Assembly (NCBI RefSeq): GCF_001429245.1
Contig: NZ_LMJE01000009.1
Coordinates: 124,001 to 188,000 of the forward strand
Length of the DNA stretch: 64,000 nucleotides
Reading direction: 5' to 3'
Source: Rhizobium sp. Root274
Lineage (GTDB): Bacteria; Pseudomonadota; Alphaproteobacteria; Rhizobiales; Rhizobiaceae
A model generated the notes under the pieces. That model was not told the origin of the DNA, made no database searches, and saw only the letters and a list, made by a program, of their open reading frames with translations. The position numbers and the translations under genes are program-made. This document shows, piece after piece, positions 1-64,000 of the stretch. How positions within the stretch are numbered: position 1 is the stretch's first letter; the number at the start of each line of letters is the position of its first letter.

Positions 1-295
1 TCTTGTCGATCGTCATCAGCTGGCGCGCTTCCTCCTTGAAGGAGGGGTCGCCGACCATGCCCGTGCCGCCGCCCATCAGCGAAATCGGCTGATGGCCGGT
101 TGCCTGGAACCAGTGCAGCATCATGATCTGGATGAGGCTTCCGGCATGCAGCGAAGGCGCCGTCGGATCATAGCCGATATAGGCCGTCACGCTTTCCTTG
201 GCGAGCAGGTCGTCGAGGCCCGTTTCATCGGAGATCTGATGAATGAAGCCGCGTTCATGCATGGTGCGGAGGAAATCGGACTTGAACTTCGTCAT
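1..295 (-). CDS. tyrS: Tyrosyl-tRNA synthetase, N-terminal part (cut by window edge)
   Basis: Class I aminoacyl-tRNA synthetase that charges tRNA-Tyr in the cytoplasm. Only about the first 98 residues lie in the window. The reverse-strand reading opens [17 protein letters not shown] and contains [16 protein letters not shown], the class I HIGH-type nucleotide-binding region with the tyrosine-specific GFDPT/GYDPT context, followed by the glycine-rich [12 protein letters not shown] loop. The start is the ATG whose complement is at 293-295. It diverges from anmK across 138 bp that must hold both promoters; this pairing is one I recall as common in rhizobia. The C-terminal catalytic KMSKS and S4 domains are outside the window. 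Confidence 0.95.
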
Positions 296-433
296 GACGC
301 TGTTGCTTTCGGTTTCTCTGGTCTTTCGGTGGTATTCTTGGAAATCCGCGCGGGCTTTAGCATTGTTTTTTGAATTGTGCACCCGTCTCGGTCATGAATG
401 TGCCCCGAGAAAACAGGTCGAATCGGGTGAAAC

Positions 434-1570
434 ATGGCGGAAATGAAGACGGCGATCGGCCTGATGAGCGGCACCTCGATGGACGGGATCGATGTGGCGC
501 TGGTCCGGACCGACGGCGAAGCGGTGGTGGAGCGCGGCGCCTTTCTGTCTGTGCCTTACGAGCCCGGCTTTCGCGACCGCCTGAAGCAGGCACTGGAAGA
601 GGCAAGATCGATCCGCGAACGTCGCGAGCGGCCGGGCGATCTCTCCCGTATGGAGAGGGAGCTTACGTTACGGCATGCGGAAGCAGTTCGCCTCTTCCTT
701 GAGCGGCAAGGGCTGAAAGCCGACGACGTCGATCTCGTGGGTTTCCACGGTCAGACCGTCTTGCATCGGCCGGATGCAGCGCTGACCGTACAACTCGGCG
801 ACGGGCCTCTTCTTGCGACCGAAACCGGCATCGACACCGTCTACGACATGCGCGCGAATGACATGGTGCAGGGCGGGCAGGGTGCACCGCTGGTGCCCGT
901 CTATCATCATGCGCTGGCGCATCAGATCCCGGCGGAGCGATGGCCTGTCTGCTTCGTCAATATCGGCGGCATCTCCAACCTGACCTTTCTCGATCGCGAT
1001 GGCACCATCATCGGTTTCGACAGCGGACCGGGCAATACGCTGATCGACCAATGGGTCGAAACGCACGCCGGTATTCCCTATGACGACGGCGGCCGCATCG
1101 CTTCGGAGGGCTCGGTCATCATGCCGCTGGCCGAGCGTTATCTCGACAGTCCCTTCTTCACAGGGAAGACACGCCGGTCGCTCGATCGCAACGATTTCCG
1201 TCCACCGGAAGGCAATGGGGCCGAACTGTCGGACGGCGCGCGTACCCTCGCTTACGTCTCCGCAGCCGCGATCCTCAAATCTGCCGGCCATTTGCCGAGC
1301 GTGCCAAAAACCTACGTGATTTGCGGCGGTGGCCGGTTGAACCGGGCGATCATGGCGGATCTGGTGCGCCTCGCGGGCGAAAAGGGCGCAACAGTGTTGA
1401 CCGCCGAGCAGGCCGGCTTTGATGGCGATGCTATGGAAGCGGAAGCCTGGGCCTATCTCGCCGTACGTTCGCTCCGTGGGCTACCTTTGACATTCCCGGG
1501 AACGACGGGCGTTCGGGAGCCGGTGCTGGGCGGCGTCTTGGTGAGGGCAGGGACGCGGCTCAAAGGTTGA
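434..1570 (+). CDS. anmK: Anhydro-N-acetylmuramic acid kinase
   Basis: Phosphorylates and opens 1,6-anhydro-MurNAc released by lytic transglycosylases, giving MurNAc-6-phosphate for cell-wall recycling; cytoplasmic. The N-terminus carries the family signature [16 protein letters not shown] (phosphate-binding loop of the ASKHA fold). Further family blocks are [40 protein letters not shown] and, near the end, [14 protein letters not shown]. At 378 residues it is full length. A second in-frame ATG three codons downstream (443) is an alternative start; both sit close to a weak purine-rich stretch. The gene converges on the patatin-like gene with only 3 bp between stop codons. Confidence 0.96.
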
Positions 1571-1573
1571 TCT

Positions 1574-2443
1574 TCAACGGACGGGTTCGCCTTTGGCAAC
1601 ATCCTGCTTCGCAAAGGCCAGCCCATCTCGCAATCCGACCTCGTAGGCATGCCGGATACCTGCCGCATCACCGACGGCGAATTTGCTGACCGGGATGTCT
1701 TCGCTCGGGCCGACCACGACGCGATTTTCGGCGGAGGGCGGCTTGCGGCCAAATCGGGTGGTCAGCAGCAGCGTCTTCCAGCCCTTGGTCTCGACTTCCG
1801 TGAGCTTCATCAGCGGCGGATTGTCGACGAGCCCGCCGTCCAGATAGGCGCGGCCTCTGACGCGGCCGACGGGCATGAAAGGCGGCACCGAGGACGTGGC
1901 CATCAGCGCATCGACCAGTTCTCCGGGATAGTCGCAATTGTGTGTCGACAACCAGGTGGGCCGCAACTTCATTCGCAGGCCCGCCTTGGAATGGGTACCA
2001 TCGGTCAGTAGCTTCTCGATCTGATAGGCGCCGATCGAGCCGAGTGCGCCGAGCGCGCCGGGCATCCAATCGGGCAGGCCAGAGAGCTGGATCAGCATGG
2101 GTGGGGCGGCCTTCAGCGCGGCAAGCTCGGCCTCGCCGAATTCGCTCGCAAGCAGTTGTCGGAACAGCGCGCCCACCACCAGCGGCGATTCCCGCCGCTT
2201 AAGCGCCCGCCAATCGACACCCCGCTGTCCCTTCTCAGCAAAGGCGAAGGCGGAGGTCCGCACCCGATCGCCAACGCCAGCGAGAAACATGGCCCCATGA
2301 TAGGCACCCGCCGAGACGGACACGTAGAAGCGCGGATTGAGCGGGTGATGCTCGCTGTAAGCCTTGAGGAACCCGCTCTGCCAGTAGCAGCGGTTACCAC
2401 CGCCTGCGAGACCCACGGCGTCGAATGAAGAGTTTGAGGTCAT
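1574..2443 (-). CDS. Patatin-like phospholipase family protein
   Basis: Predicted serine acyl hydrolase of the patatin fold. Seen: an N-terminal glycine-rich oxyanion loop (GLAGGGNRCYWQSG, about residues 12-25), a nucleophile elbow SVSAGAYHG that fits G/A-x-S-x-G loosely (S-V-S-A-G, about residues 43-47), and the catalytic aspartate motif YLDGGLVDNPP near residue 203. No signal peptide or membrane segment is evident, so a cytoplasmic or peripheral enzyme is likely. Substrate unknown. It is 289 residues, short for a single-domain patatin but with the Ser-Asp dyad present. The start ATG is at 2441-2443. It is separated by 31 bp from the downstream end of the toxin-antitoxin pair on the same strand, so read-through from that unit is possible. 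Confidence 0.85.
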   Translation of the reverse strand: MTSNSSFDAVGLAGGGNRCYWQSGFLKAYSEHHPLNPRFYVSVSAGAYHGAMFLAGVGDRVRTSAFAFAEKGQRGVDWRALKRRESPLVVGALFRQLLASEFGEAELAALKAAPPMLIQLSGLPDWMPGALGALGSIGAYQIEKLLTDGTHSKAGLRMKLRPTWLSTHNCDYPGELVDALMATSSVPPFMPVGRVRGRAYLDGGLVDNPPLMKLTEVETKGWKTLLLTTRFGRKPPSAENRVVVGPSEDIPVSKFAVGDAAGIRHAYEVGLRDGLAFAKQDVAKGEPVR

Positions 2444-2474
2444 TGAAAATCACGCATTGAAAACATAGCGCGAG

Positions 2475-2684
2475 CTATTCTCGTCGAAGCATCGCTAAAA
2501 CTGCATCGACTTTGTCTTTGCCGATTTCGGCGCGCTGCATGAACTTTTTACGCACTTCGTCCTGTTCAACAATGTTCTTGGTCACCTCGACGAAGAAATC
2601 GTTGAGCGTCAGACCATTTTCCTGAGCAACACTTTTGATTTGTGTATCCAGCGGCTCTGGCAGCGTGATGGTGATTGATTTCAC
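2475..2684 (-). CDS. Putative antitoxin (ribbon-helix-helix-like) of a PIN toxin-antitoxin pair
   Basis: 69-residue protein opening MKSITITLPEPLDTQIKSVA, the beta-strand plus helix pattern of ribbon-helix-helix DNA-binding antitoxins, followed by GLTLNDFFVEVTKN and a charged C-terminal helix. Its start codon overlaps the end of the PIN-domain gene by 4 bp (ATGA-type), so it is translationally coupled to the toxin. Inference: it neutralises the PIN RNase and may autorepress the unit. The order, toxin first and antitoxin second, is the reverse of the usual arrangement. The assignment rests on size, fold pattern and neighbour, not on a recognised named family. Confidence 0.7.
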   Translation of the reverse strand: MKSITITLPEPLDTQIKSVAQENGLTLNDFFVEVTKNIVEQDEVRKKFMQRAEIGKDKVDAVLAMLRRE

Positions 2685-3106
2685 AGCGTGAGTTCCCTGA
2701 CCAGTCGTGCCGGCTCGATGACCTCGACACGATCAAATCTCAAATCGCTACCAGAAAAATCCCTGGTGTTGCTGGTCACAAGATAGCGCGCATTTGCGGC
2801 AATCGCCAGTTCGATGAGGTGATTGTCGCCCTCGTGGCGGAGATTCGGACGCCAGCGGTAGTGAATGTCGACAAGAGTACAGCGGGAGAAAAATGCATCC
2901 AGCAGATCATTGCGCTGATGGAGATCAAACCGCGCACGCTGGAAGGGCGTCGTGCGGTTGATGACGTCTTCGTATTCCAGATAATGCGCCAAACTCAGCA
3001 TGGGTGCGAGCATGTCTGTCAGGCACGCCTCAATCACCTTCGAGGCTGGACCCTGACCGATACAAGCGCTGACGAGAACGTTTGTATCGGCCACGATCCG
3101 GATCAT
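2681..3106 (-). CDS. PIN-domain toxin component (COG1569-type)
   Basis: Predicted metal-dependent RNase of the PIN fold, 141 residues. Acidic active-site positions are visible: VADTNVLVSA (first Asp, about residue 7), a central LEYEDV glutamate region, GDNHLIELA (about residue 93) and the closing LVTSNTRDF aspartate (about residue 112). This spacing matches the 'putative toxin-antitoxin system toxin component, PIN family'. The start is 1 bp after the stop of the alpha/beta hydrolase gene and has no Shine-Dalgarno of its own, so translation is probably coupled to that gene. It overlaps the putative antitoxin downstream by 4 bp. Target RNA unknown. Confidence 0.85.
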   Translation of the reverse strand: MIRIVADTNVLVSACIGQGPASKVIEACLTDMLAPMLSLAHYLEYEDVINRTTPFQRARFDLHQRNDLLDAFFSRCTLVDIHYRWRPNLRHEGDNHLIELAIAANARYLVTSNTRDFSGSDLRFDRVEVIEPARLVRELTL

Positions 3107-3107
3107 C

Positions 3108-3785
3108 TTACCGGATCCGCTTGGCGGCCGGTTCGGGAACCAGTTCGCCTTCGAGGCGACGGTCGAGATAGTCTTCGCATTCGCCCATCAGTGTTTCCAC
3201 CTGGCCGTTGAAGAAGTGGTTGGCGCCGGGCACGGTCTTGTGGGTGATCAGGATGCCCTTCTGCGTCTTCAGCTTGTCTACCAGACCCTGGACATCCTTC
3301 TCTGGAGCCACCTTGTCGCCGTCGCCATGAATGATCAGGCCGGAGGACGGGCAGGGCGCGAGGAAGGAGAAGTCGTAGATGTTCGGCTGCGGCGCGATCG
3401 ACATGAAGCCTTCGATCTCCGGGCGGCGCATCAGAAGCTGCATGCCGATCCAGGCACCGAAGGAATAGCCGGCGACCCAGCAGCTCTTCGAATCCGGATG
3501 CAGGCTCTGTACCCAGTCGAGCGCCGATGCGGCATCCGACAGCTCGCCGGCACCATGGTCGAATTCGCCCTGGCTGCGGCCGATGCCGCGGAAGTTGAAG
3601 CGCAGCGTCGTGAAGCCGCGCTTCTGGAACATGTAGAACAGCTGGTAGACGATCTGGTTGTTCATCGTGCCGCCGAACTGCGGATGCGGATGAAGAATGA
3701 TCGCGATGGGTGCGCTCTTTTCCTTGGAGGGCTGATAACGGCCTTCGAGACGACCTGCGGGGCCGTTGAAAATCACTTCGGGCAT
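3108..3785 (-). CDS. Alpha/beta hydrolase (COG2945-type)
   Basis: Cytoplasmic serine hydrolase of unknown substrate, 225 residues. It carries HPHPQFGGTMNN (oxyanion region), RFNFRGIGRSQG, the nucleophile elbow AGYSFGAWIG (G-Y-S-F-G) and the catalytic histidine in PGANHFFNG. The in-frame extension upstream to 3827 adds 14 residues that look non-coding, so I place the start at the ATG at 3783-3785 (MPEVIFNGPAGRLEG), where these proteins normally begin. A purine stretch (AGGGACC) lies upstream. It is the first gene of the unit hydrolase-PIN toxin-antitoxin and diverges from the suf operon; the iron-control-like sites at 3831-3891 lie between the two starts. Confidence 0.85.
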   Translation of the reverse strand: MPEVIFNGPAGRLEGRYQPSKEKSAPIAIILHPHPQFGGTMNNQIVYQLFYMFQKRGFTTLRFNFRGIGRSQGEFDHGAGELSDAASALDWVQSLHPDSKSCWVAGYSFGAWIGMQLLMRRPEIEGFMSIAPQPNIYDFSFLAPCPSSGLIIHGDGDKVAPEKDVQGLVDKLKTQKGILITHKTVPGANHFFNGQVETLMGECEDYLDRRLEGELVPEPAAKRIR

Positions 3786-3830
3786 TAGGTTTCGGTCCCT
3801 GACATTTTTGCGGTTCGTCAACACCAAATT

Positions 3831-3865
3831 AGAAAGCTGACTTGACGAAGTCAGTCAGCTTTTCT
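3831..3865. promoter_or_regulatory. Strong dyad with embedded IRO-box-like motif (RirA candidate)
   Basis: A perfect 10-bp inverted repeat, AAAGCTGACT at 3833-3842 and AGTCAGCTTT at 3853-3862, is separated by 10 bp, with near-symmetric flanks. Inside it, TGA (3843-3845) and TCA (3855-3857) are spaced by 9 bp, the form reported for RirA IRO boxes (TGA-N9-TCA). It lies in the divergent region between the hydrolase gene and the suf operon. RirA control of suf is known in rhizobia; binding here is inferred. It could instead be a hairpin or the site of another dimeric regulator. Confidence 0.45.
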
Positions 3866-3874
3866 AGAACGAAG

Positions 3875-3891
3875 TTTAGAACCGTTCGAAA
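3875..3891. promoter_or_regulatory. Irr-type iron control element (ICE-like) upstream of suf
   Basis: The sequence TTTAGAACCGTTCGAAA is a near-perfect dyad matching the ICE pattern TTTAGAA-N3-TTCTAAA with one mismatch in the right half. It sits 99 bp upstream of the first suf gene. In rhizobia Irr, the haem-sensing Fur-family regulator, binds ICE motifs and controls iron-cofactor genes, which fits an Fe-S assembly operon. The match is seen; binding and the direction of control are inferred. Confidence 0.6.
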
Positions 3892-3989
3892 CTGGATGAC
3901 ACTGCATCCGGGGTGAAGGTGTCATAAGGCAAGCCCGGCGGAAATTTCAAGGAAAATGCGCCGGGGGGAACGAGAGGTCTGCCGCAGGG

Positions 3990-5156
3990 ATGGCGATGGG
4001 ACGCATCTATCTCGACTGGAACGCCACGGCGCCGCTTCTCGGTGCTGCGCGCGATGCCGTCCTGGATGCACTTTCTCTTCCCGGCAACCCGTCTTCCGTT
4101 CATGCTGAAGGACGTGCGGCGCGCGTCCTCGGCGAAAAGGCACGGCGGGAGGTGGCGGGCCTGCTCGGCGCCGAACCGGCCCATGTGACCTTCACCGGCA
4201 GCGCCACGGAAGCGGCGAACCATGTCTTGTCTCCGGCCTATCGCATGGGCAAGGCGAAGATCGCCGTCGGCCATCTCTATGTCTCGGCGATCGAGCATCC
4301 GGCGGTTCGCAATGGCGGTCGTTTTGCGCCAGAGCAGATAACGGAAATCCCGGTGACGCGTCAGGGGCTCCTCGATCTTGAGGCGCTGGCTGATCTGCTC
4401 GCTGCCCACGATGCCGCTTCCGGCATGCCGCTTGTCGCCATCATGCTGGTCAACAACGAAACCGGCCTGATCCAGCCGATCCGGGACGCTGCAGCCATCG
4501 TAAAGAAGCATGGTGGTCTGCTGGTCGTGGATGCGGTTCAGGCGGCCGGCCGCATTCCGGCGTCGATCGCTGATCTCGGTGCGGACTTCCTGATCGTGTC
4601 GGCGCACAAGCTGGGCGGTCCGAAAGGCGTCGGCGCGCTCGTCTCGCGCGGCGAAACGCTGATGCCGGAGCCGCTCATCCGCGGCGGCGGTCAGGAAAAG
4701 GGGCATCGGGCAGGTACTGAAAACCTCGCGGCCATTGCAGGCTTCGGGGCTGCGGCACGTGTCATGAGCGAAGAGGTGGAGAGCCGAAACGCTGCCATCG
4801 CTGGACTGCGGGACCGCGCGGAAGCGGCCATGCTCAGGATCGCGCCGGAAACGGTCATCTACGGACGCGGTCTCGACCGTGTCAGCAATACGAGCTTCTT
4901 CCGCCTTCCGGGCCTGAAGGCGGAAACGGGTCAGATCGCCTTCGATCTCGAAGGTGTCGCGCTCTCTGCGGGGGCTGCCTGTTCATCGGGCAAGGTAGGT
5001 GCTAGCCATGTGTTGACCGCCATGGGCGAGGATGCGGCACATGGCGCGCTGAGGCTGTCGCTCGGGCCCGCGACGACCGAGGCCGATATAGACCGTTTCA
5101 TCGCGGTCTTCGACAAGATTGCATCACGCCGCAAGGTCGCCGGACAGGCAGCCTAA
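3990..5156 (+). CDS. Cysteine desulfurase, IscS/NifS-like (first gene of suf operon)
   Basis: PLP enzyme that removes sulfur from L-cysteine as an enzyme persulfide for Fe-S assembly. It opens RIYLDWNATAPL, has FTGSATEAANH for cofactor binding, the PLP lysine in VSAHKLGGPKG (about K207), RGGGQEKGHRAGTEN, and the catalytic cysteine loop GAACSSG (about C331) typical of group I (IscS/NifS) enzymes. Its 388 residues are full length. ATGs at 3990 and 3996 both fit; the upstream GCAGGG is closer to optimal for the second. It heads the suf operon, 140 bp before sufB, so the cluster encodes two desulfurases of different groups; rhizobial annotations often call this one sufS2. Confidence 0.9.
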   Translation: MAMGRIYLDWNATAPLLGAARDAVLDALSLPGNPSSVHAEGRAARVLGEKARREVAGLLGAEPAHVTFTGSATEAANHVLSPAYRMGKAKIAVGHLYVSAIEHPAVRNGGRFAPEQITEIPVTRQGLLDLEALADLLAAHDAASGMPLVAIMLVNNETGLIQPIRDAAAIVKKHGGLLVVDAVQAAGRIPASIADLGADFLIVSAHKLGGPKGVGALVSRGETLMPEPLIRGGGQEKGHRAGTENLAAIAGFGAAARVMSEEVESRNAAIAGLRDRAEAAMLRIAPETVIYGRGLDRVSNTSFFRLPGLKAETGQIAFDLEGVALSAGAACSSGKVGASHVLTAMGEDAAHGALRLSLGPATTEADIDRFIAVFDKIASRRKVAGQAA

Positions 5157-5296
5157 GCGCAGGAAAACTCGACGAGGATGCTTTTTTCCCTTGCCAAGAG
5201 GGGTGAAATGCTGGCTCGGAAACCTTAAGTATGGCGGGTCACCGCCCAACGTTAACAAGCTGCCGGAATTTGGCCCGGCAAGATTGGAGAACGACC

Positions 5297-6766
5297 ATGG
5301 CTGCTGTGCAGGAAACGATCGATCAGGTCCGCCAGATCGATGTGGATCAGTACAAGTATGGTTTTGAAACCACCATCGAAGTCGATAAGGCCCCCAAGGG
5401 CCTGTCCGAAGACATCGTTCGCTTCATTTCGGCAAAGAAGAACGAGCCGGAATGGATGCTGGAATGGCGCCTTGACGCCTACAAGCGCTGGCTGACGATG
5501 GAGGAGCCCACCTGGGCTCGCGTCGACTATCCGAAGATCGACTTCAACGACATCTATTATTATTCGGCACCGAAAACGGCTGCCGGACCGAAGTCGCTGG
5601 ATGAAGTCGATCCCGAGCTGCTAAAGGTCTATGAAAAGCTCGGCATTCCTTTGAAAGAGCAGGAAATGCTGGCGGGCGTGCAGTCCTCGAAGATCGCCGT
5701 CGATGCCGTCTTCGATTCGGTCTCGGTCGTCACGACCTTCAAGGCTGAGCTGATGAAGGCCGGTGTGATCTTCATGTCGATCTCGGAAGCGATCCGCGAA
5801 TATCCGGACCTCGTGAAGAAATATCTCGGCTCGGTCGTGCCCGTTACCGACAACTATTATGCGACGCTGAATTGCGCGGTCTTCACCGACGGCTCTTTCG
5901 TCTACATCCCGAAGGGCGTTCGCTGCCCGATGGAGCTCAGCACCTATTTCCGCATCAACGAGAAGAACACCGGCCAGTTCGAGCGCACGCTGATCGTCGC
6001 TGAAGAAGGCGCCTACGTCTCCTATCTCGAAGGCTGCACGGCACCGCAGCGCGACGAGAACCAGCTGCATGCAGCGGTGGTCGAACTCGTGGCGCTCGAT
6101 GACGCCGAAATCAAGTATTCCACCGTCCAGAACTGGTATCCCGGCGACAAGGACGGCAAGGGCGGCATTTACAACTTCGTCACCAAGCGTGGCGATTGCC
6201 GTGGCGACCGCTCCAAGATCTCCTGGACCCAGGTCGAAACCGGTTCGGCGATCACCTGGAAATACCCGTCCTGCATCCTGCGCGGTGACGACAGCCAGGG
6301 CGAGTTCTACTCGATCGCCGTCTCCAACGGCCATCAGCAGGTCGACAGCGGCACCAAGATGATCCATCTCGGCAAGAACACCAAGAGCCGGATCATCTCC
6401 AAGGGCATTTCGGCCGGTGTGTCGCAGAACACCTATCGCGGCCAGGTCTCAATGCATCGCAAGGCGGAAAATGCCCGCAACTTTACCAATTGCGATTCGC
6501 TCCTGATCGGCGACACCTGCGGCGCGCATACGGTGCCTTACATCGAGGTGAAGAACTCGACGGCCAAGGTGGAACACGAGGCGACGACCTCGAAGATCTC
6601 CGAAGACCAGAAGTTCTACGCCATGCAGCGTGGCATCCCGGAAGAAGAGGCGATCGCGCTGATCGTCAACGGCTTCGTCCGCGACGTCATCCAGCAGCTG
6701 CCGATGGAATTTGCGGTTGAAGCGCAGAAGCTGATCAACATCTCGTTGGAGGGAAGCGTTGGCTAG
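5297..6766 (+). CDS. sufB: Fe-S cluster assembly scaffold protein SufB
   Basis: Core scaffold subunit of the cytosolic SufBC2D complex on which nascent Fe-S clusters are built. The 489-residue product shows family blocks [16 protein letters not shown] near the N-terminus, [16 protein letters not shown], the cysteine-containing [49 protein letters not shown] and the C-terminal [21 protein letters not shown]. The start is set at the ATG at 5297, preceded by GGAGA with good spacing; an upstream in-frame extension to 5231 lacks a ribosome site. It lies after the IscS-like desulfurase and before a small membrane-protein gene and sufC. Confidence 0.96.
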
Positions 6767-6781
6767 CAGAGAGGTCGCACG

Positions 6782-7048
6782 ATGATTCAGAAGTTCTTCA
6801 CCTTCGTTTTTGCGGCGGCAGGTGTGGTTCTTGGACTGATGATCATTGGTGGCATTCTGTTGGCTCTTGCCGGAGGAATAACGGGCGCAGGGGCGATAAG
6901 GGACACCGGCGCAAGTATGATTGCGATTGGAACCTTGTCCGTGGTCTTCATCTTGGTCTCCGGCATTGGCGACATCGGAACGCTTATTACGCCAGGCAAC
7001 CCTTCGAATACCAGAAAACTAAATGGCTCGTCGGAAGACGAGAAATAG
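6782..7048 (+). CDS. Small two-helix membrane protein between sufB and sufC, family not recognised
   Basis: 88 residues with two hydrophobic stretches (about residues 4-33 and 43-65), the first glycine/alanine/leucine rich, and a short polar tail ending NGSSEDEK. A purine-rich AGAGAGG sits before the ATG. It starts 15 bp after sufB and ends 53 bp before sufC on the same strand, so it is probably cotranscribed with suf. I recall no equivalent in other rhizobial suf operons. Its base composition looks less GC-rich than its neighbours, suggesting a later insertion. It could be an inner-membrane accessory protein or a passenger; no function can be assigned. Confidence 0.65.
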   Translation: MIQKFFTFVFAAAGVVLGLMIIGGILLALAGGITGAGAIRDTGASMIAIGTLSVVFILVSGIGDIGTLITPGNPSNTRKLNGSSEDEK

Positions 7049-7101
7049 AAAACGACGAACAGAGCCTCTGATGTTTGAGGCAAACAGAGATTGAGATTGT
7101 C

Positions 7102-7857
7102 ATGCTTGAAATCAGAAACCTCCATGCCCGCATCGCCGAAGACGGCACTGAAATCATCAAGGGTCTGAACCTGACCGTGAGGGCCGGCGAAGTGGCTGCC
7201 ATCATGGGTCCGAATGGTTCCGGCAAGTCGACGCTGTCCTACATCCTGTCGGGCCGCGAAGACTATGAAGTCACCGAAGGTGACATCCTCTACAACGGCG
7301 AGAGCATTCTCGAACTCGACCCGGCCGAGCGCGCGGCGAAGGGCATCTTCCTCGCCTTTCAGTATCCGGTCGAAATTCCCGGTGTTGCCACCATGCAGTT
7401 CTTGAAGGTCGCAATGAACTCGCAGCGTAAGGCGCGCGGCGAAGCCGAACTGACGACGCCCGACTTCATCCGCCGCGTCAAGGAAGCCTCGGCTGAGCTG
7501 AAGATCAACCCTGACATGCTGAAGCGTCCGCTGAATGTTGGCTTCTCCGGCGGCGAGAAGAAGCGCGCCGAGATCCTGCAGATGGCACTGCTTGAGCCGA
7601 AGCTCTGCATTCTTGACGAAACCGATTCCGGCCTCGACATCGACGCGCTGAAGATCGTCGCTGATGGCGTCAACGCGCTCAAGCGTCCGGACCGCGCCAC
7701 CGTGGTCATCACCCATTACCAGCGCCTGCTCGACTACATCGTGCCGGACAGCGTGCACGTTCTCTACAAGGGCCAGATCATCAAGTCGGGTGACAAGAGC
7801 CTGGCACTGGAACTCGAAGCCAACGGTTATGCCGACATCACCGGTCAGGCCGCCTGA
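7102..7857 (+). CDS. sufC: Fe-S assembly ATPase SufC
   Basis: ABC-type ATPase that powers the SufBC2D scaffold. Walker A GPNGSGKST is at about residues 36-44, the Q-loop follows in FLAFQYPVEIPG, the ABC signature is the SufC form FSGGEKKR (about residue 150), and Walker B with catalytic Glu-type motif is CILDETDSGLDIDAL. At 251 residues it matches the family. I start it at the ATG at 7102 (MLEIRNLHARI), nine codons inside the longer frame, because SufC proteins begin here. It follows the small membrane-protein gene and precedes sufD by 29 bp. Confidence 0.97.
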   Translation: MLEIRNLHARIAEDGTEIIKGLNLTVRAGEVAAIMGPNGSGKSTLSYILSGREDYEVTEGDILYNGESILELDPAERAAKGIFLAFQYPVEIPGVATMQFLKVAMNSQRKARGEAELTTPDFIRRVKEASAELKINPDMLKRPLNVGFSGGEKKRAEILQMALLEPKLCILDETDSGLDIDALKIVADGVNALKRPDRATVVITHYQRLLDYIVPDSVHVLYKGQIIKSGDKSLALELEANGYADITGQAA

Positions 7858-7886
7858 GGGCTCTCAAGTTTAAAGGAGTTGCACCG

Positions 7887-9164
7887 ATGACATTGCAAGC
7901 GGCGAACCGGCTGACCGAAGCCGAGACCCAGATCATCGACGCCTATACCCACCAGATCGGCAGCCTGCCCGGCGATGGCGCCGTGCTGCAGAAGCGCGAC
8001 GGCCTGTTCGACGTGCTGAAGCGCCAGGGCCTGCCGACGCGCCGTGTCGAGACCTTCCACTACACGGATCTGAAGGCGCTTCTGCGCGCACTGCCGGCCG
8101 ATGAGCCGCAGGCGGTGGCCCAGGCGGTCAATCCGCTGGTGGCAGGCGCGACCATGTTGAAAGTGCTTCAGGGCGTAGCCCAGGCGCCGTCAGCGCTGCC
8201 GGAAGGCCTGACTGTTTCGCTGTATCGCGACGCACTCTCCGATGGCGCAGCTGCCGACGGCCTGACGGCATTCAACAACGACGACACGATCGGTCGTCTG
8301 AATGGCGCCTTCGTGCGCGACGGCTTTACGCTGGATGTCGGCGCAGACGCCGAGATCGAACGTCCGATCGAGCTGCAGTCAGTCCATGCGGCCGGCCAGC
8401 TTCACCTGCGTTTCCCCGCAAACTTCGGCAAGGGTGCGAAGGCAACAGTCATCGAGCGCCATATCGGGCAGAGCGGTTCGGCAGCACTGGCAACAGTGGT
8501 TGCCGACCTGAAGCTCGGCGAGGGCGCCGAAATTACCTGGATCATTCTCCAGGGTGAAGGCGACGCTGACACCCATCTCGGCCAGATTCGCGCCGAACTC
8601 GGCACGGACGCCAAGTTCCGCCTCTTCGTCATCAATGCCGGCGGCAAGCTGGTGCGCCAGGAAGTGCATGTGAAGACGGTGGGCGAAGGCTCCGATTTCA
8701 CGCTCCGCGCCGTCAATCTGCTCGGCGGTGACACCCACACCGACGTCACCATGACGCTTGGCCATGATGTGCCGAACACGACCTCGACGGAAGTCATCCG
8801 CAACGTCGTCTTCGACCGTGCCAAGGGTGTTTTCCAGGGCATGATCCGGGTTGCCCCGGATGCCCAGAAGACCGATGCGCGCATGGCTTGCAACACGCTG
8901 CTGATGTCGGACGATGCCGAGTTCTCGGTGAAGCCCGAGTTGGAAATCTTCGCTGACGACGTGCAATGCGCCCACGGCGCGACGGTCGCTGACATTCACA
9001 AGAGCCATCTCTACTACCTGATGTCGCGCGGCATTCCGGAAAAGAAGGCGCGTGCGCTTCTGGTCAACGGCTTTGTCGCCGAGATCGTCGAGGAACTGGA
9101 AGACGAGGCCCTCGTCGAAGCGCTGGAAGAGATCATCACCGACTGGCTGGAGCATCATGGCTGA
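7887..9164 (+). CDS. sufD: Fe-S cluster assembly protein SufD
   Basis: Partner of SufB in the SufBC2D scaffold, 425 residues. The beta-helix core is homologous to SufB, and the C-terminal block CNTLLMSDDAEFSVKPELEI, the CAHGATVADIHKSHLYYLMSRGIPEKKA segment and VNGFVAEIVEEL are typical; the invariant His of CAHGAT is present. A clear ribosome site AAGGAG precedes the ATG. Its stop codon overlaps the start of sufS by 8 bp, so the two are translationally coupled. Confidence 0.95.
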   Translation: MTLQAANRLTEAETQIIDAYTHQIGSLPGDGAVLQKRDGLFDVLKRQGLPTRRVETFHYTDLKALLRALPADEPQAVAQAVNPLVAGATMLKVLQGVAQAPSALPEGLTVSLYRDALSDGAAADGLTAFNNDDTIGRLNGAFVRDGFTLDVGADAEIERPIELQSVHAAGQLHLRFPANFGKGAKATVIERHIGQSGSAALATVVADLKLGEGAEITWIILQGEGDADTHLGQIRAELGTDAKFRLFVINAGGKLVRQEVHVKTVGEGSDFTLRAVNLLGGDTHTDVTMTLGHDVPNTTSTEVIRNVVFDRAKGVFQGMIRVAPDAQKTDARMACNTLLMSDDAEFSVKPELEIFADDVQCAHGATVADIHKSHLYYLMSRGIPEKKARALLVNGFVAEIVEELEDEALVEALEEIITDWLEHHG

Positions 9165-10401
9165 CACGATCGCGGCACGGACAGGTTACGACGTCGAGAC
9201 TGTGCGCCGGGATTTCCCGATTCTGTCGCGCGAGGTCTATGGCAAACCGCTGGTCTATCTCGACAATGCCGCCTCGGCGCAGAAGCCGAAGCAGGTAATC
9301 GACGCAATCGGCCACGCTTATTCGAACGAATATGCGAATGTGCATCGTGGCCTGCATTTCCTCTCCAATGCCGCGACGGACGCCTATGAAGCAGCGCGCG
9401 AAAAGGTGCGCCGCTTTCTCAACGCCCCCTCGATTGACGAAGTGATCTTCACAAAATCCTCGACCGAAGCGATCAACACGGTCGCCTATGGCTGGGGCAT
9501 GAAGCATATCGGTGAGGGCGATGAGATCGTGCTCTCTATCATGGAGCACCACTCCAACATCGTGCCCTGGCATTTTTTGCGAGAGCGCAGGGGCGCCAAG
9601 CTGGTCTGGGCACCGGTCACCGATGACGGTGCCTTCGACATGGAGGCCTTCAAGGCTTGCCTGACCGAACGCACCAAGCTGATCGCCATCACCCATATGT
9701 CGAACGCCCTTGGCACGGTCGTGCCGATCAAGGAAGTCTGCCGCATCGCCCATGAGCGCGGCATCGCCGTCATGGTCGATGGGAGCCAGGGCGCGGTCCA
9801 CCTGCCGGTCGACGTACAGGATCTCGGCTGCGACTGGTATGCGGTGACCGGCCACAAGCTCTATGGCCCCTCGGGCATTGGCGTGCTCTGGGGCAAGATG
9901 GATCGCCTGAGGGATATGGACCCCTTCATGGGCGGCGGTGAGATGATCATCGAGGTCACCGAGGATCGCGTGACTTATAACGAGCCACCGCATCGCTTCG
10001 AGGCCGGAACGCCGCCGATCGTCCAGGCCATCGGTCTCGGTTACGCGCTCGACTATATGGAAAGCCTCGGCCGCGAGGCGATTGCCGCCCATGAGGAGAG
10101 CCTGCGCGCCTATGCGCATGAGCGGCTTTCGGCGATCAATTCGCTGCGGATCATCGGCAATGCGCCGGGCAAGGGGGCGATTTTCTCCTTCGAACTCGCC
10201 GGCATCCATGCCCATGACGTCTCCACCATGATCGATCGTCGCGGCGTGGCCGTTCGCGCCGGCACCCACTGCGCACAGCCACTGCTCGCCCGTTTCGGCG
10301 TGACCTCTACTTGCCGGGCGTCGTTTGGCCTCTATAACACACGGGAAGAAGTCGACGCGCTGGCGGACGCGCTGGATTACGCCCGCAGCTTCTTCGCCTG
10401 A
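9157..10401 (+). CDS. sufS: Cysteine desulfurase SufS (group II)
   Basis: PLP-dependent desulfurase feeding sulfur to SufBC2D, 414 residues. It has VYLDNAASAQKP at the N-terminus, the PLP lysine in VTGHKLYGPSGIG (about K234), and the group II active-site loop RAGTHCAQPLL (about C372), distinct from the SSG loop of the first suf gene. The start at 9157 (MADTIAARTGYDVE) lies within the end of sufD; an in-frame extension to 9052 is only the sufD shadow. No sufE is seen in the window, so the sulfur acceptor partner, if one is used, is encoded elsewhere. Confidence 0.96.
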   Translation: MADTIAARTGYDVETVRRDFPILSREVYGKPLVYLDNAASAQKPKQVIDAIGHAYSNEYANVHRGLHFLSNAATDAYEAAREKVRRFLNAPSIDEVIFTKSSTEAINTVAYGWGMKHIGEGDEIVLSIMEHHSNIVPWHFLRERRGAKLVWAPVTDDGAFDMEAFKACLTERTKLIAITHMSNALGTVVPIKEVCRIAHERGIAVMVDGSQGAVHLPVDVQDLGCDWYAVTGHKLYGPSGIGVLWGKMDRLRDMDPFMGGGEMIIEVTEDRVTYNEPPHRFEAGTPPIVQAIGLGYALDYMESLGREAIAAHEESLRAYAHERLSAINSLRIIGNAPGKGAIFSFELAGIHAHDVSTMIDRRGVAVRAGTHCAQPLLARFGVTSTCRASFGLYNTREEVDALADALDYARSFFA

Positions 10402-10413
10402 GGAATGAACATC

Positions 10414-10788
10414 ATGAGTGATACCGAAACCAAGCCAGACGTCCGCGAAGGCATCATCAACACGGCGATCCCGCCGGAGGAAGTGGCGCGCCTGTCGGAT
10501 GATATCGTCGCGGCGCTGAAGACCGTCTATGACCCGGAAATCCCGGCCGACATCTTCGAACTCGGGCTGATCTACAAGATCGACATTGAGGACGACCGGA
10601 CGGTGAAGATCGTCATGACCCTGACCGCCCCGGGTTGCCCTGTCGCCGGCGAAATGCCGGGCTGGGTCGAGAACGCCGTTGGCTCGGTGGAAGGCGTCTC
10701 GGGCGTCGAGGTCGAGATGAGCTTTGATCCGCCGTGGACGCCGGACCGGATGTCCGAAGAGGCGCAGGTCGCCGTCGGCTGGTACTGA
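10414..10788 (+). CDS. sufT: SUF-associated MIP18/DUF59 protein SufT
   Basis: Small Fe-S maturation factor of the DUF59 (MIP18/PaaD-like) family, 124 residues, thought to help hand clusters to target proteins. Signature regions TVYDPEIPADIFELGLIY and MTLTAPGCPVAGEMPGW (with the conserved Cys) are clear, and the end PPWTPDRMSEEAQVAVGW is typical. Two starts are possible: an ATG at 10405 only 2 bp from the purine stretch, and the ATG at 10414, which has GAGGA about 9 bp upstream and is preferred. It closes the suf operon, followed by an intrinsic terminator. The expected next gene, sufA, is displaced to 15118. Confidence 0.93.
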   Translation: MSDTETKPDVREGIINTAIPPEEVARLSDDIVAALKTVYDPEIPADIFELGLIYKIDIEDDRTVKIVMTLTAPGCPVAGEMPGWVENAVGSVEGVSGVEVEMSFDPPWTPDRMSEEAQVAVGWY

Positions 10789-10807
10789 GAGAATTAGGCA
10801 ATTAACG

Positions 10808-10835
10808 AAACGGCCCGCATCGCGCGGGCCGTTTT
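10808..10835. terminator. Bidirectional intrinsic terminator between sufT and rutF
   Basis: Perfect 11-bp stem (10808-10818 with 10824-10834, GC-rich core CGGCCCGC) and a 5-base loop, with a short T run on the plus strand. It separates the convergent suf and rut units and could serve both. Confidence 0.8.
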
Positions 10836-10853
10836 GCGTTCGGGCACAGCCAT

Positions 10854-11381
10854 TTAGACGGTGCGATAGCCTCGGTCGAAATAGACCAGCGCCTGGCCGT
10901 CCTCGCGGGTGGTGACGTCGAGAACCTCGCAGAACAGCACGTCATGGGTGCTGCCGTCATGCACTTCCGTGATCCGGCATTCGAAGGAGACGAGGGCGTC
11001 TGCGAGGCGCGGCGTGCCGCTATCTGTTGTCTCCCAAGTGGCGGAGGCGAAGCGTTCCTCGACCGGCGTCTTGCCGCCGAAAAGCCGGCTGACAGGCTCG
11101 TGCTCTGCCGAGAGTGCGTTGACCGAAACGAAGCCGTTGGCTCTGACGGCGGGATAGGCGGAAGACCCTTTGTTGAGGCAGACCAGCAGGGTCGGCGGAT
11201 TGTCCGAAACGCTGGTGACGGCCGTTGCCGCAAAGCCGGCACGACCGCCGGGGCCGTCGGTGGTGACGATGGTGACTGCTGCGGCAAGCCGAGCCATGCC
11301 ATTGCGATAGGCCGCACTCTTCTCCGGCGAGACGCTGTCCGGTGTAGAGGCAACGGGGGCGATGGTCTTCGTGGCCAGCAT
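10854..11381 (-). CDS. rutF: FMN reductase of the Rut pyrimidine pathway (RutF)
   Basis: Supplies reduced flavin to the RutA monooxygenase. The 175-residue protein has the flavin-reductase-like fold with [41 protein letters not shown] and, near the C-terminus, [12 protein letters not shown] and [10 protein letters not shown]. The start at 11381 (MLATKTIAP) is backed by AAGGA 6 bp upstream on the minus strand; the longer frame reaching 11810 overlaps rutD and is not credible. It is the last gene of the minus-strand rut cluster, 11 bp after rutD. Confidence 0.93.
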
Positions 11382-11392
11382 GGCAGGTCCTT

Positions 11393-12178
11393 TCACGCGC
11401 GTTCGATGCCCGACAGGAAGTCGAGGACCGCGCTGTTGAATGTTTGCGGATAGGTGACGTTGACGGCATGTCCACCGGCGACGGTGAGCACAAGATTTGC
11501 GTTCGCCATGCCCTCGGCGAGGCGCAGGGAACGGGAATAGGGGACGAGCAGGTCGTCGCGGGTGGCGACGACAAGCGTTGGCGTCTGGATCTCGCCGAGG
11601 CGGTCGTCGACATCGAAGGCACGCAGTGCCGCAATCCGGCGCAGGATGTTGTCGCGCCCCTGGAAATGGGCGAGCGCATGGGCCTCTTCCGCAGCCATCT
11701 TTTCTGGGTTTTCTGCCATGTAGATAGCCGGATAGAGGAAGAGCGGCTGTGCCTTGACGAAGGCCTCGACACCGGCGTTTTCCAGAAGCGCGATGCGCAC
11801 GTCGAAGCAACGTCCGGAATGCGGATCGGCCTTGCTCCAGGCATTGATCAGCACGAGGCTCTCGATCAGTTTCGGCCGACGGATCGCCAGATCCAGCCCG
11901 ATCAGACCGCCCAGCGCATGGCCCATGAAGTGGAATTTCTTGAGCTTCAGCGTTTCGACGATCTCCAGCACGTCGTCAGCCATGGCCGAAATGCCGCCAA
12001 CCTCGGGCACTGCGCCGCCGGTCTTGCCGCAGCCGCGATGGTCATAAGTGATGACGCGGAAGCATTGTGACAGGGCAGGTATCTGCGGTGCCCAATAGCC
12101 GCCCGAACCTCCGAGGCCTGACGAGAGCAGGATGGTCGGCGCATCGGGCGAGGTGAGGCCGTGGATGTCGTAATGCAT
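11393..12178 (-). CDS. rutD: Aminoacrylate hydrolase RutD (alpha/beta hydrolase)
   Basis: Alpha/beta hydrolase proposed to speed breakdown of aminoacrylate to malonic semialdehyde in uracil degradation. 261 residues opening [20 protein letters not shown]; oxyanion region [10 protein letters not shown], the [12 protein letters not shown] block, an elbow [10 protein letters not shown] (G-H-A-L-G, with Ala where most hydrolases have Ser) and a catalytic-His region [12 protein letters not shown]. The Ser-to-Ala change at the elbow is seen directly; I am not sure whether RutD proteins generally keep Ser. A 238-bp repeat-filled gap separates it from rutC upstream. Confidence 0.9.
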
Positions 12179-12211
12179 GCGTGTTTGCTTTCCGCGTTCT
12201 TGCCGTTGCTA

Positions 12212-12392
12212 CCCCCCTCTGTCCTGCCGGACATCTCCCCCTCAAGGGGGGGGGTCGAAGAGCATAAGCGTAATGCCGTCATCTGATGTCGCGTTGGGGA
12301 AGCGATGAGCACGGTGCCCTAAAGAGGAGTGCCGAGATCAGCGCCCAGCCGTTCTCCCCCTTGTGGGGGAGATGGCCGGCAGGCCAGAGGGT
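12212..12392. repeat. Inverted pair of A-type mosaic palindromic repeats between rutC and rutD
   Basis: The core reading CCTCTGTCCTGCCGGACATC followed by CTCCCCCTCAAGGGGG is at 12216-12252. A reverse-oriented copy reading CCCCCTTGTGGGGGAGATGG and on through GCCGGCAGGCCAGAGGG is at 12355-12391. The unit is the same as those at 31381-31424 (inside cobN) and 39681-39722 (inside the DUF429-cobH gene). The pair faces inward around about 100 bp with no ORF. Rhizobial genomes carry such RIME/ABC-type mosaic elements; the exact class name here is from memory. Confidence 0.8.
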
Positions 12393-12416
12393 TACCCACG
12401 ATCTGGCCCTTGAGCA

Positions 12417-12806
12417 TCACTTCTTCCCGATATGTGCAACCGTCGCGATCTCGACCAGCGCGTCCGGCTTCACCAGCCCGCACTGCACGCAGTAGCGTGC
12501 CGGCTTGTCGCCGGGGAAATATTCGGCATAGACCTTGTTGACGGCCTGATAGTTGGCCCAGTCGGTGACGAAGATGTGGTTCATGGTGACGTCGTCCATC
12601 GTGCCGCCGGCGGTCTCGATCACCGACTTGATGGTTTCGAGTACATGGCGCGTCTGGGCGACTGCGTCGCCGACATGCACGACGTCGTTGTTCTTGTCGA
12701 AGGGAAGGGTCCCTGAGACATAGAGCACGCCATCGGCAAGGGCGCCGGGCGAATAGGGGGCGATCGGCTTCTGGGTGCCTTCCGGAACGACAATGGTCTT
12801 TGGCAT
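12417..12806 (-). CDS. rutC: Aminoacrylate peracid reductase/deaminase RutC (RidA family)
   Basis: YjgF/RidA-family enzyme acting on the enamine/peracid intermediate of the Rut pathway. 129 residues with [37 protein letters not shown], and the ligand-binding C-terminal region [22 protein letters not shown] containing the conserved Arg and the carboxylate-binding loop. The start at 12806 ([10 protein letters not shown]) has GGAGAGAGT upstream; a longer frame to 13187 is antisense-frame noise through rutB. It lies 31 bp after rutB on the same strand. Confidence 0.94.
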
Positions 12807-12837
12807 TCTTACTCTCTCCTGGATTGGATGGTGATGA

Positions 12838-13584
12838 TCATTCGGCCGCGTCGGCAGGCGCTGCCCGTCCGATCGCACCGCAGAAGTCGTTGACGGTCGC
12901 CACCCAGCCGAAGAATTTTTCGACATTGTAGACGGTCGCCTGCTGGATGAAGTCGGGGCCGAGGTGATGGGTCGCGTCCTCGAGCATGACGCCGAAATAT
13001 TCGAGGTGGAAGGCATCGCGCAGCGAGCTTTCGACGCAGACATTGGTGGCAATGCCGACGAAGACGAGGTTGCGGATGCCGCGGGCGCGTAGCACCGAGT
13101 CCATATTGGTGTTGAAGAAGCCGGAATAGCGGCTCTTCGGTACCAGGATATCGCCGGGCTTCGGCTGCAATTCGTCGACGATCGCATAGTCCCAGGTGCC
13201 CTTGGCGAGCAGCTTGCCCTGAAGCTCGGGCCGTTTGCGCATGGTTTTCAGCGCATTCGACTTGTGCCAGTTGGGCGAACCGGGGCCGCCGGCCTCGACA
13301 TAGTCAGGATCCCAGCCGTTCTGGAAATAGACGACCAGAACTCCCGCTTCGCGCGCCGCATCTAGCGTCTTCTTGATGTTCGATATCGTACCCTTGGCGC
13401 CCGAGATGTCGAAGCCAGCGAGATCGACGTAACCGCCTTCCGTCGAATAGGCATTCTGCATGTCGACCACGACGACGGCTGTTTCCGACGGCTTCAGCGT
13501 GATCGGCTCGGGACGGGCCGGCAGCGTGACACTCTTCGTCAGTTCCGGGCGTGGCTGATAGCCTGCAACAACGGCCTCGCTCAT
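12838..13584 (-). CDS. rutB: Ureidoacrylate amidohydrolase RutB (isochorismatase family)
   Basis: Cysteine hydrolase that cleaves ureidoacrylate (peracid) to carbamate and aminoacrylate products. 248 residues; catalytic Asp in [15 protein letters not shown], catalytic Lys in [13 protein letters not shown], and nucleophile Cys in [16 protein letters not shown], the full isochorismatase-type triad. Family-specific features include [12 protein letters not shown] at the N-terminus and [24 protein letters not shown]. Its start overlaps the rutA stop by 4 bp. Confidence 0.96.
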
Positions 13585-14672
13585 TCGGCGGCCTCCAGCA
13601 TCTGGTTGACATGGGAGCGGCTCTTCATCAGCGGCTGGACGAACTTGCCGAACTTCTCGATGCCTTCGAGGAAGTCGTCGAAGGTCAGCATCACGCCGCC
13701 GGTGCCGGGTACTTCGCTCATCTCGTCCAGCATGGCGGCGACCTCCGCATAGGAGCCGATCAGCGTGCCCATGTTGATGTTGACGGCCGAGACCGGGTTC
13801 GCCATGTGCCGCACATTGGTGTCGGAGCCGGATTTCGTATCAACGGCACTCTGCAGGCCGAGCCACTTGATGGCTTCCTCGTCAGCACCTGCCTTGTAGT
13901 GCTCCCACTTGGCAAAGGCTTCTTCGGTGGTTTCTTCGGCGATCACCATGGTCAGTACAAAGGAGCGGACGTCGCGGCCGGTCTTCTCGGTGGCCGCAAG
14001 CAGGCGTTCATTGGTCGGCGCGAATGCCTTGGGCGTATTGACGCCGACGCCGAAGCAGAAGCTGTAATCGGCGAACTTCGCGGAGAAATCCATGCCGGCA
14101 TTGGACGAGCCTGCGCAGATCAGCTTGACGTCACCCTCGGGGATCGGCTTCATCCGGCAATCATCCATCTGGAAATGTTTGCCCTTGAGATCCGACTGGC
14201 CCGTCGTCAGCAGGTCTTTCAGGACGGTCGTGTATTCGCTGAGATATTCGTAGCGGTCGGAGAAATAGTCGTCACCGGGCCAGAGACCCATCTGGCTGTA
14301 TTCCGGGCGCTGCCAGCCGGTGACCAGGTTGACGCCGAAGCGCCCGCCGGAGATCGAATCGATCGTGGTGGCCATGCGCGCCACGATGGCTGGCGGCATG
14401 ATGAGGGTAGCGGCCGTGCCGAAGAGCTTGATCTTCGAGGTGACGGCGGCAAGGCCGGCCATTAGCGTGAAGCTTTCCAGGTTATAGTCCCAGAACTCCG
14501 TCTTGCCGCCGAAACCGCGCAGCTTGATCATCGAAAGCGCAAAATCGAAGCCGTATTCTTCGGCCTTGAGCGCGATCGCCTTGTTCAGCTCGAAGGTCGG
14601 TTTGTATTGCGGGGCATTCTCCGACAACAGCCAGCCATTGTTGCCGATCGGGATAAAGACGCCGATTTCCAT
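13581..14672 (-). CDS. rutA: Pyrimidine monooxygenase RutA (FMN/luciferase-like)
   Basis: Opens the uracil ring between N3 and C4 using FMN-peroxide chemistry, forming ureidoacrylate peracid. The 363-residue luciferase-fold protein begins [20 protein letters not shown], with [61 protein letters not shown] and [20 protein letters not shown]. The start at 14672 is chosen over the longer frame (to 14720) because RutA proteins begin MEIGVF and CGGAG precedes it. It is the first gene of rutABCDF. RutE, RutG and RutR are not in this cluster. Confidence 0.97.
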
Positions 14673-15117
14673 ATCTGTTCTCCGCTTCTGGAGGTGCTGA
14701 ACGCACCGTTCTTGTGTCACAGGATATGAAGCAAATGGCGTGCCAATCGAAAAAAGGATGAGAAGACAGTGGGTTGTGCCAGGCCTCCAAAATTAATTTA
14801 CCGAATGGTCAAAAAATGGAACGAAATCTGTGAGATCTGCCGCAGTTTGCATCCGATCAGCAGCGAGCCTGCGTCATTTTTGATCCTGTTCAATCGGCAG
14901 AGGCGATGAAGATCCCTCTCAACCGTCTGACAAACATCAAGTTTTAGGAGCGGGTGACGCTGCCCACGGATTGATCATCGTCAGGCGTCATCAAGCCGGT
15001 TTCGACCATCCGTCACGTGTCCTGCCACGCCTAAGCTATTGAACCAAAGGGGCGCGTCCCTTACATTGCATCGAGAAACGCCGGACCTTGAACCCGGTCG
15101 TTGTGGAGACAGTGCCG
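14673..15117. other. Divergent non-coding region between rutA and sufA
   Basis: 445 bp without a convincing ORF. It is more AT-rich near rutA and contains the RutR-like dyad at 14797-14812. I see no glycine, B12 or other riboswitch pattern and no clear iron box near sufA. It must contain the rutA promoter and a promoter for the now-isolated sufA. Confidence 0.6.
14797..14812. promoter_or_regulatory. RutR-like operator upstream of rutA
   Basis: TTTACCGAATGGTCAA matches the E. coli RutR consensus TTGACCAnnTGGTCAA at 12 of 14 specified positions, with the right half perfect. It lies 125 bp upstream of the rutA start. RutR represses rut genes until uracil or thymine binds. The match is seen by eye; a RutR regulator is assumed to be elsewhere in the genome because none is in the window. 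Confidence 0.55.
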
Positions 15118-15504
15118 ATGGGCTTTCAGGTGATGACGCTGAGTGATGCGGCTGCCGCGCGCGTCAAGGCGATCGTGGAAAATTCCGGCCCGGATGCCAA
15201 GGGCGTCCGCGTCGGCATCAAGAAGGGCGGCTGTGCCGGGATGGAGTACACCATCGATCTGGTGACCGAGCCCAATCCCAAAGACGATCACATCCAGCGC
15301 GACGGCGCCAGTGTCTGGATCGATCCGGCGGCGGTTCTCTATCTGCTCGGTACCGAAATGGGCTTCGAGACGACCACCCTGCGTTCTGGCTTCACCTTCC
15401 ACAATCCGAACCAGACCTCGGCCTGCGGCTGCGGCGAATCGGTGGAACTGAAGGCGGCTGATCTGGCGGAGCTTGCCCGTCAGCGCGAAACAGCCTCCGC
15501 CTGA
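15118..15504 (+). CDS. sufA: A-type Fe-S carrier protein SufA
   Basis: Carrier that receives Fe-S clusters from SufBC2D. 128 residues with the three conserved A-type cysteines: one in KKGGCAGMEY and two in the C-terminal SACGCGES. GMEYTIDLV and FHNPNQT are family typical. The ATG at 15118 has GGAG 9 bp upstream; the longer frame starting with TTG at 15088 has none. In the suf layout I recall from other rhizobia it directly follows sufT, but here the minus-strand rut cluster intervenes, so it must use its own promoter. Confidence 0.94.
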   Translation: MGFQVMTLSDAAAARVKAIVENSGPDAKGVRVGIKKGGCAGMEYTIDLVTEPNPKDDHIQRDGASVWIDPAAVLYLLGTEMGFETTTLRSGFTFHNPNQTSACGCGESVELKAADLAELARQRETASA

Positions 15505-15712
15505 TATCTGTGCTTGTGGCTGCGTTCAAGGGTCAGCCCGTGCGTGTGCTGAAGCGCTCTAAGGGCTTGAGATACTGAACCTTAATTGGTGGTATCGACG
15601 AACCAAGAGCTCCGGCTTTGACTTTGCCCTAGTGCCTTGGTCATGGTCTCGTGGCCAGCGGATGAAGGGGATCGGCTGGCCTGTCGAAAGACCCCTGGGG
15701 ACCACCACACGC

Positions 15713-16399
15713 ATGCGCAAGATACTTTCGGCGTCGATGATCGCCGCACAGTTGACATTTGCCTATCTCGCAATTCCGACCTACGGCCACGCGGCCGGTC
15801 ACTCCCACAAGATGCGCTCGGCACATTTCATCGTGACCGCGCTGGAGAAGAAGGGCCTGAAGGTCCTCGACAGCCGGCGCAAGGCGCAGGTCTATTTCCT
15901 CCACGTTTCGGACGAGCCCGGCAACGAGGCGATCCTGGCCGTCGATGGTTACAGCGCCGAAATTATTGGTCTCACCATCGTGAAGCTCGCGCCGGGCGTG
16001 ACCGCCACGGCCGCCGGCACCAAGGGCAAACACTTCGTCGATCTCACCTATGTCTATGGCTATGTCATCGCGATGAGCGTCTATGAGAGCTATACCGAGA
16101 TCACCACGGAAGAGCTGTCCGTCACCGAGGAATACTCTGAAGTCTCCTATGAGGAGACAGAGGAAGTGACCTACGAAGAGGTCGAGGATACCGCTGAATC
16201 CGATCTCGATGAGGGAACGGCTGAAGACGCCGAAGGCGACGAGATGGCCGACTCCAACAACGATGAGGTCGACGAGGGCGATGACGGCGCTGATGATGGC
16301 GCCGATGATGCAGGCGACGATGGCGCGGACGACGGCGGAGCGGACGATGGTGGAGCCGATGACGGCGGCTCTGATGACGGTGGTGACGACGAAGGCTGA
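15713..16399 (+). CDS. Secreted protein with highly acidic Asp/Gly-rich tail, family not recognised
   Basis: About 228 residues. MRKILSASMIAAQ followed by a hydrophobic run and a cleavage-like TYGHAAG indicates a signal peptide. The next roughly 100 residues form a compact domain (KAQVYFLHVSDEPGNEAILA, HFVDLTYVYGYV). From about residue 125 the protein becomes Glu/Thr/Tyr rich, and the last 60 residues are mostly Asp, Gly and Ala with DDGGA-type repeats. The start at 15713 is chosen for the signal peptide; in-frame ATGs upstream (15632, 15662) give a poor N-terminus. The tail resembles calcium-binding or surface-spacer sequence, but no repeat-in-toxin nonapeptide is seen. It follows sufA by about 210 bp. 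Confidence 0.75.
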   Translation: MRKILSASMIAAQLTFAYLAIPTYGHAAGHSHKMRSAHFIVTALEKKGLKVLDSRRKAQVYFLHVSDEPGNEAILAVDGYSAEIIGLTIVKLAPGVTATAAGTKGKHFVDLTYVYGYVIAMSVYESYTEITTEELSVTEEYSEVSYEETEEVTYEEVEDTAESDLDEGTAEDAEGDEMADSNNDEVDEGDDGADDGADDAGDDGADDGGADDGGADDGGSDDGGDDEG

Positions 16400-16572
16400 C
16401 ACACGGGTAAGGGCAGGGTCCGGCTTCTGTCCGTTCCGACCAGCTTCTGCCATTTTGACCGACTTAGCAGCCGGGCCGCTCCGAGTATAGGCTTGCCAAC
16501 CTCCCGCTTCCGCTGGCGGCGGCAGGCGTTGCGTTGATGGCGATCGCCGCGCCGCTTGCACGGATCGTGTGA

Positions 16573-16899
16573 TCAGTCGCGCTTGATGCTCATCAGAACG
16601 TCCCACATGTCGGCGCCGGTTTCCCACGCGCTGGCATTGGCTTTGAAACCGATCTCGCTTTCGATCAGCGACAAGGATTCCTGCGCAAGGTCGACATTCG
16701 ATCCCTCGTCTGAGGTGTCCGCGCCAGAAGGCGAGACTGATGCCGAAACGCCGCCGCTCTCTTCGCTAGAGAACCGCGTTTCAAGCCGGTCGTATCGCGG
16801 TGTCATGGCATTGGCGACATTGTTGGCTGTGGCAGCCATCCGCGTCTGCTGGGCCTGCATGCCTGACAGCGATATGTTCATGGCGGCGGAAAGACTCAT
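16573..16899 (-). CDS. Small flagellar rod FlgC/FlgB-like protein
   Basis: 108 residues. The N-terminal MSLSAAMNISLSGMQAQQTR plus AATANNVANAMTPRY is the flagellar rod/hook N-terminal signature (ANN-x-AN-x-x-T-x-Y). The C-terminal helix with SLIESEIGFKANASAWETG resembles the flagellar axial C-terminal motif (I-x-x-x-x-x-Y/F-x-A-N). The Ser/Glu-rich middle is short, so this is smaller than FlgC (about 135 residues). It stands alone with no flagellar neighbours. It could be a rod-like accessory protein or a relic; related small proteins recur in Rhizobiaceae from memory. Confidence 0.7.
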   Translation of the reverse strand: MSLSAAMNISLSGMQAQQTRMAATANNVANAMTPRYDRLETRFSSEESGGVSASVSPSGADTSDEGSNVDLAQESLSLIESEIGFKANASAWETGADMWDVLMSIKRD

Positions 16900-17055
16900 G
16901 GCCCGGATATCCTGCGTTTCTCAAGCTAGGAGCCGGACTGTACGCTGTGCCCATTAGGAAAACCTGAAGAGCCCTGGTTCACGAAGTCTTGTCGTTAAAT
17001 TCGCAAATGACCTGTTTCGACACAGGTGTTGGATCCGGTTTTGCCAAGGCACGAA

Positions 17056-17080
17056 AAAACCCGGCGCATTGCGCCGGGTT
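17056..17080 (-). terminator. Intrinsic terminator of the DUF1236 gene
   Basis: 10-bp perfect stem (17058-17067 with 17071-17080, core CCCGGCGC) with a 3-base loop, followed on the minus strand by a run of six T residues. It lies 24 bp after the stop of the gene at 17105-17431. Confidence 0.85.
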
Positions 17081-17104
17081 CTGAAATAAGTGGGGTGATC
17101 GAGA

Positions 17105-17431
17105 TCAGTCGATGATCTGGATGATCTGGCGCGTCTGCGGGTCGACGATCACGCGACGATCATTGACGACCGTATAGGAATAGTTCTCGTAACCATCGAC
17201 CGGATAGAGTTCGACCGGATCGTCGATCACGCGACCGATGAGGACGTCGCCTTCATACGGCACCGAGCGCACTTCGCGCTGCATGACATAGGTTTCGACC
17301 GGTGCCGGAACGACGATGGTCGACTGCGTTGCGACCGGGGCCTGCTGAATGATGACAGTGTCCTGCGCATTGGCCGACGCCGCGAGCGTCATCAGGGCCG
17401 CTGCACCAGCGAGGATGAGAGTATTGCGCAT
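17105..17431 (-). CDS. Periplasmic DUF1236-type protein
   Basis: 108 residues with an N-terminal signal peptide (MRNTLILAGAAALMTLAASANAQ, cleavage after ANA). The mature part ends YTVVNDRRVIVDPQTRQIIQ, the conserved C-terminal block of the DUF1236 family in rhizobia, where a short beta-hairpin repeats Y-x-V-V-N-x-R. Function unknown. AGGAGA lies 8 bp before the ATG. It is a single-gene unit with its own terminator. Confidence 0.8.
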   Translation of the reverse strand: MRNTLILAGAAALMTLAASANAQDTVIIQQAPVATQSTIVVPAPVETYVMQREVRSVPYEGDVLIGRVIDDPVELYPVDGYENYSYTVVNDRRVIVDPQTRQIIQIID

Positions 17432-17520
17432 GTCTGTTCTCCTGTGTTGAGCAGCAGAAGAACGGTCGGCGGGTCATTCCGTTCCATCACGTCGCTTGTC
17501 GATCTGTCACGACAAATGAA

Positions 17521-17545
17521 GAACGCCGCCTCAAGGGCGGCGTTC
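17521..17545 (-). terminator. Hairpin terminator after gcvP
   Basis: Perfect 10-bp stem GAACGCCGCC (17521-17530) with GGCGGCGTTC (17536-17545) and a 5-base loop, 20 bp past the gcvP stop on the minus strand. The following T content is weak, so its strength is uncertain. Confidence 0.6.
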
Positions 17546-17565
17546 CTGTGGCAATACTGAGGCTT

Positions 17566-20424
17566 TTACTCTGCCGCCTCGGCATAAGCCTCCATCGGAG
17601 GGCAGGTGCAGACGAGATTCCGGTCGCCATAGACATTGTCGACACGGTTGACCGACGACCAGTACTTGTCCACTCGGAAGGCGCCGGGCGGATAGCAGGC
17701 CTGTTCGCGGCTATAGGGACGTGTCCATTCTCCAACGAGGTCTTCCACCGTGTGCGGTGCGTTCTTCAGCGGATTGTCGGCCTTGTCCATCCGACCTTCC
17801 TCGATGTCACGGGCTTCCTCGCGGATCGCCAGCATGGCCTCGCAGAAGCGGTCGATTTCCGCCTTGGTTTCCGATTCCGTCGGCTCGATCATCAGCGTGC
17901 CAGCAACCGGCCAGCTCATGGTTGGCGCATGGAAACCGCAGTCGATCAGGCGCTTGGCGACGTCATCGACGGTCACGCCGGCAGACGCCTGCAGCGGCCG
18001 GGTGTCGATGATGCATTCATGCGCGACGCGACCCGAGGCTGAGGTATAGAGGACGTCATAGGCGCCCTTTAGACGCGCCGCGATGTAGTTGGCGTTGAGG
18101 ATCGCGACCTTCGTAGCCTGCGTCAGACCTTCGCCACCCATCATCAGGCAATAGGACCAGCTGATCGGCAGGATCGACGGCGAACCGTAGGGACCGGCCG
18201 AGACTGCACCCGGGCGACCGTCGGTGACGACATGACCCGGCAGGTAGGGCGCGAGATGCGCCTTGACGCCGATCGGTCCCATGCCCGGACCACCGCCGCC
18301 ATGCGGGATGCAGAAGGTCTTGTGCAGATTGAGGTGGGAGACGTCAGAGCCGATGTCGCCGGGACGGGAGACGCCGACCATGGCGTTCATGTTGGCCCCG
18401 TCGAGATAGACCTGGCCACTGAACTGATGGGTGATCTCGCAGATCTCGCGCACCGTCTCCTCGAACACGCCGTGCGTGGAAGGATAGGTGATCATGCAGC
18501 AGGAGAGATTGTCTGCATGCTGTTCCGCCTTGGCGCGGAAGTCCTCGAGGTCGACGTCGCCGTTTTCCTTCGACCTGACCGGCACGACCGTCATGCCGAC
18601 CATCTGGGCAGACGCCGGATTGGTGCCATGCGCAGATGTCGGGATCAGGCAGACGGTGCGATGGGCATCACCCCGTGCAAGGTGATAGGCGCGGATCGTC
18701 AGAAGCCCCGCATATTCCCCTTGAGCGCCCGAATTCGGCTGCATCGAGATCGCGTCGTAGCCGGTGACGGCGCAGAGCTTTTCCGAGAGATCGTCGATCA
18801 TCTCCTTGTAGCCGAGCGCCTGATCGGCTGGCACGAAGGGATGGATGTCGGAGAATTCCGGCCAGGTGATCGGCAGCATTTCCGCTGTCGCGTTCAGCTT
18901 CATCGTGCAGGAGCCGAGCGGGATCATCGCCCGGTCGAGCGCGAGGTCGCGGTCGGAAAGCCGGCGGATGTAGCGGGTCATCTCGCTTTCCGCGCGGTTC
19001 ATGTGGAAGATCGGATGCGTCAGGTAATCACTACTGCGCAAGAGATCCTTGGGCAGACGGTAATCGGCCTCGAACTCCGAAACTGTGAACTTGCCGCCGA
19101 AAGCGCGCCAGACGGCTTCAAGGGTCGCCGGACGGGTGCGCTCGTCCAGCGCGATGCCGACCTTGGTTTCGCCCACCTTCCGCAGGTTCACACCTTCCGC
19201 GACAGCCGCCCGCAGGACGAGGCCCTGCATGTGGCCGACCTCGACAGTGATCGTGTCGAAGAAGGTTTCCGGTTCGATCGTATAGCCGAGCTTTTCCAGC
19301 CCTTTAGCCAGCAGCACCGTCTTGCGGTGCACCTGCTGGGCAATCGCCTTCAACCCTTGAGGACCATGGAAGACGGCATACATCGAGGCCATGACGGCGA
19401 GCAGCACCTGCGCGGTGCAGATGTTCGACGTCGCCTTTTCGCGGCGGATATGCTGTTCGCGGGTCTGCAGCGAGAGGCGATAGGCGCGGTTGCCGCGGGC
19501 ATCGACGGAGACGCCGACCAGACGGCCAGGCATGGAGCGCTTGATCGCGTCCTTGACCGCCATATAGGCCGCATGCGGGCCGCCATACCCCATCGGCACG
19601 CCAAAGCGCTGGGTGGAGCCGATAGCGATATCTGCACCCATTTCGCCGGGTGATTTGAGCAGTAGCAGAGCAAGGATGTCGGCGGCGACGGCGGCGAGCG
19701 CACCGGTCTGGTGCAGCCGGGCAATCAGGCCGGAGAAATCGCGCACATGCCCATGTGTGCCCGGATACTGGAAGATGGCGCCGAAGACTTCGGTCGGATC
19801 GAGATCGGTGAAGGGGTCACCGACAGTAACGGTCCAGCCGAGCGGTTCCGCGCGTGTCTGGATGACGGCGATGGTCTGTGGGTGGCAGTCCTTGTCGACG
19901 AAAAAGCCGGTGGCCTTAGTCTTGGCGCTGCGCTGGCACAGCGCCATGGCTTCGGCGGCAGCAGTGGCTTCATCGAGCAGCGAAGCATTCGCCACGTCGA
20001 GACCGGTGAGATCCGTCACCATGGTCTGGAAGTTGAGGAGCGCCTCGAGACGGCCCTGGCTGATTTCCGGCTGGTAGGGTGTGTAGGCCGTGTACCAGGC
20101 CGGGTTTTCCAGGATGTTGCGCTGGATGACCGGCGGCGTGATGGTGCCGTAATAGCCCTGGCCGATCAGCGAGGTCAGCACCTTGTTCTTGTTCGCCGTC
20201 TCGCGCAGCTTGTCGAGCGCCTCGCGCTCGGTCATGGCGGCCCCCCATGTGAGCGGCACCTTCTGGCGGATCGAACCGGGGACGGTGGCGTCAATCAGCT
20301 CGTCCAGCGAGTGATAACCGATCACCTTCAGCATCTCGGTCATTTCGGCCGGCGAGGGGCCGATATGACGCCGATTGGCGAAGTCGTAAGGATCGTAATC
20401 CGTGAACTGGAATTCCGTTGTCAT
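17566..20424 (-). CDS. gcvP: Glycine dehydrogenase (decarboxylating), P-protein
   Basis: PLP-dependent P-protein that decarboxylates glycine and passes the aminomethyl group to the lipoyl arm of GcvH. The 952-residue homodimer-type single chain opens with [14 protein letters not shown] and contains [20 protein letters not shown] in the N-terminal half, and in the C-terminal half the PLP lysine region [18 protein letters not shown] and [10 protein letters not shown]. Its ATG overlaps the gcvH stop by 1 bp (TAATG), indicating coupled translation. Last gene of gcvTHP, under the glycine riboswitch at 22014-22172. Confidence 0.97.
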
Positions 20425-20786
20425 TACGCAATCAGCTCCTTGTAGGCAGCCTCGTCGAGCAGCGCGTCGGCGTCAGCGGGATTGGCGAGCTTCAGCTTGA
20501 AGAACCAGGCAGCGCCTTCCGGATCGGAATTGACCAGCGACGGATCGTCGACGATCGCCTGGTTGATCTCGACCACTTCACCATCGAGCGGGCAGTAGAC
20601 GTCGGAGGCTGCCTTGACGCTCTCGACGGTCGCGGCGGTGCCATCCTTCTTGAAGCTTGAACCTTCGTCCGGCAGTTCGACGAAGACGAGATCGCCGAGC
20701 TGGCCGGCGGCATGCGTGGTGATGCCGACGGTTGCGACATCGCCTTCGATCTTCAGCCATTCGTGTTCAGCGGTGAATTTCAGCAT
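20424..20786 (-). CDS. gcvH: Glycine cleavage system H protein
   Basis: Lipoyl carrier that shuttles the aminomethyl intermediate between GcvP and GcvT. 120 residues beginning [20 protein letters not shown]; the lipoylated lysine sits in [15 protein letters not shown] (about K61). The start at 20786 has GGAGAG upstream; the longer frame to 21008 overlaps gcvT and is rejected. It is 19 bp after gcvT and overlaps gcvP. Confidence 0.97.
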
Positions 20787-20805
20787 GGTTCTCTCCGGAG
20801 ATTTT

Positions 20806-21945
20806 TCAGCGTTTGTAGGTGGGGGTAACGAAAGGAAGCGCGGTGACGGTGAGGGGGAGATATTTGCCACGTACCTCCGCAAAGACTTGGGTGCCGGGCT
20901 CGGCCAAGGCCGTCGGCACATAACCCATGGCAATTGGGCCCTCGGCGCTCGGGCCAAAGCCGCCGGAGGAGACGTGACCGATCTCGGTCTTGCCTTCTGC
21001 ATCGGCAAACAGCTTGGCTGGCGGACGCACAGGGGCCTTACCCTCGGGCTTCAAACCGACGCGGCGGCGGGAGGTGCCATTGTCAAGTTCGCGGAGGATG
21101 CGAGCCGCACCCGGAAATCCGCCTTCGCGAGCGCCGCCCGAGCGGCGGACCTTCTGGATTCCCCATTCGATCGAGGCTTCGACGGGAGACGTGGTCGTGT
21201 CGATGTCGTTGCCGTAGAGGCAAAGGCCCGCCTCAAGACGCAGCGAATCGCGGGCGCCAAGTCCGATCGGTTGACAGTCGGGTTGGTCGAGCAGCGCCTT
21301 GGCGAGTTCGGTGGCACGGTCTGCGGGGACCGAGATCTCATAGCCGTCTTCGCCGGAATAACCTGTACGGGAGACGAGGGCATGGATGTCGCTGAGGGTA
21401 AACTCGCGCACATCCATGAACTTCATCGATGCGACGTCACCATTGAGTGCCGACAAGACCGCTTCCGCTTTCGGTCCCTGCAGCGCGAGAAGCGCCCGGT
21501 CGTCATGCACGAGAACCTCAACACCATCGGGAAGATTCGCCCGCAGATGCGCAATATCGGCATCCTTGCAGCCGGCATTGACCACGACCAGCAGGCGTTC
21601 GCCGAGCCGCGAAATCATCAGGTCATCGAGGATGCCGCCATTGTCGTCGGTGAAGAAACCGTAGCGCTGGCGCCCATCCTTCAGGCCGAGGATATCGACG
21701 GGAACCAGCGTTTCCAGCGCCTTGGCGGCGTCCTCATACGCGCCGGAGGTGGCAACCAGCTCGACTTGGCCCATGTGGGAAACGTCGAACAGGCCGGCGG
21801 CGGCACGGGTATGCAGATGCTCCTTCAACACGCCGGCCGGATACTGTACCGGCATGTCGTAACCGGCAAAGGGCACCATCTTGGCGCCGAGCGACACATG
21901 AAAATCGTAAAGGGGGGTGCGTTTCAGTTGGGTCTGATCGTCCAA
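20806..21945 (-). CDS. gcvT: Aminomethyltransferase (T-protein), probable TTG start
   Basis: Transfers the methylene group from aminomethyl-lipoyl GcvH to tetrahydrofolate and releases ammonia. Visible are [40 protein letters not shown], the folate-site region [13 protein letters not shown] and the C-terminal PIAMGYVP. I place the start at the TTG whose complement is 21943-21945 because a perfect GGAGG (21953-21957) lies 7 bp upstream and homologues begin near this point. The frame continues to another TTG at 21984 without such a site. That gives 379 residues, normal for the family. First gene of gcvTHP. Confidence 0.93.
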
Positions 21946-22013
21946 GACGTCGCCTCCGGGTTTCGCGCTAGCGCGCTTGCTCAAGTCTGGGCACGGTTGT
22001 GCCGGTTCATGAG

Positions 22014-22172
22014 CCCCCTCTGTCCTTGTGCCTGAGATTGTTATCCCTTCGGCTTGGTCCGCTTTGGAAACGGGCCTCTCTCCAGAGTGCAGTCGACGCC
22101 TTGTGGTCCTTTTGCCTGAGAGTTTCCGGGGCGGTTGCTCCTTCGGCTCCGGATTGAACCGGTTTCTCCCAA
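22014..22172 (-). promoter_or_regulatory. Tandem glycine riboswitch (gcvT element)
   Basis: On the minus strand two glycine aptamers follow each other. The first runs from GGGAGAAACCGG (22170) through GCCGAAGGAGCAA to CTCAGGCAAAAGGACC (about 22105). The second runs from CTGGAGAGAGGCCC (about 22088) through GCCGAAGGGATAACAATC to CTCAGGCACAAGGACAGAGG (about 22016). These conserved blocks (CCGAAGG...CTCAGGCAAAAGGAC) define the class. It lies about 70 bp upstream of gcvT. Known role: cooperative glycine sensing that switches on the cleavage system; direction here is inferred from the family. Confidence 0.95.
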
Positions 22173-22365
22173 CAAGGTCATGTCGGCATTATCCGCCGAC
22201 ATGGGGGCTTGGCAAGAGGCCGCGTCGCTTGCGAGCAAATATTTGTCGCATGGCCTAGCTGTTTGCGCTGGCGCAAATCCCAAGGCGAAGATCGTTTCCC
22301 GCGTCATCTCGCCGCTTGGCTTGGACCATGCATCGAGATAAAGCAGGGATCGAACGGGGAAGACG

Positions 22366-22737
22366 ATGAGACAGACGCTCACGACACGGATGATGATCCT
22401 GCGCATTTTCTGCGCCATGGTCTTCCTGTCGGTCGGCTTTGCCCATCGCACTCCGGCAGCCATTGCGACGGATGTGCTCTCGGTCGCTTACAGCCTGCCC
22501 GACGGCACATTCGCCGATCTCTGCATCGCCGACCAGGGACAGAAACACGCAAACGCCTCCGGCGACTGTGAAGCCTGCCGCCTTGCGGGAGCTGTTGTTC
22601 TACCGCCCCCGGCAGATCAGGCCGGGCTCCTTAGCACCTTTGCCAGCCTCGGCAAGATCACGCCGCCGGAACCGCTCGTCCGCTCCGCCTACCCGCTCGA
22701 CCGTCCGCGCCTGCGCGGGCCACCACTCTCCGCCTGA
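22366..22737 (+). CDS. Small secreted Cys-containing protein upstream of the copper module (DUF2946-like)
   Basis: 123 residues. The start MRQTLTTRMMILRIFCAMVF leads into a hydrophobic segment and an A-x-A-type cleavage region, so it is probably exported or anchored. The middle has LCIADQGQK and SGDCEACRLAGAVVLPPP, a cysteine pair reminiscent of small DUF2946 proteins that sit beside copper genes. The end is Pro/Arg rich. It lies 68 bp before the YcnI-PCuAC gene on the same strand, suggesting cotranscription and a link to periplasmic copper. The family match is tentative. Confidence 0.65.
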   Translation: MRQTLTTRMMILRIFCAMVFLSVGFAHRTPAAIATDVLSVAYSLPDGTFADLCIADQGQKHANASGDCEACRLAGAVVLPPPADQAGLLSTFASLGKITPPEPLVRSAYPLDRPRLRGPPLSA

Positions 22738-22805
22738 TTGTTCGAACGAGTTTAAACGAATCGACATCGCCGCAGGTCGTGAACGCCGCGGTACGGAGAA
22801 TGACC

Positions 22806-23840
22806 ATGAACACCCGATTGATTGTTGCCACCAGCCTCGTCGCCCTTGCCTCGACCGGCTCGGCCTTTGCCCATGCCACCTTTGCCAACGGACCGGTGGC
22901 GATCGGCTCCTATGTTGCCGCCACCTTGCAGGTCCCGCATGGCTGCGATGGCAAGGCGACCAACGAAGTCCGCATCAAGCTGCCCGAAGGCTTCATCGCC
23001 GCCAAGCCCATGGTTAAGCCCGGCTGGGAGATCGAGGTGATCCAGGGGGATTACCAGAAGAGCTATGACAATCACGGCAAGGACGTGAAGTCCGGCCCGG
23101 TTGAAATCCGCTTCAAGAATGGCGACCTGCCGGACGAGTTTTACGACACCTTCACCGTCTACGGAAAGATTGCCGCCGGTGATCCGGCCACAGGCCTTGC
23201 ATTCCCGACCGTGCAGCTCTGCGGTACTGACGGCAAGGTCTCGTGGGAAGAGATTCCGGCTGCTGGCCAGAACCCCCATGACCTGAAAGAGCCTGCGCCG
23301 GTGCTGCAATTGGTGGAAGCAGCAGCAGATGCCCATTCCGGGCACTCAGCCCATGGAGATCAGGTGGCTGCCGGGCATGCAGGCCATGCTGGTCACGACG
23401 CCCATGCCGGGCATGGGGATCATATGGCAGCCATGGATCCGGGCGGTTTCGAAGCTGTAACCGTCGGCGATCTCGAATTGACGGCGGGCTTCACCAAGGC
23501 CATGCTGCCGGGACAGCCTGTCGGTGGCGGCTTCGTCACCATCACGAACAAGGGCAGCGCAGACGACAGGCTCGTTTCCGCGACATCGGACCGCGCCGGC
23601 GAGGTGCAGCTGCATGAGATGGTCATGCAGGGCGACGTCATGAAGATGCGCCAGTTGCCGGACGGCGTTCCCGTTCCGGCCGGTCAAACCGTTGAACTCA
23701 CGCCCGGCGGCCTGCACATGATGTTCTTCAAGGTGGCGCGCCCCTTCCAAGAAGGCCAGACGGTGAAGGTCACGCTGACCTTCGAGAAGGCCGGCAAGGT
23801 TGACGTGGTGCTGCCCGTCGGTCCGGCCAAGGCCAAGTGA
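22806..23840 (+). CDS. YcnI (DUF1775) - PCuAC fusion, periplasmic copper protein
   Basis: Predicted periplasmic copper-binding protein of 344 residues. A signal peptide ends ...GSAFA, leaving HATFANGPV as the mature N-terminus; the first-residue His is the known Cu ligand of YcnI domains. Residues about 20-170 are DUF1775 (YVAATLQVPHGCDG, KPGWEIEVIQG). A His-rich linker (HSGHSAHGD, HAGHAGHDAHAGHGDHM) joins a C-terminal PCuAC domain (about 225-340) with LHEMVMQGDVMKMRQL and LTPGGLHMMFFKVARP carrying the H-x-n-M-x-n-H-x-M copper site. The ATG at 22806 has GGAG 7 bp upstream. Likely role: delivering copper to cytochrome oxidase or buffering it. Confidence 0.9.
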   Translation: MNTRLIVATSLVALASTGSAFAHATFANGPVAIGSYVAATLQVPHGCDGKATNEVRIKLPEGFIAAKPMVKPGWEIEVIQGDYQKSYDNHGKDVKSGPVEIRFKNGDLPDEFYDTFTVYGKIAAGDPATGLAFPTVQLCGTDGKVSWEEIPAAGQNPHDLKEPAPVLQLVEAAADAHSGHSAHGDQVAAGHAGHAGHDAHAGHGDHMAAMDPGGFEAVTVGDLELTAGFTKAMLPGQPVGGGFVTITNKGSADDRLVSATSDRAGEVQLHEMVMQGDVMKMRQLPDGVPVPAGQTVELTPGGLHMMFFKVARPFQEGQTVKVTLTFEKAGKVDVVLPVGPAKAK

Positions 23841-23865
23841 TCCAAAGAATACAGTCTGAAATAAC

Positions 23866-23898
23866 AAAAACCGCGGCCGGCAACGGTCGCGGTTTTTT
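23866..23898 (+). terminator. Intrinsic terminator after the YcnI-PCuAC gene
   Basis: Stem AAAAACCGCG-G-CCG pairing with CGG-T-CGCGGTTTTT around a GCAA tetraloop, one mismatch, followed by a T run. It lies 26 bp after the stop and probably also works on the minus strand for the facing gene at 23919. Confidence 0.9.
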
Positions 23899-23918
23899 GC
23901 ATTCAGGATGTTATGGGG

Positions 23919-24194
23919 TCAGGCGACCGAGTTCTTGTAAGCCTCGATCGTATCCTTGAGCGTCGCCTGCTCCAGACGCTGTTGGCTTGACGTCAGGAAA
24001 TAGAGCGCGAGAGCCGGGGGTTGCACGACGCTCACCAGGGCCCGCAGACGCAGGTCGTCGCCTCGCGCCGCCTTTTCGGCCAGAACCCGGGTATGGTCCT
24101 CGACATAGGACGAGCGCGACACCCGCTGCGGCGGCTTGATCGGCTCCATCGCATAAGCGGCTGTATTGGCAGAGACTGTGACAACCTGTGTCAT
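23919..24194 (-). CDS. Hypothetical 91-residue protein
   Basis: No family recognised. The sequence opens MTQVVTVSANTAAYAMEPIK, is basic in the middle (PPQRVSRSSYVEDHTRVLAEK), then DDLRLRALVSVVQPPALALYF and a helical C-terminal half (SSQQRLEQATLKDTIEAY). No signal peptide or clear membrane helix. Codon choice looks like the surrounding genes, and an AT-rich promoter-like region lies upstream, so it is probably real. It converges on the copper gene and diverges from the flavodoxin-like gene. Confidence 0.55.
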   Translation of the reverse strand: MTQVVTVSANTAAYAMEPIKPPQRVSRSSYVEDHTRVLAEKAARGDDLRLRALVSVVQPPALALYFLTSSQQRLEQATLKDTIEAYKNSVA

Positions 24195-24399
24195 GGGCGT
24201 GTTCCGCAGTTACATAATGACATTAGAATAAACCACGGGTATCTATGCATCTTTAAGTCGAATAAGAAAATTTGAATAAAGCTTTAGGGAAGGGGATTCT
24301 GATGGGTAGAGGTGCCAGTCAGGTACCTTTGCGGCAGATCAAGGCGTCCTCGGGAGGGGCTGGTAATGTCCGGTTAGTCCCCTCTCAAAGGAGCAAGCC

Positions 24400-24936
24400 A
24401 TGATCATTCTTGTCGGATATGCCACCGTGGAAGGCCAGTCGCGCAGGATCGCCGAAACGATAGCGGCGGACATTGAGGCGGCCGGAGACCGGGCTCTGCT
24501 GTTCGACATCGGCCTTGGCGGCGAATATGCCGTCGGCCATCCCGAAGCCGCGATCCTCTGCGCGCCGATCCATGCGGCACGATATCCAGCCTCCTTCGTC
24601 GCTTTCGTTCGTCAGGAGGCATCGTGGCTGAACAGCGTGCCGTCTGCCTTCGTCTCGGTCACGTTGCTGATCCGCAGTGAACTGGAGGAGGAACGTGAAG
24701 AGGCACGGCACTTCCCAGGCGGCCTGCTGTCCGAGACCGGCTGGGCACCCGGTCTGGTGCACCACGCAGCCGGCGCGCTGCGCTACAGCGAATATGATTT
24801 CTTCAAGCGCTGGATGATGAAACGACTGGCCGGGCAGGAGAACGCCCCGACCGACGTCAGCCGTGACCACGAATTCACCGACTGGGAAGCACTCGCCGCT
24901 TTCGTCGAGGACTTCCGTGTAGCGGCAAAGACCTGA
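24400..24936 (+). CDS. Flavodoxin-domain protein, HemG-like (protoporphyrinogen oxidase family)
   Basis: 178 residues with a flavodoxin-type FMN fold: the phosphate loop appears as VGYATVEGQSRRIAETIA, followed by AAILCAPIHAARYPASF. The C-terminal AAGALRYSEYDFFKRWMMKR resembles the HemG signature (GALxYxxYxxxxRxxM). HemG oxidises protoporphyrinogen IX to protoporphyrin IX using quinones. Whether this protein does so here is inferred; a flavodoxin-like reductase is the alternative. AAGGAG precedes the ATG with good spacing. Its 205-bp upstream region is AT rich with no ORF. Confidence 0.75.
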   Translation: MIILVGYATVEGQSRRIAETIAADIEAAGDRALLFDIGLGGEYAVGHPEAAILCAPIHAARYPASFVAFVRQEASWLNSVPSAFVSVTLLIRSELEEEREEARHFPGGLLSETGWAPGLVHHAAGALRYSEYDFFKRWMMKRLAGQENAPTDVSRDHEFTDWEALAAFVEDFRVAAKT

Positions 24937-25075
24937 GGCTTTCTTTTGCACGGCTACCACCGGGCTGGAGCCGGTTCTCAGGCGCCAGTTTCATTTCTGC
25001 TTTCCCTTCCGCGCCGAAATCAACTAAAGGCTCCGGACAAAGGGCTCTGCCCGCTTGCAGAATGAAAGAACCCAG

Positions 25076-26065
25076 ATGGCTGGCATCGAACATATTACCG
25101 TGGAGGCAGACGAGGCCGGCATGCGCCTCGACCGCTGGTTCAAGATCCATTATCCGGGTCTCGGCTTCGGCGCCCTGCAGAAACTGCTGCGCTCCGGCCA
25201 GGTTCGCGTCGATGGTGGCCGCGTCAAGACGGACGCGCGCGTGCAGCCCGGCCAGGTCGTGCGTATTCCGCCGATGGAAGTCGACGCCAAGAAGACCGGA
25301 CCGATGTCCAGCCACGACCTGAAGCATGGTGATGACCATGAACTTCTGTCGCGCATGCTGCTGCACGAGGACGAAAAGGTCTTCGTTCTGAACAAGCCGG
25401 CCGGCCTTGCCGTCCAAGGGGGCTCCGGCCTCAACCGCCATATCGATCAGATGCTCGAAGCCTGGACCAGCAAGAAGGGCGAGAAGCCGCGTCTGGTCCA
25501 CCGCCTCGACCGTGACACATCGGGCGTGCTCGTCGTTGCCCGCACGCGTGGTGCCGCCCAGAAGCTGACGGCCGCCTTCCGCGAGCGCGACACCAAGAAG
25601 ATCTACTGGTCTCTGGTGAAGGGCGTCCCGCGCAAACACGAGGACAAGATCTCAACCTGGCTGACCAAGGACCAGACCGACGAGGGCGACCGCATGCGGG
25701 TCTGCAAGCATGGCGAGGAGGGCGCCGACCACGCGGTGACCTATTACCGTGTCGTCGACACCGCCGCCCAGAACCTCGCCTGGCTTGAGATGGAGCCCTA
25801 TACGGGCCGCACCCATCAGTTGCGCGTCCATGCACTCCATATCGGCCATCCGATCATCGGTGACCCCAAATATTTCATCGACGACCACAATTGGGATTTT
25901 CCCGGCGGCATCCAGAAGCGCCTGCATCTGCATGCGCGCTTCATCGACCTGCCGCATCCCAATGGTGGTCGCCTGAAGGTGACTGCTCCTCTCTCGCCCC
26001 ACATGGTGCAGAGCTGGAACCTGCTCGGCTTCGATCAGCGGGATGGTGACAGGGACGCCGAATGA
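25076..26065 (+). CDS. RluC/RluD-type 23S rRNA pseudouridine synthase
   Basis: Isomerises specific uridines in 23S rRNA. About 329 residues: an N-terminal S4 RNA-binding domain (MRLDRWFKIHYPGLGFGALQKLLRSGQVRVDG, residues 14-60) and the RluA-family catalytic domain with the active-site aspartate in VHRLDRDTSGVLVVARTR (about residue 147), plus PYTGRTHQLRVHALHIGHPI. It fits RluC better than RluD by length and by GQVRVDGGRVK. The start at 25076 is preferred; a TTG-initiated extension to 25055 is unlikely. It overlaps the HAD gene by 4 bp. Confidence 0.9.
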   Translation: MAGIEHITVEADEAGMRLDRWFKIHYPGLGFGALQKLLRSGQVRVDGGRVKTDARVQPGQVVRIPPMEVDAKKTGPMSSHDLKHGDDHELLSRMLLHEDEKVFVLNKPAGLAVQGGSGLNRHIDQMLEAWTSKKGEKPRLVHRLDRDTSGVLVVARTRGAAQKLTAAFRERDTKKIYWSLVKGVPRKHEDKISTWLTKDQTDEGDRMRVCKHGEEGADHAVTYYRVVDTAAQNLAWLEMEPYTGRTHQLRVHALHIGHPIIGDPKYFIDDHNWDFPGGIQKRLHLHARFIDLPHPNGGRLKVTAPLSPHMVQSWNLLGFDQRDGDRDAE

Positions 26066-26715
26066 AGCTTGTCCTCTTCGATTGCGACGGCACGCTGGTC
26101 GATAGTGCGGGGCTGATCCACGAGGTCATGCGCCATACCTTCCGCGACTTCAAGAAGCCCGAACCGGCCTTCGCCACCACCAAGTCGATCATCGGCCTGA
26201 CCCTCGACATCGCGATTGCCCGCATGGACGGCAAGCCGCATGCCGATGACGAGGCGGTCGCCATGGCCGCACATTATAAGGCGATCTTTGCAGAGGTGCG
26301 CCGCACCTCCGGTTTCGGTGAAACCATGTTCGAGGGCATTCGCGGAGTGCTGGACGCCCTGATCGCCCGCGACGATGTGTGGCTTGGCGCCGTCACAGGC
26401 AAATCACGCCGGGGTCTGGAAATGATTCTTGAAGGGCATGGACTAAAACCCCATTTCCTCTTCTGCCGCACAGCGGACGACTGCCCGTCAAAGCCGCATC
26501 CGGCGATGGTCAGCGAATGCTGCGACGAAGCCGGTATCGCAACCAGCGAAACCATCGTTATCGGCGACGCTGTCTATGACATGCAGATGGCGAAAGCCGC
26601 AGGTGCGACCGCCATCGGTGTCGCCTGGGGTTATGCGGCCATCGACGATCTCTGGAGGGCAGGGGCCGATGCTGTGGTTGAGCGGCCGGCCGATCTTCTG
26701 GCCTATATTCACTAG
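26062..26715 (+). CDS. HAD-IA family phosphatase (phosphoglycolate phosphatase-like)
   Basis: 217-residue haloacid dehalogenase-type hydrolase: motif I FDCDGTLVDSAG (nucleophile and acid Asp), motif II in LGAVTGKSRRGL (T), motif III lysine in DDCPSKPHPAM, motif IV in IVIGDAVYDMQMAKAAG. The cap domain lies between residues 15 and 85. Substrate not determinable; Gph-like or a general sugar phosphatase. Translationally coupled to the pseudouridine synthase gene. Confidence 0.9.
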   Translation: MKLVLFDCDGTLVDSAGLIHEVMRHTFRDFKKPEPAFATTKSIIGLTLDIAIARMDGKPHADDEAVAMAAHYKAIFAEVRRTSGFGETMFEGIRGVLDALIARDDVWLGAVTGKSRRGLEMILEGHGLKPHFLFCRTADDCPSKPHPAMVSECCDEAGIATSETIVIGDAVYDMQMAKAAGATAIGVAWGYAAIDDLWRAGADAVVERPADLLAYIH

Positions 26716-26817
26716 AGCATTTTCGGCGAAAACATAATCGCTATCAATGCTCTACCTCTTTGTTTTTACGCAATTCCGGCCACAAAACGGCTTCGCGCTT
26801 TTGCTGGAATTGCTCTA
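26713..26817. repeat. Rhizobial intergenic palindromic element with TAGAGCA ends
   Basis: A 105-bp element bounded by TAGAGCA (26713) and TGCTCTA (26811). Internally TAGAGCAT pairs with ATGCTCTA (26747-26754) and GCAATTCC (26770-26777) pairs with GGAATTGC (26806-26813), giving two hairpins. From memory, AGAGCAATTCC-containing elements of this type are scattered in rhizobial and related genomes. It begins over the last codon of the HAD gene and ends 10 bp before the next start. Confidence 0.7.
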
Positions 26818-26827
26818 GGAGCACCTC

Positions 26828-27634
26828 ATGCGCGACGAGCTCGACAAGGACATTTTCGGCACCTTTATCCCGGAGCACAGCCACGAGGATCCGGTGCGCC
26901 GCGCCCAGATCCAGATGAAACGTCCGCTGCCGAAGCGCTTCTATCAGGAGGCCGCAATTGCGGAAGGGCAGGAGGGTTTCTCAATCCTGCTCGATGGCAA
27001 GGCCGTGAAAACGCCGGCAAAGAACACCTTGACCTTGCCGACTCGCGAGGCAGCAGAACTGGTGGTGGCCGAATGGGCAGCCCAGGGCGAGCACATCAAC
27101 CCCGCCACAATGCCGATCACCAAGCTTGCCAACACGGCAATCGACGCTGTGGCCAACAGCCTCGACGAAGTGTTCGACGAGATCGTGCGTTTTGCGGGCA
27201 GTGACCTCCTCTGCTACCGGGCCGATGCCCCGAAAGAACTGATCGAGCGCCAGGCGAAAAACTGGGATCCGGTGCTCGCCTGGGCAGCGACGGCGCATCA
27301 GGCACGCTTCATCCTCGTTGAAGGCGTGATGCACCAGGAACAGCCGGCGGCCGCGATTGCAGCCTATGCGAAAGCACTCGAAGCCTATCGTGACGCGTTT
27401 CGGATCTCTTGTCTCAACGTCGTCACCACGCTGACCGGTTCGGCCGTGCTCGCGCTCGCCTTTGCAGAGGGCGCGTTCGATCTCGATACCGTCTGGACGC
27501 TTGCCCATGTCGACGAGGACTGGACCAGCGAGCATTGGGGCAGCGACGAGGAGGCCGAGGCGCGCCGCGAGTCTCGCTACGCCGAAGTCGCCGCCGCAGC
27601 TGCCCTGTTCGCCGCGCTGGATCCGGCAAGTTAA
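26828..27634 (+). CDS. ATP12-family F1-ATPase assembly chaperone
   Basis: Alphaproteobacterial homologue of mitochondrial Atp12, which chaperones the F1 alpha subunit. 268 residues; family motifs KRFYQEA, SILLDGKAVKTPAKN, LPTREAAELVVAEWAAQGEHI, ITKLANTAIDAV, SDLLCYRADAP and the C-terminal VDEDWTSEHWGSDEEA. AGGAG lies close to the ATG. The gene follows the palindromic element and precedes a lipoprotein gene. Confidence 0.95.
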   Translation: MRDELDKDIFGTFIPEHSHEDPVRRAQIQMKRPLPKRFYQEAAIAEGQEGFSILLDGKAVKTPAKNTLTLPTREAAELVVAEWAAQGEHINPATMPITKLANTAIDAVANSLDEVFDEIVRFAGSDLLCYRADAPKELIERQAKNWDPVLAWAATAHQARFILVEGVMHQEQPAAAIAAYAKALEAYRDAFRISCLNVVTTLTGSAVLALAFAEGAFDLDTVWTLAHVDEDWTSEHWGSDEEAEARRESRYAEVAAAAALFAALDPAS

Positions 27635-27693
27635 CTCGGCACTAACCATAAATGACCGATGCTCTGGCGGACAGAATCACCGCCGGAGTCGTC

Positions 27694-28521
27694 ATGTCAG
27701 CTCGCAGTCTGCGCACCGCAATCGCGTTTGGGCTCGTCCTGTGCCTGGCGTCCTGTGCGAGCATCCAGGCCCGCATGTTTCCGAGACCTCTGGTCTATTA
27801 CGTCCGCAACGTCATGGTCATCGCCGATGCGCGTCTGCCGCTGGACTTGATTGCCGGTGTGGATGCACGGGTCTCTGCCGCCATCGCCGCGACGAGGCCG
27901 CCGCAAGGGGCAGAACGGGTCGTGCTGATGGTCAAGATCGACCGTCTCGACCATGGCGAAGGCGCAAGGCGCCGGATGGAGCGCGCCCATTTCACCGTGA
28001 CAGCCACTTCCGTCGATACGGGTGAGCCCGTCGCCGAGGGGAAATATGTCGTCAACGCCCCGACCGACGATCCCCGCTTTGCCCTTGGCGCACTGGCCGA
28101 GGAAATCGCCGCCCGCATCCGGTTCGACTTTTCGCTCGCCCATCCCTTGGTCCGCAGCGTGCCCGCACCGAAGACGCTTTCCACGCGGTTGAAGACGGAT
28201 CCGGAAATGCCCTCCACGCCGACGCCTCGCGCCACGCCCTTGGTGAGTGGGCGATCCGCTCCCGCCAAACCGGCAGTCGCCGCCGCCCCAGCCGTGCCGA
28301 CGCCACCCGCAGCCCCGAAACCGGCGCCCGTTGAGATGGCAGCGCCACCGGTTCTGCCGGTTACCACGGTGGAAAAGCCCGCTTATCCGGACCAACCCGC
28401 CCTTCCAGTGTCGGAGCCGAAACCCGGCACGACGGTTGAGCAGGGAGCCAGCGGCACCGTTCGCCTCGGTGGCGGCTGCGATCCGACCGTGGCGACCGAT
28501 TGCCTCACGCCAAAGCCGTAA
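27694..28521 (+). CDS. Proline-rich lipoprotein, function unknown
   Basis: About 275 residues with a lipobox: hydrophobic AIAFGLVLCLASCAS, where LASC fits the signal peptidase II site. Residues about 40-160 form a globular part (RNVMVIADARLPLDLIAG, VVLMVKIDRLDHGEGARRR, FALGALAEEIAARI). The last 110 residues are Pro/Ala rich (TPPAAPKPAP). The ATG at 27694 has GGAG just upstream; the longer frame to 27652 would bury the signal. Probably anchored in the inner or outer membrane. The globular part resembles DUF-type stress or envelope proteins of Rhizobiales, not assigned. Confidence 0.7.
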   Translation: MSARSLRTAIAFGLVLCLASCASIQARMFPRPLVYYVRNVMVIADARLPLDLIAGVDARVSAAIAATRPPQGAERVVLMVKIDRLDHGEGARRRMERAHFTVTATSVDTGEPVAEGKYVVNAPTDDPRFALGALAEEIAARIRFDFSLAHPLVRSVPAPKTLSTRLKTDPEMPSTPTPRATPLVSGRSAPAKPAVAAAPAVPTPPAAPKPAPVEMAAPPVLPVTTVEKPAYPDQPALPVSEPKPGTTVEQGASGTVRLGGGCDPTVATDCLTPKP

Positions 28522-28609
28522 GTGGCGGGCCATGCGATCGGTCGACGCTGCTCGACCGATCGGTGTCGTCAGCGCGATTGACTTGGCGCATGGCGACGCC
28601 TAATCCTTT

Positions 28610-28955
28610 TCGCGGATGGTTTTCGGTCAGCAGACAGGCTGCCCGAAGAGCAAAAGGGAATGCGAAGGCCTGGACCCAATCAGGGCAGGCCGAACGCAGC
28701 CGACCCCGCGACTGTATTGCAGAGAGGGTCTTCCATTCCGCCCGAGGTAATCGATGGCGACGGATCGCGTGGTGCGGTCGGCCGGGGAGTGCTAAGGGTG
28801 GAAAAAGCCACTGGAGTGGCGATACGAATAGCCGGGGCAGGACGCCTCTTCGTCTACGAATCGTCCGCCTCTCGTATCGCGCCACACCCCGGGAAGGCGA
28901 GGAAGACCCGCTGGCATCCGTGCCACGACCTGCGAGCCAGGAGACCTGCCGTCCG
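28610..28955 (+). promoter_or_regulatory. Cobalamin riboswitch upstream of cobU
   Basis: Conserved blocks in order: AAAAGGGAATGCG (about 28650), the core CAGCCGACCCCGCGACTGTA (about 28697-28717), GCCACTGGAGTGGC (about 28807), CCGGGAAGGCGAGGAAGA (about 28889) and the B12 box GAGCCAGGAGACCTGCC (28934-28950). Small hairpins GGGGA/TCCCC (28977-28990) and GCGGG/CCCGC (29031-29050) follow and may be part of the expression platform. Known role: adenosylcobalamin binding lowers expression of downstream synthesis genes, here cobU-cobW-cobN and beyond. The rest of 28522-29169 has no credible ORF. Confidence 0.93.
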
Positions 28956-29169
28956 TGACGGGCATCGTGCCCACCTGGGGAGAAATCCCCGTTGCCAACA
29001 CGGAGGTTGTCTTGGCGACGTTTGAAAAATGCGGGCCTTTGAGGTCCCGCAAAGGGGCTTGGCCGTTTGTGCCGGTGGCCTGGATGACCGCGCCTTTTGC
29101 GACAGCGGGTGGTGCATGCCTTGCGCAGTCCAGAGTAGTCACGCCGTTTGCTGTTGGCGGCAGTCACCC

Positions 29170-29700
29170 ATGACGGCACCCCATTCCAGATCCATTCTTG
29201 TTCTCGGTGGCGCACGCTCGGGCAAATCGCGATTTGCCGAAGCCATGGCACGCGAGACCGGTCTTCAGCGTTTCTATCTCGCCACCGGCCGCGCCTGGGA
29301 CGACGAGATGCGGACCCGCATCGCCACGCATAAGGCGGACCGCGCCGAGGACGGCTGGTTAACCCATGAAGAGCCGCTGGACCTGATCGGTGCGCTGAAG
29401 ACGCTCGACCAGCCAGGGCGGGTCATTCTTGTCGATTGCCTGACGCTCTGGGTCACCAATCTGATGATGGAAGAGGGCCGTGACGTCGACGCTGAGGGCG
29501 TAGCGCTCGCAGCGGCACTCTCTCGCCTTCAGACAGCCGTCATCTTCGTTTCCAATGAGGTTGGCCTCGGCATCGTGCCCGAAAATAAGATGGCCCGCGC
29601 CTTCCGCGACCATGCCGGCCGCCTCCACCAATTGATTGCCGCCCATGCGGCTGAAGTCTATTTCGTTGCGGCCGGACTGCCGCTGAAAATGAAGGGTTGA
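29170..29700 (+). CDS. cobU: Adenosylcobinamide kinase / adenosylcobinamide-phosphate guanylyltransferase
   Basis: Bifunctional enzyme (CobP in aerobic-pathway naming) that phosphorylates adenosylcobinamide and attaches GMP for nucleotide-loop assembly. 176 residues; P-loop GGARSGKS at residues 13-20, the guanylyl-site histidine in [21 protein letters not shown], and [20 protein letters not shown]. The start at 29170 ([14 protein letters not shown]) is 215 bp past the riboswitch; in-frame codons further upstream to 29029 run through the leader and are not credible. Three bp before cobW. Confidence 0.95.
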
Positions 29701-29703
29701 ACC

Positions 29704-30780
29704 ATGTTGCAGCAGAAGATCCCCGCCACCGTCATCACCGGATTCCTTGGTGCCGGCAAGACCACCATCATCCGCAACATGCTGATGAACGCGGGGGGCA
29801 AAAAGATCGCGCTGATCATCAACGAATTCGGCGATCTTGGCGTTGATGGCGACGTGCTGAAAGGTTGCGGCGCCGACAATTGCACCGAGGACGACATCAT
29901 CGAACTCACCAACGGCTGCATTTGCTGCACCGTCGCTGACGACTTCGTGCCGACCATGCAGAAGCTGCTCGACCGCGACGTGAAGCCGGACCACATCGTC
30001 ATCGAAACTTCCGGGCTCGCTTTGCCGCAGCCTCTGGTCGCGGCCTTCAACTGGCCCGACATCCGGACCCGCGTGACGGTCGACGGTGTCGTCACCGTGG
30101 TCGACAGCGCAGCTGTTGCCGCAGGTCGCTTCGCCGATGACCATGACGCGGTCGCTGCCCAGCGCGCCGAGGACGACAGCGTCGACCACGAGAGCCCGAT
30201 CGAGGAGCTGTTCGAGGACCAGCTGACCTGCGCCGACCTCATTGTTCTCAACAAGACTGACCTGCTCGATGCTGCCGGCATCGCCGCCGTGCGTGCGGAA
30301 GTCACCGGACGCACCAGCCGCAAGCCCTCGATGATCGAGGCAAAGAACGGCGAGGTGCCCTCGCTCGTCCTGCTCGGCATTGGCGCTAGCACCGAAGATG
30401 ATATCGACAACCGCAAGTCTCATCACGAACTGGAGCACGAGGCGCTGCATGCCTCAGGCGAAGACCACGAGCACCATCACGATCACGACGAATTCGAAAG
30501 CTTTGTCCTGAAGCTCGGCGCCATCAAGGATCCCTCTCATTTCATTGACCAGCTGAAGCCGGTCATCACGAAGCACGACATCCTGCGCCTCAAGGGGTTC
30601 ATCGACGTGCCCGGCAAGCCGATGCGCCTCGTCATCCAAGCGGTCGGCACCCGCATCGACACCTATTTCGACCGTCCCTGGACATCGGGCGAAACGCGCG
30701 AGACGCGCATCGTCGTCATCGGCTTGCATGAATGGAATTTCGGCGCTGTCGTCGAGGACGTGCAGGCGGCGGCTGGCTGA
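29704..30780 (+). CDS. cobW: CobW GTPase (metallochaperone, cobalamin biosynthesis)
   Basis: G3E-family GTPase (358 residues) thought to deliver cobalt for the CobNST chelatase. GTPase P-loop GFLGAGKTT at residues 13-21, metal-binding CICC at about residues 72-75, LNKTDLLD near residue 181, and a His-rich stretch HEHHHDHDEFES near residue 257 before the C-terminal CobW_C domain (LKGFIDVPGKPMRLVIQAVG). Tightly placed between cobU and cobN. Confidence 0.96.
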   Translation: MLQQKIPATVITGFLGAGKTTIIRNMLMNAGGKKIALIINEFGDLGVDGDVLKGCGADNCTEDDIIELTNGCICCTVADDFVPTMQKLLDRDVKPDHIVIETSGLALPQPLVAAFNWPDIRTRVTVDGVVTVVDSAAVAAGRFADDHDAVAAQRAEDDSVDHESPIEELFEDQLTCADLIVLNKTDLLDAAGIAAVRAEVTGRTSRKPSMIEAKNGEVPSLVLLGIGASTEDDIDNRKSHHELEHEALHASGEDHEHHHDHDEFESFVLKLGAIKDPSHFIDQLKPVITKHDILRLKGFIDVPGKPMRLVIQAVGTRIDTYFDRPWTSGETRETRIVVIGLHEWNFGAVVEDVQAAAG

Positions 30781-30783
30781 TCC

Positions 30784-33700
30784 ATGCATCTGCTTCTTGC
30801 CCAGAAGGGATCGATCAGTGACGGCGACGAGGCGATTGATCTCGGCCAGACGCCGGGGGACGTGCTGTTCCTCTCGGCGGCCGACACGGAGCTTGCGGCA
30901 ATTGCCGCAGCCGTAGAGGCGAGGCGCGAGCATAGGCTAAACTGGCGGCTCGCCAGCCTGATGACGCTGAAACATCCGATGTCGGTCGATACCTATATCG
31001 AGCGCACGGCACGCCACGCGCGGCTGATCGTGGTCAGGGCGTTGGGTGGGGCGAGCTACTTTCACTATGCGCTGGAGGCCCTGCATGCCTCAGCCCGCCG
31101 CAACGGCGCGGCCATCGTCGTGCTGCCCGGTGACGACAAGCCGGACGAGGGACTGCTTCCTTTCCAGGACTGTTCGGACGGTGACCGCCAAGCGCTGTGG
31201 TCCTATCTGACCGAAGGCGGAGCTGACAATGCCGAGGCCTTCGTCTCTTATGCCGAGGCCATTCTGGCAGGATACGAGAAGCCGGAACCGGCGCGCCCGC
31301 TGCTGAAGGCCGGCATCTGGTGGCCGGGCAGGGGCGTTGTCGGGGTCGAGGAGTGGGAGAGGCTAGCGTTCCTGGCACCCCCCTCTGGCCTGCCGGCCAT
31401 CTCCCCCACGAGGGGGGAGAGCGGCATCGCGGCTGGCGGCGTGCCTCCTTCTCCCCGTTCAGGGAGAGAAGGTGCCCGAAGGGCGGATGAGGGGCAAGGC
31501 TCCGAGCAAGACCAGCCGCTCAGCCTGACCCTCTCCTTGGCTGCGGGGAGAGGGAATGTTACCCCCATCTGCTTCTACCGCGCCCTTGTCCAAAGCGGCG
31601 AAACGGCGCCCGTCGAGGCGATGGTCGAAGCCCTCAAAGCTCAGGGTCTGATCCCTCTGCCGGTCTTTGTTTCGAGCCTCAAGGACCAAGTTTCGGTCGA
31701 TACACTGCGCGCCATCTTCGCGGTTGCACCGCCAGCAGTGGTCATCAACACGACCGGTTTTGCCGTCTCGACGCCGGGGGCCGAGAAACCCTCGACGGTG
31801 CTCGATGAAACGGGTGCCGTCGTGCTGCAGGCGATCTTTTCATCTTCGCCGCGCGACACATGGGAAACCTCCAGCCAGGGCCTCAGCGCCCGCGATCTCG
31901 CAATGAGCGTCGCATTGCCGGAGGTGGATGGCCGGGTGCTGAGCCGCGCCGTGTCGTTCAAATCAATACCGCGCTTCGATGAACGGGTAGAAGCCAACCT
32001 CGTCAGCCACGAGCCCGATCCCGGCCGCATGCGCTTTGTGGCTGAACTCGCGGCGAACTGGGCAAAGCTCCGCGCGACCGAGCCCGCTGATCGCCTTGTC
32101 GCACTGGTCATGGCCAACTATCCCAATCGGGACGGACGTCTGGGCAACGGCGTTGGCTTGGATACGCCGGCCGGCACCATTGAAGTGATGCGGGCGATGT
32201 GTGGCGCAGGATATGACGTGAGCGATCTGCCTGCGGATGGCGATGCGCTCATGCAGGCATTGATGGCGGGTCCGACGAATGCAGCCCGTGACGGACGCGT
32301 AATTCGGGAACGATTTTCTCTGATCGGTTACAGAAGCTTCTTTCAAAGTCTTCCCAAAGACGTTCAACAGCGCGTCACTGCGCGCTGGGGCGCGCCGGAG
32401 GCCGACCCCTTCCATCTCGATGGTGCCTTTGCCCTGCCGCTGATGCGCTTCGGCAAGCTCATGATTGGCATCCAGCCGGCCCGTGGCTACAATATCGATC
32501 CCAAGGAAACCTACCACTCACCGGATCTCGTGCCGCCGCACGGCTATCTCGCCTTCTACGCGTTTCTGAGGCAGGAATTCGGCGCCCAGGCCATCATCCA
32601 CATGGGCAAGCATGGCAATCTCGAATGGCTGCCGGGCAAGGCACTGGCGCTGTCGGAAACCTGTTTCCCCGAAGCCGTCTTTGGGCCGCTTCCGCATCTC
32701 TATCCCTTCATCATCAACGATCCCGGCGAGGGCACCCAGGCCAAGCGCCGGGCTTCCGCCGTCATCATCGATCACCTCACGCCACCCCTGACACGGGCCG
32801 AAAGCTACGGCCCCCTCAAGGACCTGGAGGCACTGGTCGACGAATATTACGAGGCCTCTGGCGGCGATCCACGCCGGCTTGTGTTGCTCAAGAAGCAGAT
32901 CCTCGAGCTGATCGCCGATATCGGCCTCGATCAGGATGCGGGCATCGCCAAGGGCGAGGCGGAAGATCAGGCGCTGGAGAAGCTCGACGCTTATCTCTGC
33001 GACTTGAAGGAAATGCAGATCCGCGATGGGCTGCATATCTTCGGGAAGGCACCAGAGGGAAGATTGCTGACCGATCTCGTCGTCGCGCTGGCGCGGGTGC
33101 CTCGTGGTCAGGGCGAGGGTGGTGATGCGAGCCTGCAGCGGGCGATTGCTGGGGATCTCGACTTGCTTTCTCCCCTTGCGGGGGAGAGCGACCCCACTGC
33201 CAGCGGCGTGCCCGCTTCTCCCCGCTTGCGGGGAGAAGGTGCCCGGAGGGCCAATGAGGGGCAGATCTTCGATCCCCTCGACTGCGTGATGTCCGCCCCC
33301 TGGGCGGGTCCGCAACCCGAAATCCTCGCCGATCTCACCGACGCACCTTGGCGCACGGCGGGCGATACGGTTGAGCGCATCGAACTCCTTGCAGCAAAAC
33401 TCGTCGCAGGTGACCTCACGTGCCCCAAAGACTGGCCGCAAACCCGCGCCGTGCTTGCCGAAATCGACACCCGGCTGAAGCCCGCTGTCATCTCATCCGG
33501 CCCGGCCGAGCTCGAAGGCCTGCTGAAAGGCCTGTCCGGCCAGTTCGTGCCCCCCGGCCCCTCCGGCGCACCGACACGCGGTCGTCCCGACGTATTGCCG
33601 ACGGGGCGGAACTTCTACTCGGTCGACAGCCGCGCGGTACCCACGCCAGCCGCCTACGAGCTCGGCAAGAAATCGGCCGAGTTGCTGATCCAGCGATATG

Positions 33701-34797
33701 TTCAGGATCATGGCGAATGGCCGACATCCTTTGGCCTGACGGCTTGGGGAACGTCGAACATGCGCACTGGCGGCGATGACATCGCTCAGGCGCTGGCCTT
33801 GATCGGCGTCAAGCCGATCTGGGACATGGCCTCGCGCCGCGTCACCGGTTTCGAGGTGATCCCGATGGCGCTCCTCGGCCGGCCGCGTGTCGACGTGACA
33901 CTGCGCATCTCCGGCTTCTTTCGCGATGCCTTCCCCGAGCAGATTGGCCTCTTCGACAAGGCCGTTCGCACTGTTGCAGCGCTCGATGAAGACGAAGGCG
34001 ATAACCCGATTGCGGCGCGCGTGCGGATGGAGACTGCAAAACTGAAAGGCGAGGGGCTGGACGACAAGCAGGCCGCACGCCGCGCCGGTTACCGCGTTTT
34101 CGGTTCGAAACCTGGTGCCTATGGGGCTGGTCTGCAGGCACTGATTGACGAAAAGGGCTGGAGCGATCGGGCCGATCTGGCCGAAAGCTATCTCGTCTGG
34201 GGCGGCTATGCCTATGGTGCGGGCGAAGAGGGCAAGGCTGAGCGCGGTCTGTTCGAAGAGCGGCTGCGCTCGGTTCAGGCGGTGGTGCAGAACCAGGACA
34301 ACCGCGAACACGACCTGCTCGACAGTGACGATTACTACCAGTTCGAAGGCGGCATGACGGCAGCGGTCGAGCATGTCGCGGGCATCAGGCCAAAGGTCTA
34401 TCACAACGACCATTCGCGGCCGGAAAAGCCCGTCATCCGCAGCCTGGAGGAAGAGATCGGCCGTGTTGTGCGCGCCCGCGTGGTCAATCCCAAGTGGATC
34501 GAAGGCGTCATGCGCCACGGCTACAAGGGCGCTTTCGAGATCACCGCGACGGTCGACTACATGTTCGCCTTTGCCGCCACCACCGGAGCCGTTCGCGATC
34601 ACCATTTCGAGGCGGTGTATCAGGCCTTTATCCTCGATGAACGCGTGCGCGATTTCATGGCGGAGAAAAACGCCCCTGCACAGAAGGAGCTTGCCGAACG
34701 TTTGATCGAAGCGATCGAGCGCGGCTTGTGGACGCCGAAGAGCAATTCCGCCAAGTTCACGCTCGTTGAACTGGCTGAAGGAGAGCAGCATGTCTGA
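30784..34797 (+). CDS. cobN: Cobaltochelatase subunit CobN, with two repeat-derived internal insertions
   Basis: Large subunit of the ATP-dependent CobNST chelatase that inserts Co2+ into hydrogenobyrinic acid a,c-diamide. 1337 residues with VMANYPNRDGRLGNGVGLDTP, HGYLAFYAFLRQEFGAQAIIHMGKHGNLEWLPGKALAL, LPTGRNFYSVDSRAVPTPAAYELGKK and GMTAAVEHVAGI, all CobN landmarks. Two stretches, about residues 197-259 and 793-831, are encoded by palindromic repeats (DNA 31371-31560 and 33165-33277) and read as basic Pro/Gly/Arg-rich peptides with SPR-x-x-GEGARRA. The frame stays open, so the protein is probably full length with two extra loops. It overlaps the GFA gene by 8 bp. Confidence 0.95.
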   Translation: MHLLLAQKGSISDGDEAIDLGQTPGDVLFLSAADTELAAIAAAVEARREHRLNWRLASLMTLKHPMSVDTYIERTARHARLIVVRALGGASYFHYALEALHASARRNGAAIVVLPGDDKPDEGLLPFQDCSDGDRQALWSYLTEGGADNAEAFVSYAEAILAGYEKPEPARPLLKAGIWWPGRGVVGVEEWERLAFLAPPSGLPAISPTRGESGIAAGGVPPSPRSGREGARRADEGQGSEQDQPLSLTLSLAAGRGNVTPICFYRALVQSGETAPVEAMVEALKAQGLIPLPVFVSSLKDQVSVDTLRAIFAVAPPAVVINTTGFAVSTPGAEKPSTVLDETGAVVLQAIFSSSPRDTWETSSQGLSARDLAMSVALPEVDGRVLSRAVSFKSIPRFDERVEANLVSHEPDPGRMRFVAELAANWAKLRATEPADRLVALVMANYPNRDGRLGNGVGLDTPAGTIEVMRAMCGAGYDVSDLPADGDALMQALMAGPTNAARDGRVIRERFSLIGYRSFFQSLPKDVQQRVTARWGAPEADPFHLDGAFALPLMRFGKLMIGIQPARGYNIDPKETYHSPDLVPPHGYLAFYAFLRQEFGAQAIIHMGKHGNLEWLPGKALALSETCFPEAVFGPLPHLYPFIINDPGEGTQAKRRASAVIIDHLTPPLTRAESYGPLKDLEALVDEYYEASGGDPRRLVLLKKQILELIADIGLDQDAGIAKGEAEDQALEKLDAYLCDLKEMQIRDGLHIFGKAPEGRLLTDLVVALARVPRGQGEGGDASLQRAIAGDLDLLSPLAGESDPTASGVPASPRLRGEGARRANEGQIFDPLDCVMSAPWAGPQPEILADLTDAPWRTAGDTVERIELLAAKLVAGDLTCPKDWPQTRAVLAEIDTRLKPAVISSGPAELEGLLKGLSGQFVPPGPSGAPTRGRPDVLPTGRNFYSVDSRAVPTPAAYELGKKSAELLIQRYVQDHGEWPTSFGLTAWGTSNMRTGGDDIAQALALIGVKPIWDMASRRVTGFEVIPMALLGRPRVDVTLRISGFFRDAFPEQIGLFDKAVRTVAALDEDEGDNPIAARVRMETAKLKGEGLDDKQAARRAGYRVFGSKPGAYGAGLQALIDEKGWSDRADLAESYLVWGGYAYGAGEEGKAERGLFEERLRSVQAVVQNQDNREHDLLDSDDYYQFEGGMTAAVEHVAGIRPKVYHNDHSRPEKPVIRSLEEEIGRVVRARVVNPKWIEGVMRHGYKGAFEITATVDYMFAFAATTGAVRDHHFEAVYQAFILDERVRDFMAEKNAPAQKELAERLIEAIERGLWTPKSNSAKFTLVELAEGEQHV
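31378..31560 (+). repeat. Mosaic palindromic repeat inside cobN, first copy
   Basis: 31381-31420 is an A-type unit (CCTCTGGCCTGCCGGCCATC then CTCCCCCACGAGGGGGGAGA), identical at 39 of 40 positions to 39681-39720. 31448-31498 is a B-type unit (CTCCCCGTTCAGGGAGAGAA then GGTGCCCGAAGGGCGGATGA). A third inverted segment near 31533-31552 (CTCTCCTTGGCTGCGGGGAG) ends the block. The whole stretch stays in frame with cobN. Confidence 0.9.
33165..33265 (+). repeat. Mosaic palindromic repeat inside cobN, second copy
   Basis: TTCTCCCCTTGCGGGGGAGAG at 33168-33188, shown without its last base elsewhere, is followed by the B-type CTTCTCCCCGCTTGCGGGGA at 33215-33234 and GAAGGTGCCCGGAGGGCC, ending ATGAGGGGCAG near 33263. 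It encodes LLSPLAGES and then SPRLRGEGARRANEG in the cobN frame. Confidence 0.9.
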
Positions 34798-35209
34798 TGC
34801 GCAAAATGGAAGACCGATGGCGCTGAGTGGTCACTGCCTGTGCGGCGCGGTGCGGTTCAGCACGCGAGGCCTGATGCGGAGCGCTGGCCATTGCCATTGC
34901 GAAAGCTGCCGCCGAGCGACTTCGTCGCCGATCACCACCTTCTTCACCGTGCCTCGGGACGGCACGGAATTGAGCGGCGAAAGCCTGCGCTTCTTTGCGT
35001 CGTCCCCCGACGTCCGGCGTGGGTTCTGCGGCACCTGCGGTTCGCCCATGTCCTTCGAGACCGAGCGGCGGCCGGAAGAAATCGATCTCTATGTCGCAAG
35101 CCTCGATGCTGGCTTGTCTGTCCCCGTCCGCGAGCACTGGCACTGGGATGAGCGTGTCGACTGGCTTCATGTCCAAGACGACCTGCCGAAAAGCGAGGGC
35201 GGGGCGTGA
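34790..35209 (+). CDS. GFA-family (Mss4-fold) zinc protein
   Basis: 139-residue member of the glutathione-dependent formaldehyde-activating (GFA/DUF636) family. Zinc ligands are visible: GHCLCGAVRF (C-x-C), GHCHCESCRR (C-x-C-x-x-C) and RGFCGTCGSPMSF (C-x-x-C). No catalytic role can be assigned; several GFA proteins do not act on formaldehyde. The start at 34790 has GGAGAG upstream and lies within the last codons of cobN; it overlaps the following GNAT gene by 4 bp (GTGA). It sits inside the cobalamin operon without a known B12 role. Confidence 0.9.
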   Translation: MSDAQNGRPMALSGHCLCGAVRFSTRGLMRSAGHCHCESCRRATSSPITTFFTVPRDGTELSGESLRFFASSPDVRRGFCGTCGSPMSFETERRPEEIDLYVASLDAGLSVPVREHWHWDERVDWLHVQDDLPKSEGGA

Positions 35210-35652
35210 GCGACACCATCGAGATCTTACTCGTTGATGGCGACGACGAGACTGTGGCTCAGGCAGTCGATGCCATGCTCGATGAGGCGGCAGCCGTGCT
35301 GGGCCATCCGTTCGAGGGAAAGAAGGTGCAGCTCAGCGCCCGCGATGCGGAAGGAAATCTCGTCGGCGGACTGATCGGTGCCCATCTGCAGCGCTGGTTC
35401 TTCGTCAAGCTGCTCGCCGTGTCGCCCGAGGCGAGGGGTGGAGGCATCGGCGCAAACCTGCTCGCCCGAGCAGAACACATGGCGCGAGAGGAGGGGCTGG
35501 TCGGGATTTATCTCGACACCTTCGAATTCCAGGCGCCACGCTTTTACCAGCGGCAAGGCTACCGGGAGATTGGCCGCTTGCCGAAGCTCGGCAATGCGCA
35601 GCAGCGCATATGGTTTGCAAAAGAATTCAATAATTCCGGGAGTACGACATGA
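35206..35652 (+). CDS. GNAT-family N-acetyltransferase, GTG start
   Basis: 148 residues with the acetyl-CoA-binding motif A: KLLAVSPEARGGGIGANLLARAE (R-G-G-G-I-G). C-terminal LDTFEFQAPRFYQRQGYREIG matches motif B of the fold. The acceptor is unknown. It begins with GTG at 35206, overlapping the GFA stop, and its own stop overlaps cobO by 4 bp, so GFA, GNAT and cobO are coupled. Confidence 0.9.
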   Translation: MSDTIEILLVDGDDETVAQAVDAMLDEAAAVLGHPFEGKKVQLSARDAEGNLVGGLIGAHLQRWFFVKLLAVSPEARGGGIGANLLARAEHMAREEGLVGIYLDTFEFQAPRFYQRQGYREIGRLPKLGNAQQRIWFAKEFNNSGSTT

Positions 35653-36281
35653 CCGAGGAAACTACGAAGACCGCCGAGGCAGATCTTGCCAGGCATGCCG
35701 AAAAGATGGCGAAGAAAAAAGCCGCACGCGACAAGATCATGGCGACCAAGACCGGTGAAAAAGGCCTGATCATCGTCCATACCGGCAAGGGCAAGGGCAA
35801 GTCCTCGGCCGCCTTCGGCATGATCTTCCGCCATATCGCCCATGGCAAGAAATGCGCTGTCGTGCAGTTCATCAAAGGCGCCATGTCGACAGGAGAGCGC
35901 GACCTGATCCTCAAGCATTTCTCTGATCTCTGCGAGTTCCACACCATGGGGGAAGGTTTTACCTGGGAGACCCAGGACAAGGCCCGCGATATCGCCATGG
36001 CCAAGGCCGCCTGGGAGAAGGCCAAGGAGCTTATCCGCGATCCCTCGAATTCCATGGTGCTGCTCGATGAGGTCAATATCGCCATCCGATACGACTATAT
36101 CGATCTCGCCGAGGTGCTGGAGTTTCTGGCGACCGAAAAGCCCCCGATGACCCATGTCGTCCTGACCGGCCGCAACGCCAAGGACGAACTGATCGAACTT
36201 GCCGATCTTGTCACAGAGATGGAGCTGGTAAAGCACCCCTTCCGCTCGGGCATCAAGGCCCAGATTGGCGTGGAGTATTGA
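35649..36281 (+). CDS. cobO: Cob(I)yrinic acid a,c-diamide adenosyltransferase
   Basis: Transfers the 5'-deoxyadenosyl group from ATP to the corrinoid cobalt (CobO/CobA/BtuR type). 210 residues; P-loop HTGKGKGKSSAAFG (about residues 44-57), VVQFIKGAMSTGERDL, and DEVNIAIRYDYI with HVVLTGRNAKDELIELADLVTEM. The N-terminal charged extension (ARHAEKMAKKKAARDK) is usual. GGGAG precedes the ATG. Last gene of the first cob block. Confidence 0.97.
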   Translation: MTEETTKTAEADLARHAEKMAKKKAARDKIMATKTGEKGLIIVHTGKGKGKSSAAFGMIFRHIAHGKKCAVVQFIKGAMSTGERDLILKHFSDLCEFHTMGEGFTWETQDKARDIAMAKAAWEKAKELIRDPSNSMVLLDEVNIAIRYDYIDLAEVLEFLATEKPPMTHVVLTGRNAKDELIELADLVTEMELVKHPFRSGIKAQIGVEY

Positions 36282-36284
36282 TCC

Positions 36285-37070
36285 TTAGAACCCGATCCAC
36301 ACCCGGATCGGGTTTGTTGGGTCAGCTAGAAGCTTGATGGCAAGGGCAACGCAGGTGACCACCAGCAGCGGCTTGATGATCCGGGCGCCCTGTCGCATGG
36401 CAAAGCGGGAACCGGTCTGCGCGCCGAGGAATTGGCCGACACCCATCAGCAGACCGACCTTCCATAAGACGACGCCGCTTGCCAGGAAAACCAGGAAAGC
36501 ACCGACATTAGAGCCAAGATTGAGCAGCTTGGTATGGGCGGTCGCCTTCAGCATGCCGAAACCGGCGAGTGAGACGAAGGCGAGCATATAGAAGGAGCCG
36601 GTGCCGGGGCCAAACACACCGTCATACAGCCCGATCAGCGGCACGAGAGTTATACCGAAGATGAAGGGCGTTATCCGCTGGTGGCGGTCTTCATCCGAGA
36701 TATTGGGTTTGAGCGCGAAATAGAGCGCGATCGCAACCAGCAGGAAAGGCATGAGCACTCGCAGCACGTCGCCTGGAACCACCGTGGCGATAAGTGCGCC
36801 GATCGCGCCGCCAAGCACCGCCATCGCAGCCATGGGCAACTGCTTCTTCAGATCGACATGGCCGCGACGCGCATAGGCAAGCGTTGCCGATCCCGCCCCG
36901 AACATCGACTGCAGCTTATTGGTGCCGAGCGTTTCGAGGGGCGGTATGCCGGCGATCAGCATGGCCGGGATGGTGATCAGCCCGCCGCCGCCCGCAATCG
37001 AATCGATGAAGCCGGCGACAAAGGCGGCGACGAACAGGAGCAGCAGGGCTTGGAAAGCGAGATCGACCAC
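36285..37070 (-). CDS. TSUP (TauE/SafE) family membrane transporter
   Basis: About 261 residues with eight or so hydrophobic segments. The N-terminal VAGFIDSIAGGGGLITIPAML and the second-repeat GLYDGVFGPGTGSFYMLAFV are the TSUP signatures. Usual cargo is sulfite, sulfonates or other small anions; in some cob clusters a TSUP-type protein has been suggested for cobalt, but nothing here shows that. I place the start at the GTG whose complement is 37068-37070 (VVDLAFQALLL); the longer TTG-initiated frame to 37133 adds an atypical hydrophilic 20 residues. Converges on cobO. Confidence 0.85.
   Translation of the reverse strand: MVDLAFQALLLLFVAAFVAGFIDSIAGGGGLITIPAMLIAGIPPLETLGTNKLQSMFGAGSATLAYARRGHVDLKKQLPMAAMAVLGGAIGALIATVVPGDVLRVLMPFLLVAIALYFALKPNISDEDRHQRITPFIFGITLVPLIGLYDGVFGPGTGSFYMLAFVSLAGFGMLKATAHTKLLNLGSNVGAFLVFLASGVVLWKVGLLMGVGQFLGAQTGSRFAMRQGARIIKPLLVVTCVALAIKLLADPTNPIRVWIGF
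36289..36314. terminator. Possible shared terminator between cobO and the TSUP gene
   Basis: 10-bp perfect stem AACCCGATCC (36289-36298) with GGATCGGGTT (36305-36314), overlapping the last codons of the TSUP gene and starting 8 bp after the cobO stop. There is no clear T run, so activity is uncertain. Confidence 0.4.
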
Positions 37071-37415
37071 TGGGAGACTCGTGTGACGGTGATAAGGGTG
37101 CGACCTTGTGAACCAATCACCACGGGCGCGCAAGCACGGCGCTTGGCGCTAGGTCGCAAAGGGGACATTCTGTGAACTGCCGCTTCCGTCACACAAAGCG
37201 CCGCAATCCGGTTTGACCGTGGGGTAACGCTTCGATAAAGCTCATGGCAATGTGCGACGGCGCCTGTTCGACAGGCTGGAAATAGTCCGGTGCGGCCGAC
37301 CCAAACAGGGGGCCAATTCCGGAGCTGTCCCAAAGGCCATGAACCACGCCAGAGCAGGCGAAACGGTTCGGCGCTTCGTACAGGCAGACAAAACGAAGCA
37401 GGGAGGCCTTTTGTT
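37071..37415. other. Non-coding leader before cbiX
   Basis: 345 bp between the divergent TSUP and cbiX genes. No ORF with credible composition and no B12 box was found, so the second cob block seems not to carry its own classic cobalamin riboswitch. A good ribosome site, GGGAGG at 37401-37406, precedes cbiX. Confidence 0.5.
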
Positions 37416-38774
37416 ATGGCGGAAAAACTCGGGATCATGGTCTGTGGCCACGGCAGCCGCAATCAGAATGCGGCGAAGGAATTTGCCGTTATCGCGGAGG
37501 CGCTGCGCGCTCGCAACCCCGACATGCCGGTCGAATATGGCTATCTCGAATTCTGCAACCCGGTGATTTCCGCCGGTCTCGACAGCCTGCGCGAGCAGGG
37601 GGTGACCCGCGTGCTGGCCGTGCCGGGCATGCTGTTTGCGGCAGGACATGCCAAGAACGACATTCCCTCGGTCCTGAACACCTACCAGGCGCAGAATCCG
37701 CGCATGGTGATCAACTACGGTCGTGAACTTGGCATCGACCTGAAGATGATCCGCGCCGCAGGCGACCGCATCCAGGCAGCTGTCGACGAGGCAAACAAAA
37801 CCCAGGGTTTTGTCGAGAAGCATGACACGCTGCTGATGGTGGTCGGTCGTGGCTCCTCCGACCCCGACGCCAATTCCAACGCCACCAAGGTCATGCGTAT
37901 GCTCTGGGAGGGCATGGGCTTTGGCTGGGGCGAAACCTGCTATTCGGGCGTGACCTTTCCACTCGTTGAGCCGGGCCTGACCCACGCCGCCAAGCTCGGC
38001 TACAAGCGCATTGTCGTCTTTCCGTACTTCCTCTTCACCGGCGTTCTGGTGAAGCGCATCTACAGCTATACCGACGAAGTTGCAGCGCGTTTCCCGGAGA
38101 TCCAGTTCGTCAAAGCAAGCTATCTCAATGATCATCCGCTGGTGCTCGAAGCCTTCCAGGATCGGGTGAAGGAAATCCTTGAGGGTGCTGCGGTGATGAA
38201 CTGCCAGATGTGCAAATACCGCGAACAGGTGCTGGGCTTCGAGGCGGATGTCGGCCAGCGTCAGGAGAGCCACCACCACCATGTCGAAGGCATTGGCGGC
38301 GGTTTGGAGAACTGTCCGTGCAAGGGCGATTGCGATGCCTCATGCCGCGATCCCGATTTCTGTCGCGAGCATGGTCTGCCCTGGACACCGGTCCACAGCC
38401 ATGCCGAGCCGGCACCGCTGAAGCCCGTGCCCGTCGATCCGGCCTTCGACTATGCGCCGTCCTTCACGCTGGGCGGCAAATATGCAGGTCTGAAGGACAA
38501 GGCGCCGGATGCTGGTCTACAGGCCGTCATGGACGCGCCGTCCTCCGGCAAGACGGCCCATCACGAGCACGGATCGAACTGTGGCTGCGGCCACCACGAT
38601 CACGTAGGTCATAATCATCACCATGATCATGGCCACCATCACGATCACAGTCACCACGGCCATAACCACGACCACGATCACAGCCATTCGCATGGCCACG
38701 ACCACCATCACCACGCGCCTTATCCCCATGCCGACCATCCGCTGGGGCCAAAGTCGATGCAGAAGAAGAAATAA
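37416..38774 (+). CDS. cbiX: Sirohydrochlorin cobaltochelatase CbiX, long form with Cys clusters and His-rich tail
   Basis: Class II chelatase that inserts Co2+ into sirohydrochlorin, the early step of the oxygen-independent route. 452 residues: two chelatase repeats (about 1-140 and 141-260) with MVCGHGSRNQNAAKEFA, AVPGMLFAAGHAKNDIP, VVGRGSSDPDANSN and VFPYFLFTGVLVKRI. After these comes MNCQMCKYREQVLG, the C-x-x-C thought to bind an Fe-S cluster in long CbiX, then a second group (NCPCKGDCDASC, FC), then a tail with about 30 His in the last 75 residues (HNHHHDHGHHHDHSHHGH). The tail probably stores cobalt or nickel. The stop overlaps the next gene by 1 bp (TAATG). Confidence 0.95.
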   Translation: MAEKLGIMVCGHGSRNQNAAKEFAVIAEALRARNPDMPVEYGYLEFCNPVISAGLDSLREQGVTRVLAVPGMLFAAGHAKNDIPSVLNTYQAQNPRMVINYGRELGIDLKMIRAAGDRIQAAVDEANKTQGFVEKHDTLLMVVGRGSSDPDANSNATKVMRMLWEGMGFGWGETCYSGVTFPLVEPGLTHAAKLGYKRIVVFPYFLFTGVLVKRIYSYTDEVAARFPEIQFVKASYLNDHPLVLEAFQDRVKEILEGAAVMNCQMCKYREQVLGFEADVGQRQESHHHHVEGIGGGLENCPCKGDCDASCRDPDFCREHGLPWTPVHSHAEPAPLKPVPVDPAFDYAPSFTLGGKYAGLKDKAPDAGLQAVMDAPSSGKTAHHEHGSNCGCGHHDHVGHNHHHDHGHHHDHSHHGHNHDHDHSHSHGHDHHHHAPYPHADHPLGPKSMQKKK

Positions 38775-40399
38775 TGCCGCTGTTCGATCGCTATCTGATC
38801 GTCGACTGGTCCGGGGCCGGGCAACCGGTAATGGGCAAGAACTCGCTCTGGGCGTGCCTCGCCCAGCGTGAGGGCGATCGGTGTGAGATCGACTGGATCG
38901 AGAATTTCCCGACGCGTCATGATTTCATGCAGCGGCTCGACGCGGTGGTCGGTGCTGCGATCGCGGAAGGCAAACGCCTGCTTTGCGGATATGATTTCGC
39001 TTTCGGCTATCCGGCGGGGACTGCCGAGCGAATGACGGGCAGCGCAGACTGGCGCGCACTCTGGCGGAAGATCGCCGAGGAGATCGAGGATGGAGCCGAC
39101 AACAGCAACAACCGCTTCGACCTCGCCTCGCGTTGGAATGCCACGCATTTTGCCGGCGAACCGCGCTTCTGGGGACGGCCGCATCAGCATGTGTATGCCG
39201 ATCTCTCCGACAAGAAGCCCCCCGCGCCGACCAAAGCACCACTTGCATTCCGCAGGTCGGAGCACTTCGCCAAGGGGGCGAAATCCGTCTGGCAGCTGAC
39301 CTACAACGGTTCCGTCGGCAGTCAGACCTTGCTCGGCATTCGCAGGCTTTCGCGTTTTCTCGACGAAAGCGGCCACGGTGAGCACATCGCCCTTTGGCCG
39401 TACGAGACTGGCTTTTCGACAACCTTCGAAAAGCCAGTCGTCTTTGCCGAGATCTACCCCTCGCTCTTCACGGTGACTTCTCAAGACGAGGTGAAGGACC
39501 AGGCGCAGGTCCGTAGTGTCGTTGAGGCTTTCGCCCGCTTCGATGCGGATGGGCGGCTGGTGACACTGCTGGATCGTCCGGCGATGCTCACGGATGACGA
39601 GGTTGCCGTTTCGATTGCGGAAGAGGGCTGGGTGCTCGGGATTGGGCATCGGGAGCTGGAGTTCGCGGGCCAAGCCCCCCCCCTCTGGCCTGCCGGCCAT
39701 CTCCCCCACAAGGGGGGAGAGCGGACTGCGGCTAGCGTCGAGACAGACTCTGTCATAAGCGCACCCCTCGACTACATCCGCGACCCCGCTGAAATCTACC
39801 GCCAGTCCTTCGCCACCATCCGCGAGGAAGCTGCACTGGACCGCTTCCCGGTCGTTCTGCAGCCGCTCGTAATCCGCCTCATCCATGCCTGTGGCATGGT
39901 CGATCTCGCCGATGATGTTAGCTGGTCCGACGGCGCCTTCGAAGCAGGAGCCGCGGCACTGGAAAAGGGCGCGCCCGTTCTTGTTGACGTCGAAATGGTC
40001 CGCCACGGCATCATCCGCCGCCTGCTGCCGACCGACAACCAGGTCCTCTGCCTGCTGAACGACGAACGCGTGCGCCCGAAGGCGGAAGAGATTGGCAACA
40101 CACGCTCCGCCGCCCAGGTCGATCTCTGGGATGAACATCTTGCCGGCGCCGTTGTCGCAGTCGGCAACGCGCCGACAGCGCTCTTCCGCCTCCTGGAGCG
40201 CATCGATGCCGGCGCGCCGAAGCCGGCGATCATTCTCGGCTTTCCGGTGGGCTTCGTCGGCGCAGCCGAAAGCAAAGATGAACTGATCGCGCATTCACGC
40301 GGCATCCCTTATATCGCTGTGCGCGGGCGCCGCGGTGGCTCGGCCATGGCGTCCGCTGCCGTCAATGCCTTGGCAGGAGGGCTCGGCACCAATGTCTGA
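38774..40399 (+). CDS. cobH: Fusion of a DUF429-like domain with precorrin-8X methylmutase CobH, joined by a repeat
   Basis: 541 residues. Residues 1 to about 298 form a DUF429-like domain (YLIVDWSGAGQPVMGKNSLW, LLCGYDFAFGYPAG, VFAEIYPSLF), a predicted RNase H-fold protein of unknown role. From about residue 333 a complete CobH follows: YIRDPAEIYRQSFATIREEA, IRLIHACGMVDLADDV with the catalytic His, ARG-type GNTRSAAQVDLW, GNAPTALFRLLE and GFPVGFVGAAESKDELI. CobH moves the C11 methyl to C12. The linker (about 299-332) is read from a palindromic repeat at 39674-39722. No in-frame ATG, GTG or TTG lies between 39635 and the CobH core, so CobH is translated as a fusion. It overlaps cobL by 8 bp. 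Confidence 0.9.
   Translation: MPLFDRYLIVDWSGAGQPVMGKNSLWACLAQREGDRCEIDWIENFPTRHDFMQRLDAVVGAAIAEGKRLLCGYDFAFGYPAGTAERMTGSADWRALWRKIAEEIEDGADNSNNRFDLASRWNATHFAGEPRFWGRPHQHVYADLSDKKPPAPTKAPLAFRRSEHFAKGAKSVWQLTYNGSVGSQTLLGIRRLSRFLDESGHGEHIALWPYETGFSTTFEKPVVFAEIYPSLFTVTSQDEVKDQAQVRSVVEAFARFDADGRLVTLLDRPAMLTDDEVAVSIAEEGWVLGIGHRELEFAGQAPPLWPAGHLPHKGGERTAASVETDSVISAPLDYIRDPAEIYRQSFATIREEAALDRFPVVLQPLVIRLIHACGMVDLADDVSWSDGAFEAGAAALEKGAPVLVDVEMVRHGIIRRLLPTDNQVLCLLNDERVRPKAEEIGNTRSAAQVDLWDEHLAGAVVAVGNAPTALFRLLERIDAGAPKPAIILGFPVGFVGAAESKDELIAHSRGIPYIAVRGRRGGSAMASAAVNALAGGLGTNV
39674..39722 (+). repeat. A-type palindromic repeat forming the DUF429-CobH linker
   Basis: CCTCTGGCCTGCCGGCCATC followed by CTCCCCCACAAGGGGGGAGA at 39681-39720, 39 of 40 identical to the copy at 31381-31420 in cobN. 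Here it is read in a different frame (PPLWPAGHLPHKGGER) than in cobN (PPSGLPAISPTRGES). Confidence 0.9.
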
Positions 40400-41633
40400 T
40401 CCGCAGCTCACCCCATGGCTCACCATCATCGGCATTGGCGACAACGGGCTGGAAAGCCTCACCCCCGAGGCGCAGGCGGTCGTCTGGCAGGCGGAAACGC
40501 TTGTCATTGGTGAACGGCTGGATGCCGTCATCGATGGCTCAAGCCTGCCGGACCTGAAGCGCATCCTCACCTGGGGTGCTGGCTTTCGCGAGACGCTGAG
40601 CGAGATCCTGAAGCTTCGCGGCACTCCGGTGACGGTTCTTGCCACTGGCGACCCCATGCATTTCGGCATCGGGGCGACCCTGAGGCGCTATGTGGCGGCG
40701 AACGAAATGTTTGTCCTGCCGAGCCCATCGGCCTTTTCTCTGGCCGCTGCCCGTCTAGGCTGGCCGCTGCAATCAGTGACGCAGATCTCGCTGCATGGTC
40801 GCCCGCTTGCCTTCCTCAACCGTCACGTCATGCCGCGCGCCCGCATTCTCGCGCTGACGTCGGACGCGCAGACAGTCCAGGCCGCATCCGTAATTCTCTC
40901 TGAGCGCGGCTATGGCGATTCGGTTCTTCATGTGCTCGAACATATGGGGAGCCACAAGGAACGCATTCTGCGTTTGACGGCGCTGGAGATGGCGGAAACC
41001 TGCCCCGCCATGTCGGACTTCAACACGCTCGCCATCGACTGTGCCCGCGACGGACCGCTGCTGGCGCCGGTGCCCGGCCTGCCGGACGACGCCTTTCGTC
41101 ACGATGGACAACTGACCAAGCGCGAGATCCGGGCCGCAACGTTGTCTCAATTGGCACCGTTCCCCAACGCCCTGCTTTGGGATGTTGGTGCCGGCTGCGG
41201 CTCGATCGCGATCGAATGGATGCGCGCCGGCATGGGCACGAGGGCGATTGCCATCGAGCCGAAGCCCGAGCGGGTGGCAATGATCAGAGAGAATGCCGAA
41301 ACGCTGGGTGTACCCGATCTTGAAATCGTCGAGGGCGACGCGCCGGCGGCTCTGGCCGGCCTCAAGCGTCCCGATGTGATCTTCATCGGCGGCGGAATCA
41401 CAGGCGAGGGGCTTTTTGAAGCCTGCTGGGATGCCCTTGGAACCGGCGGCCTGCTGGTTGCCAATGCCGTAACAATCGAGGGCGAGGCGCGTCTGGCTCA
41501 ACTGCGCGGACTGCATGGGGGCGAACTCGTGCGCATCCAGGTATCGCGCGCGGCCCCGGTCGGGCGTTTCTGCGGCTGGAAGTCGCTGATGACGGTGACC
41601 ATGTGGACGGTGGTAAAGGGAGAGGGCGCATGA
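40392..41633 (+). CDS. cobL: Precorrin-6Y C5,15-methyltransferase (decarboxylating) CobL
   Basis: Bifunctional enzyme that methylates C5 and C15 and decarboxylates the C12 acetate. 413 residues: CbiE-like domain (about 10-200; TIIGIGDNGLESLTP, ATGDPMHFGIGATL, VLPSPSAFSLAAARLGWPLQ) and CbiT-like domain (about 225-413; LTKREIRAATLSQL, LLWDVGAGCGSIAIEWMRAG). The ATG at 40392 with GGAGG about 10 bp upstream is used; the frame to 40335 is within cobH. Ends ATGA at the start of a repeat block. Confidence 0.96.
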   Translation: MSDPQLTPWLTIIGIGDNGLESLTPEAQAVVWQAETLVIGERLDAVIDGSSLPDLKRILTWGAGFRETLSEILKLRGTPVTVLATGDPMHFGIGATLRRYVAANEMFVLPSPSAFSLAAARLGWPLQSVTQISLHGRPLAFLNRHVMPRARILALTSDAQTVQAASVILSERGYGDSVLHVLEHMGSHKERILRLTALEMAETCPAMSDFNTLAIDCARDGPLLAPVPGLPDDAFRHDGQLTKREIRAATLSQLAPFPNALLWDVGAGCGSIAIEWMRAGMGTRAIAIEPKPERVAMIRENAETLGVPDLEIVEGDAPAALAGLKRPDVIFIGGGITGEGLFEACWDALGTGGLLVANAVTIEGEARLAQLRGLHGGELVRIQVSRAAPVGRFCGWKSLMTVTMWTVVKGEGA

Positions 41634-41662
41634 GGTTGAACCGCTACCCCTCGTCCGGCTGC

Positions 41663-41766
41663 CGCCACCTTCTCCCCGCAGGCGGGGAGAAGGCCGGTGT
41701 GGTCGGCGTCTTGCCCTCTTCTCCCCGTTTACGGGGAGAAGGTCCCGGTAGGGGGATGAGGGGCAA
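41663..41766. repeat. B-type mosaic palindromic repeats between cobL and cobI
   Basis: CCACCTTCTCCCCGCAGGCG with its complement GGGAGAAGG (41661-41691) and TTCTCCCCGTTTACGGGGAG then AAGGTCCCGG (41718-41750), ending GGGGATGAGGGGCA. A short ORF across this block (from 41603) is repeat sequence, not a gene. Confidence 0.85.
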
Positions 41767-41790
41767 AGTGCCAAGCAGGGAGCACCACAC

Positions 41791-42528
41791 ATGACCGGTA
41801 AACTCTACGGCCTCGGCCTTGGCCCCGGCGATCCGGAACTGTTGACCCTGAAAGCGCATCGCATTCTGACGCAATGCCCCGTCATCGCCTATCCGGCGCC
41901 CGATACGGGTCCGAGCTTCGCCCGGCAGATTGCGGCCCCCTATCTGACCGCCGCCCAGCTCGAAGTGCCGATCATCGTGCCGATGCGCGTCGAGCGCTTC
42001 CCGGCTCAGGATATCTATACGCAGGCCGCCGAGACGCTGTCGCACCATCTCGACGCCGGTTCCGATGTGGCCGTGCTCTGCGAGGGCGATCCCTTCTTCT
42101 ATGGCTCCTTCATGTATCTTTTCGAGCGGCTTGCCGACCGGTATCCGACCGAGGTCGTGCCGGGCGTTTCCTCGATGATGGCCGCCGCTGCCGGTCTCGG
42201 TCGCCCGCTTGCCGCCCGCAATGATGTGTTGACCGTCTTGCCGGGGCCGTTGTCAGACGCAGAACTCGCGGCCCGCATCGAGGCCTCCGGTGCCGTTGCC
42301 ATCATCAAGCTCGGCCGGCATTTCGTCCGTATCCGGGCGCTGATCGATACCCTCGGGCTCACCGCACAGGCGGGCTATGCCGAACGGGTGAGCCTCGCCG
42401 AACAGAAGCTGGTGCCTTTGGCCGAAGTGCCGGAAGACACTGCGCCCTATTTCTCGATGATCCTGATCTACAAGGGCGAGGAGCGCTGGCATCCGGCACT
42501 CGCCAAGACGCTCGGAAGCGGGGTCTGA
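41791..42528 (+). CDS. cobI: Precorrin-2 C20-methyltransferase CobI
   Basis: SAM-dependent tetrapyrrole methylase acting at C20 of precorrin-2. 245 residues with LYGLGLGPGDPELLTLKAHR at the N-terminus, VLCEGDPFFYGSFMYLFERL, VVPGVSSMMAAAAGLGRPLA and KLGRHFVRIRALI. Follows the repeat block after cobL; its stop overlaps the next ATG by 1 bp (TGATG). Confidence 0.96.
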   Translation: MTGKLYGLGLGPGDPELLTLKAHRILTQCPVIAYPAPDTGPSFARQIAAPYLTAAQLEVPIIVPMRVERFPAQDIYTQAAETLSHHLDAGSDVAVLCEGDPFFYGSFMYLFERLADRYPTEVVPGVSSMMAAAAGLGRPLAARNDVLTVLPGPLSDAELAARIEASGAVAIIKLGRHFVRIRALIDTLGLTAQAGYAERVSLAEQKLVPLAEVPEDTAPYFSMILIYKGEERWHPALAKTLGSGV

Positions 42529-44483
42529 TGGCGGCTGCGTCGAACCTTCCGCACGTGGCCTTGAAGCCTGCTGTGCTCGTTCTAAACGAGACTGCGGCTT
42601 CCCTTGGTCGTAGGGTTGCTGCTGCGATCTCCGGCGAGCTTCACGGCGCTGCCGCGCGGGTGAGCGCCGCGGATGTTCGTTTCGTCTCGACGAAAGAGCA
42701 TGCTCAGACCCTGTTTTCCGCCGGTCGGCCGATCATCGCGGTGATGGCATCCGGTGCACTGATCCGCCTTTTAGCCCCGCTTCTGGCAGACAAGCAGTCC
42801 GAGCCGCCGGTTCTCGCCATGGCCGAAGACGGCTCTTCGATCGTGCCGCTGCTCGGCGGCCACCACGGCGCAAATGATCTCGCGCGCCGGATCGCAACCG
42901 CCCTTGGCGCCCATGCCGCGATCACGACGGCAGGCGACCTGAAATTCGGGGTGGCGCTCGACCAGCCGCCGGAAGGCTACGTGCTGGCCAATCCCGAACG
43001 GGCCAAAGCGGTGATGGCCGAACTTGTGGCGGGTGAGGGCGTGAGGCTCGACCTCCCTTCTCCCCGCTTGCGAGGAGAAGGTGCCCGAAGGGCGGATGAG
43101 GGGCCAATCGCACACCAGCAAGACCTGCCCCTCACCCCGACCTTCTCCCCGCCAGCGGGGAAAGGGGGAATTGCCGCCTGGCTCACCCTTTCAAGACTTC
43201 CATTTGAACAAGAGGCCCGCGTGACGCTCTCCGTGACCGAAAAACAGAAGACCGCAGGCGAGCTGGAACTCGTCTATCATCCTAAGACGCTGGTGCTCGG
43301 CATGGGCTGTGAACGGCATGCGAGCTCGGCCGAGGCGATTGCGCTTGCCGAGGAGGGGCTGGCCAAGGGTGGCTTTGCAAGAGAAAGCCTCGCTGCTGTC
43401 TGCTCGATCGATCTCAAGGCGGACGAAACGGCGATCCATGCGGTGGCGGCACATTTCGGCGTGCCGGCACGCTTCTTTACTGCGTCTACCTTGGAAGCCG
43501 AAGCGTCGCGCCTGAAGAACCCGTCTGAGGTGGTCTTTGCCGAAGTCGGCTGCCACGGCGTGGCGGAAGGGGCAGCACTTGCGGCTGTCGGCGCGGCGGG
43601 CGAACTTGTCGTTGAGAAGATCAAGTCAAAGGGCGCGACGGCGGCCATTGCACGCGCCGGCGACATCGTCGATCCCAAGGCGATCGGCCGTGCCCGTGGC
43701 ACGCTTTTCGTCGTGGGCATTGGTCCAGGCTCTGATGGCTGGCGTTCGCCCGAAGTGTCCCGCATGGTTGCAGCCTCCACCGATCTCGTCGGTTATTCGC
43801 TCTATCTCGATCTGCTGGGCCCGCTGGCAGACGGCAAGACGCGCCATGATTTCGACCTCGGAAAGGAAGAAGCCCGCGTCGTGCATGCCATGGAACTGGC
43901 GGGCGAGGGGAAGACGGTGGCGCTGGTCTGCTCGGGCGATGCCGGCATCTACGCCATGGCGACGCTCGTGTTTGAACTCTTCGATAAGGGCGGCATCACT
44001 GATGCTGCAAGCCGGATCGAAGTGCAGGTTTCGCCCGGCATTTCCGCACTCCAGGCCGCCGCCGCTCGCATCGGCGCGCCGCTCGGCCACGACTTCTGCA
44101 CCATCTCGCTTTCGGACCTTCTGACGCCTTGGGAGCATATCCAGCGCCGGGTGAAGGCAGCAGGCGAGGGCGATTTTGTCATCGCCTTCTACAACCCCGT
44201 CTCGATGAAGCGCCGCACGCAGCTCGCTTATGCCCGAGATGAGCTGCTGAAATACCGCCCGGGCTCGACCCCCGTTATCCTCGCCACCAACCTCGGCCGT
44301 GACGGCGAGACGGTGCGCACGGTGCCGCTCGGGTCGTTGAATGTCGATGATGTCGATATGCTGACTGTCGTGGTGGTCGGATCTTCGGAGAGCCGAACGG
44401 TGACAACGGGTGACGGCAAGACCTGGGTCTATACACCGCGAGGTTATTCGGGGAAGGCGGACACGGGGATGAAGGGCGACTGA
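42528..44483 (+). CDS. cobJ: CbiG - CobJ fusion (cobalt-precorrin-5A hydrolase-like / precorrin-3B C17-methyltransferase)
   Basis: 651 residues. About 1-172 is a CbiG N-terminal-type domain (AVMASGALIRLLAPLL, DGSSIVPLLGGHHGANDLARRIA). About 252-378 is the CbiG C-terminal/CobE domain (LVLGMGCERHASSAEAIALA, FAEVGCHGVAEGAAL). About 388-651 is CobJ (TLFVVGIGPGSDGW, STDLVGYSLYLDLLGPL, VALVCSGDAGIYAMATL, FVIAFYNPVSMKRRTQLAYA), the ring-contracting C17 methylase. Between the CbiG halves, about residues 174-215 come from a palindromic repeat (43055-43170). CbiG-CobJ fusions occur in rhizobia as I recall; the repeat insertion is the unusual part. Confidence 0.92.
   Translation: MAAASNLPHVALKPAVLVLNETAASLGRRVAAAISGELHGAAARVSAADVRFVSTKEHAQTLFSAGRPIIAVMASGALIRLLAPLLADKQSEPPVLAMAEDGSSIVPLLGGHHGANDLARRIATALGAHAAITTAGDLKFGVALDQPPEGYVLANPERAKAVMAELVAGEGVRLDLPSPRLRGEGARRADEGPIAHQQDLPLTPTFSPPAGKGGIAAWLTLSRLPFEQEARVTLSVTEKQKTAGELELVYHPKTLVLGMGCERHASSAEAIALAEEGLAKGGFARESLAAVCSIDLKADETAIHAVAAHFGVPARFFTASTLEAEASRLKNPSEVVFAEVGCHGVAEGAALAAVGAAGELVVEKIKSKGATAAIARAGDIVDPKAIGRARGTLFVVGIGPGSDGWRSPEVSRMVAASTDLVGYSLYLDLLGPLADGKTRHDFDLGKEEARVVHAMELAGEGKTVALVCSGDAGIYAMATLVFELFDKGGITDAASRIEVQVSPGISALQAAAARIGAPLGHDFCTISLSDLLTPWEHIQRRVKAAGEGDFVIAFYNPVSMKRRTQLAYARDELLKYRPGSTPVILATNLGRDGETVRTVPLGSLNVDDVDMLTVVVVGSSESRTVTTGDGKTWVYTPRGYSGKADTGMKGD
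43055..43170 (+). repeat. Palindromic repeat inside cbiG-cobJ
   Basis: CCTTCTCCCCGCTTGCGAGG at 43056 leads through GAAGGTGCCCGAAGGGCGG to GATGAGGGG (43103), a B-type unit read as SPRLRGEGARRADEG. A second inverted unit CCTTCTCCCCGCCAGCGGGG lies at 43141-43160. The frame is open throughout. Confidence 0.9.
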
Positions 44484-44498
44484 AAATTCAGGGCGCAG

Positions 44499-44618
44499 AG
44501 CCCCTCATCCGCCCTTCGGGCACCTTCTCTCCGCAGGCGGAGAGAAGGCCGGTCGGCCGGCGTCGTGCCCATTCTCCCCGTTCACGGGGAGAAGGTCCCG
44601 GCAGGGGGATGAGGGGCA
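44499..44618. repeat. B-type mosaic palindromic repeats between cobJ and cobM
   Basis: A reverse-oriented B unit (GCCCCTCATCCGCCCTTCGG, 44500-44519) with CTTCTCTCCGCAGGCGGAGA and, after a short spacer, ATTCTCCCCGTTCACGGGGA with GAAGGTCCCGGCAGGGGGAT (44570-44609). It fills most of the 168-bp gap. Confidence 0.85.
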
Positions 44619-44651
44619 GCGACTGCCATCAAGTTGAAGAGGAAGTGAAGC

Positions 44652-45434
44652 ATGACCGTCTATTTCATCGGCGCCGGCCCCGGAGCCCCGGATCTCATCA
44701 CCGTGCGCGGTCTGCGCCTGATCGAGCGCTGCCCCGTCTGCCTCTATGCCGGCTCCCTCGTGCCAGAGGAGATCGTCAAGGCTGCCCCCGAAGACGCCAT
44801 TGTCAAGGATACGGCGCCGATGCATCTCGATGAGATCGTTGCCGACATGATCGCCGCCCATGAACGCGGCGAGGATGTCGCCCGTGTGCATTCCGGCGAC
44901 CCGTCCATCTACGGTGCCATCGCCGAGCAGATGCGCAGGCTCGATGCGGCGGGCGTGCCTTATGACGTCGTTCCCGGCGTCCCGGCCTTTGCGGCAACGG
45001 CGGCCCGGCTGAAGACGGAGCTAACGCTGCCCGAAATCGCCCAGACGGTGATCGTCACCCGCACCGAAATGAAGGCGTCCTCGATGCCGGAATTCGAGAC
45101 GCTGGATATTCTCGGCAGGTCGCGCGCGACACTCGCCATCCACCTGTCGATCCGCAATCTCGCTCATATCAGGGATACGCTCACCCCCTACTACGGCGAG
45201 GACTGCCCGGTGGTGATCGCCTATCGTTCCACCTGGCCGGACGAGCTCTTCATACGCACCACGCTGAAGGACATGGCGGAAGAAGTGCGCAAGGCAAAAA
45301 TCACCCGAACGGCGCTCGTCCTCGTCGGCAAGGTCTTCGGCCATGTCGAATTCCGCGACAGCGACCTCTACAATGCCGATTTTTCCCATGTGCTGCGAAA
45401 TGTGGGGAAGAAGAAGAAGGTGGCCAGCCGCTGA
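44652..45434 (+). CDS. cobM: Precorrin-4 C11-methyltransferase CobM
   Basis: SAM-dependent methylase that adds the C11 methyl. 260 residues: VYFIGAGPGAPDLITVRGL at the N-terminus, CLYAGSLVPEEIV, VARVHSGDPSIYGAIAEQMRRL, YDVVPGVPAFAATAARLKTEL and VIAYRSTWPDELFIRTTL. Preceded by the repeat block and AGGAAG. Last gene of the second cob block; 68 bp before the nucleoside hydrolase gene. Confidence 0.97.
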   Translation: MTVYFIGAGPGAPDLITVRGLRLIERCPVCLYAGSLVPEEIVKAAPEDAIVKDTAPMHLDEIVADMIAAHERGEDVARVHSGDPSIYGAIAEQMRRLDAAGVPYDVVPGVPAFAATAARLKTELTLPEIAQTVIVTRTEMKASSMPEFETLDILGRSRATLAIHLSIRNLAHIRDTLTPYYGEDCPVVIAYRSTWPDELFIRTTLKDMAEEVRKAKITRTALVLVGKVFGHVEFRDSDLYNADFSHVLRNVGKKKKVASR

Positions 45435-45502
45435 TTTCCCCTGTCACGAACCGGCGATAAGCTGCAGCCAAGAAAAATCGACAAGAACCAAGGAAGCCGC
45501 GC

Positions 45503-46468
45503 ATGCATAAGGTCATCTTCGATACGGATCCGGGCGTCGACGACGCCATGGCGCTCCTTTTTCTCCACCACCATCCGGAGATTGACCTGCTGGGCATCAA
45601 CACCGTATTCGGCAATGCGACGATCGAGACCACGACGCGCAATGCGCTGTTCCTGAAGCGGGAGTGGAAGATCGACGCGCCCGTCGCACAGGGTGCCGGC
45701 GAAACCTTCCTGCCGCATCGCGTCAGCCACGAGCCGCCTGCCTGGATCCACGGCGACGACGGGCTCGGCAATATCGGTGTGCCGGACGTGCCGGACATGT
45801 CTGCCGATCCGCGTCCGGCGCATCGCTTCCTCATCGAGATGATTCGAGCCAATCCGGGCGAAGTGACAGTGGTGGCTGTCGGGCGCATGACCAATCTCGC
45901 CAATGCCTTGAAGGAAGATCCCGAGATCGTCGGCCTCGTCAAGGAGATCGTCATCATGGGCGGCGCCTTCGATTGCAACGGCAATGTGACGCCGGCAGCG
46001 GAAGCCAATATTCATGGCGACCCGGAAGCAGCCGACATCGTCATGACGGCAAAGTGGCCGGTGGTCGTTGTCGGTCTCGATGTGACGATGAAAACGGTGA
46101 TGACCCGGTCGCAGCTTGCGGACATCAGAGATGCGGCGGGCTCAAGCCGCGCCCGCCTGCTTTTCGACCTGTCACAGTTCTACATCGATTTTTACGAGGG
46201 CCTCGTCGATGACGGCATGGTCGTTCACGACAGCTGCGCCTGCGTCTATGTCGTCGCGCCGGAACTTTTCAAGACCCGCTCCGGCCCGATCCGCGTCGTC
46301 TGCGGCGGCATTGCCGACGGCCAGACCATCCAGAAACCGGACGGACGCGGTTTTGGCCCTTCCGAATGGGATGGCGATTTGCCTAGCCAGAAGATCTGCG
46401 TCGACATCGATGCCGATGCCGTCCTGAAGCTGATCCACGACGTCATCTCGGCGGTCAAGGAAGACTGA
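45503..46468 (+). CDS. Nucleoside hydrolase (IunH family)
   Basis: Cleaves the N-glycosidic bond of ribonucleosides for salvage. 321 residues; metal-binding VIFDTDPGVDDAMALLF (D-x-D-x-x-x-D-D), GINTVFGNATIETTTRNA, HGDDGLGNIG, and PAAEANIHGDPEAADIV carrying the catalytic-loop residues. Substrate range (uridine-preferring or broad) cannot be told from sequence. AAGGA lies upstream of the ATG. Followed by a strong terminator. Confidence 0.94.
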   Translation: MHKVIFDTDPGVDDAMALLFLHHHPEIDLLGINTVFGNATIETTTRNALFLKREWKIDAPVAQGAGETFLPHRVSHEPPAWIHGDDGLGNIGVPDVPDMSADPRPAHRFLIEMIRANPGEVTVVAVGRMTNLANALKEDPEIVGLVKEIVIMGGAFDCNGNVTPAAEANIHGDPEAADIVMTAKWPVVVVGLDVTMKTVMTRSQLADIRDAAGSSRARLLFDLSQFYIDFYEGLVDDGMVVHDSCACVYVVAPELFKTRSGPIRVVCGGIADGQTIQKPDGRGFGPSEWDGDLPSQKICVDIDADAVLKLIHDVISAVKED

Positions 46469-46493
46469 CCCGCACAGTGCGCCGTCCGAATAC

Positions 46494-46531
46494 AAAAAAC
46501 CCGGATCTGCTGCCAGATCCGGGTTTTGTTT
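46494..46531 (+). terminator. Intrinsic terminator after nucleoside hydrolase gene
   Basis: 13-bp perfect stem AAACCCGGATCTG (46497-46509) with CAGATCCGGGTTT (46514-46526), 4-base loop, then TTTTGTTTTG-type tail. A-rich on the other side, so it probably also ends the DUF1127 transcript. Confidence 0.92.
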
Positions 46532-46564
46532 TGTGGTCTGTGGCGGGGTATCACGCCGTAGGTA

Positions 46565-46711
46565 TCAGCCGTTGACGGCGTGACGGGCAACGCGACGGAT
46601 GTCTTCGCGGCCGATGCCGAGGTCACGCAATTCGCGGTCCGACATGCGGCCGAGTTCGGTGATGGTCTGACGATATTTGCGCCAGTTGGTGAGCGAGCGA
46701 GCGATGTTCAT
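46565..46711 (-). CDS. DUF1127 small protein
   Basis: 48 residues: MNIARSLTNWRKYRQTITEL then GRMSDRELRDLGIGREDIRR and VARHAVNG, the DUF1127 (YjiS-like) pattern of an amphipathic basic helix and a conserved L-x-D-L-G-I. Short DUF1127 proteins in Agrobacterium have been linked to RNA turnover and phosphate/carbon metabolism. The ATG at 46711 has AGAGG upstream; the longer frame to 46819 is rejected because the extra 36 residues are not family-like. Confidence 0.9.
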   Translation of the reverse strand: MNIARSLTNWRKYRQTITELGRMSDRELRDLGIGREDIRRVARHAVNG

Positions 46712-46957
46712 GGGATCTACCTCTTTGGTGGTTGGACCCATCCGTGGGCCCCTTCGAATTTGTTGAGTTGAATATATGCTGCGTTGCGAAATCATTGAAG
46801 ACATAATGCAACAGAGCACCCATGCGTCTGGCGCATATCAATCGATTTAACACTTTGTTAATTGATGCTTTTTTGAGCGTTTGCCCGCACGATGGCTTTG
46901 CCTCTGACAGAGGCAGTTCACTGTGAATGGGATGAAAGCGCAGCGGCGCGACACGGC

Positions 46958-47107
46958 AAAAAATAACGCTCACCGGGGGAGGAGGTCCGGTGAGCGTTAT
47001 TGTTGAGATCGACGACTGGGAGGAGGAGTGTCGCCGATCAATCGATCCCGCATTGGGAGGAGGAGGTGCGGGTCGAAGTTCTGAGCGCCGGAAGCCGCCG
47101 CTCTGTT
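46958..47107 (-). ncRNA. αr14-family trans-acting sRNA (NfeR1-like) with three anti-Shine-Dalgarno loops
   Basis: On the minus strand three successive hairpins each expose CCTCCTCCC in the loop. First: stem around GACCCGCA/TGCGGGATC (47050-47080). Second: CGAC/GTCG closed by GATCG/CGATC (about 47008-47041). Third: a 15-bp stem at 46962-46976 with 46987-47001 followed by TTATTTTTTG, an intrinsic terminator. This layout (about 150 nt, triple CCUCCUCCC loops) is that of αr14 sRNAs such as NfeR1, which base-pair with ribosome sites of many transporter mRNAs and affect osmoadaptation and nodulation in Sinorhizobium. The 5' end is inferred from the promoter at 47115-47143. The rest of 46712-47284 shows no gene. 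Confidence 0.88.
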
Positions 47108-47114
47108 GAGGATG

Positions 47115-47143
47115 AATATAAGCGCCACTTACAGTCTTGTGCA
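47115..47143 (-). promoter_or_regulatory. Sigma-70-type promoter of the αr14 sRNA
   Basis: On the minus strand a -10 TATATT (47115-47120) lies 17 bp from a -35 TGCACA (47138-47143; 4 of 6 match to TTGACA). Start of transcription expected near 47107. Confidence 0.55.
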
Positions 47144-47284
47144 GTGCGATATTGGCATGGAAGGCATGCGGTTTGCGCATGGGCACAGTGAGCCTCTGAC
47201 GGAGGCGGTCCCGAACGCCCAAAGGCTTGTGTTTGCCTGCGAGCAATAGCAGATTGGCAGCAAACGGCATGGGGGTGACGGGCG

Positions 47285-48394
47285 ATGTACCGCGGCAGAC
47301 TGAAAAACGACCTGGAGGACTGGACGAAGCGTGGGCTGCTCGACGCAGCGACAGCAAAAAGGCTTCTCGATGATGTCGATCAAAGAGGAGGCGGCTTCAG
47401 TATCGGCACCGTCCTTTCCATGTTCGCCGCCCTGTTGATTGCAGCATCCATCCTCATGCTTGTTGCGGCCAACTGGGAGGCCATCCCTCGTCTGGTGAAG
47501 GTGACGGGCATTGTCGGCCTGATCTGGATATTCCATGTGGCAGCGATCGTCGCGCGCATGCGAAGCGCCGACAGGATCGCCGCAGCCTCCCTGGTGCTCG
47601 GCGCGGCCGCCTTCGGCGGCGCGATCGCGCTGATCGGCCAACTCTATCACCTCTCGGGGGATACCTTCGCTGCCATGTTCCTTTGGTTCGTGGTCACCGC
47701 CGTCTCGGCTGGGCTCTTCCGGTCCGGAGCCTTGGCCGTGGTGGCGGGCGCACTTTCTTTGGTGGCATTCGGTGGCGGCTTCGACAGTTTCGGCTGGGAG
47801 GTCGGCGGTCATGGGATCTGGGCCTGGTGGCCGCCTTTTGGCGCATTGGCGATCTTCGGGCTTGCCCACTGGACGGGCGGCTATCGCGCCAAGCATTTCG
47901 GTTATCTTCTGTTGCTGTCCTGGGTGTGGTGGGTCGCCATCATCGACAGGGACATCACCTGGTCCTTTTCCATCGCGCTTGCGGCAGGTCTGATCTTCTT
48001 CCTGCTTGCCGTCCCGCGCTCGCCGCTGACAGCAATCCATAAAAAGCTCGGGTCCTCCGCGACCTTCTACGCGCTGCTGCTGGCGTTCACCGCATTCTCC
48101 TTCGTGCAGGCGCAACTCCTTGATGCGATGTCTATCGCCGTTTTGGGCGTCATCATCCTCGCGCTTGCGATTGCCGCCATCGCGTTCGAAGGTCGTGACA
48201 ACGGCGCAGTGCGGTTTTTAAGCTATGCGGCATTTGCCGCCGAGGTGCTCTATCTGTCCTATGAGACAATCGACAGCATTCTCGGCACATCTGCCTTCTT
48301 CCTGCTTTCGGGTCTCGTCGTGGCGCTGCTGGCCTTCGTCGTCGTCCGCCTCGAAAAGCGCTTTTCCAACCGCACAGCAGAGGTGACCCCATGA
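47285..48394 (+). CDS. DUF2157 multi-pass membrane protein
   Basis: 369 residues. A cytoplasmic N-terminus (MYRGRLKNDLEDWTKRGLLD) matches the DUF2157 start, where W and GLI/GLLD are conserved. About ten hydrophobic helices follow (SMFAALLIAASILMLVAANW first, FFLLSGLVVALLAFVVVRL last). Function unknown. It overlaps the GDYXXLXY gene by 4 bp; these two families are regularly paired, suggesting one membrane complex. Confidence 0.88.
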   Translation: MYRGRLKNDLEDWTKRGLLDAATAKRLLDDVDQRGGGFSIGTVLSMFAALLIAASILMLVAANWEAIPRLVKVTGIVGLIWIFHVAAIVARMRSADRIAAASLVLGAAAFGGAIALIGQLYHLSGDTFAAMFLWFVVTAVSAGLFRSGALAVVAGALSLVAFGGGFDSFGWEVGGHGIWAWWPPFGALAIFGLAHWTGGYRAKHFGYLLLLSWVWWVAIIDRDITWSFSIALAAGLIFFLLAVPRSPLTAIHKKLGSSATFYALLLAFTAFSFVQAQLLDAMSIAVLGVIILALAIAAIAFEGRDNGAVRFLSYAAFAAEVLYLSYETIDSILGTSAFFLLSGLVVALLAFVVVRLEKRFSNRTAEVTP

Positions 48395-48966
48395 TCGCCG
48401 CCAAGCCATTTGCCGCTGTCGCGCTCCTTGTAGCGGTCGCGCAGACCGCCATTCTGGGCTTCATGATCGAGGGGAGGGCGTCCATCCTGCGTTCTGGCAC
48501 GGAAGTGCTGCTGAAGACGGCTCCTGTCGACCCGCGTGATCTTCTGCGCGGCGATTATGTCGTCCTGTCCTATGACATCGCGACGGTCCCGGTTTCCCTC
48601 TTCAAGGGGCCGAAACCCACGGACGGAAGCTCAGGCAGTGTGGAGGTTCGCATCAAGCCGGGCGTCGACGGATTCTGGACCGTCGCCGAAGCCTCGACCG
48701 AGCCGTTGCAGCCGGAGGAGGGTTCGGTGATCCTGCACTCTCAGCCAATCCAGTTTTCCGATTGGCAGTGGGCTGAGGGAAGCAGTCTTTTCCTCTCTTA
48801 TGGCATCGAGCGCTATTACGTGCCGGAAGGAGAGGGGCGGCCGATCGAGGATGGGCGCAATGAAGGCCGCGTCTCTGTTGCGGTGCGTGTTTCCGACGAG
48901 GGCGTCGCACAGATTCGCGCCCTGATGCTCGATGGCGATCCGCTTTACGAGGAACCGCTCTACTGA
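48391..48966 (+). CDS. GDYXXLXY-domain membrane-anchored protein
   Basis: 191 residues: an N-terminal hydrophobic helix (AAVALLVAVAQTAILGFMI), then an extracytoplasmic domain with the naming motif RGDYVVLSY preceded by VDPRDLL, a short ladder of strands, and a second conserved region YGIERYYVPEGEGRPIE. Function unknown; partner of the DUF2157 protein encoded just upstream. Confidence 0.9.
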   Translation: MIAAKPFAAVALLVAVAQTAILGFMIEGRASILRSGTEVLLKTAPVDPRDLLRGDYVVLSYDIATVPVSLFKGPKPTDGSSGSVEVRIKPGVDGFWTVAEASTEPLQPEEGSVILHSQPIQFSDWQWAEGSSLFLSYGIERYYVPEGEGRPIEDGRNEGRVSVAVRVSDEGVAQIRALMLDGDPLYEEPLY

Positions 48967-49116
48967 CTGCATTGAAGATCGCGCTGCAATGCCTGTGGAA
49001 CCGGCCTTCGACCGGCCCATGACGCTGTCATTTTTCCTTTGCGTGGGCAAAAACGGGTGTTATAGAGACGCGCGCTCCGGAGGGGCCATGCGCGAACGCA
49101 GCATGCGCTTTTGGAC

Positions 49117-49201
<85 letters not shown>

Positions 49202-49382
49202 GCTAGGCCGCGCGGGATGGATATGAGACGCAATTGATTGTGGCTCTGACCATCCGGCGCCGTTTTGCTTGGCAGAATGTTTGATTGCGACGCAGCCACG
49301 TCCGGATAAATGAATTCCGGCGTCGTGCTCAGTGAAACCACCGGCTGCCAGAGCACGGCCGCCACGACATGAAGGTAAGAAC

Positions 49383-50858
49383 ATGCAGGTTATCGAAACG
49401 CTCGCTGAAGGGCTGAAGCGCGAAATCAAGGTCGTGATCCCGGCCAAGGACATGGAACAGCAGATGAACGAGCGTCTGGCTGATGTGAAGGACAAGGTCC
49501 GGATCAACGGCTTCCGCCCGGGCAAGGTGCCGGTTTCCCACGTCAAGAAGATGTACGGCAAGTCGATCATGGCTGAACTCGTCAACGAGATCATCCGCGA
49601 CCGTCCGAGCGCGATCCTGTCGGAGCGCGGCGAAAAGTCGGCGACCCAGCCGGAAATCGCCATGACCGAGGATGAGGCAGAAGCCGAAAAGATCCTGAGC
49701 GCCCAGGCTGATCTGGAATTCACGCTCTCCTACGAAATCATCCCCGCGATCGAATTGAAGCCGGTTGACGGCATCAAGGTCACCCGCGAAGTGGTCGAGA
49801 TCTCGGAAGACGAGATCAACGAGCAGATCCTCAAGGTCGCTGAAAGCGCCCGCACCTTCGAGACCAAGAAGGGCAAGGCTGCTGATGGCGACCGCGTCAC
49901 CATGGATTACCTCGGCAAGGTCGATGGCGTTGCCTTCGACGGTGGCAAGGACGAAGACGCAGAACTCGTCATCGGCTCCAACCGCTTCATCCCCGGCTTC
50001 GAAGAGCAGCTGGTCGGCCTGAAGGCTGGTGACGAGAAGGTCATCACCGTGACCTTCCCGGCTGAATACCCGGCTGCGAACCTCGCTGGCAAGGAAGCCA
50101 CCTTCGACATCACCGTCAAGGAAGTGGCTGCTCCCGCTGCGACCGAAATCAACGATGACCTCGCCACCAAGCTCGGCGTCGAATCGGTCGAGAAGCTGAA
50201 GGAAATCGTCCGCGGCCAGATCGAAAGCCAGTACGGCAACGTCACCCGCCAGAAGATCAAGCGCCAGATCCTCGACCAGCTCGACGCGATCTACAAGTTC
50301 GAAGCGCCGTCGAAGCTGATCGATGCCGAGTTCGACAACATCTGGCGCCAGATCAACACCGATCTTGCCCAGTCCGGCAAGACTTTTGCTGACGAAGACA
50401 CGACGGAAGAAGCCGCCCGCGAAGAATACCGCACGCTCGCCGAGCGTCGCGTTCGCCTCGGCCTCGTTCTCTCCGAAATCGGCGAAAAGGCCGGCATCGA
50501 AGTGACCGACGAAGAAATGCAGCGTTCGCTCTTCGCCCAGCTGCAGCAGTTCCCGGGCCAGGAAAAGGAAATCCTGGAATTCTTCCGCAAGACGCCTGGT
50601 GCCGCCGCTTCGCTGCGCGCTCCGATCTTCGAAGAAAAGGTCATCGACAAGCTGCTGTCTGACGTCACCGTCACCGACAAGACCGTGACCAAGGAAGAAT
50701 TGCTGGCCGAAGACGCCGAAGAAGGCGACAAGCCGAAGAAGGCCGCTTCGAAGAAGAAGGCTGCTGCCAAGGCTGACGACGCTGCCGAAGGCGAAGAAGC
50801 CGCTCCGAAGAAGAAGGCAGCTCCGAAGAAGAAGGCCGCCGAAGGCGACGCCGAGTAA
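49383..50858 (+). CDS. tig: Trigger factor (ribosome-associated chaperone/PPIase)
   Basis: 491 residues. The N-terminal ribosome-binding domain holds the signature [16 protein letters not shown] (about residue 40-55). The FKBP-type PPIase domain is at about 160-245 ([37 protein letters not shown]). A C-terminal chaperone domain follows. The last 45 residues are a Lys/Ala/Glu-rich tail ([18 protein letters not shown]), longer than in E. coli but seen in rhizobia from memory. The start at 49383 ([10 protein letters not shown]) is standard; the upstream in-frame extension is not. Confidence 0.97.
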
Positions 50859-50887
50859 GCTTCGTGCCTTACTGATCTGATTTTGAG

Positions 50888-50914
50888 AAAGCCGTCCTTC
50901 GTGGGCGGCTTTTT
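50888..50914 (+). terminator. Intrinsic terminator after tig
   Basis: Stem AAAGCCGTCC (50888-50897) with GGGCGGCTTT (50903-50912) including one G-T pair, loop TTCGT, then T residues; 29 bp past the tig stop. Confidence 0.85.
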
Positions 50915-50963
50915 CGTATTCTGGCACCGCTTGCCGCCCGTGCCCTTGGACGAGGATATCCCG

Positions 50964-51713
50964 ATGCAGATCCAGCTTATTCGCAGTGCGACCCTCATCG
51001 TGGAAATGGCGGGAAAACGGCTGCTGATCGATCCTTGGCTGGCGGAGAAAAGCAAAGGCCGCAGCTATTCTGGCCGGGCGCAATCGCCACTGGTGGATCT
51101 GCCCTTACCGGTCGAGGAGATACTGCAAGGCGTGGATGCAGTGTTGATCTCGCATCTGCATTCCGACCACTTCGATGATGTGGCACAGCGGGCGCTGCCG
51201 AAAGACATGCCGATCTTCTGCCATCACCGCGACGCCGACGCCATTCGGACGATCGGCTTTGAAGCGGTGCGGGAGATCGGCGAGGGCGTCGCTCTCGGTA
51301 AGCTGCACATCCGCACCACCGAGGGCCAGCACGGGCCGCCGGAAGTCCTGGAGGATATGGGCGAGGTCTGCGGGTTCCTGCTGTCGTCGGAGGGAGAGCC
51401 CAAGCTCTACTGGGCCGGCGATACGATTCTCTGTTCGGCGGTCGAGGACGTGCTTATGACCGAGCGGCCGGATGTGGTCGTGGTGCATGGCTGCGGCGCC
51501 CTTTGGGATGGCAAGGGCCCGCTGGTCATGGATGCCGAGATGGTGCTCGGAACGGCCGGCCTTGCTGGCGGCGCTCAGGTGCTGGTGACACACCTAGATG
51601 CGGTCGATCACGCAACGGTGGGCCGCGCCGATTTCCACCGTCTAGCGACAGCCGGCGCCAGGGGCGCCGACCGTATAGTCATTCCCGCCGACGGCGAGAG
51701 GCTGAGCTTCTGA
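50964..51713 (+). CDS. MBL-fold metal-dependent hydrolase (UlaG/RomA-like)
   Basis: 249 residues; metallo-beta-lactamase fold with metal-binding HLHSDHFDDV (H-x-H-x-D-H), a second ligand region YWAGDTILC, and the C-terminal HLDAVDHATVGRADF. It resembles the COG2220 group of Zn-dependent hydrolases. The substrate is unknown. The start at 50964 (MQIQLIRSATLIVEM) is preferred; the frame upstream crosses the tig terminator. Confidence 0.85.
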   Translation: MQIQLIRSATLIVEMAGKRLLIDPWLAEKSKGRSYSGRAQSPLVDLPLPVEEILQGVDAVLISHLHSDHFDDVAQRALPKDMPIFCHHRDADAIRTIGFEAVREIGEGVALGKLHIRTTEGQHGPPEVLEDMGEVCGFLLSSEGEPKLYWAGDTILCSAVEDVLMTERPDVVVVHGCGALWDGKGPLVMDAEMVLGTAGLAGGAQVLVTHLDAVDHATVGRADFHRLATAGARGADRIVIPADGERLSF

Positions 51714-51724
51714 ACGAGCTGGGA

Positions 51725-52744
51725 TCAGCGCCAGCCAAGGCCTGGCGCGACATGGGTCAGGATTGCTTCGATGACATGCGCATTATAGGCGACACCCAGC
51801 TGGTTCGGTACGGTGAGGAGTAGCGTGTCGGCTTCAGCGATTGCCTCGTCGCGCTTCAGCTCATCAATCAACCGGTCCGGTTCGGCGGCATAGGAGCGTC
51901 CGAAGATGGCGCGCGTGTTCTCGTCGATGAAGCCGATCGAATCCTCATCCTTGCTCTGGCCGAAATAGGCCCGGTCCATGTCGTTGACGATCGCGAAGAT
52001 CGAGCGGCTGACGGAAACGCGCGGCGTACGGCTGTGCCCGGCTTCCTTCCAGGCGTCACGATAGGCGCGGATTTGTTTCGCCTGCTGGACATGGAAGGGC
52101 TCGCCCGTCTCGTCATCCTTCAAGGTCGAACTCTGCAGGTTCATGCCTTGCTGTGCCGCCCAGATCGCGGTGGCGTTCGAGCCGGATCCCCACCAGATGC
52201 GGTCGCGCAGACCTTCCGAATGCGGCTCCAGACGAAGAAGACCCGGCGGATTCGGGAACATCGGACGCGGATTGGGCTTGGCAAATCCCTCGCCCTTCAG
52301 CACATCAAGGAACACTTCGGCGTGGCGACGGCCCATGTCGGCATCGCTCTGGCCTTCCTCCGGCTGATAGCCGAAATAGCGCCAGCCCTCGATCACCTGT
52401 TCCGGCGAGCCGCGCGAGATGCCAAGTTGCAGACGACCCTTCGAGATGAGGTCCGCCGAGCCGGCATCTTCCGCCATATAGAGCGGGTTCTCATAGCGCA
52501 TGTCGATGACGCCCGTCCCGATCTCGATCTTCGAGGTGCGCGCGCCGACGGCAGCGAGCAGCGGGAAGGGAGAGGCAAGCTGGCGGGCGAAATGGTGGAC
52601 GCGGAAATAGGCGCCGTCAGCGCCAAGTTCTTCGGCAGCGATGGCAAGATCGATCGACTGCAGCAGCGTATCCTGCGCTGAGCGTGTGCCGGACTGGGGT
52701 GAGGGCGACCAGTGGCCGAAGGAGAGGAAGCCAATTTTCTTCAT
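51725..52744 (-). CDS. LLM-class flavin-dependent oxidoreductase
   Basis: 339-residue luciferase-like monooxygenase. Begins KKIGFLSFGHWSPSPQSGTR; EELGADGAYFRVHHFARQLASPFPLLAAVGART and GTGVIDMRYENPLYMAEDA are typical of LLM group 2 proteins, with GRLQLGISRGSPEQVIEGW. Substrate unknown; probably FMN dependent with a separate reductase. Converges on the MBL-fold gene (11 bp apart). Confidence 0.88.
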   Translation of the reverse strand: MKKIGFLSFGHWSPSPQSGTRSAQDTLLQSIDLAIAAEELGADGAYFRVHHFARQLASPFPLLAAVGARTSKIEIGTGVIDMRYENPLYMAEDAGSADLISKGRLQLGISRGSPEQVIEGWRYFGYQPEEGQSDADMGRRHAEVFLDVLKGEGFAKPNPRPMFPNPPGLLRLEPHSEGLRDRIWWGSGSNATAIWAAQQGMNLQSSTLKDDETGEPFHVQQAKQIRAYRDAWKEAGHSRTPRVSVSRSIFAIVNDMDRAYFGQSKDEDSIGFIDENTRAIFGRSYAAEPDRLIDELKRDEAIAEADTLLLTVPNQLGVAYNAHVIEAILTHVAPGLGWR

Positions 52745-52863
52745 GATGATTCAAGCCTGCGTCAATGAAAGTTGTACCCTAGATGGCATCGACCTGCGCC
52801 GTACCCTAGTTCCAGCCGGGTGACAGACTGTTTCATCGGCAGAGACGACCTATCGACGAACAA

Positions 52864-54069
52864 TCAGGCGCTCCGGGCGACGCGCCGTTCCACAGACAGC
52901 AGGCCGACCACGCCCAAAACAGCCAGGACTAGTCCAAGCCAGGCGGTCCCCGAATAGCCGAGAAAATGCGACCCGATCGCGAAGGCCGCCGCGTTGAGCC
53001 CGTTTCCAAGAAAGGAATTGATCGGCAGAAAAGCTGTGCCGAGGCCAGGCCGGCCGGGAAACAGATCCTGGAAATAATTGAGCGGTATCGCGAGCAGGGC
53101 TGCAGCAAAGGCCGCCCCCGGCAGCGCCAGCGTGTAGATTTGCCAGGGCGCGGCTGCGAAGCTGAGAGCGACCATGTAACCGCCATAGCCGAGCGCTGCG
53201 GTCACGATGATGCCGATGATGCAATGGCGCTTGAGAAGATGCGCCCACATCAGCATGAACGGGATCTCGGTGAGCGCCGTCATGCCCGCGATCAGGCCGA
53301 CATCGGCGGTCTTGCCGCCGAGTTCCAGGGTCAAAATCAGCGGCCAGATCGTACCGCTCAGGCGCAGCGTCGAGGTGATTGCTGCGATCGATATCATGCG
53401 GATCAGCATGTCGCGCGCGGCTAGCTCTTTCAGAGCAGCGAAAAAGCCGGGCGTTTTGCCGTCCCGCACCGCCCGGCTGCCGTTGGGCTTCAGCGCGAAA
53501 AGGGCACAGATCAGAATGAAGAGGCAGAATAGGGACGCGAGCCCCCAGGCGCCGATCATGCTGCCGGATGCGCCGAGCGCCAGACCAAGCCCCGCAGGTG
53601 TCAGCACCCAGGCCGCAGAGACGATCGCACGCAAGGTTGCGTTGACGGCAGCGGCATCACCCTGGTCAAGGTCGCCGGTTTCCAGGCGTGCACTGGCGAA
53701 CAGCAACGAGCTGGTGGCGTAAAAGAACGGCACGACGAGCGAGGTTGCGCCGAGGAAGACCGGGACCGAGGGGAAGAGATAGATGGCCCCATAACCGACG
53801 ACGCCGAGCGCCGACATCGCGATCAGCATGTGCCGCCGATCGCCCAGCATATCCGAGAGGATGCCGAGCGAGACACTGATGGTGACGGCGGAGATCGACG
53901 ACACGAGCACCAGCAGTGAATAAGACTGATCGCTCATCCCCAGAGTGCCGATCGCCGTGACCGACAGATAAGGGATCGTTGCCCCGAAGGCCGAACCTTG
54001 GGCGAAGATCATCAGGGAGAGGATCAGCAGTTGTGAGCGACCGGCAATCTGGCCGAAGGATGAAAACAT
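52864..54069 (-). CDS. MFS transporter, sugar-efflux (SET)-like
   Basis: 401 residues with twelve predicted membrane helices. LGILSDMLGDRRHMLIAMSA is the loop 2-3 MFS motif (G-x-x-S-D-x-x-G-x-R-R), and the second half has MWAHLLKRHCIIGIIVTAALG. The overall layout resembles SET-type exporters of sugars or related solutes; no substrate can be fixed. Alternative: a drug:H+ antiporter. Stands alone 147 bp after sthA on the same strand. Confidence 0.8.
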   Translation of the reverse strand: MFSSFGQIAGRSQLLILSLMIFAQGSAFGATIPYLSVTAIGTLGMSDQSYSLLVLVSSISAVTISVSLGILSDMLGDRRHMLIAMSALGVVGYGAIYLFPSVPVFLGATSLVVPFFYATSSLLFASARLETGDLDQGDAAAVNATLRAIVSAAWVLTPAGLGLALGASGSMIGAWGLASLFCLFILICALFALKPNGSRAVRDGKTPGFFAALKELAARDMLIRMISIAAITSTLRLSGTIWPLILTLELGGKTADVGLIAGMTALTEIPFMLMWAHLLKRHCIIGIIVTAALGYGGYMVALSFAAAPWQIYTLALPGAAFAAALLAIPLNYFQDLFPGRPGLGTAFLPINSFLGNGLNAAAFAIGSHFLGYSGTAWLGLVLAVLGVVGLLSVERRVARSA

Positions 54070-54216
54070 GAAAAGGTCTCTGCTGCGGCAGCAGCCAACT
54101 TTGCCGAGGACGGCGGATTAAAGGCCGCAACCTTGGCATGAGTCGCGCCGCGCGTCAGCCGCTGCAGGAGGTCTGCAAGGGATATTTGTCCGCTACGACA
54201 AATCTGCAGCCGCAGG

Positions 54217-55641
54217 TTATTCGGCCGCCTTCCGCTCGATCTTCTCAACCTTCAGCTCGCCCATCCGGTTCCAGGCGTCGAGCCCGGCGATCTTATAGGC
54301 TTCCGCAAGCGTCGGGTAGTTGAACGTGTTCTCGACAAAATATTCGACAGTGCCTTTGAGATTGAGGACGGCCTGGCCGATGTGCACGAGTTCGGTTGCC
54401 CCTTCGCCGACGATGTGGACGCCCAGCAGACGGCGCGTTTTGTGCGAAAAGATCATCTTCAGCATGCCGCTGTCGAGGCCCATAATATGGCCGCGCGACG
54501 TTTCGCGGAAATGCGCGATCCCGGTTTCATAGGAAATGCCGCGCTGGATGACTTCCTCTTCGGTGAGGCCGCAGGTCGAGATTTCCGGCACGGCATAGAT
54601 GCCATAGGGAAAGAATTGCGGCGGTTCGTGCGCTGGCGCGCCGACCGCATGGCGAGCGGCAATGCGGCCCTGTTCCATCGAGGTTGAGGCAAGCGACGGA
54701 AAGCCCACGACATCACCCGCCGCGTAGATATGCGGCACGGCCGTCTGGAAGGTTTCCGGATTGACCTTGAGACGCCCGCGATTATCCGCTTCAAGCCCGA
54801 TGGCGGGGAGGTTCAGCGTGTCGATGGCGCCGACGCGGCCGGCGGCATAGAGGACCATTTCGGCCATCAGGACGCGGCCGTTCTTCAAGGTCACACGACA
54901 CTTGCCGTCGACCTTTTCAACGGTCTCCACCGTCTGGCCGAAGATCAGCTTCATGTTGCGGTCACGCAGCTGGTAGGTGAAGTCTTCGACAATTTCCTTG
55001 TCGATAAAGTCGAGCATGGTGTCGCGCGGCTCGACCACCGTCACGGCCGTGTCGAGCGCCGAGAAGATGGTCGCATATTCGATGCCGATGACGCCGGCGC
55101 CGATGACGATCATCGATCTCGGCAGGTCCTTGATCTCGAGGATTTCATCGCTGTCGAGCACATTGGCGCCGTCGAAGGGGATGTGGCTTGGTCGGAAGGG
55201 GCGCGTCCCCACGGCAAGCAACACCGACTGCGCCTGCACATGCAGGATTTCGCCGTCATCCTTGGTCACTTCAATATTGTGCGGATCAAGGAATCGCGCG
55301 GTACCGCGCAACTGCGTCACGCGATTGCGTGAAAATTGATGTTCGAGAACCTCGACTTCATGGTCGAGCGTGATCAGCAACCGGCGCCGAAGATCCTCCG
55401 CCTTGATTTCCTGCTTCACACGATAGCTGCGGCCGTAGAAACCGCGCTCGCGCCAGCCTGTCAGGTTCAGCGCCGTCTCGCGCAGGGTCTTCGAGGGGAT
55501 CGTGCCGGTATGCACGGACACGCCGCCGACGCGCGTTCCCTTCTCGATCACGAGAACCTTTTTTTCCAGCTTTGCCGCCTGGATCGCGGCCCGGCGGCCG
55601 GCTGGTCCGCTGCCAATCACGACGAGGTCATACTGGTTCAT
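54217..55641 (-). CDS. sthA: Soluble pyridine nucleotide transhydrogenase (Si-specific)
   Basis: FAD enzyme that moves hydride between NADPH and NAD+, balancing cytosolic redox pools. 474 residues. FAD-binding VVIGSGPAGRRAAIQAAKLEK, NAD(P)-binding IVIGAGVIGIEYATIFSALD, and IYAAGDVVGFPSLASTSMEQGR are present. The active-site region reads GGVSVHTGTIPSKTLRE, lacking the redox cysteine pair of lipoamide dehydrogenase, which identifies SthA. The start at 55641 (MNQYDLVVIG) replaces a longer frame to 55692. Confidence 0.95.
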   Translation of the reverse strand: MNQYDLVVIGSGPAGRRAAIQAAKLEKKVLVIEKGTRVGGVSVHTGTIPSKTLRETALNLTGWRERGFYGRSYRVKQEIKAEDLRRRLLITLDHEVEVLEHQFSRNRVTQLRGTARFLDPHNIEVTKDDGEILHVQAQSVLLAVGTRPFRPSHIPFDGANVLDSDEILEIKDLPRSMIVIGAGVIGIEYATIFSALDTAVTVVEPRDTMLDFIDKEIVEDFTYQLRDRNMKLIFGQTVETVEKVDGKCRVTLKNGRVLMAEMVLYAAGRVGAIDTLNLPAIGLEADNRGRLKVNPETFQTAVPHIYAAGDVVGFPSLASTSMEQGRIAARHAVGAPAHEPPQFFPYGIYAVPEISTCGLTEEEVIQRGISYETGIAHFRETSRGHIMGLDSGMLKMIFSHKTRRLLGVHIVGEGATELVHIGQAVLNLKGTVEYFVENTFNYPTLAEAYKIAGLDAWNRMGELKVEKIERKAAE

Positions 55642-55796
55642 GGGGGTGCCTTCGATTCGCCAGAAGTGATGCTGCAGTGCAATGTCGCTCACAAAGCATA
55701 TCAGGGCAATCTAACCGTTTCATTATCGCCGCAGCGACAATGCCCGGATTTGCATTTTTCTTTGGAACCCAAGGCGTGCCAGCGACGCGCGCCGGA

Positions 55797-56663
55797 TCAG
55801 ATCAGCCGAAGCCCTCGGAAGCTGGCATGGCCGTCTTTGCCGATGATGATGTGATCGTGAACGGTGATGCCGAGCGGTTTTGCGGTGTCGACGATCGTGC
55901 GGGTCATGTCGATATCGGCGCGAGACGGGGTTGGGTCTCCGCTCGGATGGTTGTGGACGAGGATGATTGCGGTGGCCGAGAGTTCCAGCGCCCGTTTGAC
56001 CACTTCACGTGGATAGACGGGTGTGTGGTCGATCGTGCCGCGTCCCTGGATCTCGTCGGCGATCAGTACATTGCGTTTGTCGAGGAAGAGGATTCGAAAC
56101 TGCTCGGTCGTCTCATAAGCCATGGCGGCGTGGCAGTAGTCGATCACCGAGGACCAGGACGAGAGCACTTGCTTCTCACGCAATTCGCTTTTCAGCATGC
56201 GCTGCGCGACACTGGCAATCAGCTTCAGGTCGAGCGCCACACTTTCGCCGATGCCCTTGACCTCCTGCAAGAGGGAGGGAGGCGCACCAAGCACACCTCC
56301 AAGCGTGCCGAAGCGAGCTATCAGCGCCTTGGCGATCGGTTTCGTGTCGCGCCGAGGGATCAGCCGAAAGAGCAGCAGTTCGAGAATTTCGTAATCGGCA
56401 AGGGCCGTCTCGCCACCGTCACGGAAACGGTTCCGCAGCCGTTCGCGATGGCCGAGGTAATGCGCTTCGGGTTGCAGCGCTGCCCGCGTGGAGGCAGCCT
56501 TTGCCAAATTGCTTTCGCGAGCCGGCTGTTCCGCAAAGAAGCTGCGCTCGTCCACGGCGTCACCGGAGAGCGCGGCACCCGGGCCGAAAAGATCACCTGA
56601 TTGCTGGATCGCCGAACCGTCGCCTCGCAACGGCCCGCCTGAGAACGGAAGCTTGCTCGTCAT
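55797..56663 (-). CDS. radC: RadC-family (JAB/JAMM) protein
   Basis: 288 residues. A helix-hairpin-helix region ([21 protein letters not shown]) precedes the JAB1/MPN-like metalloprotease domain with [20 protein letters not shown] (H-x-H-x(7)-D type zinc site). Named RadC, but a DNA-repair role is not well supported in the family. I place the start at the ATG at 56663 ([11 protein letters not shown]), preceded by GGGGTGG; ATGs at 56723 and 56741 extend it by up to 26 residues. It follows map on the same strand with 127 bp between. Confidence 0.88.
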
Positions 56664-56790
56664 GCCACCCCAATCCTGACCCTCATGGTCGAGCGGCCTT
56701 CGGCCGCCGGGATATAGTGACATGACTTGCGGCTCGCGCAAGTTGAAGTTGCGTTAGGTTTACGCTGGTCTTTCGGCGAGGAAAGCCGGT

Positions 56791-57615
56791 TTAAGCCAGA
56801 CCGGGGCGATCAAGACCGGCAGGCGATAGCGTGAAGATCTCGCAGCCGGTCGCCGTCACACCGACGGTGTGTTCGTACTGAGCGGTCAGCGACCGGTCGC
56901 GGGTGACCGCCGTCCAGCCATCCGACAGAACCTTCACATGCGGTTTGCCCAGATTGATCATCGGCTCGATGGTGAAGATCATGCCCTCGCGCATCTCCGG
57001 GCCTTCGTCGGCCTTGCCGTAATGCAGGATGTTCGGGCTGTCGTGGAACAGGCGGCCAACCCCATGGCCGCAGAAATCACGGACCACCGAGCAGCGTTCG
57101 GCTTCGGCATAGGTCTGGATCGCCTCGCCGATCGCACCGGTGCGGGCGCCCGGCCGCACGGCACCGATGCCTCGCATCAGGCATTCATAGGTCACTTCCA
57201 TCAACCGCTCCGCCGCTCGCTTGATCTGGCCGACCGGATACATGCGGCTGGAATCGCCATGCCAGCCGTCGAGCAGGAACGTGACGTCGATATTGACGAT
57301 GTCACCGTCCCGCAGCGGCTTGTCGTCCGGCATGCCGTGACAGACGACGTGGTTGATCGAGGTGCAGACGGAATATTTATAGCCGCGATAATTCAGCGTC
57401 GCCGGCAGCGCGCCGTGATCGGCGCCGAATTCGAAGACGAAGCGATCAATGGCGGCCGTCGTGACGCCGGGCTTCACTATCGGCACCAGTGCGTCGAGAC
57501 AACGCGCCGTCAACTGGCAGGCGCGGCGCATGCCCTCGAAGGCTTCGGCATCATAGAGCCGTATGGCGCCGGTGTTTTTGAGGGGCGCCGTGGCCGCGTC
57601 GATATAGGTGACCAT
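56791..57615 (-). CDS. map: Methionine aminopeptidase, type I
   Basis: Removes the N-terminal Met from nascent proteins. 274 residues; metal ligands in VNIDVTFLLDGWHGDSSRMY (two Asp), GHGVGRLFHDSP (His), FTIEPMINLG (Glu) and QYEHTVGVT (Glu). Substrate-pocket NHVVCHGMPDDKPL is normal. Placed between sfsA and radC, all on the minus strand. Confidence 0.97.
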   Translation of the reverse strand: MVTYIDAATAPLKNTGAIRLYDAEAFEGMRRACQLTARCLDALVPIVKPGVTTAAIDRFVFEFGADHGALPATLNYRGYKYSVCTSINHVVCHGMPDDKPLRDGDIVNIDVTFLLDGWHGDSSRMYPVGQIKRAAERLMEVTYECLMRGIGAVRPGARTGAIGEAIQTYAEAERCSVVRDFCGHGVGRLFHDSPNILHYGKADEGPEMREGMIFTIEPMINLGKPHVKVLSDGWTAVTRDRSLTAQYEHTVGVTATGCEIFTLSPAGLDRPGLA

Positions 57616-57634
57616 GAAGTCGCTTTCGGAAAGA

Positions 57635-58375
57635 CTAATCTGTGGGCTTGGCCGTTCTTAATCCACCGACCCCCGCCTCGTCTATCGGGATCAGGCCACA
57701 AGGGGTGATTTTGGCAGGTTCGACCTTGCATGAGACGGCATAGGCCTCGACCCCCTGCGCGATGGCGTGGGCGAAGGCGCGCCCGTAAGCCGGGTCGAGG
57801 TCACCGCAGATTTTCAGGCTTATGCAATCTGATCGCTGGACGATGTAGAGCATTGCGGCCCGCCCGCCCGCCTGCACCAGGTTGCCCAGTTCCTCAAGAT
57901 GTTTTGCCCCGCGCGTTGTCACGCTGTCGGGAAATTCCGCAACGCCGGTCGTTCGGGTGAAATGCACGTTCTTCACTTCGACATGCACGCTCGCTTTGTC
58001 TGGATCCTCCAGCAGAATGTCAATGCGGGAATTGCGACCGTAGCGTTGCTCACGCTTGAGAGTGGCAAAGCCGGAAAGGGCAGGGATCAGCCCGGCTCGG
58101 ATCGCCTCTTCCGCCAGCCTATTTGGCAGCGCGGTATTGACGCCGACCAGTGTGCCATCCGCCTCGATGAGTTCGAAGGCATGCGCGTATTTGCGGGTTC
58201 GAACGTCATGTTGCGACAGCCAAATTCTCGAACCCGGTTCGGTCAAGCCGCGCATTGAGCCGGTATTGGGGCAAAATCCGGTGATCGCACAGCCGTCGTC
58301 CAGCACGGCGTCAAAGAGAAACCGCTTGTAGCGGCGAACGAGCGTGGCGGGCACGAGCGGCGGGTCAAAAATCAC
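57635..58375 (-). CDS. sfsA: SfsA family protein (GTG start)
   Basis: 246 residues: [49 protein letters not shown] and [25 protein letters not shown], the core of SfsA. The name is from sugar-fermentation stimulation; the fold has an OB domain and an endonuclease-like domain with conserved acidic residues, and the biological role is unclear. It begins with GTG at 58373-58375. 19 bp before map on the same strand. Confidence 0.93.
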
Positions 58376-58393
58376 GGGCTTTTAGGCTTGTGC

Positions 58394-60223
58394 TCAAACG
58401 CGCACAAGCACGTTACGGCCCGGCGCATCGGCAATGGCGTTTAGTGCAGCACCGCCCGGCTTGCGCGCTGGCACGCGGGTGTCGTCGAGGCTCTCGATCC
58501 AATTCTGCCAATGCGGCCACCACGACCCCGGCGTTTCCTTGGCCGTCTCCAGCCAGTCGTCGTAGTGCCCGACGGCGGGGCCATTCGTCCAGTACTGATA
58601 CTTCGTCTTGTCCGGCGGATTGACGACGCCGGCGATGTGGCCGGAGCCGGACAGCACGAACTGCACCGGCCCGCCGAATAGCGAGCTGCCGACGAAAACC
58701 GATTTCGCCGGTGCAATGTGATCTTCGCGGGTGGCGAGATTGTAGATCGGGATAGTGATGTCCTTGAGCGACAGCCGTTTGCCGCCGAGTTCCATCTTGC
58801 CCTGGCTCAGCGTGTTATTGAGATAGCAGTTGCGCAGGTAGAAGGAGTGGTTGGCCGCGGCCATCCGGGTCGAATCGGAATTCCAGTAGAGAAGGTCGAA
58901 GGGCGTCGGATCCTGCCCCTTCAGGTAGTTGTTGACGAAATAGGGCCAGATCAGCTCGGAGGCCCGCAGCATGTTGAAGGCGGCCGCCATTTTCGAGCCG
59001 TCGAGATAACCAGTCTCCTGCATCCGCTCTTCGAGGCTGTGCAACTGCTCCTCGTCGACGAAGACCTTGAGGTCGCCGGCATAGGTGAAGTCGACCTGGG
59101 TTGTGAAGAGCGTGGCGCTCGCGATCCGCTCGCGCTTTTCCTGTGCGTGAAGCGCCAGAGCCGCCGCGAGCAAGGTGCCGCCGACGCAATAGCCGATGGC
59201 ATTGACCTCTTTTTCGCCGGTCGCCTTTTCGACCGTGTCGAGCGCAAAATCGACGCCCTCGCGGATATAGGCCTCCCAGTCTTTCTTGGCGTGTCGCTCG
59301 TCCGGATTGACCCAGGAGATGACGAAAACCGTCTGCCCCTGATCGACGCACCACTTGATGAAGCTCTTCTGCGGGTTGAGATCGAGAATGTAGAACTTGT
59401 TGATCCAGGGTGGGCAGATGAGGAGAGGGCGCTTCAGCACCGTTTCCGTCGTCGCCTCATACTGGATGACTTCGCAGACGTCGCTCTGGGCGATGACCTT
59501 GCCGGGAGTGATCGCCATGTTCTCACCGACGGCAAATTTGCTGGTGTCGGTCTGGCGGATGCGCAGGTCGCCGCCGCCGGCCGCGATGTCTTCTGCAAAC
59601 ATCTGCATGCCCTTCACGAGATTGGCACCGCTCGTCGCAACCGTCTCTCGATAGAGCTGCGGGTTGGTGGCGACGAAATTGGCGGGCGACAGCGCTGCCG
59701 TGATCTGCCGCATGTAGAAATTGGCCTTGTGGCGGCTATGCTCGTCGAGGCCACCCGCTTCGCTCACCATCTTCTCGGCCCATTGCGATAAGACCAGATA
59801 GGTCTGGCGCAGGAAATCGAAGAAGGGATTGCGCTGCCAGTCCTCGTCGGCAAATCGCTTGTCCTTCGGCAGTGGATCCTCGATCGGCTGGTCCGGTTCG
59901 GCGAATCGCGCCATCGACCGGCTCCACACCCCGAACACCGCATTCAGCAGATGCGTCTGCGCTTCGAGCGTCCGCTTCGGGTCCGACATCCAGTATTCGG
60001 CGACCTTGCCCATGGTCTTGACCAGCTCGGCCATCGGTTCCGCAGCTGGGTCGGGCAGTTCGCCCGCCCGGGGCTCCAGCCAGACGGTCGCAGCTTTGCC
60101 GAGATTTTCCAGCGCTTTGGCGGCATTGACGGCAAGTGCCTGCGGATCCTTGATGATGTAAGGCTCGATCATCTTGGGATCGAATGCGGCGCCGCCACCG
60201 GTCTCGTCCCGCACTCTGTCCAT
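58394..60223 (-). CDS. phaC: Class I poly(3-hydroxyalkanoate) synthase
   Basis: Polymerises (R)-3-hydroxyacyl-CoA into storage polyester on the granule surface. 609 residues; lipase-like box IGYCVGGTLLAAALAL with the nucleophile Cys (about residue 346), an Asp in PTPFDLLYWNSDSTRM and the catalytic His in VLSGSGHIAGVVNPP. N-terminal domain (PFFDFLRQTYLVLSQWAEKMV) is the class I type; no PhaE or PhaR is needed. GGGAGGA precedes the ATG. Divergent from the small lipoprotein gene. Confidence 0.97.
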   Translation of the reverse strand: MDRVRDETGGGAAFDPKMIEPYIIKDPQALAVNAAKALENLGKAATVWLEPRAGELPDPAAEPMAELVKTMGKVAEYWMSDPKRTLEAQTHLLNAVFGVWSRSMARFAEPDQPIEDPLPKDKRFADEDWQRNPFFDFLRQTYLVLSQWAEKMVSEAGGLDEHSRHKANFYMRQITAALSPANFVATNPQLYRETVATSGANLVKGMQMFAEDIAAGGGDLRIRQTDTSKFAVGENMAITPGKVIAQSDVCEVIQYEATTETVLKRPLLICPPWINKFYILDLNPQKSFIKWCVDQGQTVFVISWVNPDERHAKKDWEAYIREGVDFALDTVEKATGEKEVNAIGYCVGGTLLAAALALHAQEKRERIASATLFTTQVDFTYAGDLKVFVDEEQLHSLEERMQETGYLDGSKMAAAFNMLRASELIWPYFVNNYLKGQDPTPFDLLYWNSDSTRMAAANHSFYLRNCYLNNTLSQGKMELGGKRLSLKDITIPIYNLATREDHIAPAKSVFVGSSLFGGPVQFVLSGSGHIAGVVNPPDKTKYQYWTNGPAVGHYDDWLETAKETPGSWWPHWQNWIESLDDTRVPARKPGGAALNAIADAPGRNVLVRV

Positions 60224-60385
60224 GGCGTCCTCCCGCGGATTGTCCTGGCGTCTTTTGTGTTTGCCTATCCTGCATGAAAACGACTACAAGTTCCAGCGAT
60301 TGGCGCATAGTCTTTCGCAGGTGACCGATCGCTGCGCCCTTGCAGATTGTCAATTTGACCGCGTGAAGAGCGGAATATCGAGGCC

Positions 60386-60790
60386 ATGGTGGAGAGCTTA
60401 CGCATTATTTTCGGTCGCAGCGGCCAGGCCGCCCTGTTTAGTCTCGTTGCACTCGGCGCCGGTGCCGGCTGCCAGTCGGCGCCCGCCACGACGACCGTTC
60501 CGACAGCCGCTGCGCTCGAAGTCACCGTCGAGGATGCCGACCAGCCTCAGGCCGCCACGCCGCGTCCCACCTATTCGGATGGCTATCCGAGTTTCGCCGG
60601 TTCGTTGAATGCGGCCAATGTCCAGATGACCAATGAAGAGGCGCAGGCCTTGCAGTTTCGCCTGACGGCGCTGAGCAAGGCGCGAAAGGCCGGAACGATC
60701 TCGGAAGCCGAGTATCAGGCAAAGCTTGCGGAACTGCGCAAGCTTGCGGCAGAGCACGGTGCCGACACCCAGGCGCTGATCGCCAAATAG
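60386..60790 (+). CDS. Small putative lipoprotein with SHOCT-like C-terminus
   Basis: 134 residues. Hydrophobic AALFSLVALGAGAGC near the N-terminus ends in a Cys that could be lipidated, though the -3 residue is Gly rather than Leu, so the lipobox is weak. A Thr/Ala-rich linker follows, and the C-terminal helices LQFRLTALSKARKAGTISEA and EYQAKLAELRKLAAEHG resemble a SHOCT (short C-terminal) motif: L-x-x-L-x-x-x-x-x-x-G-x-I-x-x-x-E-Y/F. Function unknown. Confidence 0.65.
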   Translation: MVESLRIIFGRSGQAALFSLVALGAGAGCQSAPATTTVPTAAALEVTVEDADQPQAATPRPTYSDGYPSFAGSLNAANVQMTNEEAQALQFRLTALSKARKAGTISEAEYQAKLAELRKLAAEHGADTQALIAK

Positions 60791-61017
60791 CACTTGCGTT
60801 TGAGCGGGATTTTCCGCAAAGCAGCCAAGGCGTTGCAGCGTGTTTTTTTGGTTTGAGCCAGGCTTGGAACCGGAATTGCGACAAGATTTGCTGTCATCGC
60901 TTCGGTTGGGATATCATCACCCGTCTCCGGTTTTGCGGTTCGTTGCGGAGCGTGTGTTCACTGGGAAAACGAGCGCGCCTGCCGCGGAACAGACCCGCGC
61001 GGTTTCAGGGGTTGAAG

Positions 61018-62235
61018 ATGGAAGAGTTTCACAAAGTCCGGCGCTTGCCGCCCTACGTTTTCGAACAGGTCAACCGTTTGAAAGCGAGCGCGCGAGCGGG
61101 TGGGGCCGACATCATCGACCTCGGCATGGGCAATCCGGATCTTCCGACCCCGCAGGCGATCGTCGACAAGCTCTGCGAAGTGGTTCAGGACCCGCGCACG
61201 CATCGTTATTCTTCGTCCAAGGGCATTCCGGGCCTGCGCCGCGCGCAAGCGGCCTATTACGCCCGCCGCTTCAACGTGAAGCTCAATCCGGACACGCAGG
61301 TGGTCGCCACCCTCGGCTCCAAGGAAGGCTTCGCCAATATGGCGCAGGCGATCACCGCGCCGGGCGATGTCATCCTGTGCCCAAACCCGACCTATCCGAT
61401 CCACGCCTTCGGCTTCCTGATGACCGGTGGCGTCATCCGCTCGATCACGGTCGAGCCGGACGAATCCTTCTTCCCGCCGCTTGAGCGGGCCGTGCGGCAC
61501 TCGATCCCGAAGCCGCTGGCGCTGATCCTCAACTATCCGTCGAACCCGACGGCCATGGTTGCTACGCTCGATTTCTACAAGGACGTCATCGCCTTCGCCA
61601 AAAAGCATGACATCATCGTGCTGTCGGACCTTGCCTATTCGGAAATCTATTTCGACGGCAATCCGCCGCCGTCCGTTCTCGAAGTCCCGGGCGCCATGGA
61701 TTGCACCGTCGAGTTCACCTCTATGTCCAAGACTTTCTCCATGCCAGGCTGGCGCATGGGCTTTGCCGTCGGCAACGAGCGCCTGATCTCGGCGCTGACC
61801 CGCGTGAAATCCTATCTTGACTATGGTGCCTTCACCCCGATCCAGGTCGCTGCGACCCATGCGCTGAACGGCGATGGCTCCGATATCGCCGAAGTGCGTA
61901 ACGTCTATCACCGCCGCCGTGACGTCATGGTCGAAAGCTTCGGCAAGGCCGGCTTCGAAGTGCCGCCGCCGGCCGCAACGATGTTTGCCTGGGCGAAGAT
62001 CCCGGAAAAATTCCGTCATCTCGGTTCGCTGGAATTCTCCAAGCTGCTGGTCGAAAAGGCCGACGTCGCTGTGGCGCCGGGCATCGGCTTCGGCGAAATG
62101 GGCGACGAATATGTTCGTCTCGCGCTCGTCGAGAACGAGCATCGCATCCGCCAGGCCGCCCGCAACATCAAGAAGTTCCTGTCGACGGCCGACGAGACCA
62201 TGCACAATGTGATTTCGCTCAACGCCCACCGTTGA
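61018..62235 (+). CDS. Class I/II aminotransferase, AlaC / LL-diaminopimelate aminotransferase type
   Basis: 405 residues, PLP dependent. ADIIDLGMGNPDLPTPQAIVD, HRYSSSKGIPGLRRA, ILNYPSNPTAMVATLDFY, VLSDLAYSEIYFDGN and the PLP lysine in FTSMSKTFSMPGWRMGFAVG. Rhizobial annotations call such proteins LL-diaminopimelate aminotransferase, but the sequence is equally close to AlaC (alanine-pyruvate transaminase). Position before homoserine dehydrogenase supports an amino-acid-biosynthesis role. The start at 61018 (MEEFHKVRRLPPYVF) has AGGGG upstream; a frame to 60853 is not family-like. Confidence 0.9.
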   Translation: MEEFHKVRRLPPYVFEQVNRLKASARAGGADIIDLGMGNPDLPTPQAIVDKLCEVVQDPRTHRYSSSKGIPGLRRAQAAYYARRFNVKLNPDTQVVATLGSKEGFANMAQAITAPGDVILCPNPTYPIHAFGFLMTGGVIRSITVEPDESFFPPLERAVRHSIPKPLALILNYPSNPTAMVATLDFYKDVIAFAKKHDIIVLSDLAYSEIYFDGNPPPSVLEVPGAMDCTVEFTSMSKTFSMPGWRMGFAVGNERLISALTRVKSYLDYGAFTPIQVAATHALNGDGSDIAEVRNVYHRRRDVMVESFGKAGFEVPPPAATMFAWAKIPEKFRHLGSLEFSKLLVEKADVAVAPGIGFGEMGDEYVRLALVENEHRIRQAARNIKKFLSTADETMHNVISLNAHR

Positions 62236-62255
62236 GCGCCCACGTTTGAGCACGT

Positions 62256-62281
62256 GGCGGCGCGTTCGACGCCGCCTTTTC
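62256..62281 (+). terminator. GC-rich terminator between aminotransferase and hom
   Basis: Perfect 7-bp stem GGCGGCG (62256-62262) with CGCCGCC (62270-62276), 7-base loop and a TTTT tail, 20 bp past the aminotransferase stop. It may attenuate read-through into hom. Confidence 0.65.
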
Positions 62282-62309
62282 ATCTCCCTTATGACGTCAG
62301 GAATGCCCC

Positions 62310-63629
62310 ATGGCTGATGCCCTTAAAATCGGCGTGGCGGGACTGGGTACCGTCGGTGCCTCGCTCGTCCGGATCCTCCAGCAACGGGCCAATGCGCTCA
62401 CGGTCGCCTGCGGCCGTCCGATCCGTGTCATGGCAGTTTCGGCCCGCGACGCATCGAAGGACCGCGGCATCCTGATGGACGGCATCGCCTGGTATGCCGA
62501 CCCGGCCGAAATGGCGGAGAAGGCGGACATCGACGTGTTCGTCGAACTGATCGGTGGCGCAGAGGGCGCCGCTGAAGTCTCCGTACGGGCCGCCCTGTCG
62601 CGGGGTCTGCACGTGGTCACCGCCAACAAGGCGCTGCTGTCCCGCCACGGCGTGGAACTGGCGAAAATCGCGGAAGAGAAGAGCCGTCTCTTGAACTACG
62701 AAGCCGCCGTCGCCGGTGGCATCCCTGTTATCAAGACGCTCCGCGAATCGCTGACTGGCAACAATTTCACCCGCCTCTACGGGATCATGAACGGCACCTG
62801 CAATTACATCCTGACCCGCATGGAGCGGGAAGGGCTGTCTTTCGCCGACTGCCTCAAGGAAGCCCAGCGCCTCGGTTATGCCGAGGCCGATCCGAGCTTC
62901 GATATCGAAGGCAATGACACCGCGCACAAGCTGTCGATCCTGACGACGCTCGCCTTCGGCTGCGAGATCTCGGCCGACAAGATCTATCTCGAGGGTATCA
63001 CCAATATCTCGATCGAGGACATCCATGCGGCAGCCGACCTCGGCTATCGCATCAAGCTTCTCGGCGTCGCCCAAAAGACGGAGAGCGGCATCGAGCAGCG
63101 CGTCCATCCGACCATGGTGCCACTCGACTCGGTCATTGCCCAGGTCGACGGCGTAACCAATGCCGTGGCACTCGAATCCGACATCCTCGGTGAACTTTTG
63201 ATGGTCGGTCCCGGCGCTGGCGGCAATGCGACCGCTTCCGCGGTCCTCGGTGACATCACCGACATCGCCAAGAGCCGCCCGGGCGCTCAGGACGTACCGG
63301 TTCTCGGACGTCCTGCCCATCTGCTGGAACCCTACCGCCAGGCCGAGATGCAAAGCCACGAAGGCGGCTACTTCATTCGACTGACGGTGCAGGACCGCAC
63401 CGGCGTCTTCGCCAGCATCGCGACCCGCATGGCCGAAAACGCGATTTCGCTGGAATCGATCGTCCAGCACGCCAAGGAGCCGGTCACACCTGGGCGCCCC
63501 CAGACGATCATCCTCGTCACCCATGCCACCATGGAAAGTGCAGTGCGCAAGGCCGTTGACGCTATCAAGGGTGAGGGCTATCTGGTTGGCGAACCGCAGG
63601 TGATCCGCATCGAGCGGCCCAAGGGTTGA
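62310..63629 (+). CDS. hom: Homoserine dehydrogenase with ACT domain
   Basis: Reduces aspartate semialdehyde to homoserine for threonine and methionine. 439 residues; NAD-binding IGVAGLGTVGASLVRIL, the VVTANKALLSRHG block, catalytic-domain YGIMNGTCNYILTRME and AEADPSFDIEGNDTAHKLSIL with the substrate acidic residues. A C-terminal ACT domain (GGYFIRLTVQDRTGVFASIA) implies feedback regulation, probably by threonine. Monofunctional, no aspartokinase fused. Confidence 0.97.
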   Translation: MADALKIGVAGLGTVGASLVRILQQRANALTVACGRPIRVMAVSARDASKDRGILMDGIAWYADPAEMAEKADIDVFVELIGGAEGAAEVSVRAALSRGLHVVTANKALLSRHGVELAKIAEEKSRLLNYEAAVAGGIPVIKTLRESLTGNNFTRLYGIMNGTCNYILTRMEREGLSFADCLKEAQRLGYAEADPSFDIEGNDTAHKLSILTTLAFGCEISADKIYLEGITNISIEDIHAAADLGYRIKLLGVAQKTESGIEQRVHPTMVPLDSVIAQVDGVTNAVALESDILGELLMVGPGAGGNATASAVLGDITDIAKSRPGAQDVPVLGRPAHLLEPYRQAEMQSHEGGYFIRLTVQDRTGVFASIATRMAENAISLESIVQHAKEPVTPGRPQTIILVTHATMESAVRKAVDAIKGEGYLVGEPQVIRIERPKG

Positions 63630-63860
63630 TCCGCCCGGCGCAGGGAGGCGAAGGTCGACCTGACCTGCGTCGCCACGGCTTTCAAGGATAGAATTGGCGA
63701 TCCACAGGCTGCGCGAGTTTCCGTGAGCCTGACAGTAGCCTCGTGGGCGTTCTCGGGCTAGGGATGGAGGAACGCGCGGGTGGGCCGGCATCCCGGGCTG
63801 CTGAGCGCACCTGACATGGTCGCCGCCTTGTGCGCGCGCCAGGTCCATCAGAGAGCAGGC

Positions 63861-64000
63861 ATGTCGAACGAACCCGTCGATCCCGTCATCCGGTCCTTCC
63901 TGAGCGTCGACCAGTCGGCCAGTGGCCAGCGCTGGATGTCCCGTGCCGACCAGGCCGGCCTCAACAGGGCGCTCGCTATCGGCCAGGTGCACGGTATTTC
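63861..64000 (+). CDS. recJ: Single-stranded-DNA exonuclease RecJ, N-terminal fragment (cut by window edge)
   Basis: 46 complete codons are present: MSNEPVDPVIRSFLSVDQSA, then SGQRWMSRADQAGLNRALAI and GQVHGI. The F-L-x-V-D/E-x-S-x-x-G-x-R/P-W pattern and N-R-A-L-A-x-x-Q are those of the RecJ N-terminus before the DHH phosphoesterase domain. 231 bp of GC-rich sequence with no gene I can identify separate it from hom. Assigned from the N-terminus only. Confidence 0.8.
   Translation, partial: MSNEPVDPVIRSFLSVDQSASGQRWMSRADQAGLNRALAIGQVHGI

Follow-up and report, generated by a model that had tools for sequence, protein, structure and literature searches.

A domain fused to CobH in Rhizobium: a gene junction that has changed many times, with and without a palindromic repeat

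In Rhizobium sp. Root274, the precorrin-8X methylmutase CobH is the C-terminal part of a longer reading frame, and the segment joining it to the upstream domain is read from a palindromic repeat. Did the repeat make the fusion? A sequence-only reading of the window (the whole 64,000-nucleotide stretch of DNA analysed here) had answered that it did: insertion of the repeat at the boundary of a DUF429-like gene and cobH would have removed a stop and a start, leaving an obligatory chimera. We find that the feature is real and that its mechanism was misread. The fusion has come or gone many times within the genus, both with and without the repeat.

A reading frame with two domains

The frame at 38774-40399 is open over 541 codons from an ATG start, has no internal stop and encodes 541 amino acids. 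It comprises an N-terminal domain (the N-domain, residues 1-298), the repeat-read linker and a complete CobH at residues 333-541. The features discussed below are as follows.

38774..39667, plus strand: N-domain of the fusion, residues 1-298 (reading frame; AlphaFold2 model with mean pLDDT 93; NCBIfam PRK14495 match at E 7.5e-48, far under its cut-off)
39668..39769, plus strand: linker, residues 299-332, predicted to be disordered (pLDDT <50 at residues 296-332 of the fusion model)
39678..39724, plus strand: left arm of the two-armed palindromic element, read in frame (98% identity over 47 nt to 31378-31424)
39725..39754, plus strand: remnant of the middle part of the element, the remainder of which is missing (alignment; junction 134 nt shorter than in the sister genome G009)
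39755..39757, plus strand: ATA codon where relatives have the cobH ATG (ATAAGCGCACCCCTCGACTAC against ATGACCGCACCCCTCGACTAC in L012 and ATGAACGCACC in G009)
39770..40399, plus strand: CobH (precorrin-8X methylmutase) part, including the stop codon (PF02570, E 2.6e-69; PDB 3e7d, E 2.6e-77)
31378..31424, plus strand: another copy of the left arm, in frame within cobN, a gene named by eye (alignment to 39678-39724)
12212..12391, no strand assigned: two-armed copy of the element, with arms at 12217-12241 (plus) and 12365-12389 (minus)

The C-terminal part is a complete CobH, as had been proposed. Pfam PF02570 (CobH/CbiC) matches residues 340-534 with 233.3 bits against a cut-off of 22.5, covering positions 1-194 of the model's 196; among solved CobH chains the best, 3e7d, aligns to residues 332-535. 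The IHACGMVD stretch is invariant in 15 aligned fusions, and precorrin-8X methylmutase activity is predicted from sequence. The absence of an in-frame ATG, GTG or TTG between 39635 and the CobH core is likewise borne out, the nearest such codon lying 46 codons upstream of the core, at 39632. In the structure predicted for the entire fusion, the low pLDDT of the linker and a pTM of 0.58 are consistent with two domains on a flexible tether. Two observations on neighbouring and related proteins may be added here: the upstream protein (CbiX-like, by eye; window 38500-38774) has a very histidine-rich C-terminal tail, and genome G059 codes for a second, divergent CobH with 52% identity and no N-domain match (contig C27, 10338-10955).

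Junction states across the genus

A match is present in every one of the 63 genomes of the genus. The junction set consists of 45 of these, the window's genome included, in which both parts lie on the stretch fetched; left out were G038 and G039, with the N-domain at a contig edge, and 16 genomes with CobH and no N-domain on the stretch read. These 16 show that CobH does not always go together with the N-domain. The junction states and their frames can be seen directly in the 45 genomes. Twenty are fused through short linkers and ten through long ones; repeat arms are present in nine of the latter and absent in G023, which brings the fusions without a recognisable repeat to 21. In ten further genomes the genes are separate, overlap in an ATGA and have no repeat. 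The remaining five (G037, G025, G009, G030 and G008) also have separate genes; the full repeat stands immediately ahead of an unbroken ATGA, and here the element extends the upstream protein in frame to the same ATGA. Every one of the 15 separate pairs shares the ATGA, with a frame offset of 2, and all 30 fused pairs are in frame. The expectation that relatives would show separate genes without the repeat is thus borne out by ten of the 45; the 21 fusions without a recognisable repeat run counter to it and are what the sequence-only reading itself had set against its account.

Linkers were scored by local alignment against the arms of one complete element. Arm scores of 66-124, a height reached by 0 of 300 shuffles, were obtained in 14 of the 15 long linkers, and scores of 11-21 in the 30 short linkers and G023. 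Weak arm-like scores occur in G004, G005, G061, G055 and G041, with 4 to 11 of 300 shuffles as high, the lowest counts (4-6 of 300) being those of the first three. A short-linker fusion could have lost the element without trace.

The fusion had also been called obligatory. This fits the window, which has no usual start near the CobH core, and fails for eight of the 30 fused junctions, which retain an ATG within the interval from six codons before to one codon after the core start (6 of 20 with short linkers, 2 of 10 with long ones).

Loci named from a separate scan may overlap the genus set, and their counts are kept apart. Fusions without the repeat are found in Rhizobium rosettiformans, Agrobacterium vitis and Allorhizobium taibaishanense, fusions with the two-armed repeat in an uncultured Allorhizobium, a Rhizobiales isolate and Rhizobium sp. 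PDO1-076, and separate genes in Rhizobium wuzhouense, Rhizobium sp. TH135 and Rhizobium paknamense. Nine more distant loci are fused through linkers without repeat signal (L013, L015-L021 and L027), and two distant loci have separate genes (L060 and L075).

The palindromic element

The repeat in the window's linker represents the left portion of a larger element with two arms. Relatives have this element complete, its arms convergent: CCCCCCTCTG... and ...CAGAGGGGGG. The earlier statement that the linker is read from a palindromic repeat also present inside cobN holds: the 47-nt alignment between the two copies contains a 40-nt core with one difference. With up to three mismatches allowed, a 25-nt core occurs four times in the window (three exact and one with two), against none in 100 shuffles, and a 75-nt repeat query gave 48 whole-genome matches at E<=10. 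The dinucleotide TA stands just outside both ends of the element at the junctions of G025, G002 and G008. Among genomic copies, at least three pairs have TA immediately beyond the C run on either side, and other pairs lack it at one or both ends; no unoccupied site with a single TA was found.

Rfam at gathering scores gave no family at the linker. Its matches in the window are a cobalamin riboswitch (28600-28967), a glycine riboswitch (22094-22181) and the ar14 sRNA (46961-47081). The RNA fold of the linker arm has an energy of -35.2 kcal/mol (z -1.84), which 10 of 200 shuffles equalled, and plays no part in the argument. Several families of palindromic repeat are translated in frame within cobN (31378-31505 and 33180-33272) and cobJ (43049-43171), genes named by eye; in-frame repeats thus recur in the cob cluster.

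How the fusion arose

The rpoB-rpoC tree was built for 43 genomes, leaving out G036 (partial rpoB match) and G048 (no rpoB match). In the tree and pair tests, the linker state is defined by length (a gap of at least 88 nt) and not by a repeat match, and G023 is therefore included without having arms. On this tree, both the fusion state and the long-linker state require at least 10 changes.

The window's sister on the same tree is G009 (SH-aLRT 99), in which the element is complete and the genes are separate. Relative to G009, the window's junction is 134 nt shorter (gaps of 102 against 236 nt), a difference that three does not divide. What it lacks is the remainder of the element's middle together with the right arm and the stretch leading to the ATG, which itself has become ATA. 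The frame-changing shortening and the change from ATG to ATA favour a deletion inside an existing element, and on this alignment the window's fusion most likely came about through such a deletion together with the loss of the ATG. Two other element-bearing junctions are fused by small indels. In G002, a separate case, there is a short indel at the ATGA; in G001, there is one extra C in the C run of the right arm, with the cobH ATG kept, and this C is possibly a sequencing error.

The order of events that we would reconstruct begins with the N-domain gene and cobH as adjacent B12-cluster genes overlapping in an ATGA, at a boundary that would tolerate insertion and frame change. A two-armed palindromic element would lodge in the 3' end of the upstream gene, where it is read through in frame and leaves the ATGA intact, and small indels could then bring the two frames together and fuse the genes. 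In the lineage of the window, a deletion within the element would have removed the right arm, and the old cobH start would have changed from ATG to ATA; other lineages carry the same fusion without a recognisable element. The predicted product is a CobH bearing the N-domain on a flexible linker. Taken as a whole, this explanation appears to us quite probable.

The ATGA is intact in the five genomes with the full repeat and separate genes, so insertion alone removed neither stop nor start there, and this makes it very unlikely that insertion of the repeat at the gene boundary was itself what made the fusion. The window's linker is indeed repeat-derived, and two pairs of sister genomes (G045/G043 and G049/G028) differ in both traits, being fused with the repeat against separate without it; but 21 of the 45 junctions are fused without a recognisable repeat, and the fused share is equal among long-linker (10 of 15) and short-linker (20 of 30) junctions. 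In 10 independent pairs differing in linker state, fusion differs the same way in about five and the opposite way in about two (median p 0.45). This pair test demonstrates no link between repeat and fusion, and a weak positive one is possible.

A stronger competitor is the idea that the junction states are alleles which homologous recombination in the cob cluster has passed between species, true gains or losses of repeat or fusion being few. The N-domain, CobH and rpoB-rpoC trees differ, the first two conflicting in places with the third; one short separate tail is common to G028, G043 and G040, and one fused allele to G049 and G045, both across species lines. Alleles may therefore have passed from one species to another, and the order of events would then be less clear. 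Even on the genes' own trees (45 genomes), however, fusion still needs at least 9 changes and the long linker 11-12; exchange of whole genes thus cannot explain everything, and exchange of the junction alone could still have contributed. We regard this alternative as doubtful overall. It is unlikely that, besides the fusion, the single frame also yields a free CobH initiated at an internal codon, for instance the ATA at 39755: the retention of an ATG near the core start in the eight fused junctions described above speaks for such a start, but in the window the old cobH ATG is now ATA, and the nearest usual in-frame start is the distant one at 39632. We hence retain the reading in which overlapping genes received the element and were later fused by indels or a deletion, and elsewhere fused without it.

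The N-terminal domain and its gene context

The identification of residues 1-298 as DUF429-like does not stand. DUF429 (PF04250, cut-off 23 bits) is rejected by Pfam, genome search and profile comparison alike: Pfam gives no DUF429 match to the N-terminal part at E<=5 and none to 21 N-domain homologues at E<=1, a search of this genome with the DUF429 model found nothing at E<=1e-15, and profile-profile comparison of the N-domain with five DUF429 members returns a probability of 0.3%. No literature was found on precorrin-8X methylmutase together with DUF429. By sequence comparison, the one named family with a strong relationship is NCBIfam PRK14495, whose unknown domain (model positions 167-445) matches the N-domain with 163.6 bits; this whole-protein score is under the cut-off of 596, the match being limited to the unknown domain. 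All 21 homologues match PRK14495 as well (best E 5.6e-69).

The AlphaFold2 model of the N-domain suggests an RNase H-like fold, which the weak scores make a lead and not proof. With VIA-align, a Holliday junction resolvase, CasPi and a terminase come closest, with Z up to 6.9 (rmsd 3.2-3.8 over 115-148 aligned residues), where a Z below 8 may mean a mere common arrangement. Foldseek gave no match at E<=0.001 among 546, and a search of PDB sequences with an N-domain profile gave five matches at E<=10, all to short or partial stretches, with a best E of 0.015. RNase H-like enzymes are expected to carry metal-binding acidic residues where strands 1 and 4 end and close to the last helices. Across the 21 sequences, D74, E226 and D242 are invariant and D11 is nearly so; all are placed at strand or helix ends of the predicted model and, by their conservation, would suit a metal-dependent enzyme. 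Both parts of the fusion are under purifying selection, as seen in ten pairs with dN/dS of 0.09-0.21 for the N-domain and 0.04-0.10 for CobH. In G004, G056, G058 and G060, the N-domain match is interrupted at query residues 216-220, where 69 nt stand against three query residues (about 60 extra nt).

Within the class Alphaproteobacteria, the N-domain is present at E<=1e-8 in 35 of 240 genomes. In 10 of the 25 genomes with the strongest matches (E<=4.2e-55), a gene for CobH (six), CobU (three) or MobB/MoeA (one, G216) lies no more than 200 nt from it; the MoeA and MobB rows taken in this typing were those able to share a contig with the N-domain. The CobU cases, G063, G122 and G129, have this gene 23-26 nt from the N-domain in place of CobH. 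G216 (L281, 1450-3558) presents a molybdopterin version, with the N-domain in one frame with MoeA and MobB just upstream. In two further genomes, the N-domain adjoins CbiB (G246) or CobQ (G226), so that a cobalamin or molybdopterin gene stands directly beside it in 12 of the 25. This context supports a putative role of the N-domain in cofactor synthesis. The remaining 13 have none of CobH, CobU, MobB and MoeA within 200 nt; in four of them, the N-domain is near a look-alike of the CCA-adding enzyme (by eye). A Pfam scan of the neighbours covered six loci (L269, L270, L275, L276, L279 and L281) and found no family in L275 and L276.

A wider reading joins these strands. The N-domain would be a so far unrecognised factor, RNase H-like, in the synthesis of corrin and molybdopterin cofactors, repeatedly tethered to enzymes of the pathways (to CobH here, to MoeA in G216 and, by name, to MobB in PRK14495), and the cobH junction would be an evolutionary switch that has gone between separate and fused at least 10 times in one genus, partly by way of a mobile palindrome. 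We offer this combination tentatively, as possible but falling somewhat short of an even chance.

Relation to known systems

The locus is worth following both as a natural junction series and for its uncharacterised cofactor-linked domain. The series separates gene fusion from repeat insertion, with all four combinations among close relatives, and it therefore provides a test of how bacterial genes fuse from overlapping ones. The second strand points to a domain whose gene context links it to B12 and, in isolated cases, to molybdenum cofactor synthesis.

Palindromic elements inside genes and the fusion of overlapping genes are already known kinds of event. By analogy, the element here looks mobile and would resemble Rhizobium-specific intergenic mosaic elements (RIME) and MITEs. 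As described in PMC2229807, Rickettsia palindromic elements (RPE) and other bacterial MITEs occur in frame inside protein genes; they are small and palindromic, have TA ends in several families and may, in one protein that was tested, be neutral or mildly harmful. The window's element is like these in being a small palindrome with a frame fused to host genes. It differs in lying at the boundary of two overlapping genes, where repeat and fusion occur in all four combinations among 45 related genomes. RIME1 consists of two palindromes. RIMEs are listed among annotated repeats, and such rhizobial sequences are called intergenic, in PMC2573895. Our element is likewise rhizobial, repeated and palindromic, a comparison made by description; unlike the intergenic RIMEs, some of its copies lie inside coding frames.

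Two protein families provide the closest parallels for the fusion. In NCBIfam PRK05782, by name a sirohydrochlorin cobaltochelatase/CobH fusion, CobH likewise forms the C-terminal part of a B12 protein with two domains; the partner there is another protein, and the window's fusion reaches 113.4 bits where the cut-off is 298, with only its CobH part matching. PRK14495, by name a fusion of MobB and an unknown domain, has in that domain the likeness to the N-domain, whereas its partner is MobB of molybdopterin synthesis and not CobH.
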